DNA from: Polytrichum commune
Lineage: Eukaryota; Streptophyta; Polytrichopsida; Polytrichales; Polytrichaceae
NCBI GenBank assembly: GCA_950295325.1
Contig: OX485809.1
Coordinates: 36,277,081-36,341,080, forward strand
Direction: 5' to 3'
DNA: 64,000 bases
Shown: positions 1 to 64,000 of the stretch, piece by piece
Numbering within the stretch: position 1 is the first letter of the stretch
How the letters are laid out: each line of letters begins with the position of its first letter
Notes under the pieces: generated by a model
The model's input: the letters and a program-made list of their open reading frames with translations, nothing else
What the model was told of the DNA's origin: nothing
Databases searched by the model: none
Made by a program: the position numbers and the translations under genes

Positions 1-1194
1 ATCACGCAAATATACCAATACAGACTCTAACGAGTCACATAATGTTGTCACAGCTTCAAATCTAGAAAGCCAACGAATTTTGTGATATCTCTTTAATATT
101 TTTTGAGCATCGTTCAATTCATCTTGTAAAGCTTGCAAAGCTGATTTCCTTTTAGAAGATTTGTTAAAATGACCAGCCAATGCATTCAATACATGATCAA
201 CATCCAACGACAATTTTTTACAACTTTCTGTTTTAGAAGCTTCCAAAGCAGCTAGATTTGTTCTGTGAGCAACACAATGGGTAGAGGTAAGAAAAGGGTT
301 CAACTTTTTTAAAAATGTAGCCACACCTGTGTTCTTACCCACCATGGTAGATGCACCATCAGATCCAAAACCTACACACTTATTCATATCTAAACCCCAA
401 GTCTTCAAAGCACCAATAAGTAAGTCAAAAATCACACTTGAGCTCCTTTGCCCATCAACAATCCACAATAAACCAAGAAAGCTAGTTGTAACAATACCAC
501 CTTCTAAAAAAATAGCGAAAATTATAAGATGACCCACAACTGAAATGTCAGTGCTTTCGTCAATCATTATGCCAAAAAATCTAGAATCTCGAATTCTGTC
601 TAAGATTTATCTTTGAAGTATAGTAGAAATTGCAAACATCGTGTCTACACATGTTTTTTCATGATGATACAATTTTTCAGTTATTGGAGTTTTACAAGAC
701 ACAAGCAATTCACACAACGATGCAAACTTGTGACAAGGAATACATTCTTTTCCTATAAAATAAATAGCCTTAAAGAGTAACATCACAGCCTCGTCACATG
801 CACGGTTAGCTTTAGCAACACATTTCTCCAAGGTTTTTTTGCCCACATGTTTAGCATATGATAATTTTTTATGTTCATTGCTTTTAGAATGGTATTGTAG
901 TGCTGAAACTTTAACATTAGTTGAACCCTCATTTGCATACACAAATTTCCCACCTCCTTCTCTACAAGTTTTGCAAAACACTCTTCCTGACTCTTTGTTG
1001 AACTTTACCCAATCATATAGATCATATCATGCATCTTTCCATTCTTCATTGGCCTTTTTAATGTGATTTTCTTCATCGTTGTTTATAGCTGAAGTTGATG
1101 GACTGATAGCAACATGTTCAATTTCTAACACGGACTCTCTAGGATTTCTCACCCTAACTAACATGTCTGTCATTGTACGTTGACGCTTTGCCAT
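1..1194 (-). pseudogene. hAT-like transposase (DUF4371/ZBED type), 3' end outside window
   Basis: Read on the minus strand from ATG at 1194, one frame stays aligned to the window edge. Near residue 65 is a zinc-finger-like block (VFCKTCR, then L..H..SNEH) typical of TTF/ZBED fingers at the start of hAT transposases. Further on come FFGIMIDESTD and GFGSDGASTMVG, which in this family carry the first acidic residues of the RNase-H-like catalytic core, and then an STHCVAHR block. Two in-frame stops break it: TGA at 1027-1029, where W is expected, and TAA at 607-609. I saw no frameshift. The C-terminal hAT dimerisation region would lie to the left of base 1. It is a decayed transposon gene, or possibly a domesticated gene with sequence errors, which two separate stops make unlikely. 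Confidence 0.85.
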
Positions 1195-1475
1195 AGCACC
1201 CCAAAGACTTCCTCAATACTTATCAAACAAGAAATTCTAGAGGTAGTATTAGAGGAACAACTACTTACAAGAAAATAAAGGCACTTTTAAGAGGTATCAA
1301 TAAATGTGGGTCATATGATAACTACTGTTCAAGATTGAGTTGGAACTAAGGGCATCATTCCATGGGCGAGACTAACTCAATTAATGGTTGTCAAACCCAC
1401 AACATTACACTAAACATCTAAATCACACTACACAAGATGTTTAGTGTAGTTCAGAAGCACAAGTCAACAACTTAC

Positions 1476-1604
1476 TGTGATAGGCCTAGTAAGCGAGTGA
1501 TGCGGCTGGGATGTGGATCCCCATCTTGCACCCTTGCATCAGTCAAGCTCCCGAGCCTAACCTCAAACTTGTCATCCAATAGGATACTGCTTGCCTTCAC
1601 ATCT
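1476..1604 (-). pseudogene. Orphan exon of an LRR receptor-like kinase (catalytic-loop region)
   Basis: On the minus strand a 129-bp block is bounded by an acceptor (ttacag before 1604) and a donor (gtaagt after 1476). With a leading A completing the R of HRD, it reads DVKASSILLDDKFEVRLGSL, the kinase catalytic loop (HRDVKxxNILLD). The sequence is distinctive of the At2g16250-type LRR receptor-like kinases as I remember them. No flanking kinase exons were found within several kb: the hAT pseudogene lies on one side, and a GGGA microsatellite and AT-rich DNA on the other. It is therefore probably a captured or relict exon. Family assignment rests on recall of the motif. Confidence 0.7.
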
Positions 1605-1624
1605 CTGTAAAAAAGAAGCCCCAC

Positions 1625-1732
1625 ATACACACATACACACACACACACAGGGAGGGAGGGAGGGAGGGAGGGAGGGAGGGAGGGAGGGGGGGGGGGGAGG
1701 GAGGGAGGGAGAAAGAAAGAAAGAGAGAGAGA
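1625..1732. repeat. Compound microsatellite (AC)n-(GGGA)n-(GA)n
   Basis: An (AC)n run is followed by about 60 bases of GGGA units with a G homopolymer inside, then GA-rich units. It lies directly upstream of the orphan kinase exon on the minus strand. The minus-strand reading frame across it (runs of P and S) is low-complexity and not a gene. Confidence 0.9.
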
Positions 1733-3570
1733 GGCTGATGAGAGAGGAGTTGTGATGAATGGTATTTGTAAAGATTGGCGGGAAGGGAGTTAGGGCTATT
1801 ATTGATATCCGTCTATGTGCCACCCAAGAGCCCCGAGTATTAGCCTAAAGATATGTACTTAGGTCAACTAATTTCCCAATTTGAAGAAGGATGAATGGCT
1901 AAAATCCTCTCTTTTAGAAACTTTGTAGGCAAAATTTCCTACATGTTTTTTATCACATAGGTTGATATCCTATGTTTTTAAATTGTCCATAGGCTCTTTG
2001 TCCTACACTTTCAAAATTTTATAGGCTAAGTCACAAATTTTGTAGGCTGCATTTACACTAGCCTTAGGCTCTTGGTGGACATTGCATGGAACTAACCCTT
2101 GGAAACCATGAAATGTGGAACCTTAATTTAACTACCCATGAAAAGAAATTACCGAAATCAATCCTAGCCCAATCGAATTATGGCACCCTATAGATTCCAA
2201 AAGGGGTCCTGATTGGGAATAGGTGATCCTACTCTAAGTTAATCTCTCACTAACAACAACTTAGCCCATGATGCTTGCTTGGGGAAAGAATTGCCTATGT
2301 GAAGTTGAATATAATGCAGTCCAGAGGAATGTGGTGATCTTAAATATCAATTCTTTCACTATTGTAGTGAATGTTGAATGTAAATAATTAGTAGGCTTTT
2401 TCTTCTACAACGCATTTTTGGGATGATAACATGGACGAGTTTCAAAGCGTGGGATTCAATATAAATAAATTGTTGCTGGACTTTAGTATTACCAAAAGGC
2501 ATTTAGAATATACTCTATATAAATCACACTAGGGTAGTTGAAGATATCATTCTACATGTATTTCTACTTGTCTTTCTCCAAACGTTTTCCCAATACAATA
2601 TGCCATGGCTTTGTGACTATTATGTAAACACATCCATCCAAGAGCCAAAAACGGGAGAAAGGGAATAATTGTATACGAGTGTACTTCTCATCCATTTAGC
2701 ATAAAAACTTGACCCCTATAAGTTTGTTGTCAATTCATCTTAAAGAACCTCAAATACCTAATTTAGGATCTTAAAAACTAATTCCAATATCAAATCAACT
2801 TGAAAGAAATAACCTTTGAACTACATATTAATTTAGGGTTATTATGTTGGATGAAATGAGAGGTACGCTCATATAGGATAATTCCCTCTCTTTGTGAAAC
2901 ATAGGGAATTGAAACATAATCAAAATGTGCATATTTTCACCAAAGTCCCCTCATCCATGATGGACGAGTTTAAATGCATGCCATGAATGCGTAGCCAACA
3001 CAAGGCCTTTCTACCCACCTCTCTCTCTCTCTCCGAACTACAAATTACATTCCCTAGATTTTAAGAGTCACATCTATTGCTATAGTACTAGTAAAGCTCA
3101 TTGGATCTTTTTCAATCGTCCGTGCGCCTTGAGATACTTCAAAAGTTCCTCACCCCCCCCAAAAAGAAAGAAAGAGAGAGAGTTAAGATCATCTAGTAAA
3201 GACTCATCTTTTTGTTAGTGCCGATACTTTTAGTGAAATTGACAAGCATGTGTTTTTATATTTTGGTGGCACTAATTTCACAGCGCAAAGAAATTTAGTG
3301 TTTCTTTCACTAATTTCCCCCACTCATTATTACCCTCACTAATTCGGATAATCAATGTAGTGTGGGATTTTGGTTTCTACATGGGATTCAAGTGGATCTC
3401 ATCCCATGTATGAAGGAAACATGGAAAAATTGATGAGAAAATAAAGGCTTTTGGAGCTTCATATGTAAAGGCTCACATAATTTTAAACTTACACATTTAA
3501 ATTGTGGACAGTGGTTGTCAGTGCATCAATTGTATAAAACTCATCATTGTTCATGTACGGAATGAATACT
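1733..3570. other. AT-rich intergenic DNA, no gene seen
   Basis: No reading frame with family motifs or exon-like splice pairs was found. Short AT-rich blocks with recurring 'ttagtg' and 'cactaa' words suggest old MITE debris. Confidence 0.5.
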
Positions 3571-3576
3571 ACATTG

Positions 3577-3930
3577 AATAGTCCTATTAGTGTGGATGAA
3601 AAATTAGCATGAGTATAATTAGCGTGGGCCACACTAATTTTCTTGTCAAGATGGAAATCATGTAAGTGCAAGACCTTGGGTCTTCCCCCAAGTCTTCATG
3701 AAGACTTTCGACCAACACATTGAATACTAGTTATTGGACAAATAAAGCACAAAATAAAATAATCACCCACATAAAGTTTCTATGAAAACAATCAATATGA
3801 CTCACGCTATTTTTCTACCAGAGATTTAGTATGGATTGAAGGTTAGTGTGACCCAAATTAATTCACATTATGAGAATTAGCATGGGCCCTAGAAAATTAA
3901 TGTGGCTCACAGTTATATAATGTAGTGTAG
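3577..3930 (+). repeat. Interspersed repeat D, copy 1
   Basis: About 350 bp that recurs at 16985-17290 inside an ABCA intron in the same orientation. Shared landmarks include 'cctattagtgtggatga', 'ggccacactaattttct', 'tgggtcttcccc', 'aagtcttc..aaagactt', 'ccaacacattga' and the closing 'ggcccacagttat'-like word. Both copies are diverged and non-coding. The abundance of 'cactaatt'/'aattagtg' suggests a MITE-like foldback origin. Confidence 0.75.
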
Positions 3931-4189
3931 CTTGCAATTGGTGTGAAGCAGGTAAAAGCTAATTTGCAGATCACATGCTTAGAACTCAATTGTTTGACAA
4001 TCCAACAAAGTGACTTTAGCATAGTTCATTTAATTGATGATAATATCAAGCTGTTTGTGGAGTTCTTATAAAAGTGCAGAAATGTATCAACAATATCATT
4101 GCTAGTCTACACGATTGGCAACAAGACAAACCTTGTGTTGACCTCCTGACTCACTTCATGACAATGATCAATCAAAATGTTCGTTGCTT

Positions 4190-4470
4190 AAGGTAGTCAT
4201 GCTTTTGATGCATACTTTTCTCATTGCACCCACTTCTCGTTGGATTTTAAAAACGCATTTAGTGCAAGATGATCGACGAATCCAAATTGTGTTCGTAGTC
4301 ATTTGTTTCATAACATGTGGAGCTTATATGAATATCTTATTCATTATCAAAGTGAAGATTCTTATGTTCATTAAGTGGTCATTTAGGTTCCCCCAATAAT
4401 GTTGACTATTGAATCTAAAATGATTAGGATATTTTGAACATGTAGTTTAATCTTTTTCAAACAAGTAGTC
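4190..4470 (+). repeat. Interspersed repeat E, copy 1
   Basis: One copy of a roughly 320-370 bp family found about eight times in the window. Diagnostic words are 'gagctcatatgaatatctta', 'aaagtgaagattct', 'cattaa.tggtcat.taggt', 'ttgact.ttga.cctagaatg' and 'catgtagtccaatct'. It is non-coding. A MITE or SINE-like origin is possible, but no clear terminal repeats or target-site duplications were identified. Confidence 0.8.
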
Positions 4471-4498
4471 CAAATCTAAGAATTGGTGCCAATTCTTA

Positions 4499-4987
4499 GG
4501 GCCGCTTCACACTATGGCCGTAGGTCGAGAGTCCGTTGATTTCCACCAATCAGATTGCAAGAACCCAAGAATTCAGCCTCTCGACCCTTCACACTAGAGG
4601 CCAAAGTTCAAAGGTTGTCACTCTCCAAAATGGCAGTCTTTTTTGATGAAGGTGGCGGGCTCTCGAAGGAAGTTTGGGGCAAATAGAAATGGAAACCCAA
4701 ACTATGGTTGAGAGGTAGTCGGATTTTTTCCATAAAAATAAAATAAAATAACAAGATGTTGACCGTTAGATTGGAGGGGTTGTTTTGGGTAAGGAATAAA
4801 TTGGGATGCTCCTTCTTCCTTTGGACTTTGGGCTTGACCTTTGGAGGCTTCACACTATGCCCAGCTGGAAGCTCCAATTCCTATGCTTTATTAGCTATTT
4901 TCAACCCATTTCTTTGGACTCTCAACAAAGTTTGGCCATTCAATTCCACGGCCTCTCGACTTGGACGGCCACAGTGTGAAGTGGCCC
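4499..4987. mobile_element. Tourist/PIF-Harbinger-like MITE A
   Basis: A 489-bp element with roughly 35-bp imperfect terminal inverted repeats. The left end begins GGGCCGCTTCACACTATGGC and the reverse complement of the right end begins GGGCCACTTCACACTGTGGC. It is flanked by TTA on both sides (4496-4498 and 4988-4990). TTA/TAA 3-bp target duplications and GGGCC-type ends are hallmarks of Tourist MITEs. No transposase is present, so it is non-autonomous. Confidence 0.85.
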
Positions 4988-5065
4988 TTAGATCCACAAC
5001 TAACCACATAGATCCACTAGCTCAAGTATGGATTCTAGGTTAAGGATCCATTAAAAACTGTCTAA

Positions 5066-5582
5066 GGGCGGGTTTAGACTTGGAGTCAGGGCTCAAAAAT
5101 GGGCTGGGGTGCAAGAAATCCACTCCTCTCATCGGTAGAGAGGCTGGGACTCGCCTCTTCAAGTTTACACCATGAGTTGGGGCCAATTAATAAATAAATT
5201 ATTTTATTCATCATGACAACGGCCTCAAGCCTTGGAAAAGAGAGCTCCCAACCTTGTGGACTCTTTCCCTCTAGTTGAGGCCATTGTCAGAGCTTTTATT
5301 TGCTTGTAGTAGTTTATTCTTTGAGCATTAAATAGGAGGGGAGAAATTCTAAATTTATTATACTTTAATCATTAACCATAGAATAGTTCATGAGTACGTG
5401 GAGCCCTCTCATAATTGCAGCCTCCAAATGGCCCCAACCCCACCTAAATAGGTTTACACATGAAAGCAATGAATGGAGTTAGGTTACTTTCTTATTAATG
5501 GCCTTGGGGGCCCATTTGCATGCCACATGGGACATATTGGCCTTCGTTCATATTGACCTCGGCCCCAAGTCTAAACATGCCC
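5066..5582. mobile_element. Tourist-like MITE B
   Basis: A 517-bp element. The left end is GGGCGGGTTTAGACTTGG and the reverse complement of the right end is GGGCATGTTTAGACTTGG, flanked by TAA on both sides (5063-5065 and 5583-5585). The ends match the Tourist consensus style. It sits only about 75 bp from MITE A. No coding capacity was recognised. Confidence 0.87.
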
Positions 5583-5930
5583 TAAGTCAACTGTTTGATT
5601 CCACTTTTGTGATCCAAGAGGCTCAATCTGGACCACTTCAGGACCGATTCAAAGAAACAAAGATAACTATCATTTTTATATGACGATACTCCACTACTAT
5701 AGTGTCCTTTGAGGTTTGGCCCAGCCGTGTTCACGTCGCACGAGGATGGGGATGTTAACCTTTTATATTGGACACTTTGCGACCCCATTCAAGTGGTATT
5801 CAAGTGGTGGGCGAGACACTTGCATATTTGGAGCATGTTGTTGTTGTTATTGTTGTTCCCAACCTTGATTTTGACAAGGTGGAACCTCCTCACACTTTGG
5901 GTGTGACTAGCTCACATCACACCACTACAC

Positions 5931-8521
5931 CGTTTATGATATTTAGTGTTACATCCGTGATAGGGTCACTTACCTTATTTTGAGACCTGTGCTATATTAC
6001 ACTAATGGTCAACAATTCAACCATTAGTGTCACTTCATGACACTTGGCATTCAATTGCGCTTACTAATATATTGGCATGAGTATGTTCAACAATGCTAAG
6101 AGGTGTATGCCTATGTATTGCAAATGGTCTACAAGTTGACAAAGTGTTTGCAAATGACACTTGACATTAGTAGGCTCAAGAACATCTTCTCTTGCATACT
6201 AAAATGCAAAAGTATCATCTCGAGTATCTCAATGTGCTACGCTAAATATCATAATCTAAATAAATTTTCACTTCAATAAGTTATTTATTTTGATCAATAG
6301 TATCACACTGACAATTAGCGGAGGTCATGCTTTGAGACCTCTAGATGCCTAGTTTAGATTACATGAGCATGAGCAAACCCTTGTAACCATGTTTTTAAGA
6401 CTTGTCCACACAAGTTTGGACTATATTAAGGGTGGGGGGTCGAACAAGTGACTTGCCACCCCCATAAGTATAACAAACATTTTGTTTGACATCTCTTCGA
6501 AAAAAATGAACTTGTCTCTCCCATCAATACAACTATACACCCTTTAAGTTCCAAATTATATTGCATCTTTTGCAAGCATAGCAAGAGAACAAAACTTGAT
6601 GTCTAGGCTATCGGGTCAATGAAACAGTAATAGATTAAAAAATATATGTCCACAACTACATTGGAATGTGGAAAATATCTATACGTCTACTGCTGCACAA
6701 ATATCTAAGACAGATGTACATTGGAGATTGCCTCGTTTTGAAAGTACGCATCTTAAAAATGCTCACAAAGTTCAACGTTAAGTCATCGTGGGCACACTTT
6801 CAAGACTTCAAAGAGGTTAGACTAATATAACATGTACATGGTAACCAATTCCAAATACATGTAAGAGTGGAAAATGTAACCTATAGGTACATGTGCGATA
6901 CATGAGAATTTGAGTTTGGAATCATATGCAATTAGCCTTTGTGTTGCGAGTCCTTGTTCCCAAGTTAACTTTCTAGAATGTTTATCCATTCCATTCATTC
7001 CCCGATCAAAACCGATTGAGAGATTTGCTATGCTAAACCTATGTACTGTAGGTTATTTTCATGGTGGGCCACATAGCAGATCCTAAAGAGGGAAATTACT
7101 AATCAACCAAAGATAGGAAATTTGCATGTGTTTGTGCTCTTCTCCACCATAAGAACACAATCCGCCTTTTTGGCAGAGATAATTGTTGCATACGAGTGAA
7201 CCTCTCATGCATCCATAAAGGCATGTTCAAAAGTGCTAAAATGTTGCGGATAAATAAGGGTTGGTGCATTGCAATACTCCACTCCACCATGGACAGAGAT
7301 TGGATGATTACAATTGTGTTGAAAAGATAGAGAAGACCAATAACTGAAATTAATAATTCACCTTCAATTCAATATGACATTTTCTTTGGATTCCGTTCTA
7401 ATTTCAAAATTTTCTTATTTCCAGCTTCAATCCAGGCTATGGACAAGCTAGGGTATCCTAGCTGTATTAACAATACGTAGAATCCCACTAACGACAATGA
7501 GGCCTACTACACCATTTATGGTGTTTAGTGTCTCGCACATTATAAGTGAACAATCTAGACTAGATGCCTAGAGGTCTCAAAATGCCATGTCCACTACACT
7601 AAATAGGTAGATTAGTGTTAGATGAAGATTAGTGTTAGATGCAATAGTTACTTAAAACACTAATTTTCAATTGATATTACAATTAGTGTTTGAATAGGGT
7701 TTGAACAAATTATACCTTTTACGAGATTCTCATATTCTTCTTCCTTCAATTCTTCATTCCAAGATTTACAAAATATCATCTAACACTAAATGCGCTCATG
7801 TAAATATTTAAAGTTACTACTTGGTACAAATAGTGTTAGAGTTGACATTTAGTGTTCTAACACTATAGAGACAATTTACATTTAGCGTTTTCGTCGGCTA
7901 TTAGTGTTTCCAACACTAATCTACCTATTTAGTGTACTTGTCAAATGCTACTATTCGTCAACATAAATAACTCTTTGAAGTGAAAAATTATTTTCATGCT
8001 AACATTTAGTGCAAGACATTGGGATACTTGAGATGATAGTTTTGCGATTTAGAATGCATAGGGAAGTTAATATTAAGCAAGTTGATGGCAAGTGCAATGT
8101 GTTTGCATTTTTAGTATGGAAGAGGAAGATATTCTTGAGCATACCAATGCCAAGTGTCATTTGTGTACACTTTTTAGTCAACTTGTAGACCATTGCGTAG
8201 CATCTATATACAATGGACAGCGTGATGGTGGTGGTGAGGCCATCACCTTGTTGTTTTGCATTGCTCCTTGTTTTGGAAAGGTGGGGGGAGTGATGTGTCA
8301 AATGTATGGGTGCAAGGGCTGAAAGGGCATGGGCCCATACTAATAGGCGTATCCTAACATTCTTGAACATACTCATGCCAAGATATTAGTAAGCGCACTT
8401 AAACGCCAAGTGTCATGAGGTGACACTAATGATGAAGTTCTTGGTCATTAGTGTAACTTAGCATAAACCTCTCGACACATTATGCATGTGACACTAAGTA
8501 CCATAAATGGTGTGCAGTGAT
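5931..8521. mobile_element. Foldback element with long inverted arms
   Basis: The left terminus (cactacaccgtttatgata) pairs with the reverse complement of 8493-8521. Similarity continues inward over several hundred bases: the segment around 6110-6300 matches the reverse complement of about 7960-8240 (shared words 'atggtctacaagttgac', 'tgacacttg.catt', 'gctcaagaa.atctt'). The segment around 6325-6365 ('gagacctctag') matches the reverse complement of 7545-7592. The right arm is interrupted by the nested MITE at 7596-7935. The roughly 1.2-kb centre has no recognised gene. A short relative lies at 17421-17636. Confidence 0.8.
7596..7935. mobile_element. MITE with ACACTAAATAGG ends, nested
   Basis: A 340-bp element with near-perfect 25-bp terminal inverted repeats (acactaaataggtagattag and its complement). 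It is bounded by ACT at 7593-7595 and at 7936-7938, a candidate 3-bp target duplication. It has inserted into one arm of the larger foldback element. Relatives with the same terminal word occur at 33487 and 35843. Confidence 0.85.
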
Positions 8522-8696
8522 GCTATAACTTTTGCTATCTCATCTCATAAATGGGTCCGAGTTCTGATTGAAAAGTGAATCATCTTCTTGATAAATTCTG
8601 AATCAATGTCAACGAAGCTGTACATGTGCATCCAATCTTGTGAAATTACAAACTGCAGTATGACTTGGTCCACCTCTTTCATGTGAACCTCGTCAT

Positions 8697-11600
8697 TCAT
8701 ACCTCTTCTTGCTGTTGACCACTTGCTAGGCTCAGAAACACCTGCTCAAGTGTACTTTGGCTTACACTATAATCATCTAATCCTAACCTCTCTTTCTCCT
8801 TTTCTAATGCACCAAACACCTGCGAGAGGGAGAAGTCCTTCACAGGGATGCTGTATTTTACCCTCGTAAGATGTTCCTCTTCTAGCTTTGAATTCGGAAA
8901 CACGCGAAACATGAATTGGTGTAGAGCCTCTAGCAAATCCATGCTTTTACATCTCAGCTCCACCATATAACCTGATCATGCCCAGGAATTCCCAGTAAGA
9001 GCTTGTTTTAAGTCTGTTTGAAGTTACGGAATTGTAGATGGGGTAGTAATTGTGAATCACAAACTGCATTTCGATTTTCAGATTCGTTGAGGTCCATGGA
9101 AAGAGACAGAAAAGGAAAGAGCAAAGAGGATTATATTTGAGATTGCTTGATTTCTGCCAACACAAACATTTGAATGATAACTCTAATAGCAATGTACTTT
9201 ACATATTTCTTTACCCCATTGTCTAGATATGCAAGCGGACACGATTTCGTTAGTGTAGAATGAACTACCTGATCCGAAGCGAGATTTGATGTGTTGTACA
9301 GCACCAAGACAAACCAGGCTTCCTGCAACCATCACTCCAACACGACCGCAAAGTGCTTCACACTCTTCCATGCTGTGGGTGGTGAGGACCACACTCATGT
9401 CACGGCTGAGAACAGCATCTGTTATGAGGTTCCACATTGCTCGTCTCGCGACTGGGTCCATCCCACTACTGGGCTCGTCCAGGAAGACGACGGCAGGATC
9501 ACCAACCTGGCAATTTCCAAACATAACAGATGATTATTGATGAATAATGCAAACATGGAATTAACAAAGCATTCTCATGCATGTGTCGGGACGCTCCCAT
9601 TAGAGTCTAGCATCAAGAATAAATCCAAGAATCAAGGTCCTTGATTACATGCATGAAGGCCAAGCATACTCAAGTGGCAAGCTCTCAGTATTCGACACCT
9701 TATTGTTACCTAACTTTGGACAAAGCCTATTCCCACCTACAGAGGAGATTCAAATTCAAATGACCTTGCCAAAAAGGGTCCCGCCAAGCGTGTGGTGTCC
9801 AAGATGCGTATCTAGGGAGAACACCCACTACATCACTTAAAAATGCTACGAAAGTAAGGTAGACGTGCCTAAATCCAACATAGCAATAATTTGAACACCT
9901 ATATTTCAGTGTTATATGGCTAGGTTTGGATCTAAACACAAACACCAAAAAGACATGTATTCAAAAGAGATTTGACTTCGTACTCAAAATGTGCTAAACA
10001 TTGTAGGCTCAATAGACAACTTGATTGGGGGAACCTGTATGACCACTTAATGAGCATGGGACTCTCAACTTGATAATGAATAAGATATTCATATGAGCTC
10101 CGAAAATTATGAGGCGAATGGCCACAGGCACAATTTGGGTTTGTTAATCATCTCGCACTAGTTGCATGTTTTCATATCCTACGAGAAGTGGATGCAGAAA
10201 GAAAAGTATCTGAATAGCACACATCTACCTCATACCCATTTGAAGAATGAGGTAGGCCATGAACATGCTTGTATGTCCCATCTATGGCTCACAAGGTGCA
10301 AAAATAAATTGGAACCAAGATAATAACAGCAGGCAGATATATGTGATGCAATGTACCAGTGCAATAGCCAGTGCAAGTTTGCGTTTATTGCCACCGCTGT
10401 AAGCTCCAGAGACCCGATCAACATACTTTTGTAGTCCCACTGCCTGAACCAAAGTGTTCACCACTTGTTTCACGTCACGCTTCGGCACCCCTTTCAGATT
10501 TGCATACATGTGTAAATGCTCTCTAGCAGTCATCAAATCGAGAAGAGGGTTGAACTGTGGGCAGTAACCAATCTGCTTCTGTGCGGCTGCTAGGTTTTGG
10601 AGTACTGAGTATCCATTGATGAAAGCCTCTCCTTTTGTAGGTCGGATGTCACCGCTTAGTATTGAAAGAGTAGTAGTTTTTCCTGCACCATTCACACCCC
10701 TGAACAACCCCCCACAACACGTTGGTTATGAACCCAAGAGGTAGTACCAGTAGAAGGAAACCAAGAAAGAAAGAAAGACAGAGAAACAGTGAGCAGGCGG
10801 ATGGACAATGAAGATGAGAATAATGAAGGATATGTTTGTTCCTGAACTGCAGATTATCTTCTGATGCCACTTGAGAACTCAAGATACTTAAGATAACGAC
10901 CACATACGTGTGAGTTTTGTTTAGAAACAAGAAGAAATACAATTGTTGTATGTAACATAATACAAATAATAATAACGAGTACTACTCACAGGAATCCAAA
11001 ACATTCCCTAGGAGGAATGCCAAGTGAGAGGTCTCTGACAGCTACTTTAGCAGGCTCCAAGCCCCGCGCAGGATACACTTTCTGAAGACCTTGCACTATT
11101 ACTGAGTCACCACGTGCCTGTCCCCCTTCAACACGCTTCCTTTCATTGCTTACATCCTCGTCCTCATTCAGAGGCATGTTATCTGTGACAAATTACACCT
11201 TGAGAAATGAGACATTATCCAAGTACATGATCAAGGGATAAAAAGAGAGGATGACGCCTACATTTGCCAGCATTAGCATGAATTATAGAGTATCTTTGCG
11301 TGCAGGTCTGCTGCCTGAAATGAAGAGGTAGACCATTGCTAATAGTCATAAATGGGGCAACTTGATTGCTCATTGTTCCTCCCCTACTAGGCTCGCTGAG
11401 CCCCTAGGTATCCACAACTTTGAAACGACTGGTTGGCCTAATAACCCCCACAATGATTGGGTGGACCATAGAGGGTAACACTAAGTATGGCTTGGTGGAG
11501 AATGGAGATCGCACCAATTGCAAGGCCATTAGAGTTATAAGCACCAATCGCATGACTCTATTGGCCTGATGCTTTAAATTAAGATTGAAGAGGTCACAAG

Positions 11601-14600
11601 GTTGTAGTGAGGGGGGAGAAAATAATGACGAACCTGTATTAGGAGCAAGCTTATAAAAGTGCATAGAGGCAGGAGTGACACATGCCAGCCCAAAGGAGTA
11701 AATTTTTAGTAGTGTGCCATTGTCAATGAGCAGAGTGAGCAGCAGATATCCAAAAATCTCTGCTACCATGTAGGTAAGTGGTCGACCTAGCACATCCCAT
11801 TTGTATGGATTGGGCTCCCTTCCCAACATGCGATTCTCTAAATCAAGAGCACTCAGTTGCACAAGACCTCTTCCCAGATTGAAGGGAGGAAACAGGTGGT
11901 ACAAATATACCAGCTTGTCATTTAAAGCCTGCATCCAATATATACACCACCAACATTGATATACATCCTTGTCAGTCATGTCTCACAAGATACTACATGG
12001 CAATCTAGAAATTCATAGGGCCTGTCCACCATCCAATACATCGAACCTATTCCAACAAGTACTTTTTTACAAAAAAATTCCAACAATGCACAATATTTGC
12101 AATCCCCCCTGAACCTCGTTGTAAAGTGCATTTACCTTCGTTTCATCAATATCACCCATAACTAGACTTCCAACAAGCATGCCAAAGCCCGTCACAAAAT
12201 GTATTCCTGCAATCGCCACCTGCAAGTAACAAGTCCATTTTAATCAATCCCTCATTCATTGCTTGGACAATACCCTCAAGGAGTGGATACTCTCATGTCA
12301 TTCACAAGGACTAGGTCACCAGCTCGAGGGGGTAACTGGACATAAACATTTGGGACCCATCTTCTCTAGGCCCTCTGATCATGGAGAGCTACAGCTTAGT
12401 TTCATTTTGAGGGTGGGGGAGGACGAGGGTTATGCTCTAGGGAAGTCATCCTCTTTCCCAACTATGCAAGGCCACCTCAGGCGCCAAGTGGTTATGGAAC
12501 TTGGGTCTTTATGAACTGCACATCTGCCATCCCTCAAGTAGAGTAGCCCATGAGAAAATTACATCGATCTTCTGATAGGTAGAAGATAATCTTCCTGGAA
12601 CTCAGTGGGAAAGATACGTGTATTATGATTGTATACCTGGGCATTTGCATGATTGGAGAAGCCGAAAGAATAGCAATACGTAAGAGGGATAACGGATGCG
12701 CCAAAAGACATCAGAAGCAGCACTGCAGCTCCAGCTTTAGTGGGTGAACCAATAAATGACTGATCTTGATAAGCCACAAAAACTAGCATGGTAATAGCCA
12801 CTGTAGCTGCATAGATGATCATATCCCATGAATATGTTGCTGCCCAGTATGCAACACAGCCTGCTCCGCTCACCATCTACAAACCAAACTCCCAACTTAG
12901 AATGTAAAGAGATGTGGCAACAAACAAAGTACCATAGAGGTCTTTCTATTCTCTATTCCAACAGAATAGAATTATATTCCCCTGAAATGATGCCACGTGT
13001 CATTCTTAACATTAGTTCCAACCTACTAAAATCCCTTGTGGAGACCACATCCCAGCACTAGCAAAGATGGAATAGAGTACCTTCTATGAACTAGGTAATA
13101 AATGCGAGGAGCCCAACCCACCAAGCCGAAGTAGCGGCAAGATGGATACTGAGTGACTATTACAACCAAATGGCAGGATAGCACATATCCATTACCAGAC
13201 ATAGTGGTCAAACGATGGCAGGGTCATCCATTATGGGTGATAATGTGCCTCCTCATATCCAATCAAGAATAAGGATTGTGGGTGTTATTTGGTTCAATTT
13301 TCATGTTCTCCAGCTTCTCCCATTTAGATCTCCACCACAAAACTTGTGTTGCATTAGCAAATCTATGATGAAGAATTAGCAAAAATTAGACCTTCCCTAA
13401 TTTGAATTGCATGTTTGTTGATTCCTTAATGGAATACATAGATCTTCCCAATTGTGTTCACTACTGAGTGCGGAGTAGTTGATAAAATTTGAAGTTGTAG
13501 TTCAATCTCTTTCAAAAAGCGGCTTTATGGTGTTTGTTCATTGATCCTCACCGAACCACACACCAATCAAACATAGATGTCCAGTTAAGAAAAGTAACCG
13601 AATAGCACTTACATACCTTAGACACATAAGCAGAATTGCTTAACCTGATCACTACAGTAGTGAAAGGCAGGTGAGGATGATCGAATTGTGGAGAGTAAGA
13701 CAAGTACCTGAAGTAGTTTGGCTTTCACAACACGCTCGCGCACAATGAAGACTGCGTAACTTGCTCCAAGGTAACAGAATGGGATGAGGATGAAGAGTGC
13801 AGCCAAGACAGTGAGAACTGTTTGAAGCTCCAGTGATTCAGTCTTGGTGAGGGGGAGTGGGTGGCTGAAAACATTGAGTGTGGCTGAACTATCATTCAAG
13901 TTTGTCTTGAGCCTTGCCTCTGTAAGCTCCTGGATTAGAGCTGGCAGCGCATGATCCGAGGTGGTGTTGAATAACAGAGTAACAGGGGAGAAGATCCCCT
14001 GCCCAGTTGATGAATCCACCACTGTGGTTAGGGTTTTGTTGAATAAACTCCAGTTTGGATTGACTCTGCTTCCATAAGCAGTAGAGCTGTTGAACAGCTG
14101 CTGGAATTGCGTCATGTTCAAGGTTTGAAGACTTGATGTATTCAGCTCTGGCCACAACGTGTCGTTGAATATGAGAGCACCTGACATTACCAGAAGAGTG
14201 TTAGAAAAGTAAATTTCCAGAAAAAACTCTTCGAAAAAGGAATTTGCACCTAAGAGATCTCTATCCTTCTTCTTTGAATTGAAACATAATGTGCAAGGTT
14301 TTTGCATTTGATATAGTCGAACAATATTGATCCTTCACTACACCTTTCTCACAACCGTTACAGAACCTAACATTCTGGATCACACATGACAATTGTAACC
14401 CATACTATACAATATATAAACCTATGATGTGCATATGGAGCAGAGCCCACTAGTTGCTGCATCCATGTCCATAATTTTTTTACTATGGATGAAAAGTGGA
14501 CATGATGCTGGAAAACATGTTGAGATGGCTCTCCCACCCATCGTTGTATCCACATTTGAATGCTAAACATGAATGCAGGCATCCACTTTTTCCAACAAGT

Positions 14601-17600
14601 TAAGCCCATTTCTTACCAACACAAACTCTCAACAAACATAATGAGACGAGCAATCAATGACCTTGTATCCTCTTGTATTGCCACCTAAAGGAGATTGATT
14701 TACCTAAATAGTTTAGGGTACTTGAAATTGGTGAGCTCTTAATCATGTCTTTTTGCAAGACTATGCGAAATCAGATTCTTCCCCCTCCCCCATGGGGATG
14801 TGGCTATGGCAACCGGTGGGAGAATGCACCCCAATCCGCATCTACATCCGCAAAGCAAAGCAAAAAGTGGATGGATGCGAGAGGATTACAGATACAGATA
14901 TGGGAACCAGTGCTTGCTCTAAGTCAGAAGTTTGGTTTCTCAGAATTTTACTACAAATATGCGGCATGAAGCCTATATTGGTCTTGGTACTATGGGCAGT
15001 GCTTTGCAGCTTACCAAATCTGGTCGGTGCTTGCAAATACGTCTGAAGGAGCTGCTCGCTTAGTTGAACACTGTTGTTCAAGTTCTCTTGTGCTTGATAC
15101 TCAAGGTAATCACTTCCAGTCAGGACGGGCATTGAAACAGGTGACATCCTTGCTACAGGGACGATTGATTTCTGAGATGATGCCTTGAACATGCTAAAAT
15201 CAAGTTGTAGTGCAGGACCCGCTGGGTCAATGTTGAGCTTCAGAATCAGCATAACCAATGCAATGGCAAAGACTGGCAGAAACACAGAGTTGGCCAAACC
15301 CTGCATGAAACAAAACAAGTTTCACAAATATGCTAAGCTCCACGGATGACAAAATGTAATGCACACTCAGAGATGAAGATAATTTCACAAGCATGAAAAG
15401 TGGTCCACAAAATACACAGGTAAGTATGAATGTTGAAGTAGGAAGTGGAATCTATTAGACTGCTACAAATCAAAAACTAGAGAGTGAAAACAACGATAGA
15501 TGATAATTGAAGACAACAGTCTACTCTTCAATACCATTCTTGAACTTACTACAAATCTAAATTTACTCAATTAGCATCCATACCATCTGGTCCTTCCATA
15601 GTTGACCAGAATAGCACAGACTGCTCATAGAAAATGCTGACCCTTGAAGGTCCGGGAGGCCCGGAATGGGCCTCAAGATGTCATATGAGGGGTTTAAGAT
15701 TACTTCTAGACGTTTTTGGCTGACAGTGTCAAAAGTGGCCCTTAAAAAAATTAGCCCATTCATCATATGCATTATTCCAATCGGAGCGTACATATATGTA
15801 GAACGAGAAATTAGGGAGGGAGTTTTGAGCTCGTAAATGACCTAGAGCATATATATCTAATCACACATGACTTTATCTTCACTGCCTCTTTTTGATGAGT
15901 TTTGCTAAATATGGAATGAATACCACAGACCAAATACAATATAAATTCAGAACTTGTTGGGGATTTGCAAAACTCGTCACATTTCCCATGTAAATACAAT
16001 CCTGGTCCTTTCAGGGTTAAGGTCAGCTCTTATTGCAAGACCAGTTGCAGAAGAATGGTGTTGTACTAGAAAATTTTGGGAGAGAAAAGGGTTACCTTGA
16101 GATCACGTTTTGCTATCACAAAACGCTTCTTAAAAATCTGGCCAAATGCTCGTGTGAAGCTGCTTTGTGATGTTCTTCTGGTATGCTTATAAGAAACAGG
16201 GATGACGACATCATGTGTATTATTATGAGCTCCATTAGCAGATCCATTAGGAATTCCATCCTCATGCGATCCATTTGTTCCTTCTTGCTGTGATCCATTC
16301 TCAATCTGCCCAAAATTCTTGGTTGCACCAGTTGCTGCTTGTGGTGGAGCCACCATACCATTATCATCTGCTACAGCACCATCACCGGCTAGGCGAAGGA
16401 AAACTTCCTCCAAGGTTGTCATAGACACACCATAGCCACCAATGTGCAACTCATTTTTCTTCTCTTCAAGCTCCTGAAACAAGTGGGTGAAAGCGCCCTT
16501 GTTGGAAAGAGGTAATTGAAAGGCCATCTCTCCTCCTGCTGAGCTTAACAGGACAGCCTGAGGAACATGCTTTGTCACTAAACTGGAGACTGTTGCATCA
16601 TGGCATTCAGCACTGCTCCGGGTCATAACCAGGTTGTATCCAACTCCAAACTTTGCCTGCCCCCACCACATCATTTTGTAAATTATCACACCCAGAGAAA
16701 CACGTGCAAAGAAAGAAAGAGGACTCCGATGTTGTCACCGGGGATGACTTCTATATGTAATTCCAAAACAGGCATCACGAGAATTGAAGGGCCTCCAAAG
16801 ACTTCTGCTCCTTTCAAAGGAGGACACCTTGAAAGGGTGCAGACAAGCCAGCCTGCACCTATTTCCTCCAAAGCCATCTGAGTACTATTCTGGCCTTAGG
16901 CAGCTTAATCTCATAGTTCCCATGTGACCTTGGGTTTAAACCACCCGAAGCAAGTGTAGTGTTGATTGTTTCAAAATGCATAAAACAGTCCTATTAGTGT
17001 GGGTGATAAATTAGTGTGAAAAATATTTAGCATTGGCCACACTAATTTTCTAGTCGAGGAAGAAATAACGTGGGTCCAAGACCCTGGGTCTTCCCCTAAG
17101 TCTTCGTAAAGACTTCCAACCAACACATTGAGAATTAGTTACGGACAAAAGTAACACAAATTACAAGGATCACCCACATTATTTTTCTTAAAATATAAAT
17201 CAGTGTGGCCCGCGCTAATTCTCAAATTGAGCTCTAGAAAATTACTGCGGCCCACAGTTATAGGCAAATTCAGTGTATTTACCTGTACTTGAAGCAGACT
17301 CACCTCAATAGTGAACTTCAAATGGCAACTGCACGAATTATATGTATAGCTACTCTTTACCAACTTGTATGACTCTGCTTAGATGTGTTAGCCAACAAGG
17401 AGTAATTTAGTCTCAAATGTCCACTACACCGTTTATGGTATTTAGTGCCACTTACTATTTGGAATTATGCAATGCTATAATTATTTACAAAAAGATTTAT
17501 ATGATTATTTAAGTCGTTGGGACATTCTAGAACATCAACATCTTTACTTATCAAAACATACATCAGTAGGTCAAAGTTACAGCACTACATAACTCCGAAT

Positions 17601-20600
17601 AGTAAGTGACACTCAATACCGTCAACAATGTAGTGGATGTACACATCCCTAGTCTTTTAAGGCTTAGTAGCCTTTCCGGGTAGCGCTCATCTCAGGAGAT
17701 TAAGAAGCATTGCAATTCTCACCTTCAGAAAGAGGCTACTTCCACAGCATCTCAATTTCCCTTCGCTCATAATTGCGATTCTATCGCACAGTAGGTCAGC
17801 TTCATCCATGTAATGGGTCGTCAGCACAATGGCGCGCCCTTTCTTGAATGTGCGCAGCAATTCCCACACTCCCCTCCTTGACTGGGGGTCGAGCCCTGAG
17901 GTCGGCTCATCCAAGAACACCACCCTTGAATTGCCCATCATTGCCAGTCCGATCTACACAATTTCCAACAAAAATTAAAAAAGGATCAACTAAGCCACAT
18001 CATCATCTACAACCTCATTCCCAAGCCATCTTCTTCGCAATACATGGAGGGCATCTACTCAGATTATTTCAACAGAGGCTCAAATGGTAGCAATAATGTT
18101 GGGCAGGCGTTATAATTGGCACTAAACCCTGGGCTGGTTATCAGTGCGGTTCCTTCATTTCATAACCGCAATTCTCAGAATTTCAAATAACTTCATTTGA
18201 TTCATAACCGTGGTCCTCAAAAAATCAAAACCCAGTCAACTAACCCTTTATAAAAACCACCGATTTTCACTTGGCTCTATGTAGTGTGAACTTAAAAAAA
18301 CCCACGACTGGAGGTTCTTCTTGAATTCTAATTTATTAAAGTAAAATATATTAAAATATATTATCATTCATTAATAAATAAATACAAAGTGGAACGAGAA
18401 GTTATTAACAAAATCAAATGCCCGCCTGATGCTGGTTAGTACCTGTAGCTTGCGTTTCATGCCTCCGGATAGGCTGGAAGCAGGTGAGTTCATCTTATCA
18501 GACAAACCAAGTCTTGAGACCATATCTTGCACATCCTGGTCAACATAGAGCTTGGGGACGCCCTTCAGTGCAGCAAATAGCTCCAAATGTTCCTTCACAG
18601 TCAGGTAGCTGAACAGCACATTCTGCTGTGGGCACACACCGATAGTCCTGTTTTGGTACAGAGAGTCATGCTTACAATATTAGAATTACAACAGTCAAGT
18701 ATGCACTTTCTACAATTTACCTCAAAGCTCAATCACCTGATAGAGTTATCCGAAAAGTCTCTAGGTCAAACTCCAGGTGAGTTGACCAAAACATGAGTTT
18801 GAGAGCGTATGCATAAAGTCACCAAAGTTTTCTTAAGACTTGAATTAACAACCGGCTTTGTAGATTGTCAAACTAGGATCGATGGTGGTCCAAGCTAGCC
18901 TTGCATACGTCAAGCCAGGATGTAGGGTGGCGGGTCCTATGGGTCAGACCCTACTTCACTCGAAAGTGTTTAGGTTGAAAGAGGAGGGCCAAGGGAAGAG
19001 AGCTTCACCTAACTTTCAAAATTAGGCACTCACACAAGACGCTCTAATGATCTCTTGATAGAAAGGTCCCTCAAAGAGAGACCAAAGTCTTACTTTGGTT
19101 CATCTTACTTCTTGCAAATAACTCTCATGCAAAGACAAACATGGTCGACTTTGAAAGGAACATGGTTACAAATATGATGATTTTGAACTAACGAAACGCT
19201 GACCATGACTACCAGTTGCAATAACAACGCAAAACCTTAACATTCCCAAAATTCCAAAGTGTTCATTCATGTCCTAGCTAAGCCTATTGGCATTTTTAGG
19301 AAAGAAACAGAGTAATCAAAATATGAGAACCTGCGAATATCATTCATGTTATTTCTTATACTGTGGCCCCAGATGAACGCATCTCCCCCAGTGGGTCTGA
19401 TGAGGCCAGTGAGCATGGATATAGTTGTGGATTTTCCAGCTCCATTGTGACCCAGCAACGCTGTAATTTGATCATCAAAAATCTCCAGTGATAGGCTTTC
19501 CACTGCCACTTTTCTCCCAGGATACACCTTCCTCAAATTGCTGATTTTGACTGCAGGTTGCCGTCCATTTGACACGTATGGTTCACTGTAAGTAAACCCG
19601 GTTTCTTCTTCCTCCTCAAAGATTGTTGACAGTTTCTGGAATAAAAGAATCAAAACCATTTGGTTAATCTTTCCCATGTTGCATGGAGGATCCTTTCTGC
19701 TTACACAGGCAACACTGACAAATAGATTGATACACTGCAAAATAATTTCCTTTGACATAGCTGTGGCACACAAATAATCCTTAAAGTGTCTCAACAATCA
19801 CTGCAAAATTATCCTCTCAATAATCAGCTTTCTATGTTTCTTTAAAGCCAAGTTGCATGCCCAAATGTGATCGAGACCTTTATTGGCCACTGATTTAGTG
19901 AGAGAGAGGCAACCCTCTAAACCCCTGTGGACCCTCAAAAATCAAGTGACTGGGGACTTGAGAGGGTGTGCTCTCTCTAAATAATCAATGGCCAATGAAG
20001 ATTTATGATATATATGGACTTTATGGGCGATATGAGCATGCAGCATTGAGCCAACAAACTTTGAAAGCTGAATATATTGAGAGAAACGTTTTAAAGTGAC
20101 TATAGGAGTTGCTCTTATATATATGTTTACATCTTGGAATTTATCTAAGTTTCCATAAACTACAATATTGGGTTCCGAACAAATTTTACTGACCTGGTAT
20201 TTAGCCTTCCCAGCTATTTGCCCTCGCCAGAAAGACGGTGTGAACAAAAACAAAGGTGGTTGTGGGGAGCCATACTCTGATGGCAGGACTTGCTCCAAGT
20301 ACCTAACCACATAATTACTTTATGAGATTCACAAGAAATGATAGAGACAGAGCACTCCATGCAACAATTTTTTTTGTTTACAAAGAGATAAAGTCGAAAA
20401 TTTAATCATTGTTAATACAAGTGCATAAATCAGCATGGGATTCACAAGAGATGCATACCAAGCTACAGCAGCGTATAAAAAAGTATCTGCCAATAGAAGG
20501 ATGAGAATCCATGCCATTGAAAACTCATCCTCGAATATGCTGCCCCAAGTCATACCAAATCCAGCACCCTCATAGTGACCCACAAGATCCGCTCCTGTGT

Positions 20601-23600
20601 ACACACAATTAGTGTGAGATGATTGCCTATTCCAAATCATGTCAACAGCGAACTTCCTCACAATTTTCGGAGCTCACATGAATATCTTATTCATTGTCAA
20701 AATGAAGATTCTTGTGGACATTAAATGGTCATATAGGTTCCCCCCCAATTATGTTGAGGACTCTCATGAGCCTAGAATGGTTATCATATTTGAGCATGTA
20801 ATCCAATCTCTTTTAAACACCTGATCTGTTCTTACGTCCACACTGAACCACACACCACTCAAATATAGCTGTCTGATTAGGAAAAATGACCATGAAAGGC
20901 CCACTTACCTTATCATCTTTACTAACTGAACATTCTAAGAGCTCCGCTCTAAAGTAATTTTACCAGATTCAGGGTTTGATATATTTGTCAAAAGTGGTAT
21001 GTCGAGAAAATCAATGTGAGAGTGCATAATGGAATTTAAAACTGCAAAGAAATACTGAACTGGAATCAGAACTTACCAAATGTGAACGCAGTAGGTGGCA
21101 ACAGGGCTGCTATCGACTTGCCATTAATTGCTTGGCCATCACTTGCTCGGAAGAAGATGTATCGAGGCATAATAGCAGCAAAGTGTACAAAAGGTGCAAC
21201 AATTGCTGCCAGCTTTGCCTTTGAAAAGAAAACAGTCAAAAAAAATCCTGCAAGGGATACATTTATAGAGTTAATCATAAATTAAACCTGCACTTTTGAC
21301 AGACATTTGTTGTAAAACATGCATTTTCCAACCAAAATTCAGCCAGCGAGTATCTCCAGCTTGCCTATGAGCAAACCATTGCAATCATTTCAGGACATAC
21401 ACAATTATTCAGCACATCCAGAGAAAGAAGCAGATGAACTGAATTTGCAAGCCCAGCACCCATATTTCCACCAAAATGGTGATAACTTACCGAAGGATAT
21501 AAGGGATGTTGAGAATAGGAAGAAGAGTACGAATAACAAGCTTGGGTCGCTGCACATCCATTGAATCCAGCACTGTAAGCCCAAAGAACAATGACCCACA
21601 AGAATCACATCTACAAAACTACAATTCTCAAGAATATATTTTCATTGATTAGTAAGATGATATTAGACTTATCCTTTCACTCAATGTAACTTTTGGTCAG
21701 AGTTCGTCGTCTTGCACAGAATGCCTTCCATGTTCAGTAAAGTTTCAATGCATGTTCGGAGGAAGTGTGGAGGTTTGAAAGAGGAATATTCTATATCTTT
21801 TCATTAAGGGTCAAACTCATTTTGGCATGCTAAGAGGTGCTAGAATGAGTTTGGTCCTAAATGAACCAAAATAGGTTGCTCATCGTACAAATTCAAACAT
21901 GGCCTCCAAGCATGCCCCACAAGTCGATTTTTTTTTTTTTTTTAAATTTAATTTAAAAAAAAATTTGTATGCAAATCACCAATGGGGCATCATAGGGGAT
22001 CAACTTCTGACAAAAAGTACTATTATTAAAGTTCAAGGTTACCTCTCTTCATTTATAAGCCTCAACACAAAACTTTCCAATACACTTTGTCATTGTCAAA
22101 TTTACTCGTCAGCTGTATCAATCCTAACAACCTAACTAATCCTAATAACCTAACCAATCCACTGCAACTCTTCATTCAACATAACGTTTCACCATAGCAC
22201 GATGGAAGGCTTGTTCTCATGGAAATTACAACACAAAATTCCAGAGATCAATAATTAGTAGTAAATATAATATATTAAATGAACCAATTCAAAGAAATAT
22301 GACATATTCAAAGAGTTATCCAATCTCACCTCCTTGGAAACACGGTCGTAGACAGCAACAAAGTGACAGACAAAGAGATCAAAAAGAAGACCGCCTGCAT
22401 GGATAGAGAGTAATGAGAAACTCCAGAATGATGATTAAATATCCAAATGTATTGAGGTATTCCTCGATGGTTCATTGAGCCTGAATATTTGAAATAATTA
22501 CTCACAAAAAGCCGGTTCACTAGTTTTTTTCCTTGAGGGATGTTGAGTAAGTTAATTATTTATAAAGATATGTACAAATTTCAGGGTAAAAACATACCAT
22601 ATATGTCACCACCCAGGAGAGCGAGAAAACCCAGGACTTCAACCCCATTATGTACATTGTCTCTTTGGCACGTGTTTCCTTCTCCTCCACCAAGGCCTGG
22701 GGACTCAACGGTAATGAAATTAATTACGTCACTGTATGCACAAGTCTTGTAGCAATTCCGATTTAAAAGTGGATGTGCAAATCTGATGTGCAATTTCGAA
22801 CACATTAATTCTCATCCTCAAAAAATCCTGGCAGTCATTTCAGCATAGAGAAGTACCAGGTTTCTTGTCAGAATTAGATAACATAGGCATCTCCTCAAAA
22901 CCAAGATTGTTCATTATTTGAAGCACCTCAGCTTGAAAGACAGTTGGTACTAAAACATCCGTTGTCATCACACTCTAGACTATTATAGCATGTAAGTATA
23001 TAAACAAAACCTGATGTTTCATCCTAATTACTGTCTATGACACACAAAAATCCTCCTTTGTGATGTGGCTGGCTGGTATACTAAAATTCATGCCAGATTA
23101 CAAAAAAATACAAAAAAAGTCTTAAAAGAGGAAAAAGACATTGTTCATTAGAACATGCTACATATATTATAAAACTAACCTTTACTAGCATGCCCAAAGG
23201 ATAAAGAGTGGTCAGGCACATCAACAAGCCCAACATAGGTCCCACCTGCCAAAGCACACTTCCCACATTAGACTTTCACTATCTCATCATGACAATCAAG
23301 GACTAACCAATTTGATGAAACTTGAATATATCAACTTCGAGATAGCTTCTTCTTGCCATGGAGGTTAAAATATCAAAGCTAGTTTTGAGTCTTGAGTGAA
23401 CTTCTGGGTTGACCATTTTTTGGAACCATCGCAGTCCCTAAGGCCTAAATGACTCAATTTGCTGTTGAGGGAGGACTTGCACAACATACTATTTGGCAAC
23501 ATGATTGAGAAATGAGAAACTTACTGCCTGGTAAAATCTGTTGCGAGAATGAGCAGCCACTGGAAAAGGAGAAGCCCACACTGGTTTATGAGATAGGACA

Positions 23601-26600
23601 TCTGCTTCTGCTCTTTTTGGAGCAAGCTTGAAGACGTATGAATTGACAGCATCCTGCTCACATGGACATATTTTTACTTGTCATATCATTAAATAAGTGG
23701 AACATACACACCAAGCATTTTAACCCTTAAGGTAGATGGGTCTTAAATGGTTAGTTTTTTTCCGATTAGCCTACTTCTCCTAGGATATGAAAGTCATTAT
23801 TAGTACGAGATGGTTAGCAAATCCAAATTGTGGCCGTAGAGAATTTCCTCATGATTTCGGAGCTCATATGAATATCTTGTTGAGTATCAAAGTGAAGATT
23901 CTCATGCTCATTAAATGTTCGTATAGGTCCCCAATTATGTTGACTGTTGAGCCTAGAATGGTGAGCATATTTTGAGCATGCAGTCCAATTTCTTTAAGCA
24001 CATGTCACATCGGTATCCATTCTTGGAGCCAAACCAAACCATATACCACTCAAATATGGGTGTTCAATTAAGATAAGTAACCAAATTAGCACCTCTACCT
24101 TAGAACATTATCCAATACTTGTTAGAAGTTTCTACAAATCGTCACGTATCCCGTACAAATAGACTCCCGGTCCTTTAACGGTTAACAATGTCACCAAGCA
24201 CTTCAAGAAGAGATTTCTGACCTGCAGACTGAGGAAACCAGAAGTATAGTAATTCTTATAGTAGGTAAGGAGACCCTTTCGCCGTTTATGCACCGCTTGC
24301 TGAGTACGAGGAACTGTAGTAAAATTCATCCGAATTTTGTAGTCCACATTTCCTCCAGCAGGATCCATTTTATTGATCACAATGATGGCCCATATTGGCT
24401 TGTCATTCTCAGTGTTGATTAGAGCAGAGTTCACAGCATCCTGCATCACAATAGCCATATCAAAAAATGCAAGTTGTACATTTGCGGAGCTTCAAATTAA
24501 ATTTTCCTAAAATTGGGCAGCTATGAGAAACCTTCCAGTTGTTCAGAAAACTGGTTTACCTGCTCACTTGAAAACGTCCCTCCATAAACTTCCTTGAAGA
24601 GCTGCACCCAGACATAAATCTCACAGTCAGAAACAAAAGCACAAACACAACACAATCACTTGACAGCGGGCAACATCGTAAGGTAAGATATGAAACCTTA
24701 GAACGGACCTTAAAACAGACACATTTAGCTCTGCATCCACTTCTTGTAATATATTAAACACACAATTAGTGTAAGATGATTAGCAAATCCACATCGTGCC
24801 TGTAAATGTTTTCCTCATACTTTTTGGAGCTCAATTGAATATCTCATTTTTCATAGTGGAATTTTTCTTTCTTATTAAATGATGATAAAGGTCTCCCACC
24901 ACCCACATTTATGTTAACTACTGAACCTAGAATGGTAAACAGATTTTGAGCACATAGTCCAATCTCTTTTAAACACATGTCTTATTGGTTTGTGTTCTTA
25001 GGTCCACACCTAACAATACACCAATCAAATATAGGTGTTTGTTTAAGATGAGTAACCGAATTAGACCCACTTACCATTATCAATGTCTCTAGAGAAAAAT
25101 ATCTACACAAGTACAAAGACGTTCTAAACCCATAAAAGTACATATTGCCAATATAGTTATCCTTTAATTCAACCAGATTTTTGGTCAGGAGTTGGTTATT
25201 TTGCATACAAAACTTTCCATGTTCAGTAAGTTTCTAGTGCATGCTTGGAGTTGGTGTGGAGGATTGAACAAAGAACATTGTATATCAGTTCATTGGTGGG
25301 CAAACTCATTTTGACATGCCAAGAGGTGCAAGAATGAGTTTTGCACCCAAGAATAAATTCGACCAAAAGTCAAGTTAAAGGGAAACTCTAATGTAGTTGT
25401 TCAGATTGACCCACATTGTGCCATAATGGTCAAAGTAAATTTTGACATGCTGTACTTTTACAAGTTGATATGAGAAAAATGAGGCATCAAAAGATGGGTG
25501 GATAATTCAGAACCTCAGTTTCAGTCAGCAGATGATTCACGAGTCCTGCCACCTCTGTTGTGTTCGGTGCAAATGTGATTCGACCGAGTGATAGAAGATT
25601 CCCCAACTGTAAGAAGCACATCATACCCATACATACAACAGTCAATCCTGTGAACATTTTCCATATTGGATGGTGTTAGAACAGAAAGGAAAGTATGATA
25701 AGGTCATTGGCACCATTTTCAAATGTATGCGTATGGGAAACGAGACTACATCACCATTACTACAGTTTTTCCAATCTCTTATTTTCTGGATCACCAAAGC
25801 ACAGTCGACACAATAGAGTTATCCTTTAATTCAACCATGGATTTGGTCAGGAATTGGTTGTTATCCATATAACACTTCCCATGTTTGTTATGATTTTGGT
25901 GCATGCTTGGAGTCTTGTGTGGAGGTTTGAAAAAAGTTCATTTTATACCTGTTCATTGAGGACCATGCTTAATTTAGCACCACTTGGCATGCCAAAATAA
26001 GTATGGTCCTCAATGAACAGATTTAGAAAGCTATTTGTTCAAACCTCCACACTGACTCCAAGCATGCACCGAAAACATACCAAACATGGAAAGTTTTATA
26101 TGCAAAACAACCAACTCCCGACCACAACTCTGATTGAATTAAAGGATAACTCTAATGTCAGAAAGACTCCCATGCTTGCTAATGAATATCCTATGGGATT
26201 CAGGAAGAGGATGAAATTTTCTTTGGCATGATGTGCTTTTTGCAAAAAAAAAATTGACATATGTGCCTTATCCACACATGGAGTAGCACACGAAACTACA
26301 CAGATGTTTGTGAACAACAAAATTAAAATTCCAGAAGAACTTACCAGCCAGCTGAACATATCTTTGAAGCGATTGACTTCATCGGCCTGTCCACTTTGGG
26401 CTTTACACAACAAGAAAAGAGTCAATAGCGGCATGGATATGTAATTCATCTCTTGTGTGCAGTGCATCCCAAAATCCAGAACAGAAAGAATTAAGATAAG
26501 TTGGCCTTAAATGGACACTAACAGCTCTACACTGGCTTCTTCTAAGATATTAAACACGTGATTAGTACGAGATTATTAGCAAATCCAAATCAAGATTAAC

Positions 26601-29600
26601 CATTTTCCTCATAGGTTTTGGAGCTCAAATATGTATCTTATTCATCATCAAAGTCAAGATTTTCTTTCTTCTAAACCGATTATATAGATCCCCCCAATTA
26701 TGATGCTGACGTTGAACCTAGAATGGTTAACAGATTTTAAGCACACAATCCAATCTCTTTCAAACACATGACTCTTGGGTATCCATTTTTAAATCCACAC
26801 CTAACCCACACACCACTCAAATGTAGGTATCCCATTAAGGTATGTAATCGCATTAGGTCCAGTTACCTGAAGTAAATGATACTATCTGGCAAAGGAAGAC
26901 AATCAAATAAGTAAAGATAACAAGGTAAAAATCAGGTGACTCGATAAAGTTATCCTTTTAACTCCATGGGACTTTTCGTTGGGAGTTAGTCCCCTATGAT
27001 TTCCCATTGAATGTCTTGCAATATCAATTTCTCTCTACTTGTGGTGCATGCTCAGTTGTATTATTTGTATTTGAATGGAAAGCAACCTATATCAGTTCAT
27101 TGATGGCAAAACTCATTTTAGCACCTCTTGGCATGCCAAAATGAGTTTGACCCTCAATAAACCAATATAGAGTGTTCGTCGCTCAAATCTCCACACTACT
27201 ACTACCTCCAAGCATGCACCAAAAACTTACTGAACATGGAAGGTGTGGTATGAAAAACAACAAACTTCCATCCCAAAGCCGTGTTGAGTTAAAGGATAAC
27301 TCAAATATGGTCTTGCAGTCAACAAAACCAGAAATAAGTCAAGTTTGTAGTAAACTCCAGGGTTAAATGTACCATACCAATGACTTGCCGAATCAACTTG
27401 CCAAGCCCTACAAAAGCATCCAAAGAAGGCACAGGAAGAGGGCCATGATATGAATTGAAGGCGTCCAGAGCTGTTGTGAGTTGAGATGCTGAGCTCACAC
27501 ATTTGAAAGCAAGGGATAGCAAAGCCGGAGACATTGGAATTCCCCCAGCCATTTGCTCACCCTTTTTGAGGGCATCCCCTAATGTCAGATTTCCTGTGTT
27601 ATTAAGAGCTCGAACTCCATCCAGTCCCTTAAGTACATCTTCCCTTATCAGGTATGCAATAAGGGCCAGTTCCTCAGATGTCATGTGCTGTTAACAAAGA
27701 ATGCCAACAAGCTGTTAGTGGGTTGAGAGATTTTTTTTGATGTGGGAGAGTGATTCTCCTTTTGACTCAATGGGACTCTTCGTTGGGAGTTGGTCCCCCA
27801 TGATTTTCCATTGATTGTTTTGCATACAAAATCGATAATTTCTATTCACTTGTGAAGATGTATGTTCGAAGGTAGTGTTTGAATTTGAATGAAAAACAAC
27901 CTATTTTTCTTCCCTGGTGGCCATACTCACTTTATCAAATGAAGTTGATCTGACACTTTTGTGTGTATTGGAGACTTTTGTGTGAAACTTTTTAATTGAT
28001 AATGTTATCCTTTTAACTCAACAGAGGGAGTCAGTCCCCTATAACTTTACATCGGTTGATTTGCATACAACATCAACAACTTCTTTCCAATTGTGATGGT
28101 GTATGTTCAGAGGTAGGGATTGAATTTGAACAAAGAGCAACCTATTCCGGTTTATTGCAGGCCCAAACTCATTTTAGCACTTCTTGATTGCATGCCTGAA
28201 ATGAGTTTGATCTTCAATAATAAGATATAGAATATTCTTCATTCAAACCTCCACACTACTACCTCCAAGCATATACATGGAAGGTGTTGTATGCAAATCA
28301 ACCAAGTCGCAACCAAAAGTCAAGTTGAGTTAGAGGATAACTCTATTGACCAACTAATAGTGGGAGCTTCCAAACATCCCCCATATTGTTGCAGTCATCG
28401 ACAAATGACATTTGTACAATGCAAGTTGTCTACCACAAATATCTGCAATCTGTACACAATAAGTGGAGTTCAACATCTGATTTACCTTAGAAAGAAGTCT
28501 ATCAGGTGGACAGAGCTGTAATAGACTATTTGCTGTCCCAAACTCATTCTTGAGGATTGCAGCTAGTGGAAGTGTGGAATTTACTGGAAATTCCATGGGA
28601 AAATGTTCTTCTTCGCTCTTGGACCAACCCCATACTATAAGAGACATCATCAACAGTGGGCTTATGAGCTCCATAATAGTTTGTGCCCAACCTCTTCTCT
28701 GCAACCACCAAGCACTTGATAGGTCAAAAAACATTTTCTCAAGAAAGGAGAAGGGTGACTGGAATCTACACAACTAGAAACCTCCAGCAAGTAATGCTAA
28801 CACAATTTACACCTCTAGAGAAAAAGAACCCTCAATTAAATAGAGAAACCAACTTATTGAACAAAATGTTACAAAGATTCAGGAGTCTGCAGAAATTTTT
28901 GGTTGGGTTAGTTCCCGTGAAAATCAAATGAGCTAGTTTTATAGGGACAAGATTCCAATCAAAGTTTCACTCTTCTGTTGCTCAGGAGACAAATACTCGA
29001 ATGATCAATCATCAACTCAAGTTGAACCTGTAAATTGTGGTTTGAAACTGCAGATCTCCTTCAAGACCAAAATTAACATACAGAGCAAATTTAAATCATC
29101 AAGGTGTGTAATCTACACAAATGGAGACCTTCCAGAAAATACTGCTTACAAGGTTTACACCTCTTGAAAATGAGCCCTTACTCAATGCGTGCGTTCAAGG
29201 AAGCACCGACAGTAATTTCATACGAGGAAAATTGCATAATAAACGAACAGAACGTCCAAAATGCTGCAGAGCTTCAAGAGTCTGGAAAGTTTTTCCGTTT
29301 GTTCCCACGAGAATCAAAAGGGCTAGCTTTCTAGGGACAAGATTCCAATCGAAGTTTCACTCTTCTGTTGCTGAAGAGACAAATACTTAAATGATCAAAG
29401 ATCAAACCAAATTGAACCTGTGCTTGTGGTTTGAAACTACCGATCTTGTTAGATACCAAGTTTATTATACTAACCAGACTTAAATCATCGCATTCTCATG
29501 CAATCTGGAAATTTTTTCAAGCTCAGATCCTCCCGAATTTCTGAGTCTCAGAAATTGGGTTGACAACTGACACCTCAAACTTGAATGATAAAGAGTAAGA

Positions 29601-29881
29601 AACAACAAGACAAATGTATGAATGGATACAATCAATTTACAAGTATTTTGAGACTAGTGAGGATTTGATACCTTGAACAACCATTGTCGTCGCAACATGG
29701 CTCGCATCTGATGCTTGCCACTGAAGGAAGGAGGCAACACAAAACTTTCATCTCGGTTGCCTCGACTACTGCCCTCTTCCTCCAAAATAGTGTCTTCATC
29801 ATCACCATCCAAGTCCAAATCGCGCTTGAATTCCAAGCTAGCTCTCTCCATCAGCTCCACATTCGTCTCCGGGGCCATCAT
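8697..29881 (-). CDS. ABCA: Full-size ABC transporter, subfamily A (ABCA1-type)
   Basis: 28 coding exons, all with AG/GT borders and matching phases, sum to 5706 nt (1901 aa). Exons (high-low): 29881-29672, 28698-28486, 27687-27378, 26400-26345, 25606-25514, 24601-24560, 24440-24222, 23653-23525, 23245-23180, 22696-22598, 22394-22330, 21549-21491, 21247-21077, 20594-20459, 20302-20194, 19635-19331, 18647-18443, 17953-17723, 16656-16096, 15300-15015, 14180-13708, 12876-12637, 12219-12136, 11928-11634, 11182-10990, 10699-10357, 9506-9269, 8971-8697. Order is TMD1, NBD1, TMD2, NBD2, as in Arabidopsis ABCA1 (about 1880 aa). NBD1 has Walker [10 protein letters not shown] (about 721-729), signature LSGGM (820-824) and Walker B VVFLDEP (840-846). 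NBD2 has GVNGAGKTT (1618-1626), signature YSGGN (1717-1721) and VVFLDEP (1737-1743). An N/G/S-rich linker of about 60 residues follows NBD1. The family exports or flips lipids across membranes; the substrate here is unknown. No stops or frameshifts were seen. Confidence 0.95.
10025..10195 (-). repeat. Interspersed repeat E, partial copy, inverted
   Basis: The reverse complement carries the repeat E landmarks ('gagctcatatgaatatctta', 'attaagtggtcatacaggtt'). It lies in the intron between ABCA exons 26 and 27, in the opposite orientation to the other copies. Confidence 0.75.
13490..13617 (+). repeat. Interspersed repeat E, 3' fragment
   Basis: Only the right part of repeat E is present ('gtagttcaatctctttcaaa', then 'ccacacaccaatcaaa.ata', then 'agtaaccgaatagcac'). 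It lies in the intron between ABCA exons 21 and 22. Confidence 0.65.
16985..17290 (+). repeat. Interspersed repeat D, copy 2
   Basis: Same orientation and order of landmarks as the copy at 3577-3930. It lies in the intron between ABCA exons 18 and 19. It is slightly shorter, with small internal deletions. Confidence 0.75.
17421..17636. mobile_element. Short MITE related to the 5.9-8.5 kb foldback
   Basis: A 216-bp element whose ends (ccactacaccgtttatggta on the left, its imperfect complement on the right) continue as roughly 60-bp inverted repeats (cacttactattyggarttat). ATGT flanks it at 17417-17420 and 17637-17640. The terminal word matches the foldback element at 5931-8521, so this is probably a short derivative of that family. 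It lies in the intron between ABCA exons 18 and 19. Confidence 0.8.
20600..20930 (+). repeat. Interspersed repeat E, near-complete copy
   Basis: It runs from 'cacacaattagtgtgagatg' through the diagnostic central words to 'cccacttaccttatcatc'. It lies in the intron between ABCA exons 13 and 14. Its right end reads as a splice-donor-like AAGGTAAGT on the gene's own strand. Confidence 0.8.
21680..21930. repeat. Repeat F (foldback), degraded copy
   Basis: It shares with the foldback family the words 'ttttggtcagagttcg', 'ttccatgttcagtaa', 'gtgtggaggtttgaa', 'aaactcattttggcatgc' and the mirror words 'atgagtttggtcct' and 'ctccaagcatgc'. It lies in the ABCA intron between exons 11 and 12. Confidence 0.6.
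23740..24110 (+). repeat. Interspersed repeat E copy
   Basis: It starts at 'taaatggttagtttttttcc' and carries the diagnostic central block and the 'accacacaccactcaaata'-type block near its end. It lies in the intron between ABCA exons 7 and 8. Confidence 0.8.
24700..25085 (+). repeat. Interspersed repeat E copy
   Basis: It holds the same sequence of landmarks, beginning near 'cttaaaacagacacatttag' and ending near 'acccacttaccattatcaat'. It lies in the intron between ABCA exons 5 and 6 and abuts a half copy of the foldback repeat F. Confidence 0.8.
25150..25390. repeat. Repeat F (foldback), left half
   Basis: It begins 'gttatcctttaattcaacca' and continues through 'gttggttattttgcatacaa' and 'tgcatgcttggagttgg' to 'atgccaagaggtgca'. 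The mirror half is missing or decayed. It lies in an ABCA intron. Confidence 0.75.
25815..26153. mobile_element. Repeat F: near-palindromic foldback MITE, full copy
   Basis: The whole 339 bp folds on itself. The left end agagttatcctttaattcaa mirrors the right end ttgaattaaaggataactct, and the arms pair through 'cttggagtc..gtgtggaggtttgaa' to a centre near 25980. AAT flanks both sides. Other copies are near 25150, 26948, 27745 and 28004. It is non-coding and lies in an ABCA intron. Confidence 0.85.
26510..26875 (+). repeat. Interspersed repeat E copy
   Basis: It begins near 'taaatggacactaacagctc', carries the central diagnostic block with several substitutions, and ends near 'gtaatcgcattaggtccag'. 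It lies in the intron between ABCA exons 3 and 4. Confidence 0.8.
26948..27302. mobile_element. Repeat F foldback MITE copy
   Basis: The ends are aagttatccttttaactcca on the left and a right end finishing gagttaaaggataactc. The centre carries 'aaactcattttagcacctct' followed by the mirrored 'atgccaaaatgagttt'. It lies in the intron between ABCA exons 3 and 4. Confidence 0.8.
27745..27965. repeat. Repeat F, left-half fragment
   Basis: It has the words 'cttttgactcaatgggact', 'cgttgggagttggtccccc' and 'gtatgttcgaaggtag' of the left arm, but the mirrored arm is absent. It lies in ABCA intron 2. Confidence 0.65.
28004..28342. mobile_element. Repeat F foldback MITE copy
   Basis: The ends are gttatccttttaactcaaca on the left and gttgagttagaggataac on the right. 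Mirrored internal words ('aaactcattttagcacttct' and 'atgagtttgat') flank the centre. It lies in ABCA intron 2, close to the 3' end of exon 2. Confidence 0.8.
28759..29490. repeat. Tandem duplication (about 345 bp x 2) in ABCA intron 1
   Basis: The segment from about 28759 recurs from about 29105 in the same orientation. Shared words include 'aatctacacaa', 'tttacacctct', 'agtctg.a.aa.tttt', 'gggacaagattccaatc', 'aagtttcactcttctgttgct' split by mismatches, and 'gtggtttgaaact'. Divergence is moderate. No coding content was recognised. Confidence 0.8.
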
Positions 29882-29888
29882 CTTTCTA

Positions 29889-30545
29889 AAATGCCAATAA
29901 AAATATCCACAATTTCTATTTCGACACCCTGATGAATTCTACCACTGCTGCCAACAAGCAACCAAAGACAAACGTAGATAAATTTGAGGATCATATCCTT
30001 CGTTGCCAAATTCTGACACCTAAACCTGTCATCCTCACACTAAATACTCATGTGCATTACAATATTGCAACATCTACTACATAATCTTCGTCATAACATT
30101 CTTAAGATAAGCAGACTATTTAGGTTCCTCTGCAAATGGAATGACTCGTAGGTAATCCAGATAACCTAGGAATGATTCCATTCGGGACTCATGCAACTCT
30201 TCATTGAATCTTGGTAGATGGAAGAATTCTAAGTTGCCAATGATTATACCCACAATTTCTACTCCGACCCCCTCATGGATTCTACCACTGCTGCCAACAA
30301 GCAACCAGAGACAAATGTTGTTGAATTTAAGGATCATATCCTTTCTTGCCAATTCTGACACCTAAAACTCTCATCCTCGCACTTAAATGTACATCAACAA
30401 TATTGCAACATCATCATCTACTACACAATCATCCTCATAAAATTCTTAAGATAAGTAGCCAATTTAGGTTCCTCTAAAGTTGAAATAATTCTTAGGTAAT
30501 CCGGACACCTAAAAATGAAACCAATGAAGACTCACGCACCTCTTT
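29889..30545. repeat. Tandem duplication (about 345 bp x 2) just upstream of the ABCA start
   Basis: Sequence immediately upstream of the first coding exon ('ccacaatttct..t.cgac', 'attctaccactgctgccaac', 'tcatatcctt', 'ttctgacacctaaa') recurs about 345 bp further upstream in the same orientation. It lies in the probable 5'-UTR intron. Only the gene-proximal copy supplies the acceptor used before the start codon. Confidence 0.8.
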
Positions 30546-31432
30546 AATTCAACCTTGATTGAAAATAGAACAAGGCTTTGTGTCTCTCAGAAGATCAAAG
30601 GCATCAACACTGAGATTGGTGTCGATGACTAATGAGAGCTTAATACAACTTGACTATGCTCGATTGCATTTATGCATGTACTCAAGGCACCTTGATTCTT
30701 GATAATAATCTATTTTTGAAGCTAGAATCATAGAAAGAGGACATCCTTACAAATAATGCCTTAAGAATGTTGAGTTGCTAAGATAATGATACTACTCCAA
30801 TCCTCTCAGAACAAGGAGTTGGAGCAATCATAATGTCAAGCCCCAAAGTCTACTAAATTGGAGGGTTAAGCTCAATTCCAAGTCTGACCACGAAGTTCAA
30901 AATGTAGTTTCCCAAACATGACCTTACGGTCCGAAGATACTTCATCAGTTTCAAAGCACCTATAAATTATTGCTCCCCGATCTCTCTTCTCCTTAAAACA
31001 ATCCTGGGAGAAGTTACTCAAATTTAGTTACAAATTCTTAGGACATTGAGCTGTTTCGCCACTTCATCCGATAAAATGCAGAACGATCCGACTCCCAAAG
31101 ACCTAATGACGCCATGCAGGACAGTTTAATCGAAGAATTTGCGGTGATCCTGTAGATTTGACAATGATTTTGCACTCAGGAAATTGAGAGGGAGGGATGA
31201 TGGTAGCTGAAACGATCGAAACCTGGAGTTTATGAATTCTTTTGTAAGTGAACCAGAAACCAAATTCCAGCTGAGGTGGTGATGCTACATATACAAACTG
31301 ACCAGCCTCGGTGAAAAATATGACCCCAGAAAATCAATCGAGTCCATAATCTTTGAGCTGAAGGATGAATTTCGAGAGGGTGACAGGATTCTTCGGGTTT
31401 CGAGGGAGGAAATAAAGCAAACAAATACTCAC

Positions 31433-32000
31433 CGATTCATCTGGACCGCATTACCGCCAATCGAAAAGAAGCTCTGGAATTCTCGACAAGTCCAAGAAAG
31501 AAAAACGTCGCCGAGCTCTCAAAACTTGAGCTGTTCGTTCGAGGGACTCAAGATCGCCTTTGAAGCACACAAATTTATCATTGCCTCCCAAATTCCACCA
31601 ACAATTCTTCTTCGGCTGAAAAACTTTCTGAGGATTTCTCTCGAGAAACCAAAAATAAATCTTGTGAATTTGATCGCTCGGAAGGAAGAGCCAATCTCGA
31701 AAGCACGATGGCAGTTCGCGGACAGACACAAAAAAAACTTACACCCACCGACGAGTGCAGACCCGTCCGAATTCGCTCAAAAATAGATCAAAACATTTGG
31801 GGAAAAATAATCAAACACAGCTCACACGGTTAGGTATATGTAGAGATAAGGAAATCGAATGTAATGGTACGATTTTGGGGAAAATTCGGCCTCCCGGAGC
31901 CGATAAATCGGTGGGGGCGCGCGCGAGCGAGCGAGCTAGGGAGAGAGAGAGAGCGAGAAAGTCTTCTGGGCTTCATGAGCTTCCTTCCTTCCTGGTCAGA
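31433..32000 (-). promoter_or_regulatory. Probable non-coding first exon and promoter of the ABCA gene
   Basis: On the minus strand a good donor (aatcg followed by gtgagtatt) ends at 31433, and the coding exon is preceded by an acceptor (attttag) with the start codon 4 bases inside. Together these imply a 5'-UTR intron of about 1.5 kb. The DNA upstream to about 32000 is richer in GC than its surroundings and has a GA/CT tract (31938-31962) of the kind common near plant transcription starts. Close to the donor a 4-codon upstream reading frame (ATG CGG TCC AGA TGA) would be in the leader. The exact transcription start is unknown. Confidence 0.5.
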
Positions 32001-32159
32001 GCTTAGTGAGAGTAAGGCACTAGTAAGTGATTAGTAAGTGGTGTGTTGCCCTGTTGCTGTTGAAAGTGTTCCTCCCTTTGAAAGTTTCCTTCGCAAGTTC
32101 CTCACTCCCTCGTGCATGCAGATGAAGTCCTTGGAAGCTCAACTTTAGCAACTTATTAC

Positions 32160-32560
32160 AAGGTTGGCATAAGGTAACTTAGATGGGTCTTAAATGGTTA
32201 CTTTTTTTCCAAGTAGCCAACTCCTCTTAGGGCATAAAACACACGATCGATTAGTACAAGATGATGAGCAAGTCCACATCAAGCCCATAGCCACTTTTCC
32301 CATAATTTTTGGAGCTCGTATGAATATCTTATTCACTAGGAAAGTGGAGTTTCCCGTGCTCGTTAAAGGGTCATACGTGTTCCCCCTATTTATGCTTATT
32401 ACTAAGCCTAGAATGGTTATCATATTTTGAGCATGTAGTTCAAACTCTTTGAAACACATGATGTCGTTTTGGCATTCGTTCTTGGAGCCACACCTCACCT
32501 TATGTCACTCAAAAACATGTGTCAAATTATGATAAGTAATCGAATCACACACGTCTACTT
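32160..32560 (+). repeat. Interspersed repeat E copy, just 5' of the ABCA gene
   Basis: A near-complete copy beginning 'taaatggttactttttttcc' and carrying all diagnostic central words. It is positioned right behind the inferred ABCA promoter. Confidence 0.8.
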
Positions 32561-33277
32561 TAGGCGTGTGTCTTTCAAGATTGAGAGTTTACGGCCTTGC
32601 TTCTTAACCCCGAAAGGTATGGGGGAGTGGACCTTGAAAGGGTTTAAAATCAATAGAATAGAGGCGTCCATAACTGATCACTTAAGAGATTTTGCACCAA
32701 ACCTGGAGAAATATCCGGCAGTGCAAATTTTTCTCATGAAAGAAGACCGAAATCAAGAGGAGGACTACAAACTTTCAGTAATTTTATTCCTTAAAATGAA
32801 AATCTTGTGAAATTTTGAAGCTGCAAGTTGACTTTAACATATAGTTATCAATTTCTAGAATTTGCCTCATTTTAATCGCTCATTCCCTCCTCACTTTAGC
32901 ACTCAAAACCACGACATGTGTCACAACACTAACAGTATTGACTTGATTGAAATTCAGTCCTAGCCTTATCAAAATTCCAGTACCCTATAAATTACCGATA
33001 GGGTCCCGATCGGGAATAGACACCTTACTATAATAGGGGGTTTGTTTGTGGCTCCATTACTATGTCGTGGAGATGCCCTTAGTGTCCTAAGAGCAACCCT
33101 TATGGTCATTGCAAAACTAGCCTCTCAATGATCGGTTTTGAAAGTTTTTTGGTCGATATATACCACATGTTCATCTCCTTCTTATTAAAGTGAACACATA
33201 TCATAAATCTTCATTGGCCACCTATTATTGAGAGAAACGTCGATTCTCCAAAGTTCTCGGTCACTCAATTTCTGAGG
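32561..33277. other. Intergenic DNA, no gene seen
   Basis: A short plus-strand open frame (32469-32810) has no family motif. No splice-supported exon or structured repeat was recognised. Confidence 0.45.
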
Positions 33278-33486
33278 TTGCGTAGGGTTTGGGGAGATTT
33301 TTGGACATAATCGGTTGAGATCCCAGTGTTTCTAAGTCCAACCAATTACGTGTTGATGTCTTTCGGGTTGGCTATTAATAAAAATGAGGTATATTCCCCA
33401 AATTCCTCTAAAGTGATTGGTAATCTTCCTCAAGTCTCGAACTTCAACCAGTTAGTTCTCAAATTCAACCGGGTCATCTAATAACT
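33278..33486 (+). repeat. Repeat R, copy 1
   Basis: About 205 bp with the words 'tttttggacataatcggttg', 'agtccaacca', 'ggtatattcccc', 'attcctctaaa' and 'ttcaaccagttagttctca'. It recurs at 34853-35060 and 35166-35395. Here it runs directly into a MITE beginning at 33487. Confidence 0.8.
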
Positions 33487-33799
33487 ACACTAAATAGGAT
33501 ATTTAGTGTTTGACACACTAAATACGAATGCATACACTATATATCAATACTCCTATGAAAGCAAGTAACATGAAATGTAAACTCAAAAACTAAATATCAA
33601 CTATGGTAATATGTGGAAGTTACATGTTTGAATTCAGTGCTAGTAAGAATATGAAAAAAAAATGTAAAAAAAAAAACAATGATAAAAGAAGAATTCCAGC
33701 ATATCTTCTAACACTGATTATCAAAAAGTTGAGAATTAGTGTTGAGCAAGGTAGTAACAACATTAAGTATAATCAAACACTAAGTATCCATTTTAATGT
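33487..33799. mobile_element. MITE with ACACTAAATAGG end
   Basis: The left end is acactaaataggatatttag. The decayed right end is complementary (aagtatccattttaatgt). The interior ('gtggaagttacatgtttgaa', 'agtattcatt'-type AT-rich words) matches the element at 35843-36170. It sits inside repeat R, since copy 2 of R continues uninterrupted at this point. Confidence 0.75.
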
Positions 33800-34852
33800 A
33801 GCGGTTCATTGATGCACAAAATGAAACAACTTTGACACCAATAAGGCATGATGATGTGTAGCTTACTTTTGGAGTGGTGGGTCGTTCTACTTCTTCCACA
33901 TGGACTTTGAACAATCATGAGTGAGTGTGAGTTCAATGCTCTTGCCAGGAAATGAAGCATGTACTAGAGGGCATCATGGCAATTTCGTCAACACTTTTGC
34001 ATTTCGAACTTTCCAAAACCTCCAACCGTGTGACCAAGTTAGTGCTTTAGAATCATACCTCATAGACCGTGATGTATATAACATGATCATGCAATGATTC
34101 AATTTGTTGTGTTTCATATCAAAAATCTTCCTTAGTAAGCAATAGTATATTAATGTGACATGTAATAAATGAAGACATAGACTTTATAGCATAAATATCA
34201 TGATATTTATTGGCAAGGTGTGCGATTTTATTTTTATTTGATTTTCTCAAGTGTATGTTTTGACTTTGGAAATTTATGAAAACTGACGGCTTTAGCAACA
34301 AGGTGAAAATAATTGAATTTAAGAAACAAAAACAAAGAAATAAAAATAGCAGGTTACCTATTCAATTGTCAACTAAAAATCCCAATCTGGTTCTACATAA
34401 ACATCCAAATAAATACATGTGTGTCACGATTAGATTGGACTCAGTATGTGCTTAGATGTCATTCTAAATCAATAGGTAACACAATTGAAAGGGTTTATGT
34501 AATCATCTAAAGAGAAACTAAAAAAATAAAATGACACTCACCTCGTAGAACTTTTACATTTCAACTCGGTTTTGGAAATTTGAAATGGCAATCGTTAATT
34601 TTGTTTCGGCTGGTAACTGTAGATGCAAAAACTATAGCCAACATTCACCTCCAGTCGACAACCTAAATGATTTATGCGTTCTCTTACCTTGAGCTGTAAA
34701 TGGCCAAGTTGCTACATATGGTTGCAATGGACAAGTTTTCTTTTAGTGTTACTTGATGATCATACTAGTATCTAGCATTCCCCACTGTACTTTGAAGCAT
34801 TGGTTGTTTGCACCTTATTTATACACATTTTAAGACACCAACTCAGTGATTG
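33800..34852. other. Intergenic DNA, no gene seen
   Basis: AT-rich sequence without recognised coding motifs, long inverted repeats or repeat-family copies. Confidence 0.4.
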
Positions 34853-35060
34853 GGGAGATTGTTGGGCATAATCGAGTTGAGATCCTAGTGTTTGCAAGTC
34901 CAACCGGGTACATGTTGACCGGCCTTCCTTTATTAAATTGGGGTATATTCTTCTATAGATTCCTCTAAAATGATCGGTAATTTTCCTACAGTCTTAAGCT
35001 TCAACCGGTTATTTCTCAAACTCAACCGGTTCATTTGTAACTAACTGTCGGTTCTCCCCG
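34853..35060 (+). repeat. Repeat R, copy 2 (no MITE)
   Basis: The same 200-bp repeat ('gttgggcataatcgagttga', 'caagtccaaccgggtacatg', 'ttctcaaactcaaccggttc'), continuing past the position where copies 1 and 3 meet a MITE-type end. It therefore serves as the unoccupied reference site. Confidence 0.8.
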
Positions 35061-35165
35061 ATCATAGCACCGGCTCTCTATAAAAGCCAACATCATAAGT
35101 ATGCATTCCATTGCTACCGACTCAGACTTTCAAGAGCAAAAAAAAGTGGAGCTAAGTTAAGCTTG

Positions 35166-35395
35166 CCTGCAGTGCCTGGGCAGATTTTTGGGCATAAGCG
35201 GTCGAAATCCTAGTGATTCCAAGTCCAACTGGTTACATGTTGTGATCTTTCAGGTTTAGTTATTTTTTATTTTATTTTATCCCCTTTATTAGTTTGAAGC
35301 ATACTCCATAAGTTCCTCTTGAATGAATGGTGATTATCTTACAGTCTTGTACTTCAACCAGTTACTTCTCAAACTCAATTGGTTCATCTATAACT
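35166..35395 (+). repeat. Repeat R, copy 3
   Basis: The third copy ('tttttgggcataagcggtcg', 'aagtccaactggttacatg', 'ttctcaaactcaattggtt') ends in 'ataact' followed by 'acactaaatag', the same junction as copy 1. Confidence 0.8.
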
Positions 35396-36170
35396 ACACT
35401 AAATAGCTATCATGGTATGCAGCGTTGGCGTCCACACCGCATCCAAGGGGGGTTTCATTCATTTAGAGTTAATTGGATGAACCCTAGGAGTTTGAGAGAT
35501 GCTCCTAAGTGGGGAGCCTCCTCCTTGGCTTGACATTCTTGCCAAGTCAAGCCTTGTGAGCGAGTGTGTGAAGAGAGTTTGTGTGAGGTGAAGATTGCAT
35601 GTTGTTGTAATAAAATCTTGAGTTTTTCTCCCCTTACTTACACTCTTGGATTCTCGCGTGGTGGAGTGAAAGATAACTTGACTCATTGTGTACATTTTGA
35701 AGAGAGAATTAGAGCTCTTGCTAGGGTTTGACTCTCTTCCTTCTCTGTGGAGGTGTATTGTATATGTGTGCCTTCGCTATGTTCAATTTTAGTTGTTAAT
35801 GGTGGTTGGTACTCGAGTTGCAGTGACACATGATCGCTATTTACACGACATAAGATATTTAGTGTTTGATACACTAAATACAAACACATCCACTAAATAT
35901 CAATAAACCCTATGAAAGTAAGTAACATTACATGTAAACTCAAACACTAAATATCAACAATGATAATATGTGGAAGTTACATGTTTGAATTTAGTGTTAG
36001 TAAGGATATGAAAAGAAGAAGAAAAAACAACAATGATTAAAGGAGAATTCCAACATATCTATTAGCATATCTTCTAGCACTAATTGTCAAAAAATTAAAA
36101 ATTAGTGTTGAGCAGGGTAGGGTGGTAACAACATTAAATATAATCTAACACTAAATATCCTATTTAGTGT
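35396..36170. mobile_element. MITE pair flanking a 440-bp unidentified segment
   Basis: A MITE left end (acactaaatag) at 35396 is followed by about 440 bp of unrelated sequence. A full MITE copy then runs from about 35843 (acacgacataagatatttag) to 36170 (ending tcctatttagtgt, then agt), and its interior matches 33487-33799. The intervening block has a TGGTATGCAGCG word at its start and an AATAAA-like signal at about 35610. It could be an LTR or other insertion, but ends and target duplication are unclear. Confidence 0.6.
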
Positions 36171-37300
36171 AGTGGTCGATTCCTTGTTCATTGCTTACCT
36201 CAAAAAAATTTAAATTTAAAAAAAATTAGAATTATTATTTAAGAACACAAATTATTATTATTAAATTATTATTTTAAAATACAAAACAAAAAACACTTGC
36301 ATCCACAAGATTGCTTCAAATGTGCCTTATTGCAGAAACAAAACCTAATCTTGGAAGTTTAAAATCATTGCTTCAGTCTTTCTTCTGGATGAAGTTGCAT
36401 TTTGCTACTGAATACTGTAGTTGTTGTTACCATTGATTATTATGATTTATTTTTTTATTTTTTTTATTCCCCCCCCCCCCCCCTAAGGGTGTGGTAAGGG
36501 GGATGTTAACCCTTCCCCTACGAATTTTTAGAAAAAGGGGTTGAAGACAAGATAAGGGGCGGGCCTCTTGACCCTTGGGCAACCCTCCAAAATAAGTTTA
36601 AGACCCAACCGAAAATTGTTGCATGTCCTAGGTCCTTCCTGTCCAACTCTATGTTCGGGGAAAACCGATGGCTAGTTCATTATCAGCTGATGGATTTCCC
36701 CTCATGGTCGGTCCAAATTTCCAACCATCGGATGGCAATCCGACTGTAATTTCAATCCTCCGGCAATTAGCCGATGGACCATAAAGTGTCCCGGAAATGT
36801 AGCCGATTCTTCTTGTGAGTTACTGGATTTCAGCCGGAAGCATCCAGAGCGCTATTTGTCTGGGGCATCTGATGATGCACTTGAGGAAGTACCCTAAACC
36901 TTAAACTTTTTGAATTATGCAACCTTTCCATGACCAAATCCAATTGCTTCTATGAAGAATTGGGGGACCCTTGGCCTTCAAGCGGTGAAGGCATTGCTAG
37001 GTTCAATTCCTGCCAAGGATATTAACTCTTCAAATTTAAAGTTTTGAACATGCCTTTCTTTTCACTTATTCAAGATTTTGTACTAAGAAATGATTTCTAA
37101 TAACTTTTCATACATTTTTTAAACAATTAGTGCCGATATGAATTCCATTTAATCAGATATTGACCGATGAAAATATGGAAATATAGGCAATTGGCCGATT
37201 GATTTTACAAAAGACCGGCTGTTGCCGATGTAAATTGGGAAAAATCCGACCCTTCGTAGCAACTACCGGCAATTAGCCACTAAGGCTTCAAAAACTTCCC
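36171..37300. other. Intergenic DNA, no gene seen
   Basis: It includes an AT-rich block, a poly-C run around 36471-36483, and dispersed 'gccgatgg' and 'ggcaattagccg' words between 36660 and 37290 that suggest degraded short repeats. No coding motif was recognised. Confidence 0.45.
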
Positions 37301-37314
37301 GAACTCTGGTCCAA

Positions 37315-38130
37315 CTTCGAAAAAGTTGACTTTGCATTCTTGAAGGCCACCTCATCTATAACATTCATGTTGAGCGCACCTCACCTTCAAGGTCCAAAAT
37401 CCAATATATATGTTCACTTCCAGATAAAATATGAGTAATTCATTGGGATTACATTCTTGAAGTGAAATCGTCAATAAAACATATAAATAAATTTTGGAAG
37501 CTAAAAATATAATTAATCTTCATACGCATCAAAGTCTTCTTTTTTGTGACTTACAATTTAAAAGCACCTTTGAGGGGCCTTTGTCATTTTAAAGTTGAAC
37601 ATAAAATACATGTCTAATTTTGGCATATTCATCTCATAATACTATTATAATATTATTAGTATTACTTTATATTAATGCCTTCTCATATCACAAAAATTCA
37701 TACACAATCAAACTAACTAAATGTAATTGAAAGTGGTTGAGAGTAATTCGGTGTGTACTTCAGTATCTTGATACACTTGATTACGTAATTACACTTTATG
37801 CACACTTATTGAAATGAATATGCTTAAATTAGCACATTATTTTATGTTCACCTTTATAATGAATGGCCCATTCAAATGATAAGCTTCAAAGTTATAACCT
37901 TGATGCTCATGGGGATTTTTTTTTCCATATTCTCATCATCCAAACTTAATTACATATTTTATTGATGATTTTACCGTGGGAATAAAATCCCAGTCAATTG
38001 TTTATTTACTAAGTGGAAGTGACCATATGTATTGGATTTTGGGCCTTCAAGATGAGGTGCATTTAATATGGGTTTTATGGACAAGGCAATCTTCAAGAAT
38101 GCAAGGGCAACTTTTTTTTGAAGTCGGGTG
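37315..38130. repeat. Foldback repeat with arms of about 200 bp
   Basis: The segment 37328-37530 ('cattcttgaaggccacctca', 'cacctcaccttcaaggtcc', 'aaaatccaatatatatg', 'tcgtcaataaaac') matches the reverse complement of about 37900-38115 in the same order. The arms surround an AT-rich centre of about 350 bp with no coding motif. It is probably a non-autonomous DNA element; precise ends were not determined. Confidence 0.7.
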
Positions 38131-38376
38131 GGATGGACAATAAGTTTCGGTCAGGTTTGAAATGCGTATTAGTTTAGGCATACTTAATCATTAGAAGTTT
38201 ATTTGTTAGTAGCCTAGTCATTCAAATGTGACCGACATGACTATCATTGGGGGTTCTAGCAAAAAATCAAATTGGCCCATGACGCATTGTGTGACTTTGT
38301 TGCGAAACCCATCATAGACATTGGGACAGGTGATGGGCCTCACCCTAACCCATTACCCCAAGTGAACACACCTCAT

Positions 38377-38575
38377 CAGTTGAAGTCATGAAGTTCTCTA
38401 ATCCCTCTTGTAATATTGTCAAAATCGAACTCATAAACAAACAAAGGGATGTCAAAGAAGTCAAGTCCTTCAATTCCTATGGTAATGTTATCAAACTCGA
38501 ACAATCTCACAAATTGAGGGATGTCAAAGAAGTCAAGTTCTCCAATCCTTGCAATAATGTTGTCAAGCTTGAATT
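38377..38575 (+). repeat. 72-bp tandem repeat, about three copies, open in one frame
   Basis: Three consecutive units of about 72 bp keep one open frame. Each encodes a 24-residue unit of the form VKEVKxFNxxxNVxKLExxxKxRD, so the frame is preserved across copies. The frame continues to 38669 without a recognised domain. It may be a remnant of a repeat-containing protein or transposon gene; function unknown. Confidence 0.65.
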
Positions 38576-38879
38576 TGAATTTGGTGTATTTGAATTAGTT
38601 TGGATTTCCATATGGAATAACATAACATTGTATTCGTTAATTGGAGACTTTGAAAAGTCTCCAAACTAAATATTACCCATTGTTTGGGATGCTAATATTG
38701 TGAATATTGGGAATACTGGCCACATACTATTTTGCATATTCTCGCATGGGAAATAAGTGTGTTTTCAAATATAATAATAATCACCTAAATCATTATCAAA
38801 ACATGCACCAAATGGGCATTTCATTTCTTTGATTTTGAAGGTAGATGCATGATTAACTGAAAGCTTGAGGGGATCAATA

Positions 38880-39180
38880 GAGTTTCTTGGGATGTAAATG
38901 TTTTGTCACTAGCTGAACCCAACCTTGAATCCAAAAAGTGCATGCATATGGTTGACCTATATTTTGTTTCTGACTCCCAACAAACTCTAGAGTGATTAGC
39001 AAAGGAGGCTAAAATCCAAGGTCTTACCCCCCTTGATGACTCCAACCAACCATTGCCTTCACATATTGATTCTAGAGTTAGTGGTGAGAGCATTGACCAT
39101 GTGGCATTTGACATAAAGTCCACATTGGTGAGTGCAGAGGTTTTGGTTAGATATTTGCTCATTGAACATAATTTAGGAAA
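38880..39180 (+). pseudogene. Unrecognised decayed coding-like segment
   Basis: One plus-strand frame stays open for about 100 codons except for a TGA near 38995 (after SDSQQTLE). Its composition looks protein-like (for example KIQGLTPLDDS). I recognise no family. Together with the 72-bp repeat region just upstream it may belong to one degraded element. Confidence 0.35.
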
Positions 39181-39716
39181 TATTTGAAGGTAATAACCAT
39201 GGAGGATCACCAATGACACTTGAGGTCTTCAAACCAACATTTGTGGGTGTAGACTTGAGCACAAAAAATTGGATGTTGTTTATCGAGTGGTTCTAACCAC
39301 TTGAACTTGAACAACGACACAAATTGATTCGTAACTGAATGTGTAGACCCTAAACAGACTGTGTGGTTGGTGTTGGTTGGTTATGTTCTAATGCTACATG
39401 TATGTCTGCAATTGTATTATATAATACAAATATTTTATCATCATTTTCATGTGTATATGTTTTGAATGAGTGTATAGTCCACCCTCAATAGCTGTTAACA
39501 ATTCGGAGCAAGGAAACTTATAACACTAACGTGGTGTTAACACTTTAACACTTATTGGTGGTAGCATCAACATTATGTAGCATGTACATGAATAACACTT
39601 ATGTGACTAGAAGAGTGGATGACAAACCGTGAAAACGGTGAGTCATTTATGTGCTCAAACTAGTTATTAGTCATAACCGAACAACTAATGAACATAATCT
39701 GAGAATTACAAATGGT

Positions 39717-39808
39717 ATTGTGCCTACTACACATTGGATGAAAAAGTGTGACGACATCTGTTAAACCATCTGCTCTTGGATGAGCAATCCGTTATGCCCT
39801 GACTACCT
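39717..39808 (+). repeat. 92-bp direct repeat, left copy
   Basis: Bases 39717-39808 match 45573-45664 with equal length and about seven mismatches (both end gttatgccctgactacct). The two copies bracket the composition-distinct block with the retrotransposon. Confidence 0.9.
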
Positions 39809-39848
39809 AAACCTAAACCCTACCTAAAGCCTAAAGCCTAAACCCTTC
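39804..39848 (+). repeat. Degenerate telomere-like CCTAAA repeat
   Basis: Immediately after the left direct repeat comes a short run of units like cctaaacctaaaccctacc and ctaaagcctaaagcctaaac, resembling the plant telomere unit CCCTAAA with several errors. It is only about 40 bp, so chance or slippage cannot be excluded. Confidence 0.55.
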
Positions 39849-40167
39849 ACCCACCAATAGGGAATGTGAGCTAGGTTTAGACCGTCGTGAGATTTGTTAT
39901 GTCAGTTTAGTGGCACTGGTTTATTAAATAACTAACCTGTCTTCGCGGAACTAAAGTTGATCCAGGTTCCTTGACATTCGAATCAATCCAAGTTCGAGGC
40001 CAATAAGGCCAATGAAATAAACAACCACTTGGCATAAGAGGAAGATACGACAACCCCGCGGATACAAACCAAGCCCGAGACTAAGGAAAATGGTCCATAT
40101 GTGTAATGTAACTAGAATTATTAAGGAATATTCTAACTACAGTTGCCAGTGTGTAAGCAGAGAAAGA

Positions 40168-40490
40168 TGAGAGCTAGACAACTCTCAGTTGAAGATGATT
40201 GGATAGGAGTAAGACAACTCCAGATTGACAACATGTGCACTCGAGTTAGATAGCTCCGCATTTAGTGCATTGGAACTAGACCATTCCAATTGAGAATATG
40301 TGCACGTGAGTTAGACAACTCTCGATGAGGTGCACATGAGTTAGACCACTCCATATTTGGAAAGATGAATGTTATTCATTGGAGTTAGACAACTCTCAAT
40401 GAATAGATAAAGCTAGTTGGAATTAGACAGTTCCAACTAGAAGATGGAATGAATGAATTAGTTGGAATTAAACAGTTCCAATTGGAAGAA
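40168..40490 (+). repeat. Array of short hairpins sharing a TAGACA-type loop
   Basis: At least eight palindromes in about 320 bp have different stems but almost the same 6-8 base loop. Clear examples are ctagttggaa-ttagacag-ttccaactag near 40414-40441 (10-bp perfect stem), a stem containing cattg-gagttagacaactc-caatg at about 40377-40402, attggaa-ctagacca-ttccaat near 40269-40290, ggagt-aagaca-actcc near 40206-40221, and gagag-ctagacaa-ctctc near 40170-40187. Arms change together so that pairing is kept. Confidence 0.8.
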
Positions 40491-40998
40491 TGGAATTGAG
40501 ATAAGAGATGAAAGAAAGTTCTAGAAGAACCAAAGATAGAAGATTAATAGTAGAACTATGACATAGAGCTATGAATAGAATACTTTTATTATATGTAAAT
40601 ATAGAAAGTAAAAGTAGTGCTTCGGCATAAGAAGAAGCTCGGGGGAGGAGAGAGGATCTTTTTTGTCTCTCTCCTATGGTCGGGTGGTAGAGCTTCTATG
40701 ACCAAACCATATTTGGTCGATTGTAAGTTGATGTTACAAGAAAATAAAATAGGTGTTCATTTTATCAATTGGGTTAAGAATTGCGATTGTTATAGTCCGT
40801 GACCAACGAGTAAGAGGTTTGTAACAATATGCTATAGATAATAAGGGAGGTGGAAGATTCAACTTCGAAATGGGTGAGGAAGATGGTAAACGCTAAACAA
40901 AGTTGCCACCACAACCCGAACTCGAAGAACAAAAAGGTAGGGAAATTGCGAAAGGCCCGAAAATGCTACCCCAAGAATGTGGATAAGTAAAAAGAAGA

Positions 40999-41158
40999 AT
41001 CCCCCCTACGGGAGGCGGGGGACCTCCAGAAATGGGGAAATTGGAAAGAGACCAAAAATGCTACCCCATCCTCCCTACAGAAGGATGGGGACCGCAATAA
41101 AACGGAAGGTTGAAAAACGAACGAAATGCCACCCCCCCTCCTTGCGGGAGGAGGGGGA
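40999..41158 (+). repeat. Three GC-rich hairpin units upstream of the coding region
   Basis: Three successive units, each following an 'aaatgc.accc'-like lead, fold into G:C hairpins: ccccc..ggggg near 41001-41021, ccccatcct-ccctacag-aaggatgggg near 41064-41090, and ccccctcc-ttgc-gggaggaggggg near 41132-41158. Each is followed by 'ggggacc'. Spacing is about 65 bp. It is probably part of the element's 5' leader. Confidence 0.75.
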
Positions 41159-41327
41159 CCGCAAACTTGCTGGAAGTTGGAAAAATACTGAAAATGGATA
41201 CCTCAAGATAGTCTAGGAGTTGAGGGGAATGAGAGCTAGCATAAGATTAACCTAGACGTAGGATTAGTCGAAATGAGAATGGGAATGGTTTATCACGTTG
41301 AAATGTGGGATGCAAATATGAACTAGG

Positions 41328-44300
41328 ATGGACCCGGAGGAGGAGGCACGACTCGACCACCGAGATGACGACTGGACGCCAAAGGCTCGAGAGTGGCAGG
41401 CCACGCATAACCAAGTTGAAAGGGCAACGCGATGGACCACGAAACCGGTTAATAGAGAAATTGATAATGATAACACGATCATCGCCGAGTTCAAGATGAA
41501 GATGGCGATGGTCTTGAGGGCAAATGAGGAGATCGATAGAGGACCTACGATTTAGGCCGGCGGCGATGGTCAAAAACTTCGAGCCAAAGACTCAAAGGAG
41601 GTTTAGGGGCATAAGTAAGGCCATATTTAAATATGGTTTACAACAACTCCCTAAGGCCGAGCGAGAACGGGACGCAACGAAGGGCGAACGAATAGATGCG
41701 GTTGTAAGATGGGGGTTAAGCTTAGCGACAATTAGGATATTTGGGACAGTTAAGCATTGACCCCCCACCCCAATGCGGGGCATCCACGCGAACAAACCCC
41801 GCGAAAAGAAGAGGCCCGCAACCGGATTGCGAAGGGAGGCCAAGAAGGCTTTGAACAGGAGGTATATCGGCTCCATCTACAAATTTCATAGATGATTGTA
41901 TAAGGGTGGAGCGAGCCGGACGAATATCGAGGCGAAGGCGGCCGAACTCTATGAATTCGTCCCCCCGAGCTTCACGGGGAATGTAATTCGGGCGGACCAA
42001 ATCGCACCATTCCCATGGGACAACGAATATCTTAAGGAAGTAAGGCAAAACGAAGCGAAACTGGGCAATCCATTTTAAATGGAGGTAAAGGAGGAAGATA
42101 AGCGAGACCTCATAGTAAAAAAGATGTGGCAAATAATCCGCAAAGGGAACGGAAATAGAGGTCTCGGGTACGATCAAATAACTTAGCATATTGACGCAAT
42201 GCAATAAGATGCCGCTAATAAAATGGTTGATAAATACGTTTAGAGTTCAAACTAAGTTCGAAATAATCTATCTGGCTTATAAACTCGGTTTCGTCTCTTA
42301 TATACCGAAACTGGGGGCCCCAAATTTAAGACCAGTCACGTTATTGCCGGTCTTTTTCAAGATACAAAGTAAATACATGACATTTGTAGCTTACGAAGTG
42401 ATAAAAGAAACGGTGCGGGTGGCATACACACACACGCCCTTCATGTTCCAAATGGAAGTTAACCCCGTGGTCACTAGCTGCCGGGATACGAACCTGAAAC
42501 TAACGGCAATCTTAGAGGATAGTCAGCACAAACGAAATAAGCTATATTACTTATTTATGGACTTCAAGGGGGCATTCACGTTCCTCCCCCTGGGTCTTAT
42601 AATGAAGACCATTGATATATTGCCCATATGTTCGATCCTACGACAAATGTGGAAGGAAACGACAAGCGGAAATCATGTGCGGTTGATTGTTAACGGAGAA
42701 GTGTCCGAGCTAATTACTATAATGAGGGGGGTTGCATAAGGCAATACAATTAGCCCCTCACATTCGCAGTGGTAAAAAAATTAGTTGCGAAGTGGATAGC
42801 GAAGGAGTACAGAGGGTATTCGATCGCGAGAATCGAGATAAATGGGATGGACTATATGGACAATGAGGTTCGTATAGTAGATACGGAATAAGACATTCGG
42901 AAGATGGCCGAAATTCAGAGTGATTTCGCGGAATGGGCGAGAATGAAGTTTGGGATCCACAAGTGTGCGTATTAGGGGCGTAAGTTCGTGAGATGCAGAG
43001 GGGAAGATATAAAATTAAAAAACTTCAATCTATGTGGTGAAGCGATCCCGCAATTAGAGGGATCGGAAGCGTGTAAATACCTAGGCGAGTATAAGGCCCT
43101 GGTATCGACAAAAACTAATCAGAGTCCAATTCTGCCTTGCAGACCGAATGAAGAGAGGCGGGAGACGCATGAAGAAAAACGTGCCCTTGCCAAGTGCAAG
43201 GCGAGGGTGGCCCAACTAGACACGTCGCGAATTCAGAAGTTACACTACGCGGGGAAGCTAGACTTCCTGTCACAGGCGGCGAGACCGTTAATCGAGATCT
43301 TGTGTCCAATGAATCCGCCGCCTAATTATATCCCGGATGAAATAACCAAGATCCAATATGGGGCGGTGTAAAGGATACTAGGATGGCCGGCGAAACGAAG
43401 AGGGAAGGGACAATTCGAGATGAGTACGGACCATCTCGGGTTGCGATTACCGAACTTCAAAACAATCAGATATTCAATGCTAATGAATACGGCCTATGCC
43501 TTTATGAACAATCTGAACCCGCAAGTGAAGACGCTATTCAAACATATGGTGGAAAAAACACAAGTAGCGGCGGGGATACTGCGGGCCCCACGAGGAAAAA
43601 TCTTTATGGATTGGGACGTGGTTTACGGGAACCCAGTATTCAATGTAAACACGCAGATGAAGGGGCTCGCGTATTAGAAACCAACCAGAACGGACCCGAA
43701 AGCGAGACGTAAGATATGAACGCGAGACAAAGATAAATGCCGAACTTATATCGCGTTTATGTATTACATTTGTCAGACTCTTGGCGTGAGGATAACAACG
43801 GGAGATATATTTAAGGTAGATATCCGTAATGACAACCTTAAAGGACTCAAAATGGTAAAGGTAATCGGCAATATGAACAATGGAATGGGCCCGAATGTGC
43901 AAGCGATGCCAGACAACGAGAAACTTAAGTTAAAGGAGAATACGAAGAAGGTAGTATGATACCGCAATGGACTCGAGATCGTGAAAAAAATTGCCTCAAA
44001 AAAATTCGCGCACGACGGGGCCTACGCACTCGGAAGCCGCAAGTGAATCCGGACCTCGTGTTTGAATATGCTGGAATATAAGACGATGATTGCGGCCGCA
44101 TTTAATATGCTATCCGTAAAGTCGGTGGTGAGTACCTGGACCCGACGCAGGGAAGTGTATTGCGACAATTGCCGAGACCGAAAACGAGAAACAGTTAAAC
44201 ACATGTTTTACAGCTGTAAGTATCCGTTCTATGAGGCGATAAAGACGAAACGCCACGATAAAGTAAGAATAAAACTTTACTGTTGGATGAAGCTAAGAGC

Positions 44301-44823
44301 GGATAGAGCAAACTTGGGAGATTAGACGCGTTTCAAATCTGGATGGCAGAAAATACGTGGGGCGTGCCGAACGATAATGTGCTAATATTTACGAAAATAC
44401 TAGAAGACGCCCGAATAACGAGTCGGAGCGCGGCGAGGAGATGACATGCAAATGATTTACCGGAATTACCAGATCGAGATATGAAAAATTTCAGTCGTAA
44501 TGGAAAATGCGATAGCGAACGCGAAACGACAGAAGGCCAATAAGTATAACGAACTAGTCGATGTGGTATGCCGGAAATATCCGCAAAGTGACGTAAAATT
44601 TCGCGTGATGGTATTTGGAGGAATGAGGACGGTTTCAACGTCAATAAAACAAACCCTGCGCGAGATTCAGCCTAAGGCGCAGACATTTTGGGTGATCCAT
44701 CAGATTATCAAAGTCATCGGAAATTATAGTCACAAGTTGTGGATAGTTCGGGAGCAACTTCACAACTGGAGGCAGAACTATCCGAACGAGGAGGCGGAGA
44801 CGTGGATCCCGAAATGTAGGTAG
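41328..44823 (+). pseudogene. Reverse transcriptase / Cys-His motif / REL-like endonuclease polyprotein, decayed
   Basis: Residual frames can be followed in order. NRGLGYDQIT (about 42160) resembles the RT0 motif; YIPKLGAPNLRPVTLLPVFF is motif-2-like. FMDFKGAF holds the first catalytic Asp. MRGVA-stop-GNTISP corresponds to RGVxQGxxxSP, and YMDN to the YxDD box with its second Asp changed. KYLGEYK is thumb-like. A CDNC..ET..HMFYSC motif is followed by KRHDKV (about 44160-44260), an arrangement I associate with R2/R4 elements. Then ISVVMENA..K..KYNEL and VMVFGGM (44485-44640) resemble a restriction-like endonuclease. In-frame stops: 41758, 41893, 42076, 42184, 42205, 42737, 42889, 42973, 43369, 43675, 44482. 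At least three frameshifts are present. It cannot make a functional protein. The clade call is from memory. Confidence 0.75.
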
Positions 44824-45031
44824 GTGCGAAGGGAGTATTTTAAATATTGCGAGAACTTGGAGCAACGAGAGGAATAAGACCTAGGAACCTCCACGAACAG
44901 ACCTTGGAACGGCCGTGACTACCGAACCGAACGCACATCGATCGATACTACTATAAGGTCCTTAGTAACGCAGCTAGATGGGCAAGAAATGTCATGCCGA
45001 AAATCCAAATATATTAGAGTAAATAAAAAGT

Positions 45032-45059
45032 AGCCGTAAAAGACGTGTCTTTAACGGCT
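45032..45059 (+). repeat. Hairpin in the 3' region of the retrotransposon
   Basis: agccgtaaaagac and gtctttaacggct pair with one mismatch across a minimal loop, about 200 bp after the last coding remnant. It may be a 3'-UTR structure; no function can be shown. Confidence 0.6.
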
Positions 45060-45572
45060 TAGTGTAGCGCATATACTAAGAGTTCGGGGGACTGGGAGGA
45101 AAGATAAAAGACCATCCGAACAACCGCCCATATAACTAGGTCTAGAGCAGTTAGCGTTTTTAAATCTGCCTCCGTGTTCAGATTAATTTATAAAACTTTT
45201 ACTGGACAGGGATTGCCGACCCGTCTCGGCGGAGGTGAGGACCTTTCCGAACCGAAGGCGGCAAACCACCTGCCGAAATATGTATAAATTTAATATATAA
45301 ATAAAAAACAACCGAAATTATTTTGCCCTTAGGACAAGGCAAGTCCTAAAATCTAGCAAAGAAGTGATGCTAGAATCAACTCGAAGGATACTAACCGAAC
45401 GAGGCCTCGGCAAGCCGTTGGAGGGGGCCCGAGAGACTAGAACCCCCCGCGCACTCAAGGACGAAAGTGCAGTTCCGGGATAGAAACCGACAAAAGGGAT
45501 TACGTACTTAAAATACCCACCCTCAACACGAACATCCCCCGGACCCCGACTATGTTCACCCACCAATAGGGA

Positions 45573-45664
45573 ATTGTGCTTACTACACATTGGATGAAAA
45601 AGTGTAACGAATTCTATTAAACCATTTGTTCTTGGATGAGCAATCCGTTATGCCCTGACTACCT
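45573..45664 (+). repeat. 92-bp direct repeat, right copy
   Basis: Partner of 39717-39808, same orientation, no indels. The last base of the 19-bp boundary word overlaps its start. Confidence 0.9.
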
Positions 45665-48600
45665 TGTGAGATGAGTGTTGATATATGAATTTAGAGGAAC
45701 GGTCAATTTAGGGCGGGAATGGTCAGGCTGCTAGGCATGGCTTTCAGAGAGTATGACCATTTGCTCTGCATTTCTGTCCGTCATGCCATCAGAGGCCCCA
45801 TTTCGTCGTGTTCCAATCGGTTAAAGATGGAACAAGCATGAATTGAACAAGTATAAATATACAAAACTCGTTTAACGTTGGTATCGGTACTCATATGTCT
45901 TTGAAATTAGGTGAAGGTTTGGTTACTCCTGAATTGCAGAGTCTTTGGACATTTTTCTTTGCTTTTGAGGTCGCTTCGCTGCGTGCGATGGTTGGATACT
46001 ACATAGTTGCTGGTAGCTGGTAGCAGGCTACGGCATCTGCTGTGCTCTCTATTGTGGTTTCTTCATCTTTATGGGATCTTAATTCAGTTGTGGAAATTTA
46101 CTCTAAACATTAGCTCTGTTCAGGCCCCGTTCAGGCTCTGTTGGACGCTGCTGTATGATTTCATGAACTTTCAATTCTTCTTCACTTTCTTTTGTTCTGG
46201 CACGATCGAAGAAGAAATTTGAGATTTCTCCCTCAGATCAAGAGTCTAATGAACAGGTATATATAAGTGCACGCAGAATCCCGGTATCCTTATACTTGTA
46301 CTCTTCGAGTGGCAAGGATCACAATGAAGCATATAGTATTTAATCTACGGAAAGCTCTCGCTACCTTTCTCATAAATAGCGACGTTGGTGTGGTGCGTGT
46401 TAGTTATATATCGTGATACCATGCTGAGAATGTACATGGTGCGTTATCCAGCCATTCAACTTTACGATAAGACATGAGAATGCGTGTTCCTAACATTGCT
46501 CACGCACGGATTAATCCCGTTGTGAGGAGCAGATCGCCGTGTGACATTCCCACGTCAGCGGCAAAATGTACGCTCATGACTTGTTTGTCAGCTACCGGTG
46601 ACGAATAGAATAAGTGATCAGGCCTCTGTGTTGTCTTCATCATCTGATCTAACTATGAGGATCCTTACCTCCAGAAGTGCCACGAACGGGTTACTTGTAT
46701 GGTTTTAAGTATGTCAGCACAGATCGGAAGCATTGAAACAGACTTGATACTGATCGAATCGCTGTCCTAGTTAGCGACGTCAGGTACTAACTGAGAAGAA
46801 GGCTTCGAATACTTCTTGATGATCATTCTCGAACACACACACACCGACTATATTGGTGTGGTAGTTTTCTCGACGATTTTATTGTAACTGGAAGGTAAAT
46901 CGAGACACTTAGGAGTCAATCACTTCCAACTGAAACAGTTCGGGCATAAGGTGTTCCAGTCGCTACAAGCTCCCTTTTCTTGAATCTCGTTTCAAGAAAC
47001 TTTGTTGATGTGCTACACTTTGCCCGAAAGTAGACTAGTTATCAGCCGCTTCTCGATGACCCTCTTACGTAACCGCCTAGCGCAAGTGAAGTAGGTGTGA
47101 AGTATCTTCATGCGCTTTTTCACCCTGAGGACTACAGTAGAATTTTCTGGACATCTAATGTCAACCAGCTTCCGGCGTCATCCATATGATCTAAACCATC
47201 TGTTCTAACCACGGGCCAACCGCCGATCAGAAATCTAGCAGATTCAGAAAGTACAAACAACAAGATCGAAGGACAAGATTGATTACATTGAGTGCCAGAT
47301 GATGATGCTTCGTATTCTATATATAGGGTTATCGCATCTCTTGATGTACTGCTGCTAAATGAACGAGTGGAGTCTGGACTCTGGAAGGCCAAATACAAAT
47401 TTCACAGTTAGAGATAAGTTTCTCTCAGAAGAGATATGACTTGCGACAACGGTTTTTTTTTATCAAGCTGCACTTCTCTCTTCCTTTTGTAGAGCATGAT
47501 GGCGCACGGTTGTCAGTATCTAGTTGCAGTTTCGTGTCCACTTTTATTTGGATTAAATCCTCGATTCACGACGTTGCAGGTTGCATCCCACCAGTTGCTG
47601 GTGAGGAGCTGATAAGCACCAAAATGGCGTTCGGCAATCTGTGGATCAATGTGCCAATCCAGCAAATTCCGGTGCTTTGGGAACCTTCTAGGTTAGCTCA
47701 AACTTGACATGATGAACATCTTGGAGGGGGTGATGGAGAGACGAGCTACCAGTCTAACAAGCAATTACCAAAGACTTCGCAGAAGGACATGGAATGGCAT
47801 AGGAGGAGTCTTGAGAATGAGGTTATCGCAACTTCTATAGTAGGGGAGGAAGGGTATGAGGGAAAGCAACAAGAAAATCAATTATTGACAAGAGACATCT
47901 AAATCAAATGGAGGCAGGAAACTGTCAAAGGATGAGACTCCTACCTGGCTTAGCGGTGCTTTAGGGAAACAACATAATCGAGATATGGCAGATACACAAA
48001 AATGAGCACAATTTAGCAGAAATGCGGTGTCGCCTCTGTTCTGCAACTAGCGATTCACAAGAGTATATTTGCAGCATACCAGTAGAAACTGGTAATACTA
48101 CCAGAACCTCTTCTGACCTTTTGATAATTTTCATTCTTGATGTATTATGTAGCTGGTGAAGTTTTTCCAAGAATCTGGTAGACTGGAGACCAATTCTAAG
48201 AAAGACATGCCCTCAGCAATTGGAGATCTAGATTCAGCACTCCGAGTTTCATAAACAGAATGGATACAGATGACTACCCCTCCAGTTTCTTTTCTGTAAA
48301 GAGAGTGAAGCGTCAGACGCTGAATACAATGGCAAGCGAGAAATCCTCAAGAATCACGCATGTGATGCCCTCGCAATCCCATGTTTCCAATGCTCGTTGC
48401 TCTTTGTTCAAAGTTTAAAACAATCCACTAGGATTGTAAATTATTATATGGTGCCGGAGGTTATCTATTCAATAGAGTGTAGAATAGTTCTATATTAGAC
48501 TCCTACCACTATGAGGACATCTGTCCAAATGACGTAGATTGGTAAGAAGCAGCTAGGTATTGATTTTTGGGTTCAAGAGATATATTGAAAAACCTGCAAA

Positions 48601-50401
48601 TGCATTTACGTTGCGCCGGGTTTGTATTAGGGTTGAATATTAATGTTGTCCGGGTTTGAAATCAGGCCTGCGGATTATGATATTCATGGCAGTTCTCATA
48701 GTCCAATCCACTATTCTACTATTTTTTGAAATTAGTAGCAATGCCATTTCGCGTCATTTTCCAAATCTCCATTTCAAATTTCAACGTCCAAGAACATTAT
48801 CCAACTTTGTTCACTTTGTAATCTAAGGATGTATGGCAAGCTAAGTGCATCCTTTTGTGAACATTTTCTTCCAGACTTGCAAGCGAGATGTCAAATTTAG
48901 TTACAATCTTAGGAGTGAAAGTGCACTCATCGAAGTGACGAGAAAAGTCTCATATGTGCATTTAACTCCATCCTTATCGACGGACTGATGGTATCAAGAA
49001 CACGAAATCTGCTAGCTAAAATTTACTAACTTATTCCAGAAGAATTTGACAGGTTCTAATAGGTTACTATTACGTGTGCTCGGAGGGGGTTAAGTGCATT
49101 CCAATATGAGAAGGATCTCGTTTCTATCAAGCAAAATAGATGACATGCTAATGCGGTTTCCCGACCAAACCATATTCCACTCGTAATGGTTTATTTTATT
49201 GCTTTAGGTCTTTGTTGCTTTACGTGCGTTAGTTCGTTGTCATGTTAGCATGTTCTTGTATCATACGGCGTGCACTCTGCGTTGTGGTGCTTAAAATGTT
49301 TCCGATGTCACATAATTTATCTGCGGGCGCAGAATCCTTCTCCGATTTGTTTGCTATAGACGAGTGTCAAGAGGGTCGCTAAAGAATGTGATAGTGCGGA
49401 ATTGAGCGGCTGAGGGACCGGGTGAGTACTATGTTCTTGAGCACAGTTTGTAATTGCAAAACTCAAGTTATCTAGTGTGTTGGCAGGTCGTTAAAGGAAG
49501 ATGGTGAGATCCGTGCAGTCCACGAGTTTCCTGTGAGAGTGTGCAGGTAATGCAGTCTGTTATTGCCGCCGTATTTTGTACTTATGAGCTTTTCCTTGTA
49601 CAGCAAGGTCATCTATTCTTCTCCAATTTTCTATGATCTCTTTACCCGCATTTTTCTCTCCCTCCTACCATCGCCCTCAACTTGAAACACTGGCCGATGT
49701 CACGCCCGCTGCGCATTTCGAGTGGTCAAGTCTTTGCCAGCATTTCTTGTGGCTATAGAAGTAAATAGAACCTTGGTTTTTTTTGGCACAGTTTATTCTA
49801 AGTCCAGTGACAAGAATTTGTAACTAAACTGCAGGAATAGATTCTAGAGTGGAATACTCTGTTTTTGGTCATTCGCTTCTCTTTATATCTGGACGATGGC
49901 AACGACTACTTCTGTTTTCCACATTTATGAATCATCCGAGGGTTGACCTTCAACCGAGAAACACTTGGAAATTCCTTGAGAATTTTCAACTTGTTGGTGA
50001 GGTTGAGTTTATTACATATTTTGTAATGTGTGCATTCAACTCAGAAATGTCTTTCACCTTTCTGAATTTCTGTCCCTTTGATTAGTTCTCCAGCATCATT
50101 ACGAGTTGCTACAATTTTTCATCAGTACAAATGTACATGAACGCCGCATTAGGAAGAACCAACCCTTTGTGCTGGCACTTTGTCAAATTTCAGAATGGTC
50201 GATCAGTGACGAACAATTTCGTTTCAAATTTCGTGGCTGGCGAGTAGGTTTGTTGCTGTAACATTACACACCTATCCATAAAAAGAGAGTTATGAAGAGA
50301 AGGTTATTGATGCCTTCAAGTAACTATATACAATTATTTCTGCAATTGTAATTTGGGTTTCTTTTGATTCTCCATCACTTTGGCGTTCATCCGAGCTGGA
50401 C
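45665..50401. other. Long upstream region of the LHT-like gene, no gene seen
   Basis: 4.7 kb without members of the repeat families seen elsewhere in the window. Two adjacent open stretches (47441-47707 and about 47730-47900) have no recognised motif. Promoter and 5'-UTR introns of the transporter could lie here, but no leader exon could be fixed from sequence alone. Confidence 0.4.
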
Positions 50402-53400
50402 ATGGACATGGATGGAAGAAGGCGCAGTCACGCAGAGATTGAATTGGGAAATTCACCTGCGATACATGAGGCAGGCCAAATAATGTCACCGCCATTGCAG
50501 CCTAACGACAGGCCTCCTATAGCTGCACCACCATCCACATACTCTAGAGCTTTCAGTGTCAATGCGGAGACGTCTAACCTGATTATGACACCAGACTGCA
50601 GCGAGCAGAGAACTTTAGGCTCCAAGCTTGCTATTCCTTCGCCATCGCGGAGCCCAGTGCTGCAAGGAAGCAAATGGTCCCCTGGTTTCCTAACCCCGAT
50701 TGGAACACCCATTCACAGGACTTTGCATAATCTGCAACACTACCTCGAAGAAGTTGGGCACACGACAACTTTGAATGTGAGGGACACATGGCTCCCCCTC
50801 ACCGAAAGACGCAAAGGGAATGCACTTTATGCGTCTTTCCATAACTTGAATGCAATGATTGGGTACCAGGCCATCTTCCTTCCATTTGCGTTCGTCTACC
50901 TTGGTTGGTAAGTAACCACTCCGTCACATTCCCATCTTTTCCACCTCAATTTGAGCTTTTCCTGAGCGCCTTATGTACAAGGGTATGTAAACCAATGTTG
51001 GACAGGTATATAGTCCAATAATGCTTGATATCAATAATCAAGCACATCAACAATGCTATAAAGAACCTACCCAAGTTAAATATCACATTCGACTATCAAA
51101 TTTGCAATACTAGTTAAATATTGATATAGGTATGCAGGTTCTTGCATGGTATTATAGACCAAAATGATATCAAAAACATTAATACTCTATCCTAATGCCA
51201 ATATCCTATTGGTATCAAAAATGGTGATATCCTCATTATAGATACCTGAATGGTATAAAAAAAAGACGATAGTAGTCCCAAACACTGGTGTAGACCTGAT
51301 GTATAAAAACAGAATCACCTTAATACTCTGGAGATTAGTATGACACATTTGCTTTCTTATACTGCGATGACGATGCATACTCTGCTACAGGCGTGTAAGC
51401 ATCTTACACAGTGGAGCACGTTGAGTCACAATGACTCAGCTGTGGGAAAAAGTCTGTCATTATGTTCTGGAAATCACAAATTTTCTAGCGAGAAGGAACT
51501 GGGGGCCCGTTTAACTTCATAAATCTCGTAATCAACATCCATTTAATAGGAGTAAAAATGAAGATATGAAGCAATGGACTGGAATGTTCAAATTTTACTC
51601 CAGGAATAGCCATGTTAGGGGCAAGTGTGCGACCGATGTAATGCACAAGCGTGTACGCTCAACCTGAACTTTTCTAATTCATTCTCGATGGTCGTCAAAG
51701 TTAGACAATCGTATTCCTGTCTTGTAAAAGCGAGAATTCTCACATTTGAATGTTTGTTCGAAACATACCACAATTCCTCAGTGGTCACAGCAAGGGTGGC
51801 AATATTGCATATGTTCACTCTAGTTAATATTTCTCGCGAATTAACAGGACAGAGAGTGTGGTTCCACAGTGTGTGAATCCAGAAGCACGATTTTCCGTGA
51901 GAAATCCTGCTACAGAGGGCATGCTTCTGGCAGCATCTTACCAAAGCAGAGCTTCTGAGGTTTTGAAGTACCTCTTGTGCCATTGTGTGTGTTGGAATTC
52001 GGTGCAGGACATGGGGATCGGTTGTTTTGGTTTTGGCATTTATCTGGCAGATGTATACAAAATGGCAGCTGATTATGATGCACGAGACTGAACCTGGAAA
52101 GAGACATCGCAGCTACATCGAGATTTCCCAGGAGGCTTTTGGTTCGTCATTTACAGTGCTGAACATCATCGCTCATAGATTTCAACATCCAGTACTATTA
52201 ATTCTGCAATGTCCTGGGAATTGTTGGCACTCATGGAAATTGAATAATATATGCAACTACATGGAAACTCCAAATATGTATGTCAAGACGATACTTATGT
52301 TGAGCATTGAATCCCCTTACATCCTTGGCGGACTAGTGTAACTCAAGAAATATCAAGGCTACATGGACTATGATGACCTTCAAAGCAATTTCCTCATAAA
52401 CAATGGGAATGTGTTGTGCAGGAAAGACAATGGGGCTACACATGACTCTTCCTGCAGTGCTTAACCTGACTGTAGGCACATCAATCGGCCTTGTGGTAGT
52501 TGGTGGGAGCGCACTGGAGCTTTTTTACATCACACTATGCCACAAGTGTGTCGACAATCCAATGACAATGATCGAATGGTGCTTTGTATTCTCTGTCCTC
52601 TGCCTCATCCTTGCCCAGTTGCCAAATATGTGCTCAATCGCCGGTGTGTCGCTCGTTGGAGCAGTCATGGCTGTCTCGTACACCACGTTGATTTGGATAA
52701 TTTCTATCACCAAACCCCGACCACATGACATTTCCTACTCCGTGGTCAGAGAAGGAGAATCTGCACTCGTAACAACTTTCGCTGTAGTCAATGCCATTGG
52801 CATTGTTTCATTTGCATTCCGAGGCCACAACCTTGTCCTTGAGATTCAGGTACTTGATTTCCCAATTCGAAATGTGATTGTTCTACAATGAATACCTGCA
52901 CAGACGTTTTGCCCATCCCATGAATAGTAGAATGCTCCACACTGTGCAGACTTTCTGTCTTTCTTCTTTCTTTCTTTAATTCAAGTTCTTGATTTTTGAT
53001 GCATATACTTTGCAATAAAAATTGCTGCAGGGAACGTTGCCATCCACACTGAAAGAACCATCATCAATATCCATGTGGAATGGAGCAAACTCGCATATGT
53101 CATCATAGCTCTCTGCTACTTCCCGCTAGCCATTGCTGGTTACCAGGGCTTCGGAAACACGGTTCGACCCTTCCCTTTCCAGAAATCGAATTACCATATC
53201 ATTCCCCATCAAGTTACGATAATTATGCAATCTTGCAATCTGAAGTTAGAACACATTCCGAATTTTTGTTACCCTTACCAATAGGATTGCTCGGTAGGTG
53301 CATCACGGATGTTGGGTAAATAAGTGAAGTCCTCCATCTTTCAATGGGAGACTTCTGTTTTCATCGATGACGCAATACGCATCATCTTAATAAAAGTGCA

Positions 53401-53975
53401 AATGCCAGTCCAACGTAGCGAGAGATTACTTTGAGCACTGAACATCCTTGACCTTGATTACCTTGTTTTCCTACTTCACGCAGATGCTGGACTCCGGGAT
53501 CCTGTACTCACTTCAAGCTTCCGAGATGTCAAGAGTGTCCCGAGTGTTTCTGTCCATCACCTACCTCTTCGTCATGTTCAGCTGTCTGAGCTCCTTCCAA
53601 ATCTTCTCCATGCCCGTCTTCGATATGATCGAGCAGCTCTACACCGGTAGATGGAACAAGAAGTGTGATCCCTACGTTAGACTAGGGTTTCGTTCGTTGT
53701 ATGTCCTGGCGATTTTCTTCGTAGCCGTCGCTTTCCCCTTTCTCACGAGCCTTGCAGGTCTGATCGGTGGGCTCAACTCGATTCCCGTCACCTTCGCTAT
53801 CCCTTGCTTCATGTGGCTCAATGTTCGCAAACCCGACCGCGGCAGCTTCACGTGGTACCTCAACTGGTTCCTGGGGATTTTCGGAATGATTATGAGTGCT
53901 GTGGTCACCGCCGCCGGTGTTGCTGTCATCATTCAAAGAGGAATGAAGCTGGAGTTCTTCAAACCGCATGCCTAA
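50402..53975 (+). CDS. LHT: LHT8-like amino-acid transporter (AAAP family), apparent 1-bp frameshift
   Basis: Five exons: 50402-50907, 52008-52141, 52422-52849, 53031-53161, 53484-53975, all with GT/AG borders. The product (about 563 aa if the frame is mended) matches the LHT/AATL1 group: a hydrophilic N-terminus with SPGFLTPIGTP, then YLEEVGHTT, DTWLPLTERRKGNALYASF, NLNAMIGYQA, HETEPGKRH, FAFRGHNLVLEIQ, VMFSCLSSFQIFSMPVFD, a GGL-containing helix and a C-terminal KLEFFKPHA. The family are plasma-membrane H+/amino-acid symporters with about ten or eleven membrane helices. Exon 4 is 131 nt where phase requires 3n: the frame shifts at about 53086/53087, after MWNGA, where KLAYVIIAL should follow. 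Unmended, translation ends at TAG 53106-53108 (about residue 382). This could be an assembly error or a real lesion. Start chosen as the first ATG in frame with the conserved N-terminal block. Confidence 0.9.
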
Positions 53976-54368
53976 AAGTCTCGCAATCGAAGGTGCAAAC
54001 CCCATCCCGCTGACAAGATGTATACATACCAATTCCTTAATACGCCCTCGCATTTCCAGTATGTATTCATTTACTTTCTAGGTAGCATAGCATAGCATAG
54101 CATAGCATAGCAAAGCATAGCATGAAATAGAATCCAGTGTCGGTAATAAGGATCGAAACAGAGTTCTTTGTATTAATTTGAGTTCGATTTGAAACCTCGT
54201 TCCCCTCTAGTCTCGTAAAAGAATGATGATACGTAGGTTGGTGATCAACTTGGTCTCAATTCCTCTCCTGCTCTTGCATTCTTGCTTGACAACTCAGTCG
54301 TCGTACAAAGGAAGATGTCTATTTACAAAATTGATACAAAGGCAGACTCCCTAACCCCGAATGGCCTC
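53976..54368. other. 3' intergenic space between convergent genes, with ATAGC microsatellite
   Basis: A 393-bp gap between the stop codons of the convergent transporter and hexokinase genes; it must hold both 3' UTRs. A pentanucleotide tract (tagcatagcatagcatagca and more) lies at about 54085-54124. Confidence 0.8.
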
Positions 54369-59261
<4,893 letters not shown>

Positions 59262-59265
59262 ACTT

Positions 59266-59770
59266 CAAACTCTGCACAAACACAAATTGATTGAAAGGTC
59301 GATAGGATTCTAATTTTTGGTCCGTTACAGCTATTTGATGAACCTCGGCATATGACGAACTTCGTTTATTTGATTTCTTTCATCTTTTTGAAACTGAAAA
59401 TTCCATGCGCAGCTAGCCACAAATTACAAGGCCGTCGATGCTACTGAATTTCTGCAATCACAAAGGCGATCAATGTTTCAACACAATAAATTCTGAAGCT
59501 AATGCGAGCTTATTATTGCAACGTCAAAATTCAAACTCTGCACATAAACTCGGATCCGAAATTTTGGTCCGTCACGGCTATTCGATGATTAACCTCGGCA
59601 TGTAATGAACTCTATAATTGACATTGAAAAGTCAATGCGCAGCTAGCTAACCACAAATTACAAGGCTGTCGATGCCGAAATTCTGCAATCACAAATGGCG
59701 ATACCTGTTTGATCAACACATTAAATTCTGAAGCTATACGGTGAAACTCCGAGCTCATTTATTACAATAG
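59266..59770. repeat. Tandem duplication (about 255 bp x 2) directly upstream of HXK
   Basis: The segment starting 'ttcaaactctgcacaaaca' just upstream of the hexokinase start codon recurs from about 59527 ('ttcaaactctgcacataaac'). Shared words follow in order: 'ttttggtccgt', 'aacctcggcat', 'caatgcgcagctagc', 'ccacaaattacaaggc' and 'ttctgcaatcacaaa'. Probable promoter/5'-UTR sequence, so the duplication may double regulatory sites. Confidence 0.85.
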
Positions 59771-59969
59771 CTTTGAAACCAGTTTAAATACTCCCACACA
59801 ATCACAAACTCCTTGTCGATTACGGAGCAATTGTGAAGTGCAAGTCGTTAACATCCTGAAATGTGCGCTTGGAGCATGATTTCCGGGAGGATGCTTGATA
59901 TTCTTACAATGACTTGGCCTAGTATTAAAAGACACTAGTTCGACCTATTTTCAAGAACAAAAAGAATCC

Positions 59970-61640
59970 AAGACACATCGCACCTGCAGACATCGAAATT
60001 AAACCTGCCTTAAACATTCTTGGCGACAAAAAAATACAGAAAGAACAGAGATCCTCTACTTACATTCTTAATCTCTTACATTTTTAAATGCTTACAACCG
60101 CTCTCTTCTTATGGCCTCCTCAAAGATAAAGATAAAAATTATCGCCTACACAATTCAGTTCGAAATACTCCTCAAGAACACGAGAGGTGTCCACGAAAAT
60201 CTTTCACTTACCAAAACACTTCAGGTGTCAAAGATTTAAGCTCCAAGAGTCGCTGATCAAAGTGTTCCGATAGAACCAGAAGAGTCTCCCCCTACCTCAC
60301 AAGGCTTACTTAAGTACTTACGTCATGAACAGGAAATCTGCAAAAGACGTATCATTCAACGCTGACTCAGGAAACGTCACAAATTACTCCAGACTCCCGG
60401 GTAAACATGCAAACATATAGATATCGCACCTGGCTCAACTTAAGCTAGTCATCTTGGCGACAAAAAATAGCCACGAGTACAGGCAGCCTCACCATTATTT
60501 AATTCTTAAAAATGCGCTCTTCTTACCGCCTGCATAATTTGTTCAATTCGAGGTTACTGACGCCTCAAGAACACGAAAGGATCAGTCCACTCAACAGAAC
60601 AGTTTACTCCTCAGGATTCCGAGATGCAGGGTCCAAGACTCTCTCTAGCCAAATTCCTCGATAGAAGCAGATTCTGGCCCTATTATTTCTTAGACCTTAA
60701 GGAAATAGTTACAAGTACCGAGCTTGCGTTATGAGCCAAAAAATCTGCGCAAGATGCATTAAGGCTGACTTGGATATAGTCACAAATTCCAGACTCCTTG
60801 GTTCTTTAAGGTACAAAGATACATAAGAACAGCGAGCCCCTCCAATAGTTATTTCTTACAACGGCTCCCTTGTTACGGCTTCTTAACAATAATGATACAG
60901 ATTATCGCCTGCACAATAATTCCATTTCGAAATAATTTACTCCTAACGAACACGAGAAGGATCAATCCACGAAAGGCTCCACTCACCAGAGCCGTTTGCT
61001 CCTCAAGTTTCCAAGATTCAAGGCTGGTCCAAGACTCTCTGGCCAAAGTTAATTCCAAATTGAAGCAGAGTCTGCCCCTACTACAAGTTCGTGGACCTTA
61101 AAAGGATAACTTACAAAGTACTTAACTTATGTCACGAGCAGGAATTTTGTGCAACATGCATCAACACTGACTTCAAAAAATGTCACAATTTCCAGAATAA
61201 GAATAGAGAGCCTCTCTAATAGTTTATCCTAACAGCCGCTCTCGTCTGATGGTATTCTTAATAACGATAATGTTACAGATAGCCTGCATAATATTGATAG
61301 TTCGAAGTAATCTACTTCTCAAGAACAAGAGAAGGATCAGTTCACCGGAAAAACTAGCCAGGTGGCTGCACGCCTCCTGTGTTCCAAAAAGAGAAGGATC
61401 AGTTCACGAAAATCTTCACTTACCAGAAGAAACAGTTACTCCTCAGGTTTTGCAAGATCCAAGACTCTGGCCAAAGTTAATATCCAATATAAGCACATTC
61501 TAAATTATGCCCCGACTTCGTGGACCTCACAAGGATGACTTACTTACAAAGCAATTAAATAAATTACCTCATGAACAGGAAATTCCCGAAAGATGCATCA
61601 ACACTGACTTCAGAAACGTCACAAATTCCACACTCCTTGG
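59970..61640 (-). repeat. Diverged tandem array, four units of about 365-390 bp, with exon-like cassettes
   Basis: The anchor 'caagaacacgagaaggatca'-like word occurs near 60174, 60565, 60950 and 61318. Each unit repeats the same order of words (acaaccgctctcttct..., ttatcgcctgcacaat, gaacacga.aggatca, ttactcctcag, tccaagactct, aggaaat.t.tg, tgcatcaacactgact, gtcacaaattcca). On the hexokinase strand three of the four units keep a donor-like CTGGTAAGTG or CTGGTGAGTG motif or close variant. Units 1 and 4 also keep a donor after 'cctgttcatga'. It is non-coding overall. Confidence 0.75.
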
Positions 61641-61764
61641 CCCTTTCTTTAGGGTTAAACTCCACTAATTTGTACGACTCCGAGCTTCTCCCGGGAGCCC
61701 CTTCGTCTGCAACTTCCTTTACGTAGCGCGCCATATGACATTTTTCCAGAGCAATGAATGGCAG
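61568..61764 (-). other. Orphan coding-like exon, unrecognised
   Basis: On the minus strand a 197-bp block is bounded by an acceptor (gtgcag before 61764) and a donor (gtaattt after 61568). It stays open in one frame, reading LPFIALEKCHMARYVKEV at its start and FGNFLFM at its end. Its last part is the full version of the segment repeated in the tandem array; copies in units 1 and 3 contain stops. It could be a first exon of an alternative hexokinase transcript, an exon of an unidentified gene, or a relict. No family was recognised. Confidence 0.4.
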
Positions 61765-61814
61765 CTGCACCGTTTTTTGGCTCTGGCCCGGAGACAGAGC
61801 TCTTGCGTTCGTGG

Positions 61815-64000
61815 GCGTCTTAGACCCATAACTTTGTTATTGGATGAACATGTTCATAATGAGTGGATGATGTCTTGCATTATACTCCTTTGGTAAGATG
61901 AATTCAAAGAAGTGCAAACTCCATTTCATGATTTTTCAAATCAATTTAGCAATAGATTCTACCAAGTTCATTGGAATCATGAACCAAGTGCATTATATAA
62001 ATAATCAATTTAACTTGAATTTTCAACCAATTTCATTACATGTTATGAACAAATTCATGATTTGATACCCATATTCACAACTTCAAATGATCAATTTCAT
62101 TAACTTATTTCACAAAGAATAGTAGATCATGTATAAGGTTCTCCTAATTGTTTTCCTCGACTAGTTCTACCAAAATTTTGATTGACCTCTCTTATCCAAC
62201 CTTGAAGCATGTCTATAGTGATTGCTTGTACATCATCATTATGTAGATAAACCCAGTAAAAGGGTGGTGAGTTGAAGAGAAAGTTATGTGAACATTCAAT
62301 GCAGCAATGAGGTGAGATATAACCATAATCATATTGAGAAAAGGAAAATCCAAACATACATTTATAATGTTCTCGTCAACTACATTCATGTGGAACCTAC
62401 ATTAATATGTATGCACATTCTACGTGGAATACCATGAACTAATGTGTTAATAACACCTTTATCTCCTAGGTCCACATATACACCATCACATGGATCCCCA
62501 TTATGGTGAATCTTGCTCAGGGAGTCACAATCCCCGCTCAAAAGCATTAGCAATTTCTTTCCCATTTAATTATATGGGAATGCACGATTTGTTGACAACC
62601 TCAACACATGCCCTCTAGTGTACGGTTGAACAAGATCACCTATGCATTTTGACCCAAGCATGTAAGGCCACAATATGTAATATCATATAATATAGTTGGA
62701 CACATACATGAAGACATCAACAGACACTTCGTTCTTGAGAAGGCTCTAGAAAAACAACACTTATGTCCTAGCACACTTGATGAAAAGTTTCAGGGACTCT
62801 AAAGTATTGTTTTTCATACCCAAGTTTGTCTACAAGGTTGGAGATTTTTAAGAGGTTATAAATAGATTTCATCACAAGAACACCAATGTTTTGGTTGGAT
62901 TAGATGAAATGCGTCTATTCAAAATTTACGTTCAAGCAGACAGATGGCCCGTATTGAAGTAAAAAAGAGGTCCACTGACCAAAGTTGGCTCCCACCTGAT
63001 GAAGCAATGAGAATGTGGCAAGATGACATGATGGGAACCTACATCTCCCAAACGGAGAATCCAAATCTATTTCATACTCCCCTTTGTGGGGTTAAAAGGA
63101 AATAAATGTGAATGCCAAGAATATGAAGAAAGAGGTAGGATGTGCTATAGGTGCATCCGAAAAACGCCAAATTGTTATATAGGGCATCGGAAATAACATA
63201 GTTATATGGAAGGCTGGAATGAAAAGAATTTCTTCCTACATTGCAGCAATGAATGAATATGTGCAAATTTCGCGATGCATTTTGCAAAAGATTCTAAATC
63301 CTTTCCCACAACAATTGCAGACATTGTTGGAAGGGTTCTAGCCATGTTCTGATTGGACAGTGTATCATTCAGAGGGTGGGCATGCTCAAGCAATTCGAGC
63401 AAACATAACACTAGAGGTGAAAAATCATTTCCATATTGTCATTCGTGACACGAAAGACCACCCCCGGTGTTCAACCCTTGGAAGGATATCCTTGTTGGAG
63501 ATTTTTTCATGGTCAAACCAAACACAATAAAAAAAAAATGCTTGGGTGTAGAACTTGTGTGCCTTGAAAAGGCGATTATGGCAATTGATGCCAATGTGCA
63601 GAGTAGGATGTACATGAAGTTCAAAATTTAATGGTGAGAGTTGGTGGCCCCGACACGAGCCACTAGAAAGAAAATATACAAAGATTGTTGGAAAATATCT
63701 AAAATAGACTACACAAGGTTACTTAATTAATATTGGAGGTTTGTTTGATCGACCCAAACTAGTTTGATGGACCCAAAACGATGTTCTTTGGTTGAAGTGT
63801 GAAGAGGAGGCAATATACCATGTAACTTTTGGAAGAATTTGGGTAAGTTAACCCAAACCAATTGTTCATTTCATAAAGAGTTTGGGTCATGGATGTTATT
63901 ATGTGTCTTATGTAACAATTTGGGGTAGTTAACCCAAACCAACATCAAGTATAATGAAATAACTATTATTATGTGTTTGGGTATAATTTGGATTGATCAA
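61815..64000. other. AT-rich DNA, no gene recognised
   Basis: Only short frames without motifs. A weak plus-strand coding-like stretch (about 63480-63630) has several stops. A palindromic word (ttgggt.agttaacccaaacc) occurs twice, near 63839 and 63911, suggesting a short repeat at the right edge. Confidence 0.4.

Follow-up and report, generated by a model that had tools for sequence, protein, structure and literature searches.

A decayed non-LTR retrotransposon in Polytrichum commune with 25S rRNA gene sequence at both ends, and its probable derivation from a family with source copies at a 25S site

The window analysed here, a stretch of 64,000 nucleotides from Polytrichum commune (GCA_950295325.1, contig OX485809.1, positions 36,277,081 to 36,341,080), contains a decayed non-LTR retrotransposon of approximately 5.7 kb, located at about positions 39846–45573 and read, like all features described below, on the forward strand. 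The element is a dead copy whose single open reading frame (ORF; 41328 to about 45017), comprising an N-terminal region, a reverse transcriptase (RT), a CCHC zinc knuckle, a restriction-like endonuclease (RLE) and a C-terminal tail, is interrupted by many stops and frame breaks. A previous sequence-only reading had placed a remnant at 41328–44823; the remnant is real, but these limits are too short for both the ORF region and the element. The element is flanked by a target-site duplication of 91 bp. Its left copy (39718–39808), 84/91 identical to the right one and also found as repeat D1, is separated from the element by a 37-nt filler of CCTAAA-like units (39809–39845). The element itself begins with a segment of the 25S rRNA gene (TTCACCC...GTTA; 39846–39899), 49/54 identical to 25S, followed in the leader by a candidate HDV-like self-cleaving fold (39962–40032) predicted from base pairings. 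The 3' untranslated region (45018–45554; last letters CCCCGACTATG), to which the 3' ends of other copies are homologous, is followed by a 19-nt 25S rRNA tail (TTCACCCACCAATAGGGAA; 45555–45573; 19/19 identical) that starts where the 5' segment starts and abuts the right copy of the duplication (45574–45664). The TTCACCC ends common to both sides were first read as short terminal repeats, a reading that was rejected because they are 25S rDNA. Local alignment of the two duplication copies scored 147, whereas the best of 200 shuffles scored 30. A clear long duplication was found only in the window copy; locus L011 gave a weak one and eight other copies none, in a search for which some element ends, that of the 3' end of L015 above all, were approximate.

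The RT core of the window copy (42182–43100, with a change of frame near 42740) retains the signatures DFKGAF, GNTISPL, a decayed YMDNEV and KYLGE. The profile search called for by the sequence-only reading yielded an RVT_1 match of 54 bits on copy L008, whereas the window ORF reached 13.6 bits (42182–42736), below the cut-off. Downstream, the CCHC zinc knuckle and RHDKV motif (44161–44265) are formed by CDNC...ETVKH...C at 44161–44217 and RHDKV at 44251–44265; this region matches zf-RVT at a sub-cut-off 19.3 bits, and its equivalents in L001 align with the CCHC and RHNK of an intact Dualen-like element of the same genome. The RLE remnant (44419–44667), with KISVVMEN..KYNEL..VMVFGG from 44485, lacks the RRPDLIFQY piece kept in the eight other aligned copies (RRSDL in L008), and the domain evidence comes from these other copies. 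The better-preserved ones present the order RT, CCHC, RHDKV and PD...E...KxxKY, the latter read as the RLE; the domain order noticed in the window letters is real.

When the C-terminus of L001 was shuffled (n=20,000), the RLE motif appeared 0 times, the CCHC motif 26 times and both together 0 times, with an RLE pattern that was composed after seeing the sequence and whose full form misses L008. Profile-profile alignment (hhalign) of the CCHC–RLE region with that of the Dualen-like element was collinear and gave a score of 36.2 (E 1.4e-4; 60 column-shuffled controls at or below 21.7), with CCHC, RHxK, RPD, E and KxxKY in register. Comparison with the R2Bm RLE alone gave no significant match, its score being reached by 26 of the 1,722 shuffles that were scored and hhalign returning E 0.11, and the CCHC+RLE profile found no R2 chain in the PDB. 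The R2Bm comparison has little power, since the Dualen-like profile also misses R2Bm (E 0.87) and an R2Bm RLE query against the PDB does not reach R2Tg at E 0.1. AlphaFold produced no usable model from the isolated window piece (pLDDT 38). The RLE assignment is supported by the motifs together with one profile-profile match, not by structure.

As the sequence-only reading had stated, no apurinic endonuclease (APE) was found upstream: the N-terminal ORF of L007 (431 aa) matched no Pfam family at E values up to 1, and the same library does detect an APE in the Dualen-like element L041 of this genome. That scan covered the L007 N-terminal ORF; the longest frame of the leader in L001 is 92 aa. The L007 ORF contains no cysteine before residue 295, and no N-terminal zinc finger was found there. 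The family accordingly presents the organisation of RLE-type (early-branching) non-LTR retrotransposons, that is, RT followed by CCHC and PD-(D/E)XK, as judged by motif and profile, with no APE found before the RT.

The RT phylogeny comprised nine family rows and nine others, with R2 and Dualen as the sole RLE references and no RTE row; L003, L004, L005 and L011 (broken), L015 and L025 (then unaligned), R2Tg and the LTR row L037 were left out. The five L1 rows of this genome formed a clade of their own, supported at 100/99, that did not include the family. With neither an L1-clade RT nor a detectable APE, the family does not show the features of a plant L1 element. The family, alone on a very long branch, grouped with Dualen at 88/87, a grouping flagged by the tree tool as two long branches joined; the three R2 rows were held together at only 60/43. 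The proposal of an unusual R2/R4/CRE-like lineage is supported as to the RLE-type order and the position of the RT outside L1, but a clade is not assignable with R2 and Dualen references. The accompanying premise, that plant non-LTR elements are overwhelmingly L1 or RTE, needs a correction: it fits flowering plants, as described in PMC3747384, and the present host, in whose genome only 34 exon-level WRKY matches were counted, may not be one of them.

Searching the same genome with the window RT piece, as had been suggested, revealed 42 other matches at 31–76% protein identity (best near full-length match, 75%), among them better copies that keep the RLE motifs. This spread suggests, without proving, a long residence in the genome, and horizontal transfer, which had been raised as a possibility, is unsupported. 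The window copy is close to L011; its body shares 69% identity with that of L001. The 43 RT matches were grouped into 27 loci, among which are the window copy and two near-identical matches, one on C4 and one on C50; besides the window, the loci read were L001–L012 (12) and, in part, L015, L025, L028 (3' end only) and L056. Leader, 3'-end and motif searches contributed L026, L027, L029, L030, L038, L039, L040, L052 and L053, and contig order led us to presume, without proof, that L003+L052, L004+L040+L029, L010+L027 and L053+L026 are each one element. Ten pattern matches in prokaryote genome contigs included no confirmed relative, and viral contigs yielded none.

Among the 18 loci examined, all 12 readable leaders (the window copy, L001, L002, L005, L007, L010, L011, L015, L038, L040, L052 and L056) start in one and the same 25S rRNA gene segment, with a piece of 54 or about 66 nt. 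Rfam scored the LSU model at 74.3 bits on L001, and the rRNA junction GGATTG/TTCACCC falls within stretch 2899–3003 of that model. For the window segment, LSU_rRNA_eukarya scored 26.4 bits (E 1.2e-4), under the gathering score of 50, and a gathering-level scan over the whole window listed nothing; a wide scan listed LSU for L001 and not for L007 or L011. At the other end of the element, 6/15 readable 3' ends carry 19–60 nt of the same segment with an identical start base (window 19, L007 28, L011 25, L025 39, L012 57 and L039 60 nt), seven carry no rRNA tail and two more share just 2–3 nt, the stop position of each end having been judged by eye. The 25S letters are unchanged (54/54) in L001, L007 and L011, as if renewed from rDNA amid diverged leaders; they are not unchanged everywhere, with 49–51/54 in L005, L015, the window copy and L038. 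Moreover, across seven 5' flanks, 27/42 positions just upstream of TTC match the 25S GGATTG (binomial p 9e-8), and an eighth flank, that of L056, contains the whole GTGTTGGATTG; in the window's own 5' flank, 1/6 positions fit.

No family copy was found inside a 25S gene in the assembly, where the 25S-like loci are fragments and the rDNA may be collapsed or withheld. The genome contains many dispersed 25S fragments, and pairs of motifs 350–1022 bp apart retrieved by a pattern search were rejected as 25S fragments inside another dispersed repeat. Five loci of 25S fragments with a break in the match near the site (L054–L058) were examined. L056 is a family copy; the breaks in L054 and L057 lie elsewhere, the 25S fragment in L055 is interrupted by a small insert other than this element, and L058 showed nothing. 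A further break, at query position 238, was traced to the query, locus L017, which carries a deletion there.

The candidate fold in the window leader consists of a P2 helix (39962–39966/40028–40032) and a P1' strand, CAATCC (39984–39989), that can pair with the 25S GGATTG upstream of the junction. Across eight copies, 92% of 138 cells of the fold were paired, compared with 10–59% when it was slid by 1–3 columns; covariation was no better than in shuffles by all five measures (139–262/500 as high). In 4/11 leaders, P1' has 11 nt of complementarity with 25S TTGGATTGTTC, a match that 0–1 of 300 shuffles reach in each case. By eye, the same P2 and P3 are not formed in the group A leaders (L001, L002, L007 and L010), and Rfam returned no ribozyme match for L001 or the window. 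These pairings point to a candidate R2-like self-cleaving fold that may join the leader to 25S upstream of the junction.

The site of R2 is presumably another part of 28S than the family junction. Residence of retrotransposons in rRNA genes is described in the literature for animals, and R2 was stated in 2016 not to have been found outside the animal kingdom (PMC5035012). The family resembles R2 in its RLE-type ORF and LSU rDNA association. R2 also has a ribozyme that includes 28S sequence in P1 and in many species cleaves upstream of the junction (PMC3774820), to which the candidate pairings in the family leader may correspond; the family differs in that R2 has one to three N-terminal zinc fingers and none was found here. 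R9 of bdelloid rotifers, a member of the R2 superclade with a 28S site different from that of R2 (PMC5035012), has been assigned to R2-A, its zinc-finger motifs being I, II and III (PMC3581529), and has an exceptionally long stagger and duplication of 126 bp (PMC6895275). Unlike R9, whose hosts are animals and which possesses zinc fingers, the family has an N-terminus without a zinc finger, and its 91-bp duplication is known from one copy at a non-rDNA site, whereas the very long R9 duplication is of 28S. The NeSL clade, including R5, the 28S-specific LIN families of planaria and Utopia, consists of RLE elements, some of which target rRNA or snRNA genes; the hosts given for Utopia belong to Amoebozoa, SAR and Opisthokonta (PMC4640811). 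The likeness to NeSL, in RLE type and in the rRNA gene targeting of some members, is one of description rather than of sequence. Dualen (RandI) shares with the family an RLE and CCHC in register, and a Dualen-like element exists in the same genome; however, Dualen carries an APE besides the RLE (PMC3636483) in one ORF, the Dualen-like L041 has an APE as well, and none was found in the family.

We consider it probable that the window element belongs to a plant family of RLE-type non-LTR retrotransposons whose source copies sat at the 25S site GTGTTGGATTG^TTCACCC, and that it is one of the dead copies dispersed from there. In the life cycle that we infer, with its residence in rDNA, its ribozyme and its order of cutting, the element would be co-transcribed with 25S rRNA, and an R2-like HDV-type ribozyme in the 5' leader, using 25S as a P1 strand, would cleave the transcript a few bases upstream of the junction, leaving an element RNA that begins with 25S sequence. 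Some element RNAs would extend at their 3' end into 25S. The single protein would nick the target via its RLE and prime reverse transcription at the nick, and a second cut far downstream would produce a long target-site duplication. Off-target jumps would take rRNA pieces along and leave dispersed copies.

The proposed rDNA residence has to be weighed against a capture scenario, in which an RLE retrotransposon lacking rDNA specificity took up a 25S fragment once, made it part of the 5' leader and employs it in its RNA without residing in rDNA. All copies read lie outside 25S genes in a genome rich in dispersed 25S fragments, and animal R2 families with captured 28S, as well as two R2 families without target specificity, are described in PMC5035012. 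Yet a captured piece should drift, and L001 and L011 share 54/54 letters, as against 72% identity in the adjoining part of the leader; six copies also carry this piece after their 3' end, in varying length but with an identical first base; and the flanks upstream of it resemble further 25S sequence. We therefore regard capture as unlikely.

A derived Dualen element that has lost APE and RNase H, which would be compatible with rDNA targeting, appears rather improbable. This genome harbours abundant, partly intact Dualen-like elements, and both the RT grouping and the RLE alignment point towards Dualen; nevertheless, RT identity to Dualen (23.2%) is not above that to R2Bm (24.3%), the grouping is the flagged union of two long branches, and Pfam scans show no trace of APE or RNase H. 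That the element could be an ordinary plant L1 or RTE remnant, its CCHC an L1 zf-RVT knuckle and its RLE-like stretch due to chance, is very improbable: zf-RVT is indeed the best, though sub-cut-off, Pfam match of the CCHC region and PDB matches place R2 and L1 ORF2p within a few bits of each other, but the L1 rows form their own clade without the family (in a tree with no RTE row), no APE was found, and the RLE motif and profile evidence and the rRNA junctions speak against it.

R elements are parasites of animal rRNA genes and are under development for targeted gene insertion. We lean, with slightly better than even confidence, towards regarding the present family as the first LSU-rDNA-specific retrotransposon lineage outside animals. 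It would be a plant R element that lacks zinc fingers, has a 25S site and an R2-like ribozyme of its own, the latter using 25S sequence, generates a long target-site duplication and has repeatedly escaped into the rest of the genome with rRNA at both ends. If true, a plant lineage that occupies an LSU site, apparently in the absence of zinc fingers, would mean that this niche has been colonised outside animals, and would make a new targeting protein available. The rRNA letters that dispersed copies carry at either end are a record of the RNA template, making co-transcription and 5' processing directly testable.

The window (C7:36277081-36341080 in the 408-Mb assembly of 64 contigs, of which C1-C7 measure 42-78 Mb) carries, at about 39846-45573, a retrotransposon with a single ORF that starts at 41328 (MDPEEEARLD), as the sequence-only reading had placed it, and reaches approximately 45017 rather than 44823. 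Frame translation revealed stop codons and frame changes all along this ORF, and recovered the reverse transcriptase (RT) signs, the zinc knuckle (CCHC), RHDKV and the endonuclease-like stretch at the places noted in that reading. Pfam scores of the window copy were below cut-off (RVT_1, 13.6 bits; zf-RVT, 19.3 bits), and copy L008, a further locus of the same genome, gave a clear RVT_1 match (54 bits versus a cut-off of 29.6). Upstream of the element, an inverted repeat spans 37320-38116 (175-nt arms, 75% complementary, 447-nt spacer).

A genome-wide search with a 185-aa RT piece of the window returned 43 matches, which we grouped into 27 loci, the window and one near-identical pair counted in. 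The 42 non-window matches exhibited 31-76% identity to the query, with values of 63-75% for the best matches of near full length and at most 51% for older ones. No whole open ORF was seen among the 12 copies fetched first, and the longest element frames listed were those of L001 (502 aa), L006 (450 aa), L008 (439 aa) and L007 (431 aa). A composite protein, with its N-terminus taken from L007, its RT from L001 and L008 and its C-terminus from L001, consists of about 280 residues devoid of cysteine followed by RT, CCHC, RHDKV, a restriction-like endonuclease (RLE) and a tail. The family is real, old and of the RLE type.

PDB matches to the L008 RT were headed by the animal R2 reference R2Bm (36.1 bits), another R2 scoring 33.1 and L1 ORF2p 32.9, and with an RT alignment profile R2 and L1 matches interleaved. 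In a tree of 18 rows, which included the family, five L1 rows of the same genome, three R2 and Dualen and held no RTE, the family (100/100) and the L1 rows (100/99) formed separate clades; therefore, placement of the RT firmly inside plant L1, which would have contradicted the initial proposal, failed. The R2 rows grouped weakly (60/43), and Dualen was placed with the family (88/87), long branches being flagged there.

The C-terminus of L001 contains, in order, CDNCRERKRETVKHLFCRC, RHDKV, RRPDLIF, EISV and KTDKY. A CCHC plus RLE motif pattern, composed after sight of the sequence, matched L001 completely and failed on L008 (which has RRSDL) and on a Dualen-like control. Among 20,000 shuffles of the L001 C-terminus, the RLE part occurred in none, the CCHC part in 26 and both together in none. 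The comparison element, L041:2686-9804 (C5:33405200-33415100), has an intact single ORF of 2372 aa with APE (apurinic endonuclease), RT and RNase H by Pfam as well as CCHC and RLE-like parts, and is judged Dualen-like from its domain order. The family HMM scored 13.8 bits on the Dualen-like C-terminus, a value equalled by 1 of 1,562 scored shuffles. When the family was aligned by hhalign with a Dualen-like profile built from 11 copies, the score was 36.2 (E 1.4e-4, probability 53%, 136 columns, key residues in register), versus a top score of 21.7 for 60 column-shuffled versions. The family RLE gave no significant match to the R2Bm RLE alone, a PDB search with the family profile found no R2, and structure prediction, attempted solely on the decayed window piece, failed. 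The RLE of the family is well supported, short of structural proof. The L041 C-terminus has at least 127 scored matches in the genome (7045 first-look candidates); three others are 99% identical, suggesting recent activity of this Dualen/RandI-like element.

The 5' end of the element is a segment of the 25S rRNA gene beginning TTCACCCACCAATAGGG. Rfam LSU scored it at 74.3 bits in L001 (gathering score 50) and at 26.4 bits (E 1.2e-4) in the window; a gathering-level scan of the window was empty, and a wide scan of seven loci reported LSU in L001 and not in L007 or L011. The start of the leader, the 5' untranslated stretch, was readable in 12 of 18 inspected loci, all 12 beginning within the 25S segment. 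In eight of them (the window copy, L001, L005, L007, L011, L015, L038, L056) the start lies at TTC or further upstream, and in four (L002, L010, L040, L052) it lies inside the segment. No leader start was recognised in L006, L008, L009, L012, L025 and L053 (truncated, diverged or interrupted). L040 is a head-to-tail junction, in which one element's 3' end is followed by the 25S segment from about its 31st base and the next element's leader.

Six of 15 loci carry the 25S segment again after the 3' end (...CGACTATG or variants), restarting at its first base, with identities of 19/19 nt in the window copy, 28/28 in L007, 24/25 in L011, 36/39 in L025, 56/57 in L012 and 50/60 in L039. L029 and L030 have 3 and 2 nt in common with it, which may be chance, and seven loci (L001, L002, L008, L009, L026, L027, L028) have no such tail. 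The window copy is flanked by a 91-bp target-site duplication (84/91 identical; score 147, the highest of 200 shuffles being 30), whose right copy adjoins the 3' rRNA tail exactly and whose left copy is separated from the 5' rRNA segment by 37 nt; a 126-bp stagger is described for R9 (PMC6895275). The intervening 37-nt filler (39809-39845) consists of telomere-like CCTAAA/CCTAAAG units. The duplication of L011 is weaker (37 versus 28), and none was found in L001, L002, L007, L008, L009, L012, L015 or L025, some ends being approximate.

The 54-nt 25S segment is unchanged in L001, L007 and L011 and retains 49-51 of 54 letters in L005, L015, L038 and the window copy. The adjacent leader stretch is 72% identical between L001 and L011, and the window copy, which closely resembles L011, shares 69% identity with L001 along the body. 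Letters acquired once should have drifted, so the intact segment in diverged copies suggests residence in rDNA. Seven flanks directly upstream of TTC agree with 25S GGATTG in 27 of 42 letters (p 9e-8), the window flank poorly (1/6), and their preceding six positions in 18 of 42 (p 0.009), six of these from L011. The L056 flank agrees across GTGTTGGATTG, this locus having been found partly via a pattern containing that sequence. Microhomology with the target could contribute to this fit. No copy was seen within a 25S gene. The 25S-like loci listed for a 441-base query (at least 54 matches, 40 scored out of 568 candidates) are fragments, and the assembly may have collapsed or omitted intact rDNA; we therefore infer a source in rDNA from the end segments of copies outside 25S genes.

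Other 25S fragments are dispersed in the genome. Repeats of scrambled fragments (L013, L016, L018, L019, L020, L021, L024; a shorter part common to L014, L022, L023) are about 97% alike in the closest pairs over up to 3.2 kb, and their 25S part stops shortly after CCCTACTGATG, near the right end of the retrotransposon-carried segment. Fragments at L054 and L057 break at GAAGCAGAATT and continue into other sequence, which for L054 is common to two places; they are possibly a second family carrying rRNA pieces. At L055 (C2:38378400-38379100, minus strand), a 25S fragment is interrupted about 16 nt into the TTCACCC-starting segment by a small insert whose ends resemble inverted repeats.

The leader was also inspected for a ribozyme. 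Eleven nucleotides complementary to 25S TTGGATTGTTC, a stretch that covers the junction and the letters immediately upstream of it, occur in the leaders of L001, L002, L007 and L038 among 11 tested (0-1 of 300 shuffles each). Five leaders (the window copy, L010, L011, L052, L053) have 8-nt complementarity, unremarkable alone (18-32/300), and the best 25S complementarity of L005 and L015 lies elsewhere (7 nt). The order P1, P2, P3, P1', P4, P2' fits an HDV-like pseudoknot in the window copy, L005, L011, L015, L038, L040, L052 and L053, with 92% of 138 cells paired and P1 at 100%, its 25S strand being constant and supplied by us; all five measures of the pseudoknot were at shuffle level (139-262/500). 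The candidate P1 would use 25S sequence, as the P1 of R2 ribozymes is built with 28S sequence (PMC3774820). The chances that the leader encodes an HDV-like ribozyme appear about even.

R2 was described in 2016 as not found beyond the animal kingdom (PMC5035012). R2 is treated in animals in PMC13188248, and the Utopia hosts given with the RLE clades in PMC4640811 do not include Archaeplastida. Flowering plants are described as harbouring almost only L1 and some RTE, and green algae RandI (PMC3747384). The published titles and abstracts listed, which exclude Repbase, preprints and subscription papers, contained no plant rDNA-specific RLE element. WRKY matches in this genome (34 at exon level, versus 0 of 14 control genomes) mark the host as a land plant or near relative of one with a small number of WRKY genes. 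The family in this land plant, P. commune, most likely once lived as a 25S rDNA parasite.
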